A DNA stretch of 44,520 bases from Terriglobales bacterium. Its GTDB lineage: Bacteria; Acidobacteriota; Terriglobia; Terriglobales; Acidobacteriaceae. The number at the start of each line of letters is the position of its first letter. Positions within the stretch are counted from its first letter, which is position 1. The stretch spans positions 1 through 44,520 of the forward strand of contig DASPRM010000074.1 in assembly GCA_035624455.1 (NCBI GenBank), in the 5' to 3' direction. Below the pieces are notes generated by a model that saw only the letters and a program-made list of their open reading frames with translations, was not told where the DNA came from and made no database searches. Of this stretch, positions 1 to 44,520 are shown piece after piece. The position numbers and the translations under genes were made by a program.

Positions 1-82
1 GAGGAAACTTATGAGAATGAAAAAGTCAAAACTTCCTAACCGGAGAGATTTACGGTGGGCTGGATCTCGAGAAAACAAATCT

Positions 83-110
83 CGCCTCCGGTCGAGGCGG
101 AGCTTTTTTC
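83..110 (+). terminator. Rho-independent terminator of a gene left of the window
   Basis: A 6-bp stem (CGCCTC at 83-88, GAGGCG at 94-99) with a 5-nt loop is followed by GAG and a run of six T at 104-109. This is the usual form of an intrinsic terminator reading rightward. What it terminates is not visible here: the first 80 bases carry no gene I can support. Confidence 0.6.
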
Positions 111-275
111 TTGACATCCCTTCTTATAGAACTCATTGACCCAAAAGGTTGCCGTTCACCACCAACCGGATGGCGGACAAGAAGTGAGCACGGTCACATA
201 GAGAATGCTTCTCCGGGCGGGTGGCCCAGGTCTCCCCGATCCGGCGAGTTGTCCTTCCCTCCAAGACTGGGGTGC

Positions 276-304
276 CCCAGGTCTCGCGCTTTTCGAGACC
301 TGGG
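276..304. repeat. Perfect 10-bp intergenic inverted repeat
   Basis: CCCAGGTCTC (276-285) pairs with GAGACCTGGG (295-304) around a 9-nt loop. The left arm is repeated once more about 50 bp upstream. There is no T-run, so it looks more like a REP-type element than a terminator. Confidence 0.6.
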
Positions 305-405
305 CTTCTCCTTTGCCACGCTGATGCATGTCTTCTCTATCGGCCCCAGAGTATAGCCCTAAGCCGCCGGGGCGTGTCCCACTCCTTCCCGCAACCCGCG
401 ACACT

Positions 406-443
406 GTGGGTGCCCCATCCTGAGCGCAGCGAAGGGTGGGTGG
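406..443. repeat. Imperfect intergenic palindrome
   Basis: GTGGGTGCCCCATCC is followed by GAGCGCAGCGAA and then GGGTGGGTGGC. The two ends pair imperfectly. The GAGCGCAGCGAAG core resembles the GAGCGAGG core of the other intergenic repeats in this window. Confidence 0.45.
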
Positions 444-602
444 CAATCATGTCCGTCCTGAGTGTTTCCGTCTGTGCTCCCTATGCCCACTCGCACCAGT
501 AACCTCCGTAACATGGGCAGGTTACTCGGATCGTGCTAGCCTCGCATCGTACTGCGGTTTTTGCTGAAGCTGCATCGCCCGGTTCGGGCGCCGAATCGAA
601 AA

Positions 603-2876
603 ATGTCGCCGTTCCCGTTCTTTCAACGCGAGAATCTTGGCCAGCTGGCCCGCCAGCTCGATCTCAAGGCCTACACTCCGGTGATCGAGCTGCAGGGCCT
701 GGTGCCTGGCGTCGATAACGTCCGCTATGATGTTTTTCTGAGCCCGATTCTTACAGAGGTGGCTCGCCAGCATATCGCCCGGGTCATCGCTAAAGCCGGC
801 AACGTCGAAGATCTAATCGTCGATCGTCGCACGCCTCTGGGCAGTCCGGCTTTCCTGTCGCGGACACAAAAGCCTGCTCCAGCGCCCGATGTGTCCGAAT
901 TCAAACGCCGCCTCACCGAGTTGCATGTCGCGTCACTCAACCGCTCCAAGGCGGAGAATAACGTTTCGCTCGATCTGCTGTTCCGCATCGCAATCCTGAA
1001 GTTTCTGCGTAGCGAGCTGGGGGAGCAGTGCTCCTCCATCCTGGAGAAACTGCGCACCCGCGCCAACACCTACGACGGCCCTCGCCAGACAAACAATAGC
1101 GCGGTTCAGTCGCGGGAACGCTGTGCCGCATTTCAACGGAATAAGAAGAGCATTCTCTGCCGAGCCGGCGAGGAAATCTTCCACACTCTGCGCGAAATCG
1201 AAAAGGAAACCCTGCTGCGCATGCGGCGCTCGCTGTTTGGCTCCGCTGACTTTGTGGGATACGACCTTTTCATCAATCACCTAGTCTTCACGGAAAACGG
1301 ACGCGACGATCAAGTGAATGCCGAGCACTACGTGATGCTGGGCAACTTCGAGCGCGATCCCGACCGCTTCCACCGTTTGCTGGCAATTGCTGTGGATTAT
1401 CTGAAGTCCATGGAGATCGGCTCCGACGAACAGGAGCTGATCCCCATTTTGAGTGTTCCCGAAAATGCCCACGACCTGGTAGGCAATGGCGTCCCTGACG
1501 AGGACACTCACGAAGGCCGCTTGCAGAAAGCACTGCTGGAAACGTGGACTGAGTGCCTGGAACGCGAAGGCGTTCTCAATCACGTGATCGCTGCTTACGA
1601 TACCGTGCCATTGCTGGCTGAGTACTCACCTACGATCAATCCCCAGCAGCTCAAAAATGCGCTGATCTGGCGGCAGGAGCGCCAGCGGGTGGAGAAGTTG
1701 CTGGAGGAGCAGGGAAAACTCTCTCCTGCAAATTTTCAGGCGGCAGTGAAACGCTTCGCCAATTATCGCGGATCAGACCGCGCCAAATTTGGCGGGCGTT
1801 TCTTGCGCGACTTCATGCGCTATCACCGCGACCTCCGCCGTCTGGAAACCTTGCTGGCAGCGATGGAGGGCATCTCTCTGCTGACCAGCGAAAAACTGCG
1901 CAGCCTGTCCGAGATCAACAGCACGCTATACGAATTTCCGCTTCCAGAAGAGCAGAAGCCGGCCGAAGATCGCATCCTTCACCACATCATTCTCAAGGCC
2001 GATATTCGCGATTCCACCACGCTTACGCGCACGCTATTTGAACGCGGTCTGAATCCGGCTTCGTATTTCAGCTTGAATTTCTACGACCCGGTCAACAAGC
2101 TTTTGCCGAAATATCAGGCCACCAAGGTTTTCATCGAAGGCGATGCCGTCATCCTCGCCTTGTTCGAGCGGGAAGGCGGCGAGGGCTTTGGCGTGGGCCG
2201 GACCTGCGCCCTGGCGCGCGAAATGAGTACCCTGGTGCGCGCCTACAATGCCCAGTCGGAGAAGTCCGGACTGCCCACCCTGGAACTGGGAATCGGAATC
2301 TCCTATCAGGATGCCGCGCCCATGTATCTGATGGACGGCCAGTCCCGAATCATGATTTCCAAAGCACTCAATGAGAGCGACAGGCTCTCTTCCTGCAATC
2401 GCGGGGCGCGCAAAATCCTGGAGGGTTCGGAGACGCTGTTCAACGTTTTTTGCTTCCAAACGGTGGACGACGAGGATACTGGCGGGAACCCCGACGAGTT
2501 CCTCATGCGCTACAACATCGGTGGGATTCACATGAGCGAACCCGCCTACCGTAAGCTGCGCCAGGAGATCTCGCTGCAGCCCATAGAAATGGAACTACCC
2601 ACGCTCTGGGAGAACGAACCCGTAACCCTCCATACAGGCCTGGTATCCGTAGGTCAGAGCTTTCATCGCCTGGTGATCCGCGAGGGAAGCATCGCCCGCA
2701 TCGGGGCGCAGGGATTTTCGCTCAAGAAGTGGACCGACCGCCGCTACTACGAGGTCTGCACTCACGAGGACATCTATAAGCTGGTCGAACTGTGGCTGCG
2801 CAACAAAGGCGAAGCAGAGGGAATCGGTATGTTCACCTCCCAGGCTGAATCTCGCCCGGTTACCGCGTTGCGGTAG
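603..2876 (+). CDS. Class III nucleotidyl cyclase-like protein
   Basis: A 757-aa protein with no signal peptide or clear membrane segment. Residues about 455-650 look like a class III adenylate/guanylate cyclase homology domain. ADIRDST supplies the first metal aspartate (D467), IEGDAVILA the second (D514), LELGIGISY the central strand, and NESDR the transition-state Asn and Arg (N590, R594). The lysine that normally selects the base, three residues before the GD of the second motif, is Phe here (F510), with a Lys two residues earlier. The first ~450 residues are unfamiliar and mostly helical; they may be a sensor or effector region. I chose the ATG at 603; an in-frame TTG at 561 would add 14 residues, and neither has a strong ribosome site. 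The product could be cAMP, another nucleotide, or nothing. The family call is fairly safe and the activity is uncertain. Confidence 0.75.
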   Translation: MSPFPFFQRENLGQLARQLDLKAYTPVIELQGLVPGVDNVRYDVFLSPILTEVARQHIARVIAKAGNVEDLIVDRRTPLGSPAFLSRTQKPAPAPDVSEFKRRLTELHVASLNRSKAENNVSLDLLFRIAILKFLRSELGEQCSSILEKLRTRANTYDGPRQTNNSAVQSRERCAAFQRNKKSILCRAGEEIFHTLREIEKETLLRMRRSLFGSADFVGYDLFINHLVFTENGRDDQVNAEHYVMLGNFERDPDRFHRLLAIAVDYLKSMEIGSDEQELIPILSVPENAHDLVGNGVPDEDTHEGRLQKALLETWTECLEREGVLNHVIAAYDTVPLLAEYSPTINPQQLKNALIWRQERQRVEKLLEEQGKLSPANFQAAVKRFANYRGSDRAKFGGRFLRDFMRYHRDLRRLETLLAAMEGISLLTSEKLRSLSEINSTLYEFPLPEEQKPAEDRILHHIILKADIRDSTTLTRTLFERGLNPASYFSLNFYDPVNKLLPKYQATKVFIEGDAVILALFEREGGEGFGVGRTCALAREMSTLVRAYNAQSEKSGLPTLELGIGISYQDAAPMYLMDGQSRIMISKALNESDRLSSCNRGARKILEGSETLFNVFCFQTVDDEDTGGNPDEFLMRYNIGGIHMSEPAYRKLRQEISLQPIEMELPTLWENEPVTLHTGLVSVGQSFHRLVIREGSIARIGAQGFSLKKWTDRRYYEVCTHEDIYKLVELWLRNKGEAEGIGMFTSQAESRPVTALR

Positions 2877-2969
2877 CGATTACCCTTCAACTCTGGCGAA
2901 CAAAGCAGTTGCATTTCGTCGCGCACCGTAAAATGGCTGCTTGCTTCTGGTCCAAAGGGGGACAAGCGG

Positions 2970-4829
2970 GTGCGACGAATATTCCTTATCTGCATCTGCA
3001 TGTTGATCGGCCTGGCGGGATCGGCTCGAGGTCAAAGCAGCAAAACAACACCGCCGGGCAGTTTTGATCCCGCGCCATGGGTGGAGGACTTCCATCAGCT
3101 ACTGCGCGAAATGTCTTCGCACTATGCCAATCTGGAGTGGGCGATCCAGGAACGACATATGGATCTGCCCCAACTGCGCCAGCAGACGGAAGCAAAACTC
3201 GGCGAGGCCAGGAACGAAGAAGATGCCCGCCGAATCCTGAATCAGTTTGTGGAGAGCTTTGGCGACGGCCATCTGCAAATTCGTTGGCCTAAGGCGCAAG
3301 AGAGTAAGCCTGCAAGTTCAACATCTGGGCAGGGTCTTTGTGCCCGCCTTGACTATAACGAACATCTCTCGCCCGGGCTGGACTTTTCGCTCCTTTCCTC
3401 CTTTACACCTCTCGACAGCGAAGACGCCAGAGTGTTCCCCAGCGGAATTCTGCGCCTGCCCAGCGCCAAGGCCATTGGCGTTCTCAGGATTGGATTGTTC
3501 AGCGAACATGCCTACCCGGAAGTTTGTGAGCGCGCGGTTCGAAAACTGAATCTCGATGAGTCGAAGGATTGCGACGAAAAATGCAGCGACAGACTGCAGT
3601 TGGAGACTGGCAATCTCCTTACGGCGGCTCTAGCGAGACAGGAGATTGTGTTCCGGAAGGCAGGCGCTACTGCGGTTTTAATAGACATTGCGCGCAATGG
3701 CGGTGGCTCGGATTGGGTCGATGCAACACTAGGTTCCCTGAGTGCCGTTGCACTGAGCAATTCCCCTGGAGCGTTCATAAAACACGAGCATTGGACAAAG
3801 CAGCTGCAAGAACGTTTGCAGGAAGTGGAAGCCGATAGGAGAAAGAGTCCTAAGCCGAACGCGTCGCTAGAAGATGCTGCCGCGTGTTTGCGGAAAGCCA
3901 TCGCGGAGAGCCGGCAACCTTGCGATCGGACAAACGTTTGGTACACGGGAAAGAGCAATTGCTCTCTCCTGGTCAAGGGCTGCTCGTACAAGTCGCCGAC
4001 TCAATACGACTACAGCGAGTCAGCAGACAGGCTTCCGATGTATGTTGTTGTCGATCACGATACCTGGTCGGCCGCCGAATACTTCGCAGCCTTGTTGCAG
4101 GACAATCATGCCGCCACCATCGTTGGCGAACTGACCGGCGGAGCCGGATGCGGCTACACCGATGGAGGAATCCCCACCAAGCTGAAAAACTCTGGCGCGG
4201 AAGTCAAAATGCCCGACTGCGTCCGGTTTCGTGCCGATGGCTCAAACGAAGTGAATGGGATCACTCCCGATGTGCTCGTGCCCTGGGCGCGTCGCGATTC
4301 GCCATACCAGCGAGTGAAGAAGCTGCAGTCGGCTGTGGAGCGCTGCTGCTCGCAGTCGGCCGACAGCCCGGTTGTCGGCCAACTCACATCGCAGACTGTT
4401 GTACGTCTTCCGCCAACAGCGTTTCCAACGCTCCCCGGCAATATAACCAAGGAACTCCAAACCCGCGGCTGCACCATTCCGCAACCGTCAACCGGTAAGC
4501 CAGAGAACGTCATTCGCGGAGAATTCGCCAAGCCTGGGCAAAGAGATTGGGCGGTCTTATGTTCTATGAATGGATTTCTCTCGATCTTCGTCTTCTGGAA
4601 CGGCTCAGAAACCGACACCGCCGAAGTTTACAGATGGGAGCCAAGCGATCTCTACTATTCCATCGAGCCCGTCGGTGAGAAATACATCATGGATCACTAT
4701 CGCGCGTACGGCGGGCCGCAGCCACCACCAATAGATCATCAGGGAGTCGATCTCGGAATAGATGGAAAGGCTTCTGAGGTCTTCTATTACTACCAAGGCC
4801 AATGGCTAAAGCTGCAGGGAGCCGACTAA
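2970..4829 (+). CDS. Secreted S41-like (tail-specific) peptidase family protein
   Basis: A 619-aa protein with an N-terminal signal peptide (RRIFLICICMLIGLAGSARG). It starts at GTG, with AGGGG about eight bases upstream. Residues 30-105 fit the S41 N-terminal helical region, ending in a DGH motif (99-101). ATAVLIDIARNGGG (233-246) and DTWSAAEYFA (364-373) match the S41 core and its nucleophile serine (S367), followed by IVGELTGGAG. The lysine seen in the GKG motif of C-terminal processing peptidases is absent (GGAG), so it is either of the tricorn/IRBP-like S41 branch or inactive. There are about ten cysteines, unusual for this family, and about 180 C-terminal residues of unknown function. 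It is likely exported to the periplasm or surface; the substrate is unknown. Confidence 0.75.
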   Translation: MRRIFLICICMLIGLAGSARGQSSKTTPPGSFDPAPWVEDFHQLLREMSSHYANLEWAIQERHMDLPQLRQQTEAKLGEARNEEDARRILNQFVESFGDGHLQIRWPKAQESKPASSTSGQGLCARLDYNEHLSPGLDFSLLSSFTPLDSEDARVFPSGILRLPSAKAIGVLRIGLFSEHAYPEVCERAVRKLNLDESKDCDEKCSDRLQLETGNLLTAALARQEIVFRKAGATAVLIDIARNGGGSDWVDATLGSLSAVALSNSPGAFIKHEHWTKQLQERLQEVEADRRKSPKPNASLEDAAACLRKAIAESRQPCDRTNVWYTGKSNCSLLVKGCSYKSPTQYDYSESADRLPMYVVVDHDTWSAAEYFAALLQDNHAATIVGELTGGAGCGYTDGGIPTKLKNSGAEVKMPDCVRFRADGSNEVNGITPDVLVPWARRDSPYQRVKKLQSAVERCCSQSADSPVVGQLTSQTVVRLPPTAFPTLPGNITKELQTRGCTIPQPSTGKPENVIRGEFAKPGQRDWAVLCSMNGFLSIFVFWNGSETDTAEVYRWEPSDLYYSIEPVGEKYIMDHYRAYGGPQPPPIDHQGVDLGIDGKASEVFYYYQGQWLKLQGAD

Positions 4830-4834
4830 AGCAA

Positions 4835-6733
4835 TCAGAAGGGCATCCTTCCTGCCTTGAAGGGAATGAACACCACCGCCTCCAGGTCCACGGCCTCGCC
4901 ATTCTTAGTTCCGGGGTGGAAATGCCAGCGCGCCAGAGCGGTGCGCGCGTTCTCGTCCAGGCGGCGGTCCACGCCGCGCAGCACCCGCACGTCATCCACG
5001 CTGCCATCCTTGCGGATCACCGCATAGAGCGTCACCGTACCTTCCACGAATTCGCGCTGCAGTTCCGGCGGATATTTAGGATCAACCTTCTGTAGCGCGA
5101 TTGGCGCCGTCACCTCGCCTCCGCGGTGGTCGTCCTGGAGTTGGGCAAAGCGCACGATCCAGCTCCCGCCGGACGACGTGAGGTTGGGCATGTTCAGCGC
5201 CATCGTGTAGTACTTTCGGCCGGAAAAGACTCGGTCTTCGATTTTTCCCGGGCCATCGATGATCGGCCCACGCGTCGTGTCTGTCACCTTGGGACGCGAG
5301 ATTGAAGCCATCAGGGTTTTTTCCTCTGGCTTCTCGGCGGACGTTGCAGAAGGTGCTCCCGCCACCACAGCGGCGCCTGCGGGCGGGCTCTTGGGATCGC
5401 CACCAACAAAAATTCCAGCAGGTGCGTTTGCGCTCGATCCCGATCCCGGCTCGGCCTTACCGGTTCCGGTTCCGCCTCCGTTCGCACCCTTGGTGCCGCC
5501 GCCTTTGATCTCCGGCGTGCCTGACGCATCGGGCTTGCCTTGCGGCGTGGCAGCAAACTCACCCGAGCGTCTCCCGGCAGGCACCTCTATCGGTCCGCTC
5601 ACGGTTGCGGGATGCAGATTCAGAGCGATCAACTGTCCCGCAGCAGACCCAGCCGCCAAGGCTCCGATTGAAGGAGGAGGAGGCACTGCAGCCGATGCCT
5701 GTCCTGAGCCACCTCGCCCGGCACCACCCGCAGCTCTAACAGCGGACTCGCCGGTCTTCCCGGGCGCACCGTTCACTGCCACCGACCGCTGCTCGGCAAC
5801 CACGAGTTTTGGCGCGGCCACATTCGCCTCGAATTTGCCGACGTTCATCGCGCCCAGCGATCGCACTCCGCTATCGACTGCGGGAGGCGGCTCGATCACC
5901 GCTGGCGTGGGCGCCGCGATTTGCCGCGATTGTGTTTTCAGTTGATCCAGCGACGGAGGCGCCTCTACCACCGGCACCGCTGGAAGGTCCAGCTTGCGCG
6001 TCGACTTCGACTGATCGATCGCCGGAGGCGGCTCGATGACCGCTACTTTTCCGGGCTGCAGTCCCGCCATACGCTGCAGCTCGCGCCGGATGGGATCAGG
6101 TGGCGGCGGTATCACCGAGGCCGGCATCGCCGGCAGGGTAAGGGCGTTGGCTCGCGTCGCCACCGCTGTTGGCACGGGGGCCGGCGTGGAATTCCAGGCG
6201 ACGATATTCGGCAATGGGACGTTCTTTGGCAGCTTCACATCGGGTGGCGTGATGATCGTCTGCTCACGATTATCGCGATGCAAAGGCAGGGAGATGATCG
6301 GCTGCTTGGCATACACGGGATCGCCTTTCTTCTCCTCTTTAGCGGGAGCGCTGCCGGTATCGATGGGCGGCAGATATTCGGAGACGGAGTAGTACACGAT
6401 CTTGTCATGAAGCGGAAGCGCGGGGTTGCGCCGCCACAGCAGCCCGGCCCAGGATTCGGTGAGTCCCCAGAGAGCGACCACGACGAAGATGTGCAGCAGG
6501 GCCGACTGGCGTAAACGCGTCCAGGGGATTCCCCGCTGGACAAAAACGTCGGGCCAGAATTCGGCAGGGGGCGAGGTGACCACAACGGACCGCGGCTTGC
6601 GGCGCAAAAGAAAGTCACCTAAGTTAGAGAGGAAAACCTTCCGCCACGAGGGCAGCTCAACCAACAATTGCGGACCCGTCCCCACCTCTTCTGACCCATT
6701 CAAATCGGAAATCCTGCCAGGGTGGGACGACAT
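4835..6733 (-). CDS. TonB-like protein with long proline-rich linker
   Basis: A 632-aa protein. A single membrane helix near residues 76-96 (LLHIFVVVALWGL) follows a ~75-residue cytoplasmic tail. It is followed by a long Pro/Ala/Gly-rich periplasmic stretch with repeated EPPPA or EAPPS units. The C-terminus (about 545-632) matches the TonB C-terminal domain: VDPKYPPELQ, EGTVTLYAVIRKDGSV, and ARWHFHPGTKNGE. Such proteins link the inner membrane to outer-membrane receptors or serve as structural linkers. No exbB/exbD lies beside it, so an energy-coupling role is inferred from the domain alone. It is twice the length of classical TonB. It converges with the S41-like gene, with only 5 bp between their stops. 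Confidence 0.85.
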   Translation of the reverse strand: MSSHPGRISDLNGSEEVGTGPQLLVELPSWRKVFLSNLGDFLLRRKPRSVVVTSPPAEFWPDVFVQRGIPWTRLRQSALLHIFVVVALWGLTESWAGLLWRRNPALPLHDKIVYYSVSEYLPPIDTGSAPAKEEKKGDPVYAKQPIISLPLHRDNREQTIITPPDVKLPKNVPLPNIVAWNSTPAPVPTAVATRANALTLPAMPASVIPPPPDPIRRELQRMAGLQPGKVAVIEPPPAIDQSKSTRKLDLPAVPVVEAPPSLDQLKTQSRQIAAPTPAVIEPPPAVDSGVRSLGAMNVGKFEANVAAPKLVVAEQRSVAVNGAPGKTGESAVRAAGGAGRGGSGQASAAVPPPPSIGALAAGSAAGQLIALNLHPATVSGPIEVPAGRRSGEFAATPQGKPDASGTPEIKGGGTKGANGGGTGTGKAEPGSGSSANAPAGIFVGGDPKSPPAGAAVVAGAPSATSAEKPEEKTLMASISRPKVTDTTRGPIIDGPGKIEDRVFSGRKYYTMALNMPNLTSSGGSWIVRFAQLQDDHRGGEVTAPIALQKVDPKYPPELQREFVEGTVTLYAVIRKDGSVDDVRVLRGVDRRLDENARTALARWHFHPGTKNGEAVDLEAVVFIPFKAGRMPF

Positions 6734-6989
6734 TAAAGCACCAGGGTTAGCTGGATTATACGCGCCTTCGTGATCACGTCACCTCGCGCCGGTTGACGCG
6801 GCAGATTTTGAAACTGGCAGGTCCCCCAGGTTCGCGCCGTGCAGTTCCCCGCTAACCTGGGTGGGCAGATTATCCGGTGCGTGGGTGCCGGGTCTTGCGC
6901 GGAACAGACTCAAGAGTCCCGGGAGGGATGACAGAGCGGCGCATCAAATCTTTGCCTGCCGTGTTCTAATTGTGCAGGAAATCCTTTCC

Positions 6990-7478
6990 ATGAAACATTT
7001 TTTGGCTGCAATTTGCCTGCTGGCAGCGATGACTGCCCTGGCACAAAACCAATCTCCGCCTCCGGCCGTGGACCTCGATGATGGTGTCTCCGGCATGTAC
7101 ACCTTCCTGCGCGAAGGCGAATTCGTGGAAGTCGATCTCGAGGACAAAGTCCACATCACCGGCTTCGTTTCCCGCTACGGCGAGAGCGACAGCGATCGCG
7201 GTGCATTTCTCGATCATATGATCGACAAGGGAGAGTTCGACCGTCCCAACATGCACTGGATCACCAAGCCCATTCACGGTGTTTGGTTCGAATTCAAGGG
7301 CCGGATCGAACGCGGTGAGGCCAAGTCGCCCAACCTGGAAGGCTACCGCGTCTTGAAGGGCACGCTCACCGAGTACACCACCGACGACAATAAGAAGACT
7401 TCCGCCCGCTCCCGCGAAGTCACCTTTAAGTCTTTTCCTCAGGACGCCTTGGTGACACCGGCCAAGAATAAGGACTAA
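6990..7478 (+). CDS. Small secreted protein of unknown function
   Basis: A 162-aa protein with a typical signal peptide (MKHFLAAICLLAAMTALA, cleavage after AQN likely). The mature part is acidic and hydrophilic. It has motifs such as GEFVEVDLEDKVHITGFVSRYG and HGVWFEFKGRIERGEA that suggest a small beta-rich fold. I chose the ATG at 6990 because the signal peptide begins there; the reading frame stays open upstream, but that part reads like non-coding sequence. I do not recognise the family. It stands alone on the plus strand, with about 220 bp to the next gene. Confidence 0.75.
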   Translation: MKHFLAAICLLAAMTALAQNQSPPPAVDLDDGVSGMYTFLREGEFVEVDLEDKVHITGFVSRYGESDSDRGAFLDHMIDKGEFDRPNMHWITKPIHGVWFEFKGRIERGEAKSPNLEGYRVLKGTLTEYTTDDNKKTSARSREVTFKSFPQDALVTPAKNKD

Positions 7479-7697
7479 ATCAGTCTTTTCATCTCGGACA
7501 CGCTTGAGGCAGCCCAGCTTGAGCCGATCAGCAGGCGGCCTGCTGGCGAAATCCCAAGCGGCGGCGAGGGACCTGCTTTTCCTGAAAACCAGCAACTGCT
7601 CCGCGCGCCTCTGGTCACACGTCACATCTCGCCGTGATGCTTCCCGTCTGCCCCATTCCCCGCCCCTGCTATGCTCTTTCGCAGGGAGGAGGCCGCC

Positions 7698-10481
7698 ATG
7701 GATTCGGCTGCCCGCGCACTCTCCAAGCCTGGTGCATCCAAACCGGGTGCATCCAAACCCGGCACCGATCCCGCGCATGATGTACTGCGCGCCGAAAAGC
7801 AACCGCTGGACGCGGTGTTTGCCCCACGCAGTGTGGCCGTTATTGGAGCCACCGAGCGTCCCGCCAGTATTGGCCGCCGTGTGCTGTGGGCCTTGCTCAG
7901 CAGCCCCTTCGGCGGCACGTTCTTTCCCGTCAGCAAGGAACGCCGCAGCGTGCTGGGAATCAAGGCCTACCCATCGGTCCGCGACGTGCCCGAGGCCGTC
8001 GATCTGGCAGTGGTAGTTACTCCGGCCGCAAGTGTTCCCGGCGTGGTTGAGGAATGCGTGGCTGCTGGCGTGAAGGCCGCAATCATCATCTCGGCGGGAT
8101 TTCGTGAGCATGGCGCCGAAGGCGCCGCCCTCGAGCAGCAGATCCTGGAGAAACTCCGCGGCAGCCGCATGCGGGTGATTGGTCCCAACTGCCTGGGCGT
8201 GATGAATCCGCTTACCGGCCTGAACGCCACCTTTTCCCAGACCATCGCTCTGCCCGGCAGCGTGGCGTTCATAAGTCAGAGTGGGGCATTGTGCACCGCC
8301 ATTCTCGACTGGAGCCTGCACGAGATGGTCGGCTTCAGCGCATTTGTATCGGTAGGCTCGATGGTCGACGTAGGATGGGGTGATCTGATCGACTATCTCG
8401 GCAATGATCCCCGCACCCAGAGCATCGTTATTTATATGGAGAGCATCGGGAACGCGCGTTCCTTTCTCTCCGCCGCCCGCGAGGTCTCGTTAACCAAGCC
8501 GATAATTGTGATCAAGGCAGGCCGCTCCGAAGCCGCCGCCAAAGCAGCCGCTTCCCATACGGGCGCTCTCACCGGAAGCGACGAGGTACTCGACGCCGCT
8601 TTTCGCCGCAGCGGGGTTTTGCGCGTGAACAGCATTGCCGACATCTTTTACATGGCGGAAGTGCTCTCCAAGCAGCCGCGCCCCAAGGGACCGAGGCTGG
8701 CGATTCTCACCAACGCCGGCGGCCCGGGCGTGCTTGCGGCCGACGGGTTGGTGGCCAGCGGAGGCAAACTCGCCGAACTATCGCCAGCCAGCATGGAAGC
8801 TCTGAACTCGTTTTTGCCTCCGCACTGGAGTCATGGGAATCCTGTCGATGTGCTCGGTGACGCTACCCCTGATCGCTATTCCCGCGCGCTGGAAATCACG
8901 GTGAACGATCCCAATTGTGATGGCATCCTCATTCTGACTGCCCCCCAGGGTCTCAGCGAGCCCACGCAAATTGCCGAACTGCTGAAGCCGCACGCTCGCG
9001 GCACCGGAAAACCCGTTCTCGCCTGCTTTATGGGTGGCGCAGACGTTGCGGCGGGCAACGAAATTCTGAACCGCGCCGGCATTCCAACCTTTCAGTTTCC
9101 CGATACTGCTACTCGCGCATTCACCTACATGTGGAAGTACAGCTACAATCTGCGCGGCCTATATGAGACTCCGGCGCTTCCTTCTTATGCGGAAACCGGC
9201 ATCGACCGCGAGACTGCCGAGAAGCGCATCCTGCAGGTTCGCGAGTCGGGTCGTACCGTGCTCACCGAAGCCGAATCCAAGCAACTGCTCGCCGACTACG
9301 GCATTCCCACCGTCAAGACTCTCATCGCCTCTACCGCCGACGAAGCCGTAGCCCGCGCCGGTCAGATTGGATATCCGGTAGTCGTGAAGCTTCACTCCTA
9401 CACCGTCACCCATAAATCCGATGTCAAAGGCGTGCGCCTGAATTTGCGCGATGCCGAAGCGGTGCGCACCGCTTTCTATGGCATTCAGCGCACCGTTTGC
9501 GATCTGGTAGGTGAAGCGGCCTTTCAAGGTGTGACGGTGCAACCCATGATCTCGCGCGAGGGATTTGAATTGATCGTCGGCAGCAGCATTGACCCGCAGT
9601 TCGGTCCCGTGCTCCTGTTCGGCGCAGGCGGGCTTCTAGTGGAAATCACGCGAGACCGCGCTCTTGCCCTTCCGCCGCTGAACACCACCCTGGCGCGCCG
9701 CATGATGGAGCAGACTCGTGTCTATTCCGCCCTGCAAGGCGCACGCGGCCACGGAGGGGTCGATCTCACCGCTCTTGAAGCTCTGCTGGTTAGATTCAGC
9801 CAGTTGGTGCTCGAGCATCCGTGGATCAAGGAAATCGATATCAACCCGCTGTTGGCTTCCTCCAACGGGCTGCTCGCGCTCGATGCTCGGGTCGTGATTT
9901 TCGGACTCGATGTCACTGAGGACGACTTGCCGCGTCCCGCGATTCGGCCTTATCCCAGCCGCCATGTTGCGCCCTGGACTCTCAAGAATGGCGTGGATGT
10001 GGTGATCCGGCCCATTCGTCCGGAAGACGAGCCGCTGCTGATCCGGTTCCACGAAGAGCTCTCCGATCGCACTGTCTACCTGCGTTATTTCCAGCCGCTG
10101 AAACTCTCGCAGCGCACGGCGCACGAGCGCATGACGCGCATCTGCTTCATCGACTATGACCGCGAAATGGCGCTGGTGGCCGAGCGCCACAACCCTGCCG
10201 GCGAGCCCGAGATCATCGGCGTGGGCCGCTTGAGCAAACTGCATGGCCTCGAGGAAGCCGAGGTGGCCGTGCTGGTGAGCGACAAATTCCAGCACCAGGG
10301 CCTTGGCACCGAGTTGGTACGCCGGCTCATGCTCATCGCCCGCGAGGAAAAGCTCAAATATGTGAGCTCCACCATGCTCGGGATCAACCGCGAGATGCGC
10401 GCCATCTGCAACCGCCTGGGGTTCGCGCTGCATGTGGATCTTGAGGAAGATCTAGTCAATGCCAAGGTCACATTGAGGTAA
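7698..10481 (+). CDS. NDP-forming acyl-CoA synthetase fused to GNAT acetyltransferase (Pat-like)
   Basis: A 927-aa protein with the order CoA-binding domain (about 43-140, [15 protein letters not shown]), succinyl-CoA-ligase-like domains (to about 480), ATP-grasp domain (about 516-736, [19 protein letters not shown]) and C-terminal GNAT domain (about 766-921, acetyl-CoA loop QHQGLGT). This architecture matches bacterial protein lysine acetyltransferases such as Pat/PatZ, which acetylate and silence acyl-CoA synthetases. The synthetase half keeps SHTGALTG with H287, the position phosphorylated in active NDP-forming acyl-CoA synthetases, so it may still be catalytic. The start at 7698 follows a strong GGGAGGAG; an ATG at 7671 lacks one. 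The N-terminus carries two copies of a GASKP repeat from a 15-bp DNA duplication. The next gene downstream is an aldehyde dehydrogenase. Confidence 0.88.
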
Positions 10482-10595
10482 GCTTGTGCGGGATAGGCGA
10501 TCTCGCCTGTCACATCGTCTCGCCAGAAAATTTCTGTCCCCCGCTCCGCTTTGCTCATCTCACTCAAGCGCGGCAACCGGAGTTACCATATCCCT

Positions 10596-12038
10596 ATGAG
10601 TGCCACCCTGACCGCAACCAAGCCCCACGGTTTTCTTCTCAATGGAAAATTCATAACCCAAGGATCACCGGTCGATATTCACGCTCCCTACGATCATCAG
10701 ATCGTAGGCACCATCATCAACGGCAGCCGTACCGATGCCGTGGCCGCGATCGCTGCGGCTGAAGCGGCTTTCCGGACAACGCGAAAGCTCCCCGCATTCG
10801 AGCGCCAGCGCGTGCTGCGTGCCATCGCTCATCACCTTGCGGAACGTAAGGAAGAGTTTGCGCGCATCATGGCTATGGAAGCCGGCAAGCCTATCAAGAC
10901 AGCGCGCGGGGAAGTGGAACGCTGCATCTTCACCTTCACCATCGCTGCCGAGGAGAGCACGCGCATTTACGGCGAATATCTCCCTCTCGATTTGCAGGAC
11001 ACAGCTACCGGGCGCTGGGCCATCGAGCGCCGTTTTCCCATCGGGGTAATCTCCGCCATTACGCCCTTCAATTTCCCGCTGAATTTGCCGGCTCACAAAA
11101 TCGCTCCTGCGATTGCTGCGGGATGCACCATGGTGCTCAAGCCTGCTCCGCAGGACCCGATTGTTGCCTTGATGCTGGGGGAGATCGTGCAGCAGGTTGG
11201 CTGGCCCGATGGCGCCCTGAACGTGCTGCCGCTTAGCAATGAGGATGCCGATCCGCTGATCACCGATGATCGTCCGCGCCTGCTTACCTTCACCGGCAGC
11301 GCCGCCGCGGGCTGGCAATTAAAGCAGCGGGCCGGCAAGAAGAAGGTCGTGCTGGAGCTGGGCGGTAATGCCGGCGTGATCGTGCACAAGGACGCCGATA
11401 TCAGCTTTGCCGCGCAACGTTGCGTCAGCGGCGGATTTTCCTATGCCGGGCAGAGTTGCATCTCCGTCCAGCGCATCCTGGTGGAGCGGACTGTCTTCGA
11501 CAAATTCACTCAAATTTTGGTAGATGGCGCGCGCAAGCTGGTGCTGGGCGATCCGCTGGATCCAAATACCGACGTTGGCCCGATGATTCGTGAACAGGAC
11601 GCGATCCGCGCCAGTGACTGGATTGAGGAGGCCACTTCTTCTGGCGCGAAACTGCTCTGCGGCGGCAAGCGCAACGGATCGATGGTCGAGCCCACTGTCC
11701 TCACCAACACCCGCCCGCAGATGCGCGTGAATTGTGAAGAGTTGTTTGCGCCCGTGGTCACCGTCGAACCCTATGATGACTTCTCGCGCGCGGTTCAGCA
11801 GATCAATGACACACCCTATGGCCTGCAGGCAGGAGTCTTCACTCGTGACGCTAATCTTCTTTTCTATGCGTATGAGGAGCTGCAGGTAGGTGGCGTGATT
11901 GCCGGCGATTCTCCCACCTTCCGCATGGATCATATGCCCTACGGTGGAACCAAGGACTCAGGGACCGGCCGCGAGGGGTTGCGCTACGCCATCCAGGACA
12001 TGACCGAGCCCAAGCTGCTGGTCATGAATTTGCGCTGA
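10596..12038 (+). CDS. NAD(P)-dependent aldehyde dehydrogenase
   Basis: A 480-aa protein, the normal length for the ALDH superfamily. TPFNFPLN contains the oxyanion Asn (N159), FTGSAAAG the cofactor loop, LELGGN the general base (E254), and GQSCISVQR the catalytic cysteine (C288). EELFAPV and the C-terminal GTKDSGTGREG are also family-typical. The sequence resembles lactaldehyde dehydrogenases and non-phosphorylating glyceraldehyde-3-phosphate dehydrogenases more than betaine or retinal types, but the substrate cannot be set from sequence. It starts at ATG 10596, 114 bp after the acyl-CoA synthetase/GNAT gene, and may share its transcript. An aldehyde-to-acid step beside an acyl-CoA enzyme would be metabolically sensible. 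Confidence 0.9.
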   Translation: MSATLTATKPHGFLLNGKFITQGSPVDIHAPYDHQIVGTIINGSRTDAVAAIAAAEAAFRTTRKLPAFERQRVLRAIAHHLAERKEEFARIMAMEAGKPIKTARGEVERCIFTFTIAAEESTRIYGEYLPLDLQDTATGRWAIERRFPIGVISAITPFNFPLNLPAHKIAPAIAAGCTMVLKPAPQDPIVALMLGEIVQQVGWPDGALNVLPLSNEDADPLITDDRPRLLTFTGSAAAGWQLKQRAGKKKVVLELGGNAGVIVHKDADISFAAQRCVSGGFSYAGQSCISVQRILVERTVFDKFTQILVDGARKLVLGDPLDPNTDVGPMIREQDAIRASDWIEEATSSGAKLLCGGKRNGSMVEPTVLTNTRPQMRVNCEELFAPVVTVEPYDDFSRAVQQINDTPYGLQAGVFTRDANLLFYAYEELQVGGVIAGDSPTFRMDHMPYGGTKDSGTGREGLRYAIQDMTEPKLLVMNLR

Positions 12039-12067
12039 AGGGGAACACTGGCTTAGAAGCCCGAGTT

Positions 12068-12125
12068 GTCATGCTGAGCGAGGGCCGGCGGACCATTCCG
12101 GCTCGAGCCGAAGGACCTTGCGTTT
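12068..12125 (+). repeat. Dispersed intergenic repeat, copy 1
   Basis: The copy begins GTCATGCTGAGCGAGGGCC and ends GCCGAAGGACCTTGCGTTT, with a short variable middle. Related elements occur at about 25093, 27583, 30684 (reversed), 36544 and, in part, 38919. All lie between genes. The rest of the 302-bp gap to actA holds no gene; TACAAT at 12223-12228 is a possible -10 for the respiratory operon but lacks a clear -35. Confidence 0.65.
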
Positions 12126-12340
12126 GCCTTGTGCACATTTTCAGAGAGCCCTCGTTTTCACCAGACGTAAACATTTCTTCTCCCGCCTTTCAACTCTTAA
12201 GCCACATTTCAGCCCAACCTGTTACAATCACCCGGCCTAGTGATAGCGGTCACGCCCTATATGTGCAGTCTCCGAAACTCGTAACCTGCCCGCGGAATCC
12301 CAGCCGGCTTCCGTGGCTGACAACTTGAATCGGTACTGAC

Positions 12341-13039
12341 ATGCCCCAGATCTTCCATCGCAGTACTAATACGTTTTCCCGCTTTTCGATAGTGGTGGCG
12401 TTGCTTTCGGTGACCGCATTTTTCTTCGCCGCCGCTGAGATGCAGAGCGCTCCTTATCTCAGTTGGCGTGGAGTGATTCGTACCCAGCCCGTCCCTTTCA
12501 GTCACAAGCATCACGCTGGCGGGTTGGGCATCGACTGCCGCTACTGCCACACCTCGGTGGAGGTGTCCGGCTACGCCGGTCTTCCTCCTACCAAGACCTG
12601 CATGAACTGCCACTCGCAGATATGGACCAACGCCGCTTTGCTAGAACCGGTGCGAGAGAGCTTCCGCTCCGGCAACTCCATCAACTGGACCAAGGTGAAC
12701 TACATCCCCGACTTCGTGTACTTCGACCATAGCATTCACATTAACAAGGGGGTCGGCTGCAATAGCTGCCACGGTCCAGTGGACCAGATGGCGCTGATGT
12801 ACCAGGACTCCACTATGCAGATGGAGTGGTGCCTCAGCTGCCATCGCGGGCCGGAAAAGTTTCTGCGCCCCCGCGGCGAGCAATTCAACATGAGATATCA
12901 GCAGCCGACACCGTCAAACCCGGTGAAATACGACGGCCAGACTTTCACTGAGCAACTTCAGCTGGGGAGCTATCTGGCCAAAAAGTACCACGTGCGTACG
13001 CCCCCGGAGATCACCAGCTGTAGCACCTGTCATCGTTAA
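12341..13039 (+). CDS. actA: Alternative complex III subunit A, pentaheme cytochrome c
   Basis: A 232-aa protein with an N-terminal membrane anchor or signal (RFSIVVALLSVTAFFFAAA) and five CxxCH haem sites: CRYCH, CMNCH, CNSCH, CLSCH and CSTCH. Haem-ligand histidines such as FSHKHHAG and FDHSIHI precede the sites, as in cytochrome c7/c3-type folds. Five haems and its place as first gene before actB fit ActA of alternative complex III, which passes electrons from the quinol-oxidising core toward cytochrome c. It is the first gene of a co-directional run that reaches to 25039. No strong Shine-Dalgarno precedes the ATG. Confidence 0.93.
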   Translation: MPQIFHRSTNTFSRFSIVVALLSVTAFFFAAAEMQSAPYLSWRGVIRTQPVPFSHKHHAGGLGIDCRYCHTSVEVSGYAGLPPTKTCMNCHSQIWTNAALLEPVRESFRSGNSINWTKVNYIPDFVYFDHSIHINKGVGCNSCHGPVDQMALMYQDSTMQMEWCLSCHRGPEKFLRPRGEQFNMRYQQPTPSNPVKYDGQTFTEQLQLGSYLAKKYHVRTPPEITSCSTCHR

Positions 13040-13057
13040 TTCGACAGAACGGAGAAA

Positions 13058-16000
13058 ATGGAACTCGTAAACATCAAGAACGGCAGCGACCGGGTGCAGG
13101 AAAAAGGCCTGCGCCTGGAAGACGTGCAAGCGAAGCTGGCCCGCGCGCGGGGTCCAGAGTATTGGCGTAGCCTGGAGGAATTGGCGGAGACCAAGGCATT
13201 TCGCGACATGCTGCATCGCGAATTTCCGCGCCAGGCAGGGGAATGGATCGGTGATGACGTTTCGCGGCGTAATTTTTTGCAACTGATGAGCGCCTCGCTG
13301 GCGCTAGCCGGGTTGACCAGTTGCACTAAGATTCCCACCCAGGTGATCGTGCCGTATGTGCGGCAGCCGGAAGAAATAATCCTGGGCAAATCGATGTTCT
13401 ATGCTACGGCCATGCCGCTGAGCGGCTACGGCCAGCCGGTGCTGGTTCGTAGTCACGAAGGCCGTCCGACGAAGATCGAAGGCAATCCTGAGCATCCCGC
13501 CAGCCGCGGCGCCACCGACATCTTTGCGCAAGCTTCCATTCTTGATCTCTACGATCCTGACCGTACCCAGACGAATCTCTATCGTGGTGAGGTTCGAACC
13601 TGGGCGTCGTTCGTTGGAGCAGTGCAGGGTCCTCTGGCCGCGCAAAAAGCTATTAATGGTGCGGGCCTTCGTCTGTTGACCCAGGCAACTTCCTCGCCCA
13701 CTCTCGCCAGTCAGATCAAGGGCCTACAACAGAAATTCCCCAGCATGAAATGGCACCAGTGGGAACCGCTGAATCGGGACGCCGCGCGCGCCGGCGCGCA
13801 AATGGCGTTCGGCGAGCCCGTCGAGTCGAGATATCAGCTGGCAAAAGCAGACGTCATCGTGTCGCTTGACGCAGACTTCCTCTACGCTGGCTTCCCGGGC
13901 TTCTTGAACTACGCCGCCGATTGGGCCAGCCGCCGCGACCCCGACGGACAGGAGGGAATGAACCGCCTCTACGTTATCGAGAGCACTCCCTCCACCACTG
14001 GCTTTAAGGCCGATCATCGGTTGGCGGTGAAGCCCTCGGAAGTCGAGCAGTATGCCCGCGCGCTGGCAACTCGACTTGGCATCAGCGCCGGCGGAAATGT
14101 CCGACCCGAGCACAGCAAGTGGATGGATGCTGTCGTTAAAGACCTGCAGGCGCACCATGGCAAAGCAGTCGTGATCGCCGGGGAAACACAGTCGGCCGCG
14201 GTGCACGCGCTGGCTCACGCCATCAACGATTCTCTCGGTGCTGTCGGCAACACCGTCGAATATACCGATCCGGTAATTGCGAATCCCGTGGATCAAACCG
14301 CTTCGCTCAAGGAGTTGCTGGGCGATATCAGTGGCGGCAAGGTCGATATGCTGCTGATCCTAGGTGGCAATCCGGTGTACGACGCCCCAGCGGATTTCGA
14401 TTTTCCGGCATTGCTGGCCAGAGTACCCCTGAAGATACATTACGGTCTCTACGCTAACGAGACCGCTGTTGCCTGCGACTGGCATCTGAATGCGGCGCAT
14501 TATCTGGAATCGTGGAGCGACACGCGTGCCTATAACGGGATGGTCAGCATCATCCAGCCGCTAATTGCCCCGCTTTACGCCGGACACACCGCGCATGAGG
14601 TGCTTGCGTTGATGAACGGTCAGGCGGACGCCAGCGGCTACGATCTTCTCCGCGATTACTGGAAATCGCAGAATAAGGGCGGAGACTTCGAATCCAACTG
14701 GCGCCACTGGTTGCACGATGGATTCATCGCCGACAGCGAGTTCCGGCCGAAGAACGTGGGGGTTAAGGCACGGGATTTCGGCGCTTCCCAGACGCAGAGC
14801 AAGGCGGGTACGGAGATCGTCATCCGCCGCGATCCTTCGATTTACGATGGGCGCTTCGCCAACAATGGCTGGCTGCAGGAATTGCCCAAGCCCCTTACCA
14901 AGCTTACCTGGGACAATCCTGCGTTAATCAGTCCCAACACTGCCCGGCAACTTGGTGTGCAAGCCAGCCAGGATGCCGACATCGTGGAAGTCGAATACCG
15001 TGGCCGCAAGTTGCGCGTTCCGGTATGGGTGCAAGCAGGGCAACCGGACGACACGGTAACGCTCTTTCTCGGTTACGGGCGTTCGCGGGCCGGGCGCATA
15101 ACTACCGGTCGGGGATTCAACGCTTATTCGCTCAGGTTTTCTGACGAGCCCTTGTTTGGGGTAGGAGCAAAACTCACCCGAATCGGCGAGACCTACCGCC
15201 TCGCTTCCACCCAGGGATATCAGAACATCGAGGGACGAAACACCGTCCGTAGCGCCACTATTGCAACTTACAAGCAAAACCCCGATTTCGCGCATGCGCA
15301 TACCGAGGCCCCAACCGAGAATATGTATCCCGAGTATCCGCACCCAATGCAAAGCGCGAACGGAGCGGAAGCCTACGTCTGGGGCATGAGCATCGATCTG
15401 GGGGCCTGCGTCGGATGCAATGCTTGCATCATCGCCTGCCAGGCGGAAAACAACATTCCGGTAGTCGGAAAGCAGCAGGTGATCATGGGCCGCCACATGC
15501 ACTGGATCCGCGTGGACGGCTACTACCAGGGTGATCCCTCCAGTCCGCGGATGTACTACGAGCCGGTGCCTTGTCAGCAATGTGAGAACGCTCCTTGCGA
15601 GCTGGTCTGTCCGGTCGGAGCTACGGTGCACAGCACCGAAGGCTTGAACGATATGGTGTACAACCGCTGCGTCGGTACGCGTTACTGTTCAAATAACTGT
15701 CCCTACAAGGTCCGACGTTTCAATTTTCTGCTGTTCCAGGACTGGGATACCCCGCAACTGAAGCTGGTGCGCAATCCTGAAGTCTCGGTGCGCTCACGTG
15801 GCGTGATGGAAAAGTGTACCTATTGTGTGCAGCGTATTACTCACAGCCGTATTCACGCGGAAGAAGAGAACCGGCGGATTCGCGACGGCGAGATTCAAAC
15901 CGCCTGTCAGGAAGTTTGCCCCGCAAGCGCCATCCAGTTTGGCGACATCAACGATTCCAATACCCTGATTTCTGGTTTGAAGAAGGGTCCGCGCAATTAC

Positions 16001-16105
16001 GGATTGCTGGAAGAAATCAACACCCGGCCTCGGACTAGTTATTTAGCTGCTGTGATTAACCCCAACCCCGAGATTCCCGTGTCGCAGCCGGAGCAGAATT
16101 TCTGA
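13058..16105 (+). CDS. actB: Alternative complex III subunit B, molybdopterin-like plus Fe-S protein
   Basis: A 1015-aa protein. A twin-arginine motif (SRRNFLQLM, 69-77) lies behind a ~65-residue N-terminal extension, and a lipobox-like LTSC follows (C89). Residues about 100-750 resemble the molybdopterin oxidoreductase fold; in studied ActB proteins this part lacks the cofactor. Residues 775-990 are a PsrB/NrfC-like ferredoxin module with Cys groups C784/787/790/794, C839/842/847/851, C871/877/881 and C920/923 with C950/954. The third group shows three cysteines, as expected if one centre is a [3Fe-4S] cluster. GGAG sits just before the ATG, 18 bp after actA. It should form the peripheral electron-transfer arm on the quinol-oxidising side. 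Confidence 0.94.
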   Translation: MELVNIKNGSDRVQEKGLRLEDVQAKLARARGPEYWRSLEELAETKAFRDMLHREFPRQAGEWIGDDVSRRNFLQLMSASLALAGLTSCTKIPTQVIVPYVRQPEEIILGKSMFYATAMPLSGYGQPVLVRSHEGRPTKIEGNPEHPASRGATDIFAQASILDLYDPDRTQTNLYRGEVRTWASFVGAVQGPLAAQKAINGAGLRLLTQATSSPTLASQIKGLQQKFPSMKWHQWEPLNRDAARAGAQMAFGEPVESRYQLAKADVIVSLDADFLYAGFPGFLNYAADWASRRDPDGQEGMNRLYVIESTPSTTGFKADHRLAVKPSEVEQYARALATRLGISAGGNVRPEHSKWMDAVVKDLQAHHGKAVVIAGETQSAAVHALAHAINDSLGAVGNTVEYTDPVIANPVDQTASLKELLGDISGGKVDMLLILGGNPVYDAPADFDFPALLARVPLKIHYGLYANETAVACDWHLNAAHYLESWSDTRAYNGMVSIIQPLIAPLYAGHTAHEVLALMNGQADASGYDLLRDYWKSQNKGGDFESNWRHWLHDGFIADSEFRPKNVGVKARDFGASQTQSKAGTEIVIRRDPSIYDGRFANNGWLQELPKPLTKLTWDNPALISPNTARQLGVQASQDADIVEVEYRGRKLRVPVWVQAGQPDDTVTLFLGYGRSRAGRITTGRGFNAYSLRFSDEPLFGVGAKLTRIGETYRLASTQGYQNIEGRNTVRSATIATYKQNPDFAHAHTEAPTENMYPEYPHPMQSANGAEAYVWGMSIDLGACVGCNACIIACQAENNIPVVGKQQVIMGRHMHWIRVDGYYQGDPSSPRMYYEPVPCQQCENAPCELVCPVGATVHSTEGLNDMVYNRCVGTRYCSNNCPYKVRRFNFLLFQDWDTPQLKLVRNPEVSVRSRGVMEKCTYCVQRITHSRIHAEEENRRIRDGEIQTACQEVCPASAIQFGDINDSNTLISGLKKGPRNYGLLEEINTRPRTSYLAAVINPNPEIPVSQPEQNF

Positions 16106-17499
16106 TGGCAGACAAGCCCCAAATCGACGAGATGGAGCCGGGTTCGCGGCCGCCGATTGTTGGCCCGCACACCTTCGCCAGCATCACCGATAAGATCAGC
16201 GCCATCGTGCTCACTCGCGAGACCCCTCTGGGCTGGTTCGCTGCCGTCGGGCTCACAGGCTTGCTGACGATGATGCTGACCTACGCCATCGCCTACCTGT
16301 TCTATCGCGGCGTAGGCATCTGGGGCATCAATATTCCGATTGGGTGGGGTTTCGCCATCGTCAACTTCGTATGGTGGATCGGAATCGGACACGCTGGGAC
16401 GCTGATCTCCGCCATCCTCCTGCTTCTGCGTCAGCGGTGGCGCAATTCCATCAACCGTTTTGCTGAAGCCATGACGCTGTTTGCAGTCATGTGCGCGGGA
16501 GTGTTCCCGTTGCTGCACCTGGGCCGTCCCTGGCTGTTTTATTGGTTATTTCCCTATCCCAACACCATGTCGGTCTGGCCGCAGTTCCGGAGCCCGCTGG
16601 TGTGGGACGTCTTCGCGGTCTCGACTTATTTCACTATTTCATTGGTCTTCTGGTTCATCGGACTGGTACCTGATCTGGCCACTCTGCGCGACGGCGCACA
16701 AAATCCAGTCGCCCGCTTTATCTATGGCATTCTCGCCATGGGATGGCGTGGCTCCGCGCGTCACTGGCACCGTTATGAGACGGCCTATCTCCTGCTGGCC
16801 GGTCTCGCTACGCCGCTGGTGCTCTCGGTGCATACGGTTGTCAGTTTCGACTTCACCATCGGCATTGTTCCCGGCTGGCACTCGACTATCTTCCCCCCAT
16901 ACTTCGTTGCTGGCGCCATCTACTCCGGCTTTGCCATGGTGCTGCTGCTGGCGATTCCCATCCGTTCCGTCTATCACCTCGAAGACGTCATCACCGATCA
17001 GCACCTCGAAAATTGCGCCAAGGTGATGCTCGCCACCGGTCTCATCGTCGCCTATGGCTACATCCTTGAATTCTTCATGGCCTGGTATGCCGGCAGCACC
17101 TACGAGAAGCACATGGTCTTCAATCGCCTCTTTGGGTATTACAAGCACGAGTACTGGGCGCTGCTGACCGGCAACATCGTGCTGGTCAACTTGCTTTGGT
17201 TCAGGAAAATCCGTCGAACTCCGATGTTATTGTTCATCGTCTCCACCATGGTGCTGATTGCCATGTGGCTGGAGCGCTTCGTCATCGTCGTGATCAGCCT
17301 GTCGGAAGACTTCTTGCCCTCCAGTTGGGGCATCTACACGCCCACTCGGTGGGACTGGATGACCTACATCGGCACCATTGGCTTTTTCCTGTTTGCGTTC
17401 CTGCTCTTCATTCGCGTCCTGCCCATGATCTCGATCTTTGAAATGCGTGACCTGCTTCCGGCGGCGGAGGTCAACACCACGGAGGTCAAATCGAGATGA
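16105..17499 (+). CDS. actC: Alternative complex III subunit C, NrfD-like membrane subunit
   Basis: A 464-aa polytopic protein, about ten membrane helices, of the NrfD/PsrC family. Landmarks include GHAGTLISAILLL and HTVVSFDFTIGIVPGWHST, a His-containing segment characteristic of ActC/ActF quinol sites. Its ATG overlaps the actB stop by one base (TGATG), so translation is probably coupled. Together with ActF it should form the membrane core that oxidises menaquinol. Confidence 0.94.
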   Translation: MADKPQIDEMEPGSRPPIVGPHTFASITDKISAIVLTRETPLGWFAAVGLTGLLTMMLTYAIAYLFYRGVGIWGINIPIGWGFAIVNFVWWIGIGHAGTLISAILLLLRQRWRNSINRFAEAMTLFAVMCAGVFPLLHLGRPWLFYWLFPYPNTMSVWPQFRSPLVWDVFAVSTYFTISLVFWFIGLVPDLATLRDGAQNPVARFIYGILAMGWRGSARHWHRYETAYLLLAGLATPLVLSVHTVVSFDFTIGIVPGWHSTIFPPYFVAGAIYSGFAMVLLLAIPIRSVYHLEDVITDQHLENCAKVMLATGLIVAYGYILEFFMAWYAGSTYEKHMVFNRLFGYYKHEYWALLTGNIVLVNLLWFRKIRRTPMLLFIVSTMVLIAMWLERFVIVVISLSEDFLPSSWGIYTPTRWDWMTYIGTIGFFLFAFLLFIRVLPMISIFEMRDLLPAAEVNTTEVKSR

Positions 17500-18032
17500 A
17501 GCGCAGCGGCGTGTACGGATTGATGGCTGAATTCAAGACGCCTACCGAGGTGGTGATCGCGGCTCGCAAAGCCTACTCTGAAGGCTATCGGCGCATGGAT
17601 GCGTACAGCCCCTTCCCCGTCGAAGGTCTGAGCGAGGCCATCGGCTTTCACAAGGATGGTGTCGCTCTCGCGTGTCTGGTGGGGGGATTACTGGGGCTAC
17701 TCTCTGCCTACGGTCTGCAGTCCTGGATCAACATAGTGGCTTACCCGCTCAACATTGGCGGGCGTCCTTATCACTCATGGCCATCGTTCATTATCGTGAC
17801 CTTCGAATTGACCATTCTGATCGGCGGCCTCTCCGCCGGCATCGGCATGCTGATCATGAATGGGCTGCCCACTCCTTATCATCCGGTGTTTCACGTGCCC
17901 GAGTTTGCTCACGCCTCGCGCGACCGCTTCTTCCTATGCATCGAGTCCCGTGATCCCAAGTTCGATCTGCAGACAACTCGCCAGTTTCTCTCCGGCCTGA
18001 GTCCCCAGCAGATTGCGGAGGTGCCGTATTAA
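17496..18032 (+). CDS. actD: Alternative complex III subunit D (DUF3341-type)
   Basis: A 178-aa protein with a cytoplasmic N-terminus (AEFKTPTEVVIAARKAYSEGYRRMDAYSPFPVEGL) and two membrane helices (about 54-75 and 90-115). The conserved end DRFFLCIESRDPKFDLQ completes the DUF3341 pattern. The start overlaps actC by four bases (ATGA). It is an accessory membrane subunit of the complex; its exact role in electron transfer is not set by sequence. Confidence 0.92.
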   Translation: MKRSGVYGLMAEFKTPTEVVIAARKAYSEGYRRMDAYSPFPVEGLSEAIGFHKDGVALACLVGGLLGLLSAYGLQSWINIVAYPLNIGGRPYHSWPSFIIVTFELTILIGGLSAGIGMLIMNGLPTPYHPVFHVPEFAHASRDRFFLCIESRDPKFDLQTTRQFLSGLSPQQIAEVPY

Positions 18033-18684
18033 GGCCATCTTCCAATCCGCAAGAAGTTGCTGGCTGGGCGATGGCCGCATCGTGGTGCTCCCGGTCCTCT
18101 TAGTGCTGGTTCTGGCGGGGTGCCGTCTCGACATGCAGATTCAGCCCAAGGTGACTCCCTTGCGCCAGAGCGACTTTTTTGCCGATGGCCGTGGCTCCCG
18201 GCCACTGGTCCCCGGAACGGTAGCGCGCGGTGAACTGCGCGACGATACCTATTTCTATACCGGAATGGTTGGCAAGGACCCGGGCACCGAGATGCCTTTC
18301 GCGGTGACCCGTGAAGTGCTGGATCGAGGACAAGAACGTTTCAACATCTACTGCTCGCCTTGCCACTCTCGCGTGGGAGATGGCAACGGAATCATCGTGC
18401 AGCGCGGTTATCGCCGTCCGCCTTCTTATTACGATCCCAAGTTGCTAAACGCTCCTATCGGCCACTTCTACGACGTGATGACCAACGGCTTCGGCGCCAT
18501 GCCGGACTACTCCGCCCAGGTGGCTCCTCGTGATCGCTGGGCTATTGCGGCTTATATCCGGGCGCTGCAACTGAGCCAGCATGCTCCGGCCTCCGCGGTT
18601 CCCGCGGGAACCGCGATGCCTGCGCCGACGGGCGAGGGTGCAGGGGCAGACGCCGCTTCCGGCGTGGAAGGGAAGCAGCCGTGA
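18013..18684 (+). CDS. actE: Alternative complex III subunit E, monohaem cytochrome c lipoprotein
   Basis: About 223 aa if started at TTG 18013, overlapping actD by 20 bp. In-frame GTG codons at 18082 and 18085 would give a shorter signal; the start is unsettled. A hydrophobic segment ends in VLAGC, a lipobox (C37), so the mature protein is probably a lipoprotein. One haem site CSPCH (114-118) and a likely axial methionine in GAMPDYS (M163) define a class I cytochrome c domain. It ends in an Ala/Pro-rich tail. It should take electrons within the complex and hand them on to the oxidase. Confidence 0.9.
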   Translation: MRRCRIKAIFQSARSCWLGDGRIVVLPVLLVLVLAGCRLDMQIQPKVTPLRQSDFFADGRGSRPLVPGTVARGELRDDTYFYTGMVGKDPGTEMPFAVTREVLDRGQERFNIYCSPCHSRVGDGNGIIVQRGYRRPPSYYDPKLLNAPIGHFYDVMTNGFGAMPDYSAQVAPRDRWAIAAYIRALQLSQHAPASAVPAGTAMPAPTGEGAGADAASGVEGKQP

Positions 18685-19892
18685 GTGCCACCCTCCAGAC
18701 GCGTCAGCTTGATTTCGCTGCGCCGCCGTTCGTGCAGATCCTCTATCGGCGGGCGCTCACGATAGGGATCGTCTTCGCGATTCTGACCGTCATTGGTTTT
18801 GCAATCACGCCGGCGGCGACGCTGCGCTCCTGGATGATCGGATTCATGCTCTGTCTCGGGTTGACGCTGGGCCCTCTGGGGTTCCTAATGCTTTGGCACG
18901 TGACTGGAGGCCGTTGGGGCGTTCCGATTCGCCGCATCCTGGAAGCGGCCACGCGCACGATTCCGCTGGTCACGATTTACTTTTTGCCCATTCTGTTCGG
19001 CGCCAAGGTCCTATATGCGTGGGCACGCTCCATCCCGGCTGAGGATCATCATCTTCAGGAGATTCATGAACGCTGGCTCAACCTGGGTGGGTTCACGATT
19101 CGCGCCATCATTTATTTTGCGGTCTGGTGGACGCTGATTCTGGTTCTCAACCGCTGGTCAGCCGACCAGGACAAGCCTCACGAGACCCGCTATCTGGACA
19201 AGCTGGCGGCAGTCAGCGCCATTGGCGTCATCCTTTATTTCGGCACCATGACCTTCGCCTCCATTGATTGGGTGATGTCATTGCTGCCGGGCTGGAACTC
19301 CACCATCTATGCACTTGCCGTAGTCGTGGGTCAGGGCCTCACCGCGTTATGCCTGTGCGCCATAGTGTCGCGGTACATGGTGGAGTACACGCCTGTTCAG
19401 CCTCTACTCTCGCGCAATGAATTTCATGACATGGGCAAACTCATGTTTACCTTCGTCATGCTTTGGGGCTACATGAACTTCTCTCAGTGGCTGATCAGCT
19501 GGGCCGGCAACCTGCCGGAAGAGATTCACTGGTACCTCCTCCGCTTGCGCGGCGGATGGGAAAACGTCGCCGTTTTTCTGGCGGTCTTTCACTTCTGCGT
19601 TCCCTTTGCCATTCTCCTGTCCAGCGGGCTGAAACAGTCGCCACGCAAGCTGGCGCTGGTGGCCACGTGGTTGTTTTTCATGCGCTACGTGGATCTCTAC
19701 TGGAACATCGCTCCTGCCCATTATCCCGATCATTGGCATTACGGCTGGCAGGACGCCGTCGTTCCCATAGCTATGGTGTCTCTGTGGGTCGCCTTCTTCG
19801 CTTTCAATCTGAAGAGCCGGCCGGTGATCGCGCTGCATGATCCGCGCACCGAAATCGCTCTGGCTGAAGCCGAGGAACATCATCATGAGTAA
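18681..19892 (+). CDS. actF: Alternative complex III subunit F, second NrfD-like membrane subunit
   Basis: A 403-aa polytopic protein with about ten helices, related to ActC. It has SIDWVMSLLPGWNSTIYA, matching the ActC/ActF quinol-side motif, and NFSQWLISWAGNLPEE. Its GTG start overlaps the actE stop (GTGA). It ends in a His/Glu-rich cytoplasmic tail. This completes the ActA-F set in the usual order; no separate ActG/ActH was seen. Confidence 0.93.
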   Translation: MSATLQTRQLDFAAPPFVQILYRRALTIGIVFAILTVIGFAITPAATLRSWMIGFMLCLGLTLGPLGFLMLWHVTGGRWGVPIRRILEAATRTIPLVTIYFLPILFGAKVLYAWARSIPAEDHHLQEIHERWLNLGGFTIRAIIYFAVWWTLILVLNRWSADQDKPHETRYLDKLAAVSAIGVILYFGTMTFASIDWVMSLLPGWNSTIYALAVVVGQGLTALCLCAIVSRYMVEYTPVQPLLSRNEFHDMGKLMFTFVMLWGYMNFSQWLISWAGNLPEEIHWYLLRLRGGWENVAVFLAVFHFCVPFAILLSSGLKQSPRKLALVATWLFFMRYVDLYWNIAPAHYPDHWHYGWQDAVVPIAMVSLWVAFFAFNLKSRPVIALHDPRTEIALAEAEEHHHE

Positions 19893-20421
19893 TCACCCGC
19901 ACGACGAAGAGCGCGATCTGCACTTTGAGCAGATCCAGCATTCCGACACGCAATATGAATCTCGCGACCTCGGGACGCGCACCCTGGTGGGTTTTGTCGC
20001 GGGGCTGGGGCTCATGACCTTTGCGATGGTTCTGGTGGCCTGGGGCGTTCTAGCATTTCTCAGCAACTTTGTGAACCGGGAGCGGGCCGAAAATGCTCCT
20101 CCGCCGCTGACCGCGATGCCTCAGGAGCCGCGCAAAGGCGATCCCGCTCTCAGGTTTCCCGAGCCTCGCCTGGAGAAAAGCGAGGCCGCGGAAAGCCGTA
20201 GAACTCTGGCCGCCAACGAGGCCCAGCTCAGCAGCTACGGTTGGGTGGATCAGAAGAACGGCGTTGCTCACATTCCCATCGAGCGCGCTATGGACCAGAT
20301 TGCGCAACAAGGATTGCCAACAAGACCGCAGCCGAAGGCGCAGCCTCCGGCCGAATTCGGCAGCGGGATCGAGAATAACGCCGGCGCTGGCGGCGGTTAC
20401 TGGCCCGAGGTTCGGAATTAA
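19885..20421 (+). CDS. Membrane-anchored protein of the ACIII-oxidase operon, unknown role
   Basis: A 178-aa protein starting 8 bp inside actF. A charged N-terminus is followed by one helix (about 34-60, LVGFVAGLGLMTFAMVLVAWGVLAF). A Pro-rich linker leads to a motif block SSYGWVDQKNGVAHIPIERAMDQ followed by GLPTRP, a pattern I associate with small proteins encoded next to SCO1 and oxidase genes. There are no haem or metal motifs. Its position between actF and SCO1 suggests a role in assembly or in joining the complex to the oxidase; this is inference from context. Confidence 0.8.
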   Translation: MSNHPHDEERDLHFEQIQHSDTQYESRDLGTRTLVGFVAGLGLMTFAMVLVAWGVLAFLSNFVNRERAENAPPPLTAMPQEPRKGDPALRFPEPRLEKSEAAESRRTLAANEAQLSSYGWVDQKNGVAHIPIERAMDQIAQQGLPTRPQPKAQPPAEFGSGIENNAGAGGGYWPEVRN

Positions 20422-20461
20422 CAAAATCCCTGCCGCCATTCGCCGGCAGCAGAAGGGAAGC

Positions 20462-21361
20462 ATGAAGTTGTTCGGTAGGCACAAAACGAGTCGTGGTCCT
20501 GTGGCCAGAATCGCTCTCGCCGCCACGATCGCAGTTGTGCTCTCTTTCTCCTGCATCGTGCTGGCGCAGGGTATGAGCGGCGGACCGCGCGGCACCGCTT
20601 CCCCGCCTCCAACCATCCTCAAGCAGGTTGGCATCGAGCAACATCTCGATGCACAACTCCCGCTCGATCTGGTTTTTCACGACGAGACCGGACACGATGT
20701 CCCCCTATCCCAATTTTTCGGGAGCAGGCCGGTAGTCCTCAGCCTGGTTTATTACAACTGTCCCATGCTCTGCGGAGAAGTGCTGAATGGCATGGCGAGC
20801 GTCTTTTCGGTTTTGAAGTTCGACGTCGGCAAAGAGTTCGATGTCGTGACGGTGAGCTTTGACCCCCGCGAAACTCCTGACCTTGCCCGCAGCAAGAAGC
20901 GCGTGTTTGTCGAGCGCTATGGCCGTGCCGGCGCCGAACAAGGCTGGCATTTCTTGACTGGATCCAAAGAATCCATCGATGCCCTCACTCGCGCCACTGG
21001 ATTCAACTACGCCTGGGACGAAGAATCCAAACAATTCGCTCACGCTGCCGCCATCATGGTCGTAACGCCGGGAGGCAAAATCTCAAAATACTTTTATGGC
21101 GTCGAATATGCGCCCAAAGATCTGCGCTTCGGCCTGATTCAGGCCTCTGAGAATCGCATCGGCACGGTTGTGGATCAGGTGCTGCTCTACTGCTATCACT
21201 ACGATCCCCGCACGGGAAAATACGGCGCCATCATCTCGCGCGTGATGCAGGTGGCAGGGCTGCTCACCATCCTTATTCTCGGAGGATTACTCATTGTTAT
21301 GTTCCGACTGGAGCCGCAGTCCAGCCGCACTCCGCTGGGCCGCAAAGGAGGCAGCGCCTAA
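20462..21361 (+). CDS. SCO1/SenC copper chaperone
   Basis: A 299-aa protein with an N-terminal signal or anchor, a thioredoxin-like SCO domain with CPMLC (C100, C104) and a distant histidine (FAHAAAI, H194), and a C-terminal membrane helix (about 259-281). Cys-x3-Cys plus His is the copper site that delivers Cu to the CuA centre of oxidase subunit II, which is the next gene. The ATG at 20462 follows GGGAAG; the open frame upstream overlaps the previous gene and is not likely translated. The C-terminal helix is not present in all SCO proteins. Confidence 0.92.
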   Translation: MKLFGRHKTSRGPVARIALAATIAVVLSFSCIVLAQGMSGGPRGTASPPPTILKQVGIEQHLDAQLPLDLVFHDETGHDVPLSQFFGSRPVVLSLVYYNCPMLCGEVLNGMASVFSVLKFDVGKEFDVVTVSFDPRETPDLARSKKRVFVERYGRAGAEQGWHFLTGSKESIDALTRATGFNYAWDEESKQFAHAAAIMVVTPGGKISKYFYGVEYAPKDLRFGLIQASENRIGTVVDQVLLYCYHYDPRTGKYGAIISRVMQVAGLLTILILGGLLIVMFRLEPQSSRTPLGRKGGSA

Positions 21362-21363
21362 CC

Positions 21364-22410
21364 ATGTTCCAGAACATTCCGCTGTGGCCGGAACGCGCTT
21401 CCTCCATGGCCGGACGTGTCGATGCCTTCTTCATCTTCATGCTGGTGGTGACGGGCTGCGCCGCTATCGGGGTCTTCGTCCTGATCTTCGTCTTTGCCAT
21501 TCAGTATCGGCAGAGGCCCGGTGGCAAGGCGACGCAGATTGAAGGTTCACACGCGCTCGAAGCTACCTGGTCGATCCTCCCTCTGGGCGCTTTCATGCTG
21601 ATGTTCCTCTGGGGAGCCACGATCTACGTCGCTGAATCCAAGCCTCCAGCCAACGCCATGGAGATCTACACCGTGGCCAAACAATGGATGTGGAAGTTCG
21701 AGCACCCGGAAGGCGTGCGTGAAATCGATCAGTTGCACGTCCCCGTGGGCCGCGACATCCGCCTCACCATGGTTTCCCAGGACGTGATCCACAGCTTCTA
21801 CGTTCCGGCCTTTCGCGTTAAGCAGGACGTCCTGCCCGGGCGTTACACCACCGCCTGGTTCCGTGCCATCAAGCCCGGAACCTATCACCTATTCTGTGCT
21901 GAGTATTGCGGAACCTCGCACTCCGCGATGATTGGCGACATCGTGGTCATGGATCCGGCCGAGTTCGAGCAGTGGCTGGGAGGCGGACCGGCGCAAGGCA
22001 CCATGGCCCAGAGAGGGCAGCAACTGTTTGCCTCGCTGGGATGCGCTACCTGCCACCGGTTGGACACTCAGGGTCGCGGTCCCAACCTGCAGGGCGTCTA
22101 CGGCAAGGCCGTGCTGCTTGACGACGGTCGCACCGTCCTCGCCGACGACAACTATGTTCGCGAGTCCATCCTCTCTCCCGGCGCCAAAGTTGTCGCCGGC
22201 TTTAAGCCCATCATGCCGACCTTCCAGGGAATTGTTAGTGAGGAGCAACTTCTTTCGTTAGTTGCATACGTCAAGTCACTAGGTAAGGCCGGGCCCGGGA
22301 TGCCGGCAACTACTCAACCCACTGCCCAGCTGCCCGGACCAGGCCCGAATCCCGGCGCGAAGCTGCCTCCGGATGTGAATCCCCGTCCTGGAACAAAGAA
22401 GGTGCAATAA
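21364..22410 (+). CDS. coxB: Cytochrome c oxidase subunit II with fused cytochrome c (caa3 type)
   Basis: A 348-aa protein. Two membrane helices (about 20-48 and 65-90) precede a cupredoxin domain with all CuA ligands visible: H143, C178, E180, C182, H186 and M189. A C-terminal cytochrome c domain follows with CATCH (227-231) and a probable axial Met in KPIMPTF (M284). The C-terminus is Pro-rich. The fused haem makes this a caa3-type oxidase that can receive electrons directly from the ActE/ActA cytochromes. It starts 2 bp after the SCO1 stop. Confidence 0.96.
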   Translation: MFQNIPLWPERASSMAGRVDAFFIFMLVVTGCAAIGVFVLIFVFAIQYRQRPGGKATQIEGSHALEATWSILPLGAFMLMFLWGATIYVAESKPPANAMEIYTVAKQWMWKFEHPEGVREIDQLHVPVGRDIRLTMVSQDVIHSFYVPAFRVKQDVLPGRYTTAWFRAIKPGTYHLFCAEYCGTSHSAMIGDIVVMDPAEFEQWLGGGPAQGTMAQRGQQLFASLGCATCHRLDTQGRGPNLQGVYGKAVLLDDGRTVLADDNYVRESILSPGAKVVAGFKPIMPTFQGIVSEEQLLSLVAYVKSLGKAGPGMPATTQPTAQLPGPGPNPGAKLPPDVNPRPGTKKVQ

Positions 22411-22413
22411 GTT

Positions 22414-24039
22414 ATGGCCGCCAATGAAGCTCCGGAACGCGAAAATTACTTGACCACCAGCTATGGCGTCCGGTCCTGGCTGTTGACCACGGACCACAAA
22501 CGCATTGCCATCCTCTACCTCATCTCGATCACCCTCATGTTCTTCATCGGTGGTTTCTTTGCCACCCTGATTCGCCTCGAGTTGCTGACCCCTCCCGGTG
22601 ATCTGATGACCTCGGACACCTACAACAAGATGTTCAGCATGCACGGGATCGTGATGATCTTCTTCTTCCTGATTCCATCGATTCCCGCTGTGCTGGGGAA
22701 CTTCTTTATCCCCATGATGCTGGGCGCCAAGGACCTTGCATTTCCCCGGATTAATCTCCTGAGCTGGTACATCTACACCATTTCTGCCTTCATGATCCTC
22801 TACGTCATCCTCACGGGTGGCGTCGATACCGGCTGGACCTTCTACACTCCCTTCAGCACTACTTTTTCGAATACCCATGTTCTCCTCGCTGGCCTGGCCG
22901 TATTCGTCAATGGCTTTTCCTCCATCCTGACGGGACTCAATTTCATCGTGACTACGCACCGCATGCGCGCACCCGGGCTGACCTGGGGACGCATGCAACT
23001 TTTCGTCTGGAGCTTGTATGCAACCTCGGTGATCCAGGTGCTTGGCACCCCGGTGCTGGCGATCACACTGGTGCTGGTGGCGCTGGAACGCGGTTTTCAT
23101 ATTGGCATTTTCAATCCCGCGGTCGGCGGTGATCCGGTGCTGTTCCAGCACCTGTTCTGGTTTTACTCGCACCCCGCCGTTTACATCATGATCCTGCCCA
23201 GCATGGGGGTAATTTCGGAAGTAGTGACCTGCTTCTCGCGCAAGCGTGTTTTTGGCTACACCTTTGTTGCACTCTCCTCGATCTCCATTGCGGTCTTTGG
23301 CTTCCTGGTGTGGGCGCATCACATGTTCGTGGCCGGCATGTCCCTGTACGCGGCGCTGGTCTTCTCATTACTGAGTTACTTCGTCGCTGTCCCCTCCGCG
23401 GTCAAGGTCTTCAACTGGACCGCCACCATGTACAAAGGCCAGGTCTCTTACCACACGCCTATGCTCTACGCCTTCGGCTTCATTGGACTGTTCACCATGG
23501 GCGGCCTGACCGGACTTTTTCTCGCTGCGCTCGGTATAGACGTCCATGTAACCGACACTTACTTCGTTGTGGCGCACTTCCACTTCATCATGGTAGGTGG
23601 CGCCGTGATGGGCTATTTGGCGGGCATCCATTATTGGTGGCCAAAGATGACGGGACGGATGTATCCGGAAATCTGGGGGAAGATTGCGGCTGCGATCGTC
23701 TTCTTCGGATTTGTGCTCACGTTCCTGCCGCAATTCGTGCTGGGTTACGTCGGAATGCCTCGCCGCTATCACGCTTACGCGCCGGAATTTCAGGTACTGA
23801 ACGTGCTCTCTACTGCCGGCGCATCCATTCTCGCGCTTGGCTACCTGATGCCGCTGATTTATCTCTTCTGGTCGCTTCGCTATGGCGAAGAGGCAGGTCC
23901 CAATCCCTGGGCTTCCGCCGGGCTGGAGTGGAAGACGGAATCTCCGCCTCCGACTTTCAATTTCGAGCAGACCCCGGTTGTGACCTGGGAAGCCTATAAC
24001 TACGAGGAGTTGCCGCAGGAGGTGCCGGTTGGCCGATAG
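22414..24039 (+). CDS. ctaD: Cytochrome c oxidase subunit I, A2-type
   Basis: A 541-aa protein with about 12 helices. Haem a ligands are H77 and H390, the haem a3 ligand H388, and CuB ligands H253, H302 and H303, with the crosslink tyrosine Y257 in YSHPAVY. A1-type oxidases have Glu in this helix (GHPEVY); here it is YSHP with Ala, the mark of A2-type pumps such as the caa3 oxidases of Thermus and Rhodothermus. It lies 3 bp after subunit II. It catalyses O2 reduction with proton pumping. Confidence 0.97.
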
Positions 24040-24715
24040 TCCCGCCGTGGCTCCCGAGCATGTCATCGCTGAGGAAGCGCTCCGCCACCATTTCGCCAAC
24101 ATGGAGCAGCAGCGGGAATCCTCCACCCTGGGCATGTGGGTTTTCCTGGTGACTGAAATCATGTTTTTTGGCGGCCTGTTTGCCGCTTACATGATCTACC
24201 GCCATCTCTATCCCGGCGCGTGGGCTACGGGGAGCGAGCACATGAGCTTTTGGCTGGGGACCATCAATACCACCATCCTGTTGATCAGCAGCCTGCTGGT
24301 GGCTCTCTCGGTCCATGCGATTCAACTCGGCGAATCCAAGATAACCGCGCTGCTGCTGTTATTTACCGTTCTTCTGGGCACAGCTTTCTTGGGGATCAAG
24401 GCGGTGGAATATCACGCGCATTACGTGGAAGGCGCAGTTCCCGGCCACTGGTGGCATCTTCACGATGTCGCCGATCCCGAGCACGTGCAGATGTTCTTCA
24501 TTCTCTACTTCATCATGACGGGCTTGCACGCCCTGCACGTCACCATCGGGCTGGGTTTGTTAGCTTTTGTCGCGTATAAGGCATACAAAGGAGGCTATAC
24601 GCCGGAGTATCACAATCCGGTCGAGGTCTCCGGCCTGTACTGGCACTTTGTTGATTTGGTCTGGATTTTCCTCTATCCCATGCTGTACCTGGTCGCCCGT
24701 ACCCACACGGGGTAG
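24029..24715 (+). CDS. ctaE: Cytochrome c oxidase subunit III
   Basis: A 228-aa protein with about five helices. [21 protein letters not shown] and the C-terminal [20 protein letters not shown] are typical. It starts at TTG 24029, inside the end of ctaD (11-bp overlap). The start is supported by a full AGGAGGT at 24017-24023, five bases upstream. The overlap suggests coupled translation with subunit I. Confidence 0.95.
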
Positions 24716-24733
24716 CAAGGAGCTGCGCACATC

Positions 24734-25039
24734 ATGTCTGAACATATAGTGCCGAAGAAAACCTACTTCGTGGTCGGTGCGTCGCTCATCGTTTTGATGA
24801 TTATCACCGCTATCCTTTCGCGCGTGCCCATGCCGGGAGAACTCAATACCCTGATCGCTCTCACAATCGCCGGAATCAAAGCTCTGCTCGTGCTCCTCTT
24901 TTTCATGCACCTCAAGTATGAGACGCCGCGCCTCAATGCCTTCGTGCTGTTCGCCGGGCTGTTCTGGCTGCTCCTGCTGTTGGGACTCAGCATGACCGAC
25001 TATCCCTTCCGCGCCGTCTTCGGCGCCCCCGGCCACTGA
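24734..25039 (+). CDS. ctaF: Cytochrome c oxidase subunit IV
   Basis: A 101-aa protein with three predicted helices and the motif KALLVLLFFMHLKYE, typical of prokaryotic COX4 proteins. AAGGAG precedes the ATG by about 11 bases. It is the last gene of the respiratory run; no T-run terminator was seen after it. Confidence 0.92.
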   Translation: MSEHIVPKKTYFVVGASLIVLMIITAILSRVPMPGELNTLIALTIAGIKALLVLLFFMHLKYETPRLNAFVLFAGLFWLLLLLGLSMTDYPFRAVFGAPGH

Positions 25040-25092
25040 GTATCTGTGCGCGGACACGTGAGAAACCACATTGTTTGGCACTCATCCCCACT

Positions 25093-25151
25093 GTCATTCT
25101 TGGCGAGGACCGATCATAAAGACAGAGTCCGAGTCGAAGGATCTTGCGGTT
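25093..25151 (+). repeat. Dispersed intergenic repeat, copy 2
   Basis: The copy runs from GTCATTCTTGGCGAGGACC to GAGTCGAAGGATCTTGCGG. It has the same ends as the copy at 12068 and a different middle. It lies between the oxidase operon and the zinc-ribbon gene. Confidence 0.6.
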
Positions 25152-25233
25152 TTGCAACTCGCAAATGGATCATTACGTCCTCCGATTCCTTGGTATTCCC
25201 TGATTTGATTTATCCTGCTCTCTGAGGTGCTTT

Positions 25234-25881
25234 ATGGCCTTCTGTACCTCCTGTGGCGCTCCCATGGACGCAACTGCAACCGCCTGTGCCAGGTGCGGTG
25301 CCCGCGCGACTCCTGTGGCCGCTCCGCCCAGTCCCGCCGCGGTCCAACGCCCGCCGGCTCGCGGGGGCGCTCTGAAGCTGGTGCTTATCATTCTGGCAGT
25401 CGCTCTCGGGTTCGGAGTGATCGGCATCGGAGCCGCAACCTACATCGCCGTCAAATTCGCACGCCACAGCCGCATCGAAGAGAGAGAAGGCCGCACTAAC
25501 ATTCAGACGCCCCTCGGCAGCGTCCAGACCTCCAAGGACCCGGCAGAGATCGCCTCGCGTCTGGGAGTGCCTATCTATCCCGGGGCCAAGGTCGCGGATG
25601 AGGGAGCCATGGTGAATATGGCCGGAGCGCACGTAGCCAGCGGTGTCTTCACCAGCGATGACGACCCGCAAAAAGTTTTCGACTTCTACCGCGAGCGCTA
25701 TCCTCAGGCGAATGTGAAACGAGAGAATGCAGGAACCGGAGAAATTGTCCTCACTTCCGGACACAAGGTTTTAACGATCAAAGTCCAAGCCCAGGGCAGC
25801 GGTTCGCGCATTGAAATCGCCAACGTGGGCGGAATTCCTACGGACGCCCAGCATTCCGACGAAAAACGGGAACCCTACTAG
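25234..25881 (+). CDS. Zinc-ribbon membrane protein of unknown function
   Basis: A 215-aa protein. The N-terminal zinc ribbon has C4, C7, C18 and C21 (FCTSCG, CARCG). A Pro/Ala linker leads to one membrane helix (about 48-74), then an extracytoplasmic domain containing DPAEIASRLGVPIYPGAK and a segment on KVFDFYRERYP. This layout is seen in many proteins of unknown role; the outer part looks like a small folded domain that could sense or bind something. The ATG follows TGAGGTG. It is not part of the oxidase operon by spacing (194 bp). Confidence 0.8.
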   Translation: MAFCTSCGAPMDATATACARCGARATPVAAPPSPAAVQRPPARGGALKLVLIILAVALGFGVIGIGAATYIAVKFARHSRIEEREGRTNIQTPLGSVQTSKDPAEIASRLGVPIYPGAKVADEGAMVNMAGAHVASGVFTSDDDPQKVFDFYRERYPQANVKRENAGTGEIVLTSGHKVLTIKVQAQGSGSRIEIANVGGIPTDAQHSDEKREPY

Positions 25882-26073
25882 CAAGACGGCTCCGTCGAAT
25901 CCGCTTCATCCCGCGCGAGAACAGGACACAATGTCCCCTTCCGAGGGCGACGCAAAGGCACTTGCCTTTCTCCAATCAAGACCGTATAGACAGGCATTCC
26001 CACTTTCATCCAAAGCGACACAAACCCAAAAGAACCTTATTTAATGCACCAGCCTTGGAAAGGATATGCACCC

Positions 26074-27552
26074 ATGAATCCCGTTCTGAATGTCTTCGCG
26101 CAGCACCCCTCTAAAACCGATAGCCGCCGGTGGGCTGCTCTCATCGTGATCTGCGCCTGCGCCGCATCTTTGTCTTTGCACGCACAAACCACCGCATCCT
26201 CTCAGGCTTCCTCGTCCGGCGAGACCCCGCAAGCCATGCAGGAACGCATCGAGAGACTCGAAGCCGAGGTTGCAGAGCTGAAGGCCATCGTCAGACAGCT
26301 GCAATCGACCTCCTCTTCCTCCTCTCCCTCGCCGCCGGCCGTTCCCTCCCAGGCTGCGCTGGAAACTAGCTCAGCCACACAGCCACAAAATGTCTCACAA
26401 ACCGGCGCTAACAAGGCGCTGGACTTCTTTCGTGGGACCACTATCAATCTCGGCCTCGATACCTACTACGCCTACAACTTCAACCAACCCGTTGGGCGCG
26501 TAAACCTGCTGCGCGCTTATGACGTCCTGAGCAATGAGTTCAGTCTGAATCAGGCCAGCGTAATTTTCGATCACCCTCCCGATCTTGCCGCAGGCCGGCG
26601 TTGGGGTGGGCGCCTGGACTTGCAATTTGGTCAGGCCACCGACACGCTCCAGGGAAATCCTGCCAACGAACCCAGGCCGGAGATCTACCGCAACATCTTC
26701 CAGGCGTATGGCACGTACATTATTCCCATCGGCAAAGGTGTGAACGTCGACTTCGGGAAGTGGGGAAGCTCGCTTGGCATGGAGGGAAACTACACTAAGG
26801 ACCAGATCAACTACTCGCGCGCCTACTGGTTCGATTTCCTGCCTTTCTACCACATGGGATTGCGCGTCGCCTTTCCCGTGAGCGACCGGCTGACTCTGAA
26901 TTATTGGGTGGTGAATGGCACCAACCAGGTGGAAGCTACCAATGGCTTCAAGGATCAGCTCTTTGGCTTCACCGCTAAGCCGCACAAGACTGTGACCTGG
27001 ACGCTGAACTACTACTTCGGCCAGGATCATCCCGATCGCGCCGTAGTCCCTCCGACTAGTCCCATTCCGGTCCAGCCGGATCTCAGCTTTGAAGCCATCC
27101 GCCCCGCACCCGATGGGCGAACCCATATCTTCGACAGCTACGTCAGCTGGCAGGCAACGCCCAAGTTGACGGTAGCTCTTGAGGGAGACTATTTAGTGCA
27201 GCGCCTGTGGAAAAATGCCGCACCGGGTCAATCCTCGGCTCCTTCTCATACCGATGGCGGCGCCGCTTACGTCCGATACCAGTTCACGCCCAGAATCGCG
27301 CTTGCTAGCCGAGCCGAGTACATGTCTGATCGCGGCGGCCTCTTCAGCGGACTAACGCAGGCGCTGAAAGAAAATACTGTCACCTTCGAATACAAAATGG
27401 CGGATGGATTTCTTATGCGTTACGAATGGCGGCGTGACTTCTCCAATCAGCCTTCCTTCCTCACCGACGTTCAAGGCGTTCTCACCAAGCAACAAAACAC
27501 TGCGACCGTGGGCCTGATCTGGTGGTGGGGAGGAAAGGAAGGCTCATGGTGA
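26074..27552 (+). CDS. Outer-membrane beta-barrel (porin-like) protein
   Basis: A 492-aa protein with a signal peptide (WAALIVICACAASLSLHAQ). A coiled-coil segment (MQERIERLEAEVAELKAIVRQLQ) and a Ser/Pro linker follow, then a long region of alternating polar and aromatic strands typical of a beta-barrel (for example TINLGLDTYYAYNFN, FGKWGSSLGMEGNY, TLNYYFGQDHPD). It ends with aromatic-rich VGLIWWWGGKEGSW. The N-terminal coiled coil followed by a barrel is common in acidobacterial and proteobacterial porin-like proteins. The start at 26074 has AAGGA ten bases upstream; an ATG at 26044 does not. The solute is unknown. Confidence 0.82.
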   Translation: MNPVLNVFAQHPSKTDSRRWAALIVICACAASLSLHAQTTASSQASSSGETPQAMQERIERLEAEVAELKAIVRQLQSTSSSSSPSPPAVPSQAALETSSATQPQNVSQTGANKALDFFRGTTINLGLDTYYAYNFNQPVGRVNLLRAYDVLSNEFSLNQASVIFDHPPDLAAGRRWGGRLDLQFGQATDTLQGNPANEPRPEIYRNIFQAYGTYIIPIGKGVNVDFGKWGSSLGMEGNYTKDQINYSRAYWFDFLPFYHMGLRVAFPVSDRLTLNYWVVNGTNQVEATNGFKDQLFGFTAKPHKTVTWTLNYYFGQDHPDRAVVPPTSPIPVQPDLSFEAIRPAPDGRTHIFDSYVSWQATPKLTVALEGDYLVQRLWKNAAPGQSSAPSHTDGGAAYVRYQFTPRIALASRAEYMSDRGGLFSGLTQALKENTVTFEYKMADGFLMRYEWRRDFSNQPSFLTDVQGVLTKQQNTATVGLIWWWGGKEGSW

Positions 27553-27582
27553 CGGGATTACTCATCACTCTTGTTTTGGGTT

Positions 27583-27641
27583 GTCATCTTGAGAGGGGAG
27601 GGTAGGCCGACCCCCGTGCGAGTCGAAAGACCTTGCGTTAC
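27583..27641 (+). repeat. Dispersed intergenic repeat, copy 3
   Basis: The copy runs from GTCATCTTGAGAGGGGAGG to GAGTCGAAAGACCTTGCGTT. It shares its ends with the other copies. It lies in the convergent gap after the porin-like gene. Confidence 0.6.
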
Positions 27642-27673
27642 TTCGCTGAGTCCGCCGCCACAAAAGCGAACGA

Positions 27674-27693
27674 GGGACGGCACACGCCGTCCC
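27674..27693. terminator. 8-bp GC-rich hairpin between convergent genes
   Basis: GGGACGGC pairs perfectly with GCCGTCCC around a 4-nt loop, between the porin-like gene (plus) and a PEP-CTERM gene (minus). No T-run follows on either strand, so a terminator role is only suggested by position. Confidence 0.35.
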
Positions 27694-27769
27694 CTCAGAT
27701 TTCGCCTCAACTAGATTTGGACACACTTAGAGCCCGGTAGTTCCCAATCGCCCTCTGTTCACCAGCCGC

Positions 27770-28378
27770 TTACCGCTTCTGGTGAAGCTTCCTGCGGACA
27801 GCGAATCCTAAGCCAGCGATTCCTGTTCCCAGCAGCGCCAGACTTGCCGGCTCAGGTACCGGACCCGGCTCATCCGATTTTATGGCGAAGTGATAATCGC
27901 CATCTGTTCCTGGAACGTTGAAGGAATGCACGTCAATCAGGTCGGTTTGCAGCGTTCCTTCAATCTCTGCGAAAACTCCACCCTTGTGTTGATTGTCGGG
28001 TGGTGCGCAAGTAACCGACGGCAACAAAGCGAGAGCGGCGGAGCCAGAACCAAAATAAGCGTCCAGGCTACTCAGGCCAGCAACCACAATCAGCTTATCG
28101 CTGACACCCCCTTTGTCCACGAGGGTCGCGCAGAAGGTGCCCGCATCCAGATTGTTGATCTCAATCAACGTGAAATGAACGAACTCGCCTTGAGTTTGAA
28201 CGATCTGCAATCCTGGCGCATTAGTGGGATTGCCGCCAAAGTCAAGTGTCGATACTGCCGGAGGTCCGTTACCTATATCCAGAGTGATGATGCTATCCGC
28301 TCGCGCGCTGGTTAGGCTGGTTCCCACCACAACCACAAGCGGAAGCAGGGAATACACGAGGTGGCGAAACAACTTCAT
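27770..28378 (-). CDS. PEP-CTERM sorting-signal protein
   Basis: A 202-aa protein. It has a signal peptide (LFRHLVYSLLPLVVVVGTSLTSARA) and a C-terminal VPEPASLALLGTGIAGLGF followed by RRKLHQKR: a PEP motif, one helix and a basic tail, the sorting signal cut by exosortases. The ATG at 28378 follows GAGGAG; the open frame extends 11 codons upstream without a better start. The body is beta-rich and has no known domain. It is probably a surface or matrix protein. A paralogue lies just upstream on the same strand. Confidence 0.88.
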   Translation of the reverse strand: MKLFRHLVYSLLPLVVVVGTSLTSARADSIITLDIGNGPPAVSTLDFGGNPTNAPGLQIVQTQGEFVHFTLIEINNLDAGTFCATLVDKGGVSDKLIVVAGLSSLDAYFGSGSAALALLPSVTCAPPDNQHKGGVFAEIEGTLQTDLIDVHSFNVPGTDGDYHFAIKSDEPGPVPEPASLALLGTGIAGLGFAVRRKLHQKR

Positions 28379-28607
28379 GGTCGTCTCCTCTTTCTCTCTC
28401 GAATTTTTCAACTGGGGCCGGTCTTGCTAGAAAGGCATTTTCCCTGGGGCCGATGCTTCAAGAATGGCTGGAATAAAGGCGAGAATTGCCGGCAACATAT
28501 CACAATTCTTCGCTTTTTCAAACGAGCGAGCGCCGACTTTCCAGCTCATTCACGCGCAGAACGCGTCAAAGCCGGCGCAATTCTCCGCATCTCATCCCGC
28601 GAACTAG

Positions 28608-29213
28608 TTAATTCGTGCTGCGTCGAGAAACATCTGTGATGTTTCTCGGCCGTTTTCTCCAGCGCAGCAACGAACTGCCCGCGACGATTCCGCTTCCCAG
28701 CAGGACGAGACTTGTGGGTTCAGGAACCTTGGGGGGAGGTTCTGAAACCACCCAGAGATGAAAATTTCCATCCGTCACTCCCGTGTAGTAAACCACGCCC
28801 ACCTGTTGCGGCGTGTTCAACTGCTCCACCGCGGATAAGCCTGTCGGTGAAGCGCCAAAGGGCACAGCAAGAGTGGCCGGAACCGATGCAAACTTCACAT
28901 CCACCGTGGTCGGGCTGATCACTGAGAACACGATGCGGTCACTCAGTGTGCCCCCCAGGTGGTCGTCAAACAGATCCGTGTACAGCGTTTGCGGCGTGTA
29001 TGGACGCTGGTTCATGGTTAGGGTGAAGTGCAGATAATTCGTGGTGCTGTCTCCCAGAATTGTGAACTGCACGCCCGCCGGAACCGTGAGACCGGGAATC
29101 CCGCTCTCCGAATCTGTGATGGTTATGCTGTCCGCTGTGGCGCTACCTGTCATGATCCCGATCGCCGCCAGAAGTGGCAAACAGCGACGTCGGAATCGCC
29201 TGAAGCAATCCAT
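28608..29213 (-). CDS. PEP-CTERM sorting-signal protein, paralogue
   Basis: A 201-aa protein with signal peptide (CLPLLAAIGIMTGSATA) and C-terminal VPEPTSLVLLGSGIVAG plus RWRKR. GGAGAGGAG precedes the ATG. The mature N-terminus (ADSITITDSESG) and a YLHFTL segment parallel ADSIITLDIGNG and FVHFTL in the neighbour at 27770, so the two probably arose by duplication. The 229-bp gap between them makes separate promoters possible. The function is unknown. Confidence 0.87.
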   Translation of the reverse strand: MDCFRRFRRRCLPLLAAIGIMTGSATADSITITDSESGIPGLTVPAGVQFTILGDSTTNYLHFTLTMNQRPYTPQTLYTDLFDDHLGGTLSDRIVFSVISPTTVDVKFASVPATLAVPFGASPTGLSAVEQLNTPQQVGVVYYTGVTDGNFHLWVVSEPPPKVPEPTSLVLLGSGIVAGSSLLRWRKRPRNITDVSRRSTN

Positions 29214-29422
29214 TTTCGGCTCCTCTCCTTAAGTTTCACGAGCCCGAGGAAAACCAGAAATGGCTGGAGTCAAGCAAAGCGAATTTGTTCGCAAGATAGC
29301 ACAGCGCGCTTCGATGTCAATGAACATTCCGCACTGTGTCCGATAATGCTTCACATTTGGAACGCTTCGTAAAATTCTGCGCGGATTTTTTTCATCAACG
29401 TCCGATAATTTTTCTTCCCGCT

Positions 29423-30349
29423 TTACTTTCCCGCCTCCTGCTCCGCCGGAAGGTAATAGCCGGCGCGTGAGCGCAGCCGCAGACTGCCGTTCAGTGGCTG
29501 AAGGTGAATCGTCCGAAAACGTCCATTGGGCAAGGAATTTGGAGCATGGTAGAAAATGGCGTAACTGTTGCGAAGTTCATCAGCGACTTCTGCGATCGCC
29601 CTCTCCAGCTCCTGGTCATTGGAAACTATGAAGTCACGCCCACCGCTTTGCGTAGTCAAAAGGCGTAGTGCTTCATCACCCGGGTACTTCCAGTGGCGAC
29701 TGTGAATCGCAATGGTGTAGATCGCGAGCTCTTCGCGCTGCGCGACTGCAATCGCATCATACAGGTTGTGTGTGCTGTGGTTATCTTCGCCGTCGCTGAA
29801 GACGATTAACGCCGAGCGTCGTGGTTGCCCGCAATCGCGCTCAGTCGAACCCTGAGAGGCTGCGATAATCGCATCGTAGAGCGCGGTCTGTCCGCCATGC
29901 CCTGGCTCCAGCAGGACTTCAGACAGACGGGCGGGCGAGTCAACTTCACGCTGCAGCTCGATTTGGGTATCAAACGCCAGCACGAAGAGGCGGTCGTTGT
30001 TTCGCATCAAGCTGCCGAGCAGACGGGCTGCTGCCGCTTGCGTCTTCTGCCAATTCTTGTGAGTGGAATCGCTTAGATCGACTACGACTCCCAAATTCAG
30101 CGGCAGATCAGCTGCATGCTGGACTTGAACGATCGAGACCCTCTGACCTTGGTCAGTCAGCACAAAGTCGATGGGGTGCAAATCGGCGATTGGGCGGCCA
30201 TGTTTGTCAGTTGCTACCAGCGTCAGGTGTACTTCGCCGACCGTTCTCCGGAAGACAGGCACCGAAGCCGAATCGGCTCCAGGGCAGGCAAGCGGCAAAC
30301 AAAAAACTGACAAGAACAGGGACAGTGTGCAGGCAGTGATTTTGTGCAA
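29423..30349 (-). CDS. Secreted VWFA-domain protein (acidobacterial type)
   Basis: About 308 aa from TTG 30349, which follows a GGGGGGAG and begins a clean signal peptide (HKITACTLSLFLSVFCLPLA). A GTG at 30409 would add 20 residues. A short beta domain (TLVATDKHGRPIADL) precedes a von Willebrand A domain with a complete metal site: DLSDS (D91, S93, S95), T155 and D186 (FSDGED). The C-terminus (NSYAIFYHAPNS to RAGYYLP) matches the VWFA-related proteins that are numerous in Acidobacteria. The partner is unknown. Confidence 0.87.
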   Translation of the reverse strand: MHKITACTLSLFLSVFCLPLACPGADSASVPVFRRTVGEVHLTLVATDKHGRPIADLHPIDFVLTDQGQRVSIVQVQHAADLPLNLGVVVDLSDSTHKNWQKTQAAAARLLGSLMRNNDRLFVLAFDTQIELQREVDSPARLSEVLLEPGHGGQTALYDAIIAASQGSTERDCGQPRRSALIVFSDGEDNHSTHNLYDAIAVAQREELAIYTIAIHSRHWKYPGDEALRLLTTQSGGRDFIVSNDQELERAIAEVADELRNSYAIFYHAPNSLPNGRFRTIHLQPLNGSLRLRSRAGYYLPAEQEAGK

Positions 30350-30578
30350 ATACTCCCCCCAGCGAGGATGCCGATGGTACTTCGGCCCGCCCCTTGGGGG
30401 AGTCGGCACATGGGGGAGGAGAGGTGGTCCCTCACACTGGGTTGATCGGCAGGGCGCTACAGGGGTGTATCTCTGACTGGGGCACCTGGGTAATGCGTAT
30501 TGTGACCATGGAGACTAGCGGGGGCCGCTTTTTGGATGCCAAATTGCGTTCTGACACTTACAAGGCTAAGCGCTGCAG

Positions 30579-30608
30579 ATCCCTCGCGGCCTGGAGGCCG
30601 CGAGGGAT
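30579..30608. repeat. Perfect 13-bp inverted repeat
   Basis: ATCCCTCGCGGCC (30579-30591) pairs with GGCCGCGAGGGAT (30596-30608) around TGGA. It is the most stable hairpin in the gap and has no T-run. Confidence 0.7.
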
Positions 30609-30683
30609 GAGGAATAGGAGGGAGCTTATGCGGCGCGGCTGAAGCCGGCCCTTTCAAGGCAGGCCGCGTGTTCTTCTTAGCTA

Positions 30684-30747
30684 GAAACTCAAGGTCTTCG
30701 ACTCAGGCCCTGGATCGCGATATGCCCGGCCCTCGCTTAGAATGACA
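30684..30747 (-). repeat. Dispersed intergenic repeat, copy 4 (reversed)
   Basis: Read on the minus strand it begins GTCATTCTAAGCGAGGGCC and ends GAGTCGAAGACCTTGAG, matching the other copies. It is the only full copy in this orientation. Confidence 0.6.
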
Positions 30748-30805
30748 GTCAGCAATTTCCCGCGAAACCGCAGATCCCTCGGCAGCTTCAGGTTATTGAT
30801 TTCTC

Positions 30806-31399
30806 CTACCTTCCAGAGCGCTTCGCCTCGTAGGCTGCAATCGCGGCTTCCTGCTCCAGAGTAAGGCCGATTTCGTCCAATCCTTCCAGCAGGCAGCGGC
30901 GTTTGTGGTGATCGAATTCAAATGCCGCATGCAGGCCCATGTCGTCATAGACGTGGCCGGCTTCGAGATCGACGGTGACCTGGTAACCTTCCACTTCCTT
31001 TGCGCGCCGCATCAGTTTATTGATCTCAGGATCGGGCAGCGTTACTGTCAGCAAGCCATTCTTGAAAGAATTGTGCGCGAAGATGTCCGCAAACGAAGGT
31101 GCGACGATGGCGCGAATGCCGTAGTCCGCCAGTGCCCAGGGAGCATGTTCGCGCGACGAGCCACAGCCAAAATTCTTGGCCGCAATCAGCACGCTTGCCC
31201 GCTGGTAGCGCGGCTGGTTCAACACGAAATCGGAGTTGGGCTTTCCTTCGGGTGAATAGCGCCAGTCATAAAAAAGAAACTTTCCGAAGCCGGTGCGCTC
31301 GATGCGTTTGAGAAACTGCTTGGGAATAATCTGATCGGTATCGACGTTCACACGGTCGAGCGGGACCGCTAATCCTTTGTGTACACGAAATGGTTGCAT
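30806..31399 (-). CDS. leuD: 3-isopropylmalate dehydratase small subunit
   Basis: A 197-aa protein, normal length for Leu[32 protein letters not shown] and the swivel motif [15 protein letters not shown] are characteristic. With LeuC it isomerises 2-isopropylmalate to 3-isopropylmalate in leucine synthesis. It starts 16 bp after leuC and is the last gene of leuABCD. Confidence 0.97.
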
Positions 31400-31415
31400 G
31401 GGTTCTCAGCGAGCC

Positions 31416-32828
31416 TCAGTGGAATTGCCAGCCGCGAATGTCGGTAAAGTGTCCGGTGACGGCGGCAGCGGCGGCCATCATCGGACTGACCAGGTGCGTG
31501 CGTCCGCCCCGGCCCTGCCGGCCTTCGAAGTTGCGATTACTGGTGGAGGCGCAGCGCTCTCCCGGCTGCAGGATATCGGGATTCATCCCTAGACACATGG
31601 AGCAGCCCGACTCCCGCCAGTCGAATCCGGCTTCGCGAAAAATCCTGTCCAGGCCTTCCTGCTCCGCCAGCTTCTTAACGTTTTGCGAGCCCGGCACCAC
31701 CATTGCCCGCACCTGCGGATTCACCCGATATCCCTTGACCACCTTGGCCGCGGCGCGCAGATCTTCCAAGCGCGAATTGGTGCACGAACCGATGAACACG
31801 CGGTCGACAGTGATGTTTTCGATGGCCGTTCCTGCAGACAGACCCATGTATTCCAGCGCTCGCTGCGCAGCCAATCGGTCAGCTTCATTGACCGCATGCG
31901 CGGGATCGGGCACGCTGCTGGTGACCGGCACCACCATTCCCGGATTCGTTCCCCAGGTGACGAACGGCGCCAGGCGGGCGGCATCGATCTTAACCACGCG
32001 GTCATAGTGCGCGCCAGGATCCGAAGGCAGAGTCTTCCATCGTGCCACCGCCTTGTCCCATTGGGCATCCTGCGGCGCAAATCGCCGTCCCTTCAGATAA
32101 GCGAACGTAATCTCATCAGGAGCTACCATTCCAGCTCGGGCACCCGCTTCAATGCTCATGTTGCACAGCGTCATCCGGCCTTCCATGGACAGCGCGCGCA
32201 CCGCTTCACCCGCATATTCGATCGCGTAGCCTGTGGCGCCATCGGTCCCGATCTGCCCGATGATGCCCAGCACCAGATCTTTCGCCGTCACTCCCTGCGG
32301 CAAGCTGCCATTCACCAGAATCTGCATTTTGCGCGGCTTGTTCTGCGGCAGGCACTGCGTCGCCAGCACGTGCTCGACTTCCGATGTACCTATACCGAAC
32401 GCGAGCGCCCCGAATGCCCCATGCGTGCTGGTGTGGCTGTCGCCGCAGACGATGGTCATTCCCGGTTGCGTCAGCCCTAGCTCTGGCCCGATCACATGCA
32501 CGATGCCCTGCTCGTCGGCATCGATGTCATACAAACGAATTCCGAATTCCTTGCAGTTGCCCCGAAGGGCCGCGATCTGACGCGCGGCAATCTCATCCAG
32601 GATGGGAAGATGCCCAGGCGTGGTGGGAACATTGTGGTCCACTGTTGCTACGGTTCGCTCCGGACGCCGTACCCTGCGCCCATTCTCCCGCAAGCCATCG
32701 AACGCCTGCGGCGACGTGACTTCATGAACGAGCTGCAGATCGATGTACAGCAGAGTTCGCGGGCCGTTCGGCTCCGCGACTACATGCTCATCCCAGAGCT
32801 TTTCAAACAATGTTCGGGGAGACGACAT
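31416..32828 (-). CDS. leuC: 3-isopropylmalate dehydratase large subunit
   Basis: A 470-aa aconitase-family protein. The [4Fe-4S] ligands are C349 (IGSCTNSR), C409 and C412 (CSMCLGMN). The ATG at 32828 gives the usual N-terminus [15 protein letters not shown]; the open frame runs 21 codons further without a family-like sequence. It works with LeuD. The gap to leuB upstream is 108 bp. Confidence 0.97.
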
Positions 32829-32936
32829 ATCAGTGTGGCTTTGGTTTAGTGTGGCTTTGGTTTCGTGTGGCGCGGATACTCCTGTCCGCACCAGTTACTG
32901 AATTCCTTGTGCAGCGGTCCTCGCCCGCGCACAATC

Positions 32937-34043
32937 TTACACCGCATGATACGCGCGTCGCCGGTCCAGCATGTCGGCAACGGCGTGCTCCACCAGGCTG
33001 CCCATTTCGCTGGTATTGGCTTTGTACTTGGTCTTGCCTCGCATCAGGTCGGCGGTGCGGTGGCCAGCATCGAGCACCTGGCGGATGGCCTCTTCCACAT
33101 CGCGCGCTTCCTGTTCCAGTCCGGCGCTATGCCGCAGCAGCAGCGCGGCGGTGGCAATCGCGCCCAGGGGATTCGCGATTCCCTTGCCGGCGATGTCCGG
33201 CGCTGAGCCGTGTACCGGCTCATAAAGATCGACAGTGCCGCCGAGCGTGGCGGAGGCCAGCATGCCCAGCGATCCTGTAATCACTGCGGCTTCGTCCGAA
33301 AGAATATCGCCAAACAGGTTCTCGGTGAGCACCACGTCGAAGCTGGTGGGGTTGGTGACCAGCTTCATGGCGCAAGCATCCACATACATGTGCTCAAGTT
33401 GCACCTCGCGGAATTCCTTGGCAATGAGAGTGACCACCTGGCGCCAGAGTTGCGAGGTCTCCAGCACATTGGCCTTGTCCACCGAGGTCACCTTCTTGCG
33501 CCGGGATCGCGCAGCCTCGAACGCGATCCGCGCTACTCGTTCAATCTCCTCGACGGAGTAGCGCATGGTGTTATACGCCGCATCGCGGTTTGCGCCTGAG
33601 AAGCCGCGCGGCTCGCCAAAATAGATTCCGCCCAGCAATTCGCGCACGAACAGGACATTGGCGCCCTTTACCACGTCGGCTTTCAGGGGGGAGCAATCCA
33701 GAATGGGGTCATAGCAGATCGCCGGACGGAGATTCGCAAAGCCTCCCAGTGCCTTGCGAAGGTTCAGCAGGCCAGCCTCCGGTCGTTTCTCGGGAGAAAG
33801 ACCGTCAAACTCCGGGCTGCCTACCGCTCCCAGAAACACCGCGTCACTCTTCAGGCAGGTCTCGAGTGTTGATTCCGGCAGCGGAGTGCCCGTCTCTTTA
33901 ATCGCCGCGCCTCCAATCAGCCTTTCGGTGAGCTGAAAATCGTATCCCCGGTCTTCTCCTACCGAGCGCAGGATGCGGACAGCTTCCCGCGTAACCTCGG
34001 GGCCAATCCCATCGCCGGGAAGAATAGCGATTTTCAACTTCAT
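32937..34043 (-). CDS. leuB: 3-isopropylmalate dehydrogenase
   Basis: A 368-aa protein from ATG 34043 ([16 protein letters not shown]); an ATG at 34070 would add nine residues. [20 protein letters not shown] and [14 protein letters not shown] are the family's substrate, metal and NAD motifs. It oxidises and decarboxylates 3-isopropylmalate to 2-ketoisocaproate. The usual active-site Tyr region is [19 protein letters not shown]. It is the second gene of leuABCD. Confidence 0.96.
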
Positions 34044-34212
34044 GCCAGGAGATGTTTTAGAGGAAGGCATGGGGGTTAATCAGAAATCCGCCGTTATCCT
34101 GAGAGGAGCGCCCCGCGCAGCTCGTCTATGGCACGCTTGTGCCGGTTCGCGGGCGCGAAGTCAATGATTTCGCGTTTCTGTATCCGCGAGGTAGTCAAAT
34201 GTTGCCTACCGA

Positions 34213-35445
34213 CTACGCGTTTCCGACGCGCTGCTGTGCCAGCATTCCTGGATCCGATGTGGGTTTCATCTGCGGGACCACTCGTGCCGGAAACTCCTCC
34301 TGGATAATCGCGAGCAGATGGCGGTCTTCCACGACCTTGACCTGATCCGCCAGTTCCACGAACCGCTTGTAGATGTGGTCCAGGTCGCGACGCTCAAACG
34401 CGTATCCCAGTTCGGCGCAGCGCAGCCCCAGCGCATGACGTCCGGAGTGCTTTCCCAGCACCAGCTTGGTTTCAGGCACGCCCACCGACTGCGGCGTCAT
34501 GATTTCGTAGGTGAGCGGGTTCTTGATCACGCCGTCCTGATGGATTCCCGCCTCGTGCGCAAAAGCATTACGTCCCACGATGGCCTTATTGGGCTGCACC
34601 GGAACGCCGGTGATCTCGGTCAGCAGGCAACTAGTGGGGAACAATTCTTCGCTTCGAACTTCAGTGTCGTAAGGCATGATGTCCGGCCGCACTCGCAGCC
34701 CCATTACGATTTCTTCCAGCGACGCGTTGCCAGCGCGCTCTCCGATTCCGTTGATGGTGCACTCTACCTGTCTAGCCCCGGCTTCGACGGCGGCGATTGA
34801 GTTGGCCACCGCCAGTCCCAGATCGTTGTGACAGTGAGCGGAGACGACCACTTCGCGATCCTCACGTCGCGTGCGCGCTACTACCGCCTCAATGATTCGC
34901 GCCATCTCCCGTGGCACTGTGTAGCCCACCGTATCGGGAATATTGATGGTTGTGGCTCCGGCTTCCGCCACCGCCTCCGCCACCGAGCACAGGAACTCCA
35001 GTTCGGTCCGGGTGGCGTCTTCCGGCGAGAACTCCACGTCGCGGCACAGCGAATGAGCAATCCGCACTGCCTCCGCCGCCTGGCGGATGCAGTGCTCGCG
35101 GGAAATTTTGAGCTTGTAGTGCAGATGAATATCAGAGGTGGCCAAAAACACATGAATGCGCGGTCGCGCGGCTGACTTCACTGCGTGCCAGGCGCGCTCG
35201 ATGTCCGTATGGGTAGCCCGTGCCAGACCGGCGACGATCGGGCGGCGCACCTGCTCCGCCACTGCCTGGACGGCTTCAAAGTCTCCGTGGGAGGAGATAG
35301 GGAAGCCCGCTTCGATCACATCCACTCCGAGTCGCTCGAGCTGCCGCGCCATCACCAGCTTTTCCTGCAGGTTCATGCTGCAACCGGGCGACTGCTCGCC
35401 GTCACGTAGGGTTGTGTCGAAGATGGTTACTCGGGCTCGATCCAT
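34213..35445 (-). CDS. leuA: 2-isopropylmalate synthase, short form without regulatory domain
   Basis: A 410-aa protein. [10 protein letters not shown] (R14, D15) and [11 protein letters not shown] (H204, H206) give the catalytic TIM barrel; [14 protein letters not shown] and [11 protein letters not shown] complete the synthase signature and favour LeuA over citramalate or homocitrate synthase, though those cannot be excluded. Classical LeuA is about 500-520 aa with a C-terminal leucine-binding domain; here the protein ends just after the linker region, and the 169 bp before leuB leave no room for it. AGGAG precedes the ATG. The start is 158 bp from the divergent LysR gene and the shared operator (35518-35567). 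Confidence 0.93.
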
Positions 35446-35480
35446 GGGGCCCCTCTCCTGATTTGGGACTAGAGGCAAGA

Positions 35481-35496
35481 CCTTGAATTTTCAAGG
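35481..35496. promoter_or_regulatory. 7-bp palindrome in the leuA leader
   Basis: CCTTGAA and TTCAAGG are separated by two bases. It lies between the proposed leuA promoter and the leuA ribosome site. No T-run follows, so it could be a protein site or an mRNA hairpin near the start rather than a terminator. Confidence 0.35.
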
Positions 35497-35517
35497 TTAG
35501 CGGTTCTGGCTAATAAA

Positions 35518-35567
35518 GCAAGCTTATAGTTATTTATGCAGCATAACATTGATTTATGCTATAAGCT
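35518..35567 (-). promoter_or_regulatory. Proposed LysR operator and leuA promoter
   Basis: GCAAGCTTATAGTT (35518), GCATAA (35541) and TATAAGC (35560) repeat, with nearly the same spacing, at 43275-43324 before ilvD. Within the site, AGCTTATAG (35521-35529) and CTATAAGCT (35559-35567) are exact inverted repeats, and TTATGC-A-GCATAA (35534-35546) is a second dyad. On the minus strand TATAAG (35528-35523) could be the leuA -10, with no good -35, as expected of an activated LysR-type promoter. It lies between leuA and the divergent LysR gene. Confidence 0.65.
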
Positions 35568-35603
35568 ATTCTTTCATTCCCGACAGGCTCGCAAGGAACC
35601 AGC

Positions 35604-36521
35604 ATGGACCTCTTCCAACTGGAAACCTTTCTAACTGTAGCCCGCGAAGGCAGCTTCTCCCGCGCCGCCAAGAAGCTTTACCGCACCCAGCCCGCGGTCA
35701 GCCAGGCGGTGCGCAAGCTGGAAGAAGAGCTGGGCGAGCCCCTGTTTGACCGCTCCTCCCGGGAAGGGATTCTGACCGCTTCGGGGAAGGTGTTGGAGAA
35801 CTATGCCGAGAAGCTGCTCAATATGCGGGGCGAGGCGCTCAATGCTCTGGAAGAACTCCGGCAGCTCAATAAAGGGAAGCTCTCCATCGCCGCCAACGAG
35901 CTCACCTGCCTTTACCTGCTGCCGATACTCAACGAATTTCGCCGTCTTTCTCCCATGATCAAAGTGACGATCCAGCGCTCGCTGGCCAGTCAAATTCCCG
36001 ACGACCTGCTGAACCACAATGCTGAACTCGGGGTGCTCACCTTCAAGCCCGAAGATTCGCTGCTGAAGTCCATTGTGGTTTATCGGGACGAGCTGTGCTT
36101 CGTGGTTCCTCCCAACCATCCGCTGGCGACCAGCTCAGAAGTCCATATCGGACAGCTCGGATCGGAGTACTTCGTTGCCCATCACGTGAATTCTCCCTAT
36201 CGCGAGAAGGTATTGGAGACCTTCCAACGCAAAAAAGTTCCTCTTCACATGGATATCGAGCTGCCTACCACCGAAGCGATCAAGAAATTCGTCGCCATGG
36301 GAAATGGTGTGGCTCTCGTGCCCAGTATCTGTGTGGAAGCCGAGGTGGCTCGAGGCGAGCTGGTGCGGGTTGCTGTTTCGGAGCTTGCCTTCGAGCGCAG
36401 GCTGCGGCTTGTGTATCGCAAGGGTGCCAGCCTCTCTCACGCGGCGCAGGCCTTTCTCAAAGTCGCCGAGACGTATGCGCAGCGCGAAGGCGGCAGGTAC
36501 TTATATCAGGCAGAAAAATAG
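35604..36521 (+). CDS. LysR-type regulator, probable branched-chain amino acid operon regulator
   Basis: A 305-aa protein. An N-terminal winged helix (FQLETFLTVAREGSFSRAAKKL, AVSQAVRKLEEELG) precedes a periplasmic-binding-protein-like co-inducer domain (about 90-295). It has the family's usual length and needs no alternative start; AAGGA lies before the ATG. It is transcribed away from leuA across an inverted-repeat region whose motif recurs before ilvD. This suggests that it regulates leuABCD, ilvDBNC and itself, as IlvY does for ilvC in enterobacteria, but it is not clearly an IlvY orthologue. The ligand is unknown; a pathway intermediate would be the natural guess. Confidence 0.9.
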   Translation: MDLFQLETFLTVAREGSFSRAAKKLYRTQPAVSQAVRKLEEELGEPLFDRSSREGILTASGKVLENYAEKLLNMRGEALNALEELRQLNKGKLSIAANELTCLYLLPILNEFRRLSPMIKVTIQRSLASQIPDDLLNHNAELGVLTFKPEDSLLKSIVVYRDELCFVVPPNHPLATSSEVHIGQLGSEYFVAHHVNSPYREKVLETFQRKKVPLHMDIELPTTEAIKKFVAMGNGVALVPSICVEAEVARGELVRVAVSELAFERRLRLVYRKGASLSHAAQAFLKVAETYAQREGGRYLYQAEK

Positions 36522-36543
36522 GCCTGAGGCGGGGATTTCCGAA

Positions 36544-36644
36544 GTCTCATCGTGAGCGAGGGCCGAGCACCCGGGGTCCCCAGCAGACCCGCTTGTGGTT
36601 TGCTGGGGTGGGCCGGAGGCCCCAGTCGAACGACCTTGCGTTTA
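36544..36644 (+). repeat. Dispersed intergenic repeat, copy 5 with inserted hairpin
   Basis: The copy runs from GTCTCATCGTGAGCGAGGGCC to CAGTCGAACGACCTTGCGTTT. Its longer middle contains CCCCAGCA (36578-36585) and TGCTGGGG (36601-36608), an 8-bp inverted repeat. Ends are as in the other copies. Confidence 0.6.
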
Positions 36645-36777
36645 CTCTCGTCATGCAAGAGCTTGGTCGCCCTATGTTGCTGATTGCTGACTGCTAAGTG
36701 CCCAATCCGATCTTCCTCTTTGCCTTCCCGTCCCCGCCAGTTAATATTCTGACCGTTGCTGAGATGGTGAACTGTCC

Positions 36778-37572
36778 TTGCTCCTGTCACAGAAACCGGA
36801 CTACGGCATCGATTCCCCGCGCATCATCATCAGTCAATTCGTCATGGCCGCTCTGCTGCTGCTGGTGGCTGCTTTCGTCCCCAAGATCTTTACGGTCCAC
36901 ATTCGCTGGGGAGCGCTGATCGTCGGCCTGTATTTCCTCTACAGCAGCATTAACATGGTTTTCTACAGCAAGAGCGGTAAGCTCGAGCTGCGCGAGCAGC
37001 TGCTGAATTCCATCCCTTGGCGGGGAGACGAGGCTGTGCTCGACGTGGGTTGCGGCCGCGGCCTGCTGACCGTAGGAGCCGCCCGGCGTTTAACCAGCGG
37101 CCATGTGGTGGGTGTGGATGTCTGGGATCCTAAGGCTATCACCGGAAATCGCCCTGAGTCGGTTCTGGAAAATGCCACCGCTGAGGGGGTTGCGGACCGC
37201 GTTACGGTAAAGCGTGGCGATGCCCGCCAGCTGCCTTTTCCGGATTCCTCCTTCGATCTGATTCTGTCCAACTTCGTGGTGCACGAGGTAGATACGGCGG
37301 AAGAACGCCGCCAGATCGTAAACGAAATGGTTCGTGTGCTGCGCCCCGGCGGACGGGTTGCGCTCATCGACTTCATCTTCACCGGGCAGTGCGTCGATGA
37401 CCTGCGCAGCTACGGCTTCGCCGACGCCCGTCGCGATCGCATGAGCGAGTTTGGCTTCTGGGTGGGGGCGATCCTTACCTTCGGTGTTGTACAGCTCTAC
37501 CGGGTCACAGCCACCAAGCCGCTGACCGTACGCGAGCAAATGGCGCCACCGGTAGCGAGCGATGAAATCTAG
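36778..37572 (+). CDS. Membrane-anchored class I SAM-dependent methyltransferase
   Basis: A 264-aa protein. Two N-terminal helices (about 20-37 and 44-62) precede a Rossmann methyltransferase domain with VLDVGCGRGLLTVGAA (motif I, SAM), VVGVDVWD, GDARQLPFPDSSFDLIL and VRVLRPGGRVALIDF. It ends with a further hydrophobic stretch (FGFWVGAILTFGVVQLY). It starts at TTG with a weak GGTGA upstream; no in-frame ATG lies nearby. The UbiE-like core suggests a small or lipid-like substrate at the membrane. It sits between the LysR gene and ilvC without an obvious link to amino acid synthesis. Confidence 0.82.
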   Translation: MLLSQKPDYGIDSPRIIISQFVMAALLLLVAAFVPKIFTVHIRWGALIVGLYFLYSSINMVFYSKSGKLELREQLLNSIPWRGDEAVLDVGCGRGLLTVGAARRLTSGHVVGVDVWDPKAITGNRPESVLENATAEGVADRVTVKRGDARQLPFPDSSFDLILSNFVVHEVDTAEERRQIVNEMVRVLRPGGRVALIDFIFTGQCVDDLRSYGFADARRDRMSEFGFWVGAILTFGVVQLYRVTATKPLTVREQMAPPVASDEI

Positions 37573-37617
37573 ATCGATGAAATTAATTCAAACGGACCGC
37601 AAGATCGTTCGACTCTG

Positions 37618-37687
37618 ACGGGTTCCGTTGTAACCCGTCCGCGCTCAGGATGGAGACCCGACCGCCTTGTCGAGGCTGCGCCTCGAC
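37618..37687. terminator. Hairpins between convergent methyltransferase and ilvC
   Basis: ACGGGTT (37618-37624) pairs with AACCCGT (37632-37638), and GTCGAGG (37669-37675) pairs with CCTCGAC (37681-37687). They lie between two convergent genes and may act as terminators, but neither is followed by a T-run. Confidence 0.35.
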
Positions 37688-37763
37688 CTGAACGAACGGG
37701 GACGTCCGTTCCCACGTGATATTGGGGAACCTGCAGATCCCTCCGTCGTGCCGTTCCCTATTC

Positions 37764-38840
<1,077 letters not shown>

Positions 38841-38852
38841 TTAACTGCCCCA

Positions 38853-38875
38853 CTCAAGCTAAAAGAGGGCTTGAG
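38853..38875 (-). repeat. Hairpin in the ilvN-ilvC gap
   Basis: CTCAAGC pairs with GCTTGAG, and the stem resumes with CCC/GGG after one mismatch. There is no T-run. It could stabilise or process the mRNA between ilvN and ilvC; a partial dispersed repeat lies beside it at 38919-38960. Confidence 0.4.
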
Positions 38876-38918
38876 CGGGTCACCCAGTCCGCTTTCAATT
38901 CCCCGCTATTTTCAGGTT

Positions 38919-38960
38919 GTCATCACGAGCGGCCAGTAGGTCGGGAGGGATCGGCAGTTC
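38919..38960 (+). repeat. Dispersed intergenic repeat, partial copy
   Basis: It begins GTCATCACGAGCGGCCAG, like the left end of the other copies, and then diverges; the right end (CGAAGGACCTTGCG) is missing. Confidence 0.35.
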
Positions 38961-38990
38961 CGCATTTTGGGGAACCGACGCGCTCCGCCC

Positions 38991-39545
38991 CTACACCGAA
39001 TAGGCCACGTCCTCGCCGCCGTCTTCATACACCGTGGAAGTCGTCGCGCTGATGCCGCCCCCCGCATTCTTGCTGCCGCGGGACATGGCTACCCTCCCGG
39101 TGCGCACCATCTCCAGCACACCGTAAGGGCGCAGAACCTCCAGCAGGCCATCGATCTTATCCTCAGTGCCGGTAATCTCGACGATGATGGACTCGGGCGC
39201 AACATCCACCACCCGAGCGCGAAACACGTGTGCCAACTGCAGGATATGCGAGCGATTCTCTCCGGTCGTCTGCACCTTGATCATCGCCAGATCGCGCTTC
39301 ACCGCAGCGGCCGCGCTGATGTCCTCTACTAAGAGCACGTTCACCAGCTTATAGAGGTTGGCTTGCAGGCGAAACGCGCCACCTTCATCGGTATCCACGA
39401 CGATGGTCATGCGCGAGACACCTTCCTTTTCGGTGTGCCCCACCGTCAGCGACTCGATGTTATACGCGCGTCGGCGGAACAGGGACGACACGCGGTTCAA
39501 CACGCCGGGTTTGTTTTCTACGTACACCACGAATGTATGCAACAT
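38991..39545 (-). CDS. ilvN: Acetolactate synthase small (regulatory) subunit
   Basis: A 184-aa protein. The N-terminal ACT domain begins HTFVVYVENKPGVLNRVSSLFRRR, followed by the AHAS small-subunit C-terminal domain (SIIVEITGTEDKIDGLLEVLRPYG). It starts at ATG 39545 after AGAGGA, 8 bp past the ilvB stop; a longer open frame reaching into ilvB is not protein-like. It activates the large subunit and confers valine inhibition. The C-terminal tail of about 20 residues is Gly/Ser-rich and not conserved. Confidence 0.96.
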   Translation of the reverse strand: MLHTFVVYVENKPGVLNRVSSLFRRRAYNIESLTVGHTEKEGVSRMTIVVDTDEGGAFRLQANLYKLVNVLLVEDISAAAAVKRDLAMIKVQTTGENRSHILQLAHVFRARVVDVAPESIIVEITGTEDKIDGLLEVLRPYGVLEMVRTGRVAMSRGSKNAGGGISATTSTVYEDGGEDVAYSV

Positions 39546-39553
39546 AGGTCCTC

Positions 39554-41263
39554 TTACTCGTCCGATCCTGTTTCCCAGATAGGCGCGGGCCGGCGGATCA
39601 TGGCGTGCAGGTCGGCTCCCGCCGGCACCATGGGATACACCGAATCTTCCTGCTCCACGCGGAAGTCGATCAGCGCCGCCGCTGGATGCTGCCGAGTCTC
39701 CTGCACCGTGGGGATCACGTCTTTGCGCTCGCTCACCGTGAAAGAGCGAATGCCGTAAGCATCCGCCAGTTTCGCGAAGTCGGGATTCAACAGCGGCGTG
39801 GCGGCGTAGCGCTTTTCGTAGAAAAATTCCTGCCACTGGCGCACCATGCCGAGGAAGCCATTGTTGATGATGGCGATTTTGACGTCGATCTTCTCCTGCG
39901 CGATCGTAGCCAGCTCGGCCATGGTCATCTGGAAACCGCCATCGCCCACCACCACCCAGACCTCAGCGTCGGGCCGCGCGAACTTGGCTCCGATTGCGGC
40001 GGGAAGTGCGAATCCCATCGTGCCCAGTCCACCCGAGGTAATCAAAGATCGCGGTTGATCGTGGTGGTAATACTGCGCTTCCCACATCTGGTGCTGGCCT
40101 ACATCGGTGACCACCAGGGCCCGGCCCTTGGTCTCGCGCCAAAGATCGTTGATGACGTGCGCTGCGTAAAGATGCCCGCTGTCTGGCAGGTTCTGTATGT
40201 CGCGCACCGCCGAATCGCCCTTCAGCTCGCGAATGTGGCTGAGCCACTCGGAGCGGTCGCGGGTTTCAATGCGCGGCAGCAGCTCCTGCAGCACTTCGCC
40301 CAGATCGCCCAGCAACGCGATGTCCACCTTTACATTCTTGTTGATTTCCGCCGGATCGATCTCTACGTGAATCTTTTTGGCCGTGGGCGCATAAGTCTTC
40401 AGGTTGCCGGTCACGCGGTCGTCGAAGCGCATGCCGAACGCCAGCAGCAGGTCGGCCTCCTGGATCGCGTGATTCACCCACGCTTCTCCGTGCATGCCCA
40501 TCATGCCGAGGTTTAGGGGATGCCCAGCCGGAACACCGCCGATTCCCAGCAGGGTCATGGCAATGGGGATGTGCGCTTTTTCAGCAAAATCCTTCACCAG
40601 ACGAGTCGCGCCGGAGAGAATGACTCCGTGGCCAGCCAGGATCACCGGGCGCTGCGCGCTGTTGATCATCGCCACCGCTTTCTCGTAATCCTCGGCGGCG
40701 GGTGAAAGGTCAGGGCGATACCCGGGCAGCTGTGGCTTGGCCGCCTCCCAATCGAACTTGCAACTGCCCTGCTGGGCATCTTTCGTTATGTCGATCAACA
40801 CTGGACCCGGCCGCCCCGACTGCGCGATGTAGAACGCTTCGCGGATCGTCCGCGCAATGTCTTCCGCATGTGTCACCAGGTAATTGTGCTTGGTGATCGG
40901 CAGGGTCACGCCGGTGATGTCGGTTTCCTGGAAGGCATCGGAGCCAATCAGCTTGCTCCCCACCTGCCCCGTGATGCAGACGATCGGCGAGGAATCCAGC
41001 ATTGCCGTGGCAATGCCGGTAACCATGTTGGTGGCGCCAGGGCCGGAAGTTGCAATCGCAACGCCCACGCCGCCTCCTGCGCGCGCAAAGCCATCGGCCA
41101 TGTGCGTCGCGCCCTGTTCGTGGCGCACCAGGACATGGTGAATGTCATATTTCGTCAGCGCATCATAGGTTGGCAGGATTGCGCCACCGGGATAGCCGAA
41201 TACATGCCGCACACCCTCGCGCAGGAGGCATTCCCAAACAATTTCCGCACCTGTCTTGATCAT
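39554..41263 (-). CDS. ilvB: Acetolactate synthase large (catalytic) subunit
   Basis: A 569-aa ThDP enzyme. The catalytic glutamate is E49 (LVRHEQGATHMADG), and the ThDP-Mg motif is GDGGFQMTMAELATIAQ to NNG. FAD-domain motifs such as GMRFDDRVTGNL mark it as AHAS rather than another ThDP decarboxylase. It condenses pyruvate with pyruvate or 2-ketobutyrate. It overlaps ilvD by four bases (ATGA), indicating coupled translation. Confidence 0.96.
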   Translation of the reverse strand: MIKTGAEIVWECLLREGVRHVFGYPGGAILPTYDALTKYDIHHVLVRHEQGATHMADGFARAGGGVGVAIATSGPGATNMVTGIATAMLDSSPIVCITGQVGSKLIGSDAFQETDITGVTLPITKHNYLVTHAEDIARTIREAFYIAQSGRPGPVLIDITKDAQQGSCKFDWEAAKPQLPGYRPDLSPAAEDYEKAVAMINSAQRPVILAGHGVILSGATRLVKDFAEKAHIPIAMTLLGIGGVPAGHPLNLGMMGMHGEAWVNHAIQEADLLLAFGMRFDDRVTGNLKTYAPTAKKIHVEIDPAEINKNVKVDIALLGDLGEVLQELLPRIETRDRSEWLSHIRELKGDSAVRDIQNLPDSGHLYAAHVINDLWRETKGRALVVTDVGQHQMWEAQYYHHDQPRSLITSGGLGTMGFALPAAIGAKFARPDAEVWVVVGDGGFQMTMAELATIAQEKIDVKIAIINNGFLGMVRQWQEFFYEKRYAATPLLNPDFAKLADAYGIRSFTVSERKDVIPTVQETRQHPAAALIDFRVEQEDSVYPMVPAGADLHAMIRRPAPIWETGSDE

Positions 41264-43002
41264 CGGTACCTTCCTACTGCTTCTTGCTGAATTTTTGTCA
41301 CCGTTTCAGTCCCGGCACGCGCACTCCAATCCGAAGTTGTGGCGCCGTGCGATGCGGACGACACCATCACTGCGTATTTACCCATGACTCCGGTGGGATA
41401 GCGCAGTGCAGGCTGCTTCCAAGCGGACAGCCTCGACTTCAGTTCTGCATCGCTCAGCTCAACCTGCAATTTTCGTGTCGGAATATCGATCTCGATGATG
41501 TCGCCGTCGCGGACGGCGGCAATCGGCCCGCCATAGGCCGCTTCGGGAGCCACATGTCCCGCCATGAACCCATGGGTCGCTCCGGAGAAGCGCCCGTCGG
41601 TGAGCAGAGCTACAGATTCTCCTAGCCCTGCGCCAGTAATCGCCGCTGTTACCGCGAGCATCTCGCGCATTCCCGGACCACCGCGCGGGCCTTCGTAGCG
41701 GATAACCACTACATCGCCAGCCTTGATCTCGCCCGCCTGGACCGAAGCGAACGCCAGGTCCTCGTTGTCGAAAACCCGTGCCGGGCCGCGATGATGCTGG
41801 ATCTCATGCCCGGCGATCTTCATCACGCAGCCATCGGGCGACAGGTTCCCCTTCAGGATTACCAGGCCGCCGTTCGGCTTGATCGGATTGGAAATCGGAC
41901 GGACCACTTCTTGCCCCGGCGCTTCTACTGCCTGGTCGGCTTCCGCGGCCATGGTCTTTCCGCTGACTGTCAGACAATCGCCATTGAGCCGCCCGGCCTG
42001 TTGCAAGCGCTGCGCCAGAAGGCGCGCTCCACCTGCGTGGTACATGTCGGTAGCCATGAAGCGGCCTCCGGGTTTCAGGTCGGCCAGCAAGGGTACGCGC
42101 GCGCTGATGCGATCGAAGTCATCGATATCGAGCTCAATCCCCAGTTCGCTCGCAATGGCAAGGAGGTGCAGAACGGCATTGGTGGATCCCCCGCTGGCGG
42201 CCACACTGGCGATGGCGTTCTCAATCGCCTCGCGCGTGATGATCTGAGAAGGGCGAATATCGCGGCGGAACAGCTCCATCACCATCGCTCCCGCTTCCCC
42301 CCCTACATCTTTCTTATGGCCGTCGAGGGCGGGAACGTCATTGGCCCCCATCGGCGAGATTCCCAGGAATTCGCAGACCGTCGCCATCGTGTTGGCTGTG
42401 AATTGTCCGCCGCAGGCGCCGGCCCCGGGACAGGCGTGATTCTCCAGATCAGCGAGCTCGGCATCAGTCATGCGCCCACGAGCGTGAGCGCCGACCGCTT
42501 CAAAAACATCCTGGATGGAAACATCGTGCCCCTGGAATCGTCCCGGAGCGATCGAGCCGCCATAGAGCATCAGCCCCGGAATATCCAGGCGGCACAGCGC
42601 CATCACCGTTCCCGGGATCGTTTTGTCGCAGCCTGAAAGCGCTACCAGTCCATCGAACAGGTTGCCGCGAGCCACCAACTCGATCGAGTCTGCGATCACC
42701 TCACGGCTTATCAGCGAAGTCTTCATCCCCTCGCTGCCCATAGTGATCCCGTCGGAGATCGAAACCGTGTTGAACTCCATCGGCGTGCCACCTGCCCGCC
42801 GTATGCCTTCCTTCACAGCAGCCCCAAGTTCACGCAGGTGGTAGTTGCACGGTCCCACCTCGATCCAGGTGTTGGCCACGCCGATGATCGGCCGACGGAG
42901 GTCTTCATCGGTGAAGCCTACGGCTTTGAACATGGCCCGGGCAGGCGCCCGGTTTGGCCCCTCGGTGATGGCAGCGCTTCGCCGCTTCGCTTCGTTTGCC
43001 AT
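41260..43002 (-). CDS. ilvD: Dihydroxy-acid dehydratase
   Basis: A 580-aa protein. Cluster cysteines are C52 (GPCNYH), C125 (SGCDKT) and C197 (GACGGQFTANTM). The three-Cys arrangement is that of DHAD; whether it holds [2Fe-2S] or [4Fe-4S] cannot be read from this alone. It makes the 2-keto acids for valine and isoleucine. It is first in ilvDBNC and is preceded by the leader ORF and attenuator (43038-43204) and by the operator shared with leuA. Confidence 0.96.
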   Translation of the reverse strand: MANEAKRRSAAITEGPNRAPARAMFKAVGFTDEDLRRPIIGVANTWIEVGPCNYHLRELGAAVKEGIRRAGGTPMEFNTVSISDGITMGSEGMKTSLISREVIADSIELVARGNLFDGLVALSGCDKTIPGTVMALCRLDIPGLMLYGGSIAPGRFQGHDVSIQDVFEAVGAHARGRMTDAELADLENHACPGAGACGGQFTANTMATVCEFLGISPMGANDVPALDGHKKDVGGEAGAMVMELFRRDIRPSQIITREAIENAIASVAASGGSTNAVLHLLAIASELGIELDIDDFDRISARVPLLADLKPGGRFMATDMYHAGGARLLAQRLQQAGRLNGDCLTVSGKTMAAEADQAVEAPGQEVVRPISNPIKPNGGLVILKGNLSPDGCVMKIAGHEIQHHRGPARVFDNEDLAFASVQAGEIKAGDVVVIRYEGPRGGPGMREMLAVTAAITGAGLGESVALLTDGRFSGATHGFMAGHVAPEAAYGGPIAAVRDGDIIEIDIPTRKLQVELSDAELKSRLSAWKQPALRYPTGVMGKYAVMVSSASHGATTSDWSARAGTETVTKIQQEAVGRYR

Positions 43003-43037
43003 TTCCGGACACCCCTGGGATCGATTTCCGCGATCAA

Positions 43038-43071
43038 ATTAAAAAGCCATCATCCTCAGCGAATGATGGCT
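43038..43071 (-). terminator. Attenuator terminator before ilvD
   Basis: On the minus strand AGCCATCAT (43071-43063) pairs perfectly with ATGATGGCT (43053-43045) around nine bases and is followed by TTTTTAATTT. It lies 36 bp before the ilvD ATG, where a terminator would block the operon. Its left arm also forms part of a competing antiterminator with 43091-43102. Confidence 0.8.
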
Positions 43072-43132
43072 CGGGAAACTTTGTTCTATTCCGGCCTCAT
43101 CCGCTGCCGACTCCAATGGATACTCGAAGGCC
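43063..43132 (-). promoter_or_regulatory. Pause hairpin and antiterminator of the ilv attenuator
   Basis: Segment 1 (GGCCTT, 43132-43127) can pair with GAGGCC of segment 2 (43098-43093). Segment 2 as GGATGAGGCCGG (43102-43091) can instead pair with CCGAGCCATCATTC (43074-43061), giving 12 pairs (one G-U) with two bulged A. This second pairing removes the left arm of the terminator. The leader stop codon lies inside segment 2, so a ribosome finishing the leader would block the antiterminator, whereas one stalled on Val/Leu codons in segment 1 would allow it. Pairings were worked out by eye, not folded. Confidence 0.7.
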
Positions 43133-43204
43133 CACGAGGGGCAGTCGTACCCCTACCCGCGCAAAACCTGCGCTGATGAGTCCGACTGTGCTCTCCATTG
43201 CCAT
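43097..43204 (-). CDS. ilv leader peptide (attenuation)
   Basis: A 35-codon ORF that starts at ATG 43204 with GGAG seven bases upstream and ends at TGA 43097-43099. It contains six Val, four Leu and two Ile (12 of 35), concentrated in the second half (ARVGVRLPLVGLRVSIGVGSG). It precedes a terminator and ilvD, as in the ilv leader of enterobacteria. Its sequence has no resemblance to known leader peptides beyond composition. Its job would be to sense charged Val/Leu/Ile tRNA. Confidence 0.75.
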   Translation of the reverse strand: MAMESTVGLISAGFARVGVRLPLVGLRVSIGVGSG

Positions 43205-43274
43205 GAGTCATCTCCGGCAGCGAGCCGGAAAGAATGTGTGCGTGCAGGTAAGCATACGCCGAATTAGCGATAAG

Positions 43275-43324
43275 GCAAGCTTATAGTTTATTGGGCGAGC
43301 ATAATCGGAACTGATCGTATAAGC
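43275..43324 (-). promoter_or_regulatory. Proposed LysR operator and ilvD promoter
   Basis: GCAAGCTTATAGTT (43275), GCATAA (43299) and TATAAGC (43318) match the leuA/LysR site (35518, 35541, 35560) with one extra base between the first two boxes. On the minus strand TATAAG (43285-43280) could be the -10, giving a leader of about 270 nt that contains the attenuator. The same orientation to the gene is kept at both sites. It lies about 40 bp past the end of the broken hicA. Confidence 0.65.
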
Positions 43325-43364
43325 AGGGCTTTGACGAGGATGATTTCTGGCGTCAGATGGGTCC

Positions 43365-43579
43365 TTATAGGTCTTCCGGTTTTAGGCCGGTGTATTTCCC
43401 GATTTTCCTGAGTGCCACCGGCCCCAGCCTTCCGAATCGTGCCAGGCCCAGGTGTAATCGGGAAATCCTTCTTTTTGGAGTTGGACGTGAGATCCCTTCT
43501 TCTCCGTTTTGGGCCGCCATCCAATCCGCAGAAGCGCCCGATATACCCGGCTCGCCTTGGTGCTCGGCCACTCACTCAC
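43365..43579 (-). pseudogene. hicA: HicA-type toxin, broken by a frameshift
   Basis: The frame from GTG 43579 encodes a HicA-like start (TKASRVYRALLRIGW, then KKGSHVQL with the catalytic His) but runs off after WHDSEG to a stop at 43382. The next frame carries the missing end, LGPVALRKIGKYTGLKPEDL. One extra base near 43427-43432 (giving SEELGPVALRKIGK) would restore a 71-aa protein of normal HicA length. HicA cuts mRNA. Its start overlaps the hicB stop (GTGA). It is either a true 1-base deletion or a sequence error. Confidence 0.72.
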
Positions 43580-43803
43580 AAGAATTGGATTGACTTGGGA
43601 GGCTTTCTAACTTGCTCAGTTCGATCGGCAATTACCCGCAACGCTAGTGCAGTGACTGCCACCTCGGCGCCTTGCTTAGTCTTTCCGTATGCCATGACGC
43701 CGGGAAACTGGGGGATTTCCGCCAACCAGCGGCCGTCAACCTCTTTGTCAAACACAATACGGAACGATTCGCCGCCCTCCGGAGGGATTGGGACAGTGGC
43801 CAT
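43576..43803 (-). CDS. hicB: HicB-type antitoxin
   Basis: A 75-aa protein. FDKEVDGRWLAEIPQFPGVMAYGKTKQGAEVAVTALAL is the partial RNase H-like fold of HicB antitoxins. No separate DNA-binding domain is present, so it is a short form. GGAGG lies just before the ATG. It precedes and overlaps hicA, an order known in some hicBA loci. With hicA broken it may be a relic. Confidence 0.8.
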   Translation of the reverse strand: MATVPIPPEGGESFRIVFDKEVDGRWLAEIPQFPGVMAYGKTKQGAEVAVTALALRVIADRTEQVRKPPKSIQFL

Positions 43804-43959
43804 GACACCTCCACGATGGTAAGCCGTCGCGGAGATCGTTTTGGAACACCAGATGTGATGTCAATTTGATTGCCGTTACCTGGGAATAGAAGTGATGCGA
43901 CTTACCTGTGTCGGCCTCCCTTGCGGTAACTCCCAATCAGCGGTATAAGCGGGGACTCG

Positions 43960-44520
43960 ATGCCAAAGGTTACCCTGTTCATCCCCTGCTTCGTCGATCA
44001 GCTTGCGCCCCAGGTAGGCATCGACATGGTCGAGGTGCTTCGCCGAATCGGGTGCGATCTTTACTTTCCGGTTGAGCAGACCTGCTGTGGGCAGCCCGCC
44101 TTCAATTCCGGATTCTGGGACGAAGCTCGCCCCATCGCCGAACGTTTTGTTCGGATTTTCGAGAATGCAGAGACTATCGTCTGCCCGTCAGGCTCCTGCA
44201 CTACTATGGTGCGGAATTTCTATCGCGACCTGCTGGCAGACAGTCCGCTGCGTGAGCCCGCGGCTGCTCTGGCCAAACGGGTATTCGAGTTCTCCGAATA
44301 CCTGGTCAAAGTCGCAGGCATAGAAGATGTTGGAGCGGAATTTCCGCATCGCGTGACGCTGCACGAAACCTGCCACGCGCTACGCGAATTGCATATAAAA
44401 GTAGAACCCCGAAAGCTCCTATCCAGAGTCCGCGGTCTGGAACTGGTAGAGATGCCGTACGCGGAGGAATGTTGCGGTTTCGGTGGCGCCTTTGCCGTCA
44501 AGTTCGGCATGATTTCAGCC
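43960..44520 (+). CDS. lutA: LutA/LldE-like Fe-S (CCG domain) protein, partial
   Basis: The first 187 residues are present; the gene continues past the window. Two CCG repeats are visible: EQTCCGQPAFNSG (C42, C43) and EECCGFGGAFAVKF (C171, C172), with LHETCHALREL (C138) between. This is the pattern of the lactate utilisation protein LutA (YkgE/LldE), which with LutB and LutC oxidises L-lactate. Related CCG proteins serve glycolate oxidase and heterodisulfide reductase. lutB/lutC would be expected downstream, outside this window. It is divergent from hicB, 156 bp away. Confidence 0.88.
   Translation, partial: MPKVTLFIPCFVDQLAPQVGIDMVEVLRRIGCDLYFPVEQTCCGQPAFNSGFWDEARPIAERFVRIFENAETIVCPSGSCTTMVRNFYRDLLADSPLREPAAALAKRVFEFSEYLVKVAGIEDVGAEFPHRVTLHETCHALRELHIKVEPRKLLSRVRGLELVEMPYAEECCGFGGAFAVKFGMISA

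Follow-up and report, generated by a model that had tools for sequence, protein, structure and literature searches.

The window, as we call the whole stretch of 44,520 nucleotides analysed here, very probably carries a ribosome-mediated transcription attenuator of an ilvD-ilvB-ilvN-ilvC operon that senses charged Val, Leu and Ile tRNA, and its core is, judged by sequence, one copy of an Acidobacteriota family in which the leader codons match the operon behind. This reading is based on the parts themselves, their conservation and covariation, the matching and the position of leader codons and the predicted folds, from which we infer promoter use, translation, stalling, termination and induction at the window. 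An earlier note had interpreted the region as an attenuator before ilvD, an interpretation now supported by leaders that are kept among relatives, stems that covary and a fold that switches.

Organisation of the ilvD upstream region

The features of the region and of the operon behind it are the following, in the direction of transcription.

43251 to 43278, minus strand: candidate promoter, TTGCCT (43278-43273), 16 nt, TATGCT (43256-43251), read from the sequence
43212 to 43215, minus strand: GGAG, candidate ribosome site of the leader, 7 nt before the ATG
43097 to 43204, minus strand: leader ORF MAMESTVGLISAGFARVGVRLPLVGLRVSIGVGSG, 35 codons, ATG at 43204, stop TGA at 43099-43097
43095 to 43106, minus strand: antiterminator 5' arm CAGCGGATGAGG, containing the leader stop, from pairing, covariation and folding
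43057 to 43068, minus strand: antiterminator 3' arm CATCATTCGCTG, overlapping the terminator 5' arm and loop, from pairing and covariation
43044 to 43072, minus strand: terminator hairpin of 12 pairs with a 5-nt loop, from hairpin search, covariation and shuffles
43036 to 43045, minus strand: T-run TTTTTAATTT after the terminator stem, read from the sequence
41260 to 43002, minus strand: ilvD, dihydroxy-acid dehydratase (NCBIfam TIGR00110 above cut-off)
39554 to 41263, minus strand: ilvB, acetolactate synthase large subunit (NCBIfam TIGR00118 above cut-off)
38991 to 39836, minus strand: ORF with ilvN, acetolactate synthase small subunit, at residues 101-254 (Pfam ALS_ss_C and ACT)
37764 to 38801, minus strand: ilvC, ketol-acid reductoisomerase (NCBIfam TIGR00465 above cut-off)

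The operon behind the attenuator is thus ilvD-ilvB-ilvN-ilvC, with the true start of ilvN further in than the start of the ORF that contains it. Just upstream of the ilv promoter lie a HicB-like ORF (43576-43803) and then a HicA-like ORF (43382-43579) on the minus strand, both with Pfam scores below the gathering cut-off, and a LysR gene (35604-36521) is found near the ilv operon.

As the earlier note had claimed, the leader is an ORF of 35 codons at 43204-43097 with 12 codons for Val, Leu or Ile (six Val, four Leu and two Ile), and it does have a candidate ribosome site of its own in the GGAG at 43215-43212. Judged by its sequence, this is a short translatable ORF with codons for the amino acids that the operon makes. 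Its composition alone is weak evidence (P = 0.057 for at least 12 of 34 codons against a background of 22.2% Ile, Leu and Val in four genes of the window), and its last 20 codons hold nine Val, Leu or Ile codons (P = 0.020).

A strict promoter scan of positions 41000-44520 found no sigma-70-like site. A sigma-70-like promoter with a score of at least 11 of 14 is present at 45 of 90 loci, to which the window does not belong (22 of 450 shuffles reach this score). The TATAA-next-to-TTG element of its promoter region is common to 11 other ilvD loci; at 12 of the 29 ilvD loci (L001, L035, L037, L039, L040, L074, L096, L104, L106, L109, L146 and L162), a TATAA or TATTAA stretch, possibly a regulator site, abuts a TTGAC-like box on its upstream side. 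By eye, the arrangement also occurs at L004, L007, L008 and L094, all of which are without the attenuator. A ribosome-site-like 4-mer precedes only 20 of 90 leaders. In ten of the 45 promoter-bearing loci (L106, L109, L120, L127, L132, L135, L137, L153, L159 and L212), the -10 box ends 7-12 nt before the leader ATG, so that the leader peptide may be translated from a leaderless mRNA there.

A hairpin of at least 11 perfect pairs with a T-run arose in only one of 1,000 dinucleotide shuffles of the 358-nt gap, which places the window terminator beyond chance. Read from the sequence, this putative intrinsic terminator precedes ilvD, the first structural gene; the T-run agrees with what the earlier note had described, and the stem has 12 pairs and a 5-nt loop instead of the 9 bp given there. 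The antiterminator, which that note had put at 12 pairs, does include the leader stop and pairs at 11 of 12 positions (CAGCGGATGAGG versus CATCATTCGCTG), with a folding energy of -23.3 kcal/mol for its segment and -17.8 for the terminator. A pause or protector hairpin over the leader end, usual though not universal in such attenuators and proposed in the earlier note, could not be established: in the window, the antiterminator arm pairs with leader RNA upstream of it at 0.49, no better than with shuffled leaders (0.56), and across 98 loci slightly better than the control (0.67 against 0.61, with 62 of the 98 above control).

The strength of this terminator, the weak composition of the leader taken alone and the HicA/HicB-like pair upstream on the same strand would all fit an ordinary intrinsic terminator for transcription arriving from further upstream, such as that of the hicBA-like pair, with the ORF and the complementary arm there by chance. 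We give this explanation a very low probability, since the antiterminator covaries and the core is found repeatedly in front of amino-acid operons, with leader codons to match each operon (see below).

Predicted folding with a ribosome on the leader

By the attenuation mechanism that we propose, a ribosome with ample amino acids would reach the leader stop and cover the antiterminator 5' arm that contains it, which would leave the shared arm for the terminator and end transcription before ilvD. When charged Val, Leu or Ile tRNA is short, the ribosome would instead stall about seven or more codons upstream of the stop, the free 5' arm would capture the shared arm ahead of the synthesis of the terminator 3' arm, and RNA polymerase would read on into ilvD.

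We folded the window under a ribosome model in which, by assumption, the RNA is blocked up to 12 nt past the first base of the A-site codon, and it switched as predicted in this comparison of a blocked with a free stop region, a check that the earlier note had proposed. A ribosome at the stop gives the terminator a probability of 1.00; with stalls at codons -7 to -15, that of the antiterminator is 0.76 to 0.83, except for 0.57 at -8, and the switch falls between codons -6 and -7. Stalls further upstream give mixed results, with the antiterminator at 0.15 at -16 and 0.17 at -17, where the terminator wins again, and at 0.81-0.82 at -19 to -21. The fold without a ribosome leans toward the terminator (0.74 versus 0.22 for the antiterminator), so that an untranslated leader would not be kept open. 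In these predicted folds, the antiterminator is exclusive with the terminator and governed by the position of the ribosome.

When 86 loci are folded at full length, a ribosome at the stop makes the terminator the favoured structure in 82. A stall anywhere from -7 to -12 leaves the terminator favoured at equilibrium in 70 to 76 loci and the antiterminator in only 10 to 16, where we had expected the antiterminator in most relatives; this counts against a thermodynamic switch. Since equilibrium folding of most relatives favours the terminator despite the stall, the switch must be kinetic, decided by the order of synthesis. For transcripts of 86 loci that end in the terminator loop, predicted pairing with the leader-stop arm rises from 0.02 for a ribosome at the stop to 0.55 for one at -5 and 0.72 for one at -8, and the value at -8 drops to 0.33 once the letters of the arm are shuffled. 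Attenuation is generally held to depend on the order of synthesis.

Conservation and covariation of the core

The same core with other leaders stands at 19 further ilvD loci. Leader peptides vary between groups (for example MFSLLLRVAVVVGTVGVVTPAASG and MTDQRNSVSIIIRLVRVAVGVSIVGTRTQIGG; those of L031, L040, L074 and L082 are close kin) and the core is alignable throughout, so that relatives keep a leader ORF with Val, Leu and Ile codons as its peptide sequence changes, the outcome that the earlier note had hoped for from a comparison of related genomes. The distribution of the attenuator is patchy: the nearest genomes, with the window counted in, contributed 30 ilvD loci, of which five have the core. 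Among 80 named ilvD loci, 17 bear an acidobacterial title and 15 of these have it (absent from L032 and L094), a fraction that is no phylum-wide estimate because the named loci were ordered by how closely their ilvD resembles that of the window. The remaining 63 named loci gave no match to the core at E ≤ 0.01 (best E 0.039 for 50 of them).

A script for terminators with antiterminators gave many chance matches on the first 110 loci, and a covariance model was therefore built from the 20 ilvD cores with the terminator as its sole structure. At E ≤ 0.001, it matches 55 of 396 genomes of the phylum and 34 of 150 genomes of the window's own family, two draws that overlap. It also matches five of 118 and four of 118 genomes of two other phyla, where none of nine matches has a fitting leader, which implies that a few per cent of genomes yield false matches at this threshold in this phylum as well. 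The 17 genomes behind non-acidobacterial loci gave no match. Within its own genome, the window is the sole convincing copy, and the next place has an E of 0.57.

Both stems covary, as a check proposed in the earlier note had asked. Across the 20 ilvD cores, 95.0% of terminator cells are paired and five pairs have changed on both sides (shuffled mean 1.4; one of 500 shuffles as high), and the antiterminator has 86.0% of its cells paired and six such pairs (shuffled mean 1.7; none of 500 as high), though these loci had been chosen by eye for leader and hairpin with the arm visible, which biases the counts towards structures. With partners slid by one to three columns, pairing reaches at most 61.2% for the terminator and 56.0% for the antiterminator. 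The number of further pair types in the terminator of these cores is unexceptional (reached by 87 of 500 shuffles).

A second test on 99 cores aligned by MAFFT gave 94.5% paired cells for the terminator and 84.9% for the antiterminator (slid versions at most 60.7% and 54.0%), with 103 and 50 double-change cells, respectively, counts that are inflated by kinship among the sequences and that none of 300 shuffles equalled for either stem. Single positions illustrate how the three strands change together: one triple of antiterminator, shared and terminator base is T/A/T in 50 sequences and C/G/C in seven, and another is A/T/A in 43 and G/C/G in seven.

Leader-peptide control can also take other routes, and a switch that acts on ilvD translation or via Rho instead of an intrinsic terminator would be one of them. 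What is conserved here is a hairpin with a T-run whose distance to the gene varies from 8 to 263 nt among ilvD loci, and we regard this alternative to transcription attenuation as highly improbable.

Operons behind the core and codons of their leaders

The core is not confined to ilvD. Based on BLAST clusters of the genes behind it and NCBIfam or Pfam checks of representatives, 99 loci could be classed, of which 29 precede ilvD, 21 ilvB or ilvN, 16 thrA, lysC or hom, nine ilvA, eight cimA, seven leuA, four cys genes, four pheA and one a DAHP synthase gene. The framing of the earlier note as an ilv attenuator therefore holds for ilvD and is too narrow for the core, which serves several amino acids. 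Representatives passed the curated cut-off for cimA, ilvB, ilvN, pheA, ilvA and leuA as well as for aspartate kinase, homoserine dehydrogenase, DAHP synthase and the siroheme synthase N-terminal domain. Among the cys loci, the cysteine-synthase-like L180 is below its cut-offs and L177 clusters with it; L167, with redoxin-like matches only, was assigned to this class from its leader and not from its gene.

The 83 places L111-L140 and L145-L197 comprise four repeats (L111, equal to L082; L116; L121, equal to L109; and L125, taken as the L148 stretch at another contig end), 58 loci classed by gene and 21 unclassed ones (L112-L115, L119, L126, L128, L129, L150, L164, L168, L175, L182, L184, L186, L187, L189 and L194-L197), of which L182, L186, L187, L189 and L194-L197, all below 35 bits, appear to be spurious. 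Because the core is nearly palindromic it also gives antisense reflections, which were left out of the counts. The leuA loci came from the search of the window's own family and not from that of the 396 genomes; in the own-family search, the repeats L198, L203, L214, L216, L218 and L224 and weak rows without a locus, except L225 and L226, were left out, and L219 and L223 are unclassed.

Several unclassed loci have the core in other surroundings. L113, L128 and L129 combine it with a branched-chain-rich leader before LysR-type regulator genes, and at L168 and L184, where the leader is rich in Leu and Ile, the genes behind are a cupin-like ORF and a member of a menaquinone-biosynthesis family (PF02621), which belong to no obvious amino-acid operon. 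It precedes glutamate synthase (gltB-like) at L115 and L164 and MFS transporters at L114 and L175, in neither case with a discernible amino acid in the leader. At L112, L119, L126 and L150, what follows the core and its Leu/Ile/Val-rich leader is a small ORF (73 to 99 codons); Pfam scans of those behind L119 and L150 gave no match.

Leader codons follow the operon, with Thr before thrA, Cys before cys genes, Ile before cimA and ilvA and Val before ilvD and ilvB. We counted codons by one rule for all classes, at the 97 of 99 loci with an open register (all but L188 and L215): any stop within the antiterminator zone was allowed, the 20 codons leading up to it were scored, and of the possible registers the one with the highest count was used. 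Thr reaches 5.00 in thrA/hom leaders versus 1.47, Cys 6.50 in cys leaders versus 0.56, Leu 5.71 in leuA leaders versus 1.80, Ile 4.50 in cimA and ilvA leaders versus 1.94 and Val 4.28 in ilvD and ilvB/N leaders versus 1.62, each equalled in none of 20,000 label permutations. Removal of the circular L167 leaves the outcome unchanged (Cys 6.33 versus 0.56, n = 3). After related leader ends had been collapsed to 60 groups, the permutation counts out of 20,000 were 0 for Thr, 6 for Cys (n = 2), 37 for Ile and 1 for Val; Leu before leuA was no longer distinguished (3.00 versus 1.80; 6266 of 20,000), with a single leuA group left, so that the leuA case represents one lineage.

The Phe expected in pheA leaders shows no enrichment (0.50 versus 0.42). 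At L230 (G322:C9:53500-57400; the same place as L137), the operon is pheA-ilvB-ilvN with a Val-rich leader before pheA, which fits there given the ilvB and ilvN genes behind; L179 is another pheA-like locus, outside this explanation. The DAHP synthase locus L188 has an aromatic-looking leader and, being without an open register, was left out of the tests.

The position of these codons agrees with the folds. At the 86 usual-register loci, the cognate share is 39 of 430 for codons -1 to -5, 370 of 857 for codons -6 to -15 and 237 of 891 for codons -16 to -26; the two remaining frames give 56 of 860, 160 of 1720 and 199 of 1880 over these stretches. The core dictates the final two or three leader codons, codons -4 to -6 are freer with a cognate share that is still low (0.16 to 0.20), and cognate codons begin about seven codons before the stop, where folding places the switch.

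When the register is picked by its number of cognate codons, 79 of 98 loci have the usual stop at its end and nine have a stop five bases further on. Six of these nine are ilvD and thrA leaders of family f38 (G098, G306 and G330), in which the arm GGATGATG is read ATG ATG TAG; the seventh f38 locus, L118, has the usual register. An arm that is read in another frame with the leader kept indicates that the RNA is preserved whatever its frame. That ilvD and thrA leaders of f38 share so unusual a register (six of seven loci versus three of 91 elsewhere) may mean that the element was copied from one operon to another, or else that the lineage has this habit. It is also a pointer to a broader proposal, for and against which the chances seem to us evenly split, that Acidobacteriota use one standard attenuator cassette, its sequence conserved throughout the phylum and copied between operons, with only the leader codons exchanged so as to set the amino acid sensed (Val/Leu/Ile, Leu, Ile, Thr or Cys).

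The core sequence is conserved beyond the needs of pairing alone, as might be expected of a riboswitch, a T-box or a protein-binding RNA with an incidental leader ORF. Searches of Rfam 15 gave no match at gathering for the window, none at E up to 10 for positions 42950-43350 and only tRNA for nine relatives. Moreover, it is the leader codons and not the core that change with the operon, and f38 keeps its leader even as it reads the same arm in another frame, so that we give such an RNA hardly any chance of being the true explanation.

Relation to known attenuators

The earlier note had recognised the classical enterobacterial ilv layout here, which was not borne out; its view of the source as an acidobacterium fits. 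Like the window, Escherichia coli ilvL (ilvXGMEDA) has a branched-chain leader before ilv genes and a terminator with a T-run; unlike in the acidobacterial core, 14 of its 15 Ile/Leu/Val codons lie at -13 to -29, and a search for a comparable arm at the ilvL stop found none. The geometry is matched by E. coli thrL, whose antiterminator arm is made up, as in the acidobacterial core, of the final leader codons including the stop: GGTGCGGGCT, which lies at -9 from the stop and has the stop codon at its end, matches the reverse complement of AGCCCGCACC from the terminator exactly. Folds of thrL give the antiterminator 0.00 at codons 0 to -5, 0.59 at -6, 0.90 at -7 and 1.00 at -8, a predicted switch between codons -5 and -7 like that of the core, and its Thr/Ile codons begin at -6 and extend upstream. 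Like thrL, the leaders of several acidobacterial thrA loci are rich in Thr, whereas the stem sequence differs and the acidobacterial core is common to several operons. This shared geometry marks the mechanism as one of a known kind, ordinary ribosome-mediated attenuation.

Other branched-chain leaders are known before ilvB. According to Narunsky et al. 2023 (PMC10272879), the ilvB-II, ilvB-OMG and Leptospira ilvB motifs have uORFs rich in branched-chain codons, in which they resemble the window; attenuation is proposed for them, with reporter data for ilvB-II. The 41 ilvB-OMG members come from 'various bacterial phyla', and the text of the paper has no word beginning with acidobacteri; the acidobacterial core may be related to ilvB-OMG. 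According to the abstract of Seliverstov et al. 2005 (PMC1262725), Actinobacteria have leader peptides and terminators before ilvB, classical attenuators before trp and cys leader peptides; they are another phylum, and this abstract mentions no cross-operon core. The relevant passage of PMC8528874 concerns a TAT leader. Korolev 2016 (PMC4833913) covers leader genes at short distance, Acidobacteria included. Our literature searches listed nothing about amino-acid leader attenuators in Acidobacteria, and neither there nor in passages of Naville and Gautheret 2010 did we find this family described; Lopatovskaya et al. 2010 may list some. The new part is the wide use of attenuation on one sequence-conserved core in Acidobacteriota.

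For the soil bacterium of the window, the leader probably serves as a decoy ORF that lets it switch on its branched-chain genes only when Val, Leu or Ile is short. Across the phylum, which has few cultured members, one RNA core predicts how several amino-acid pathways may be regulated, and it provides about a hundred natural variants of a common switch with differing leader codons. It also suggests a rule for annotation, by which an overlooked small ORF together with the core names the amino acid to which the operon likely answers.
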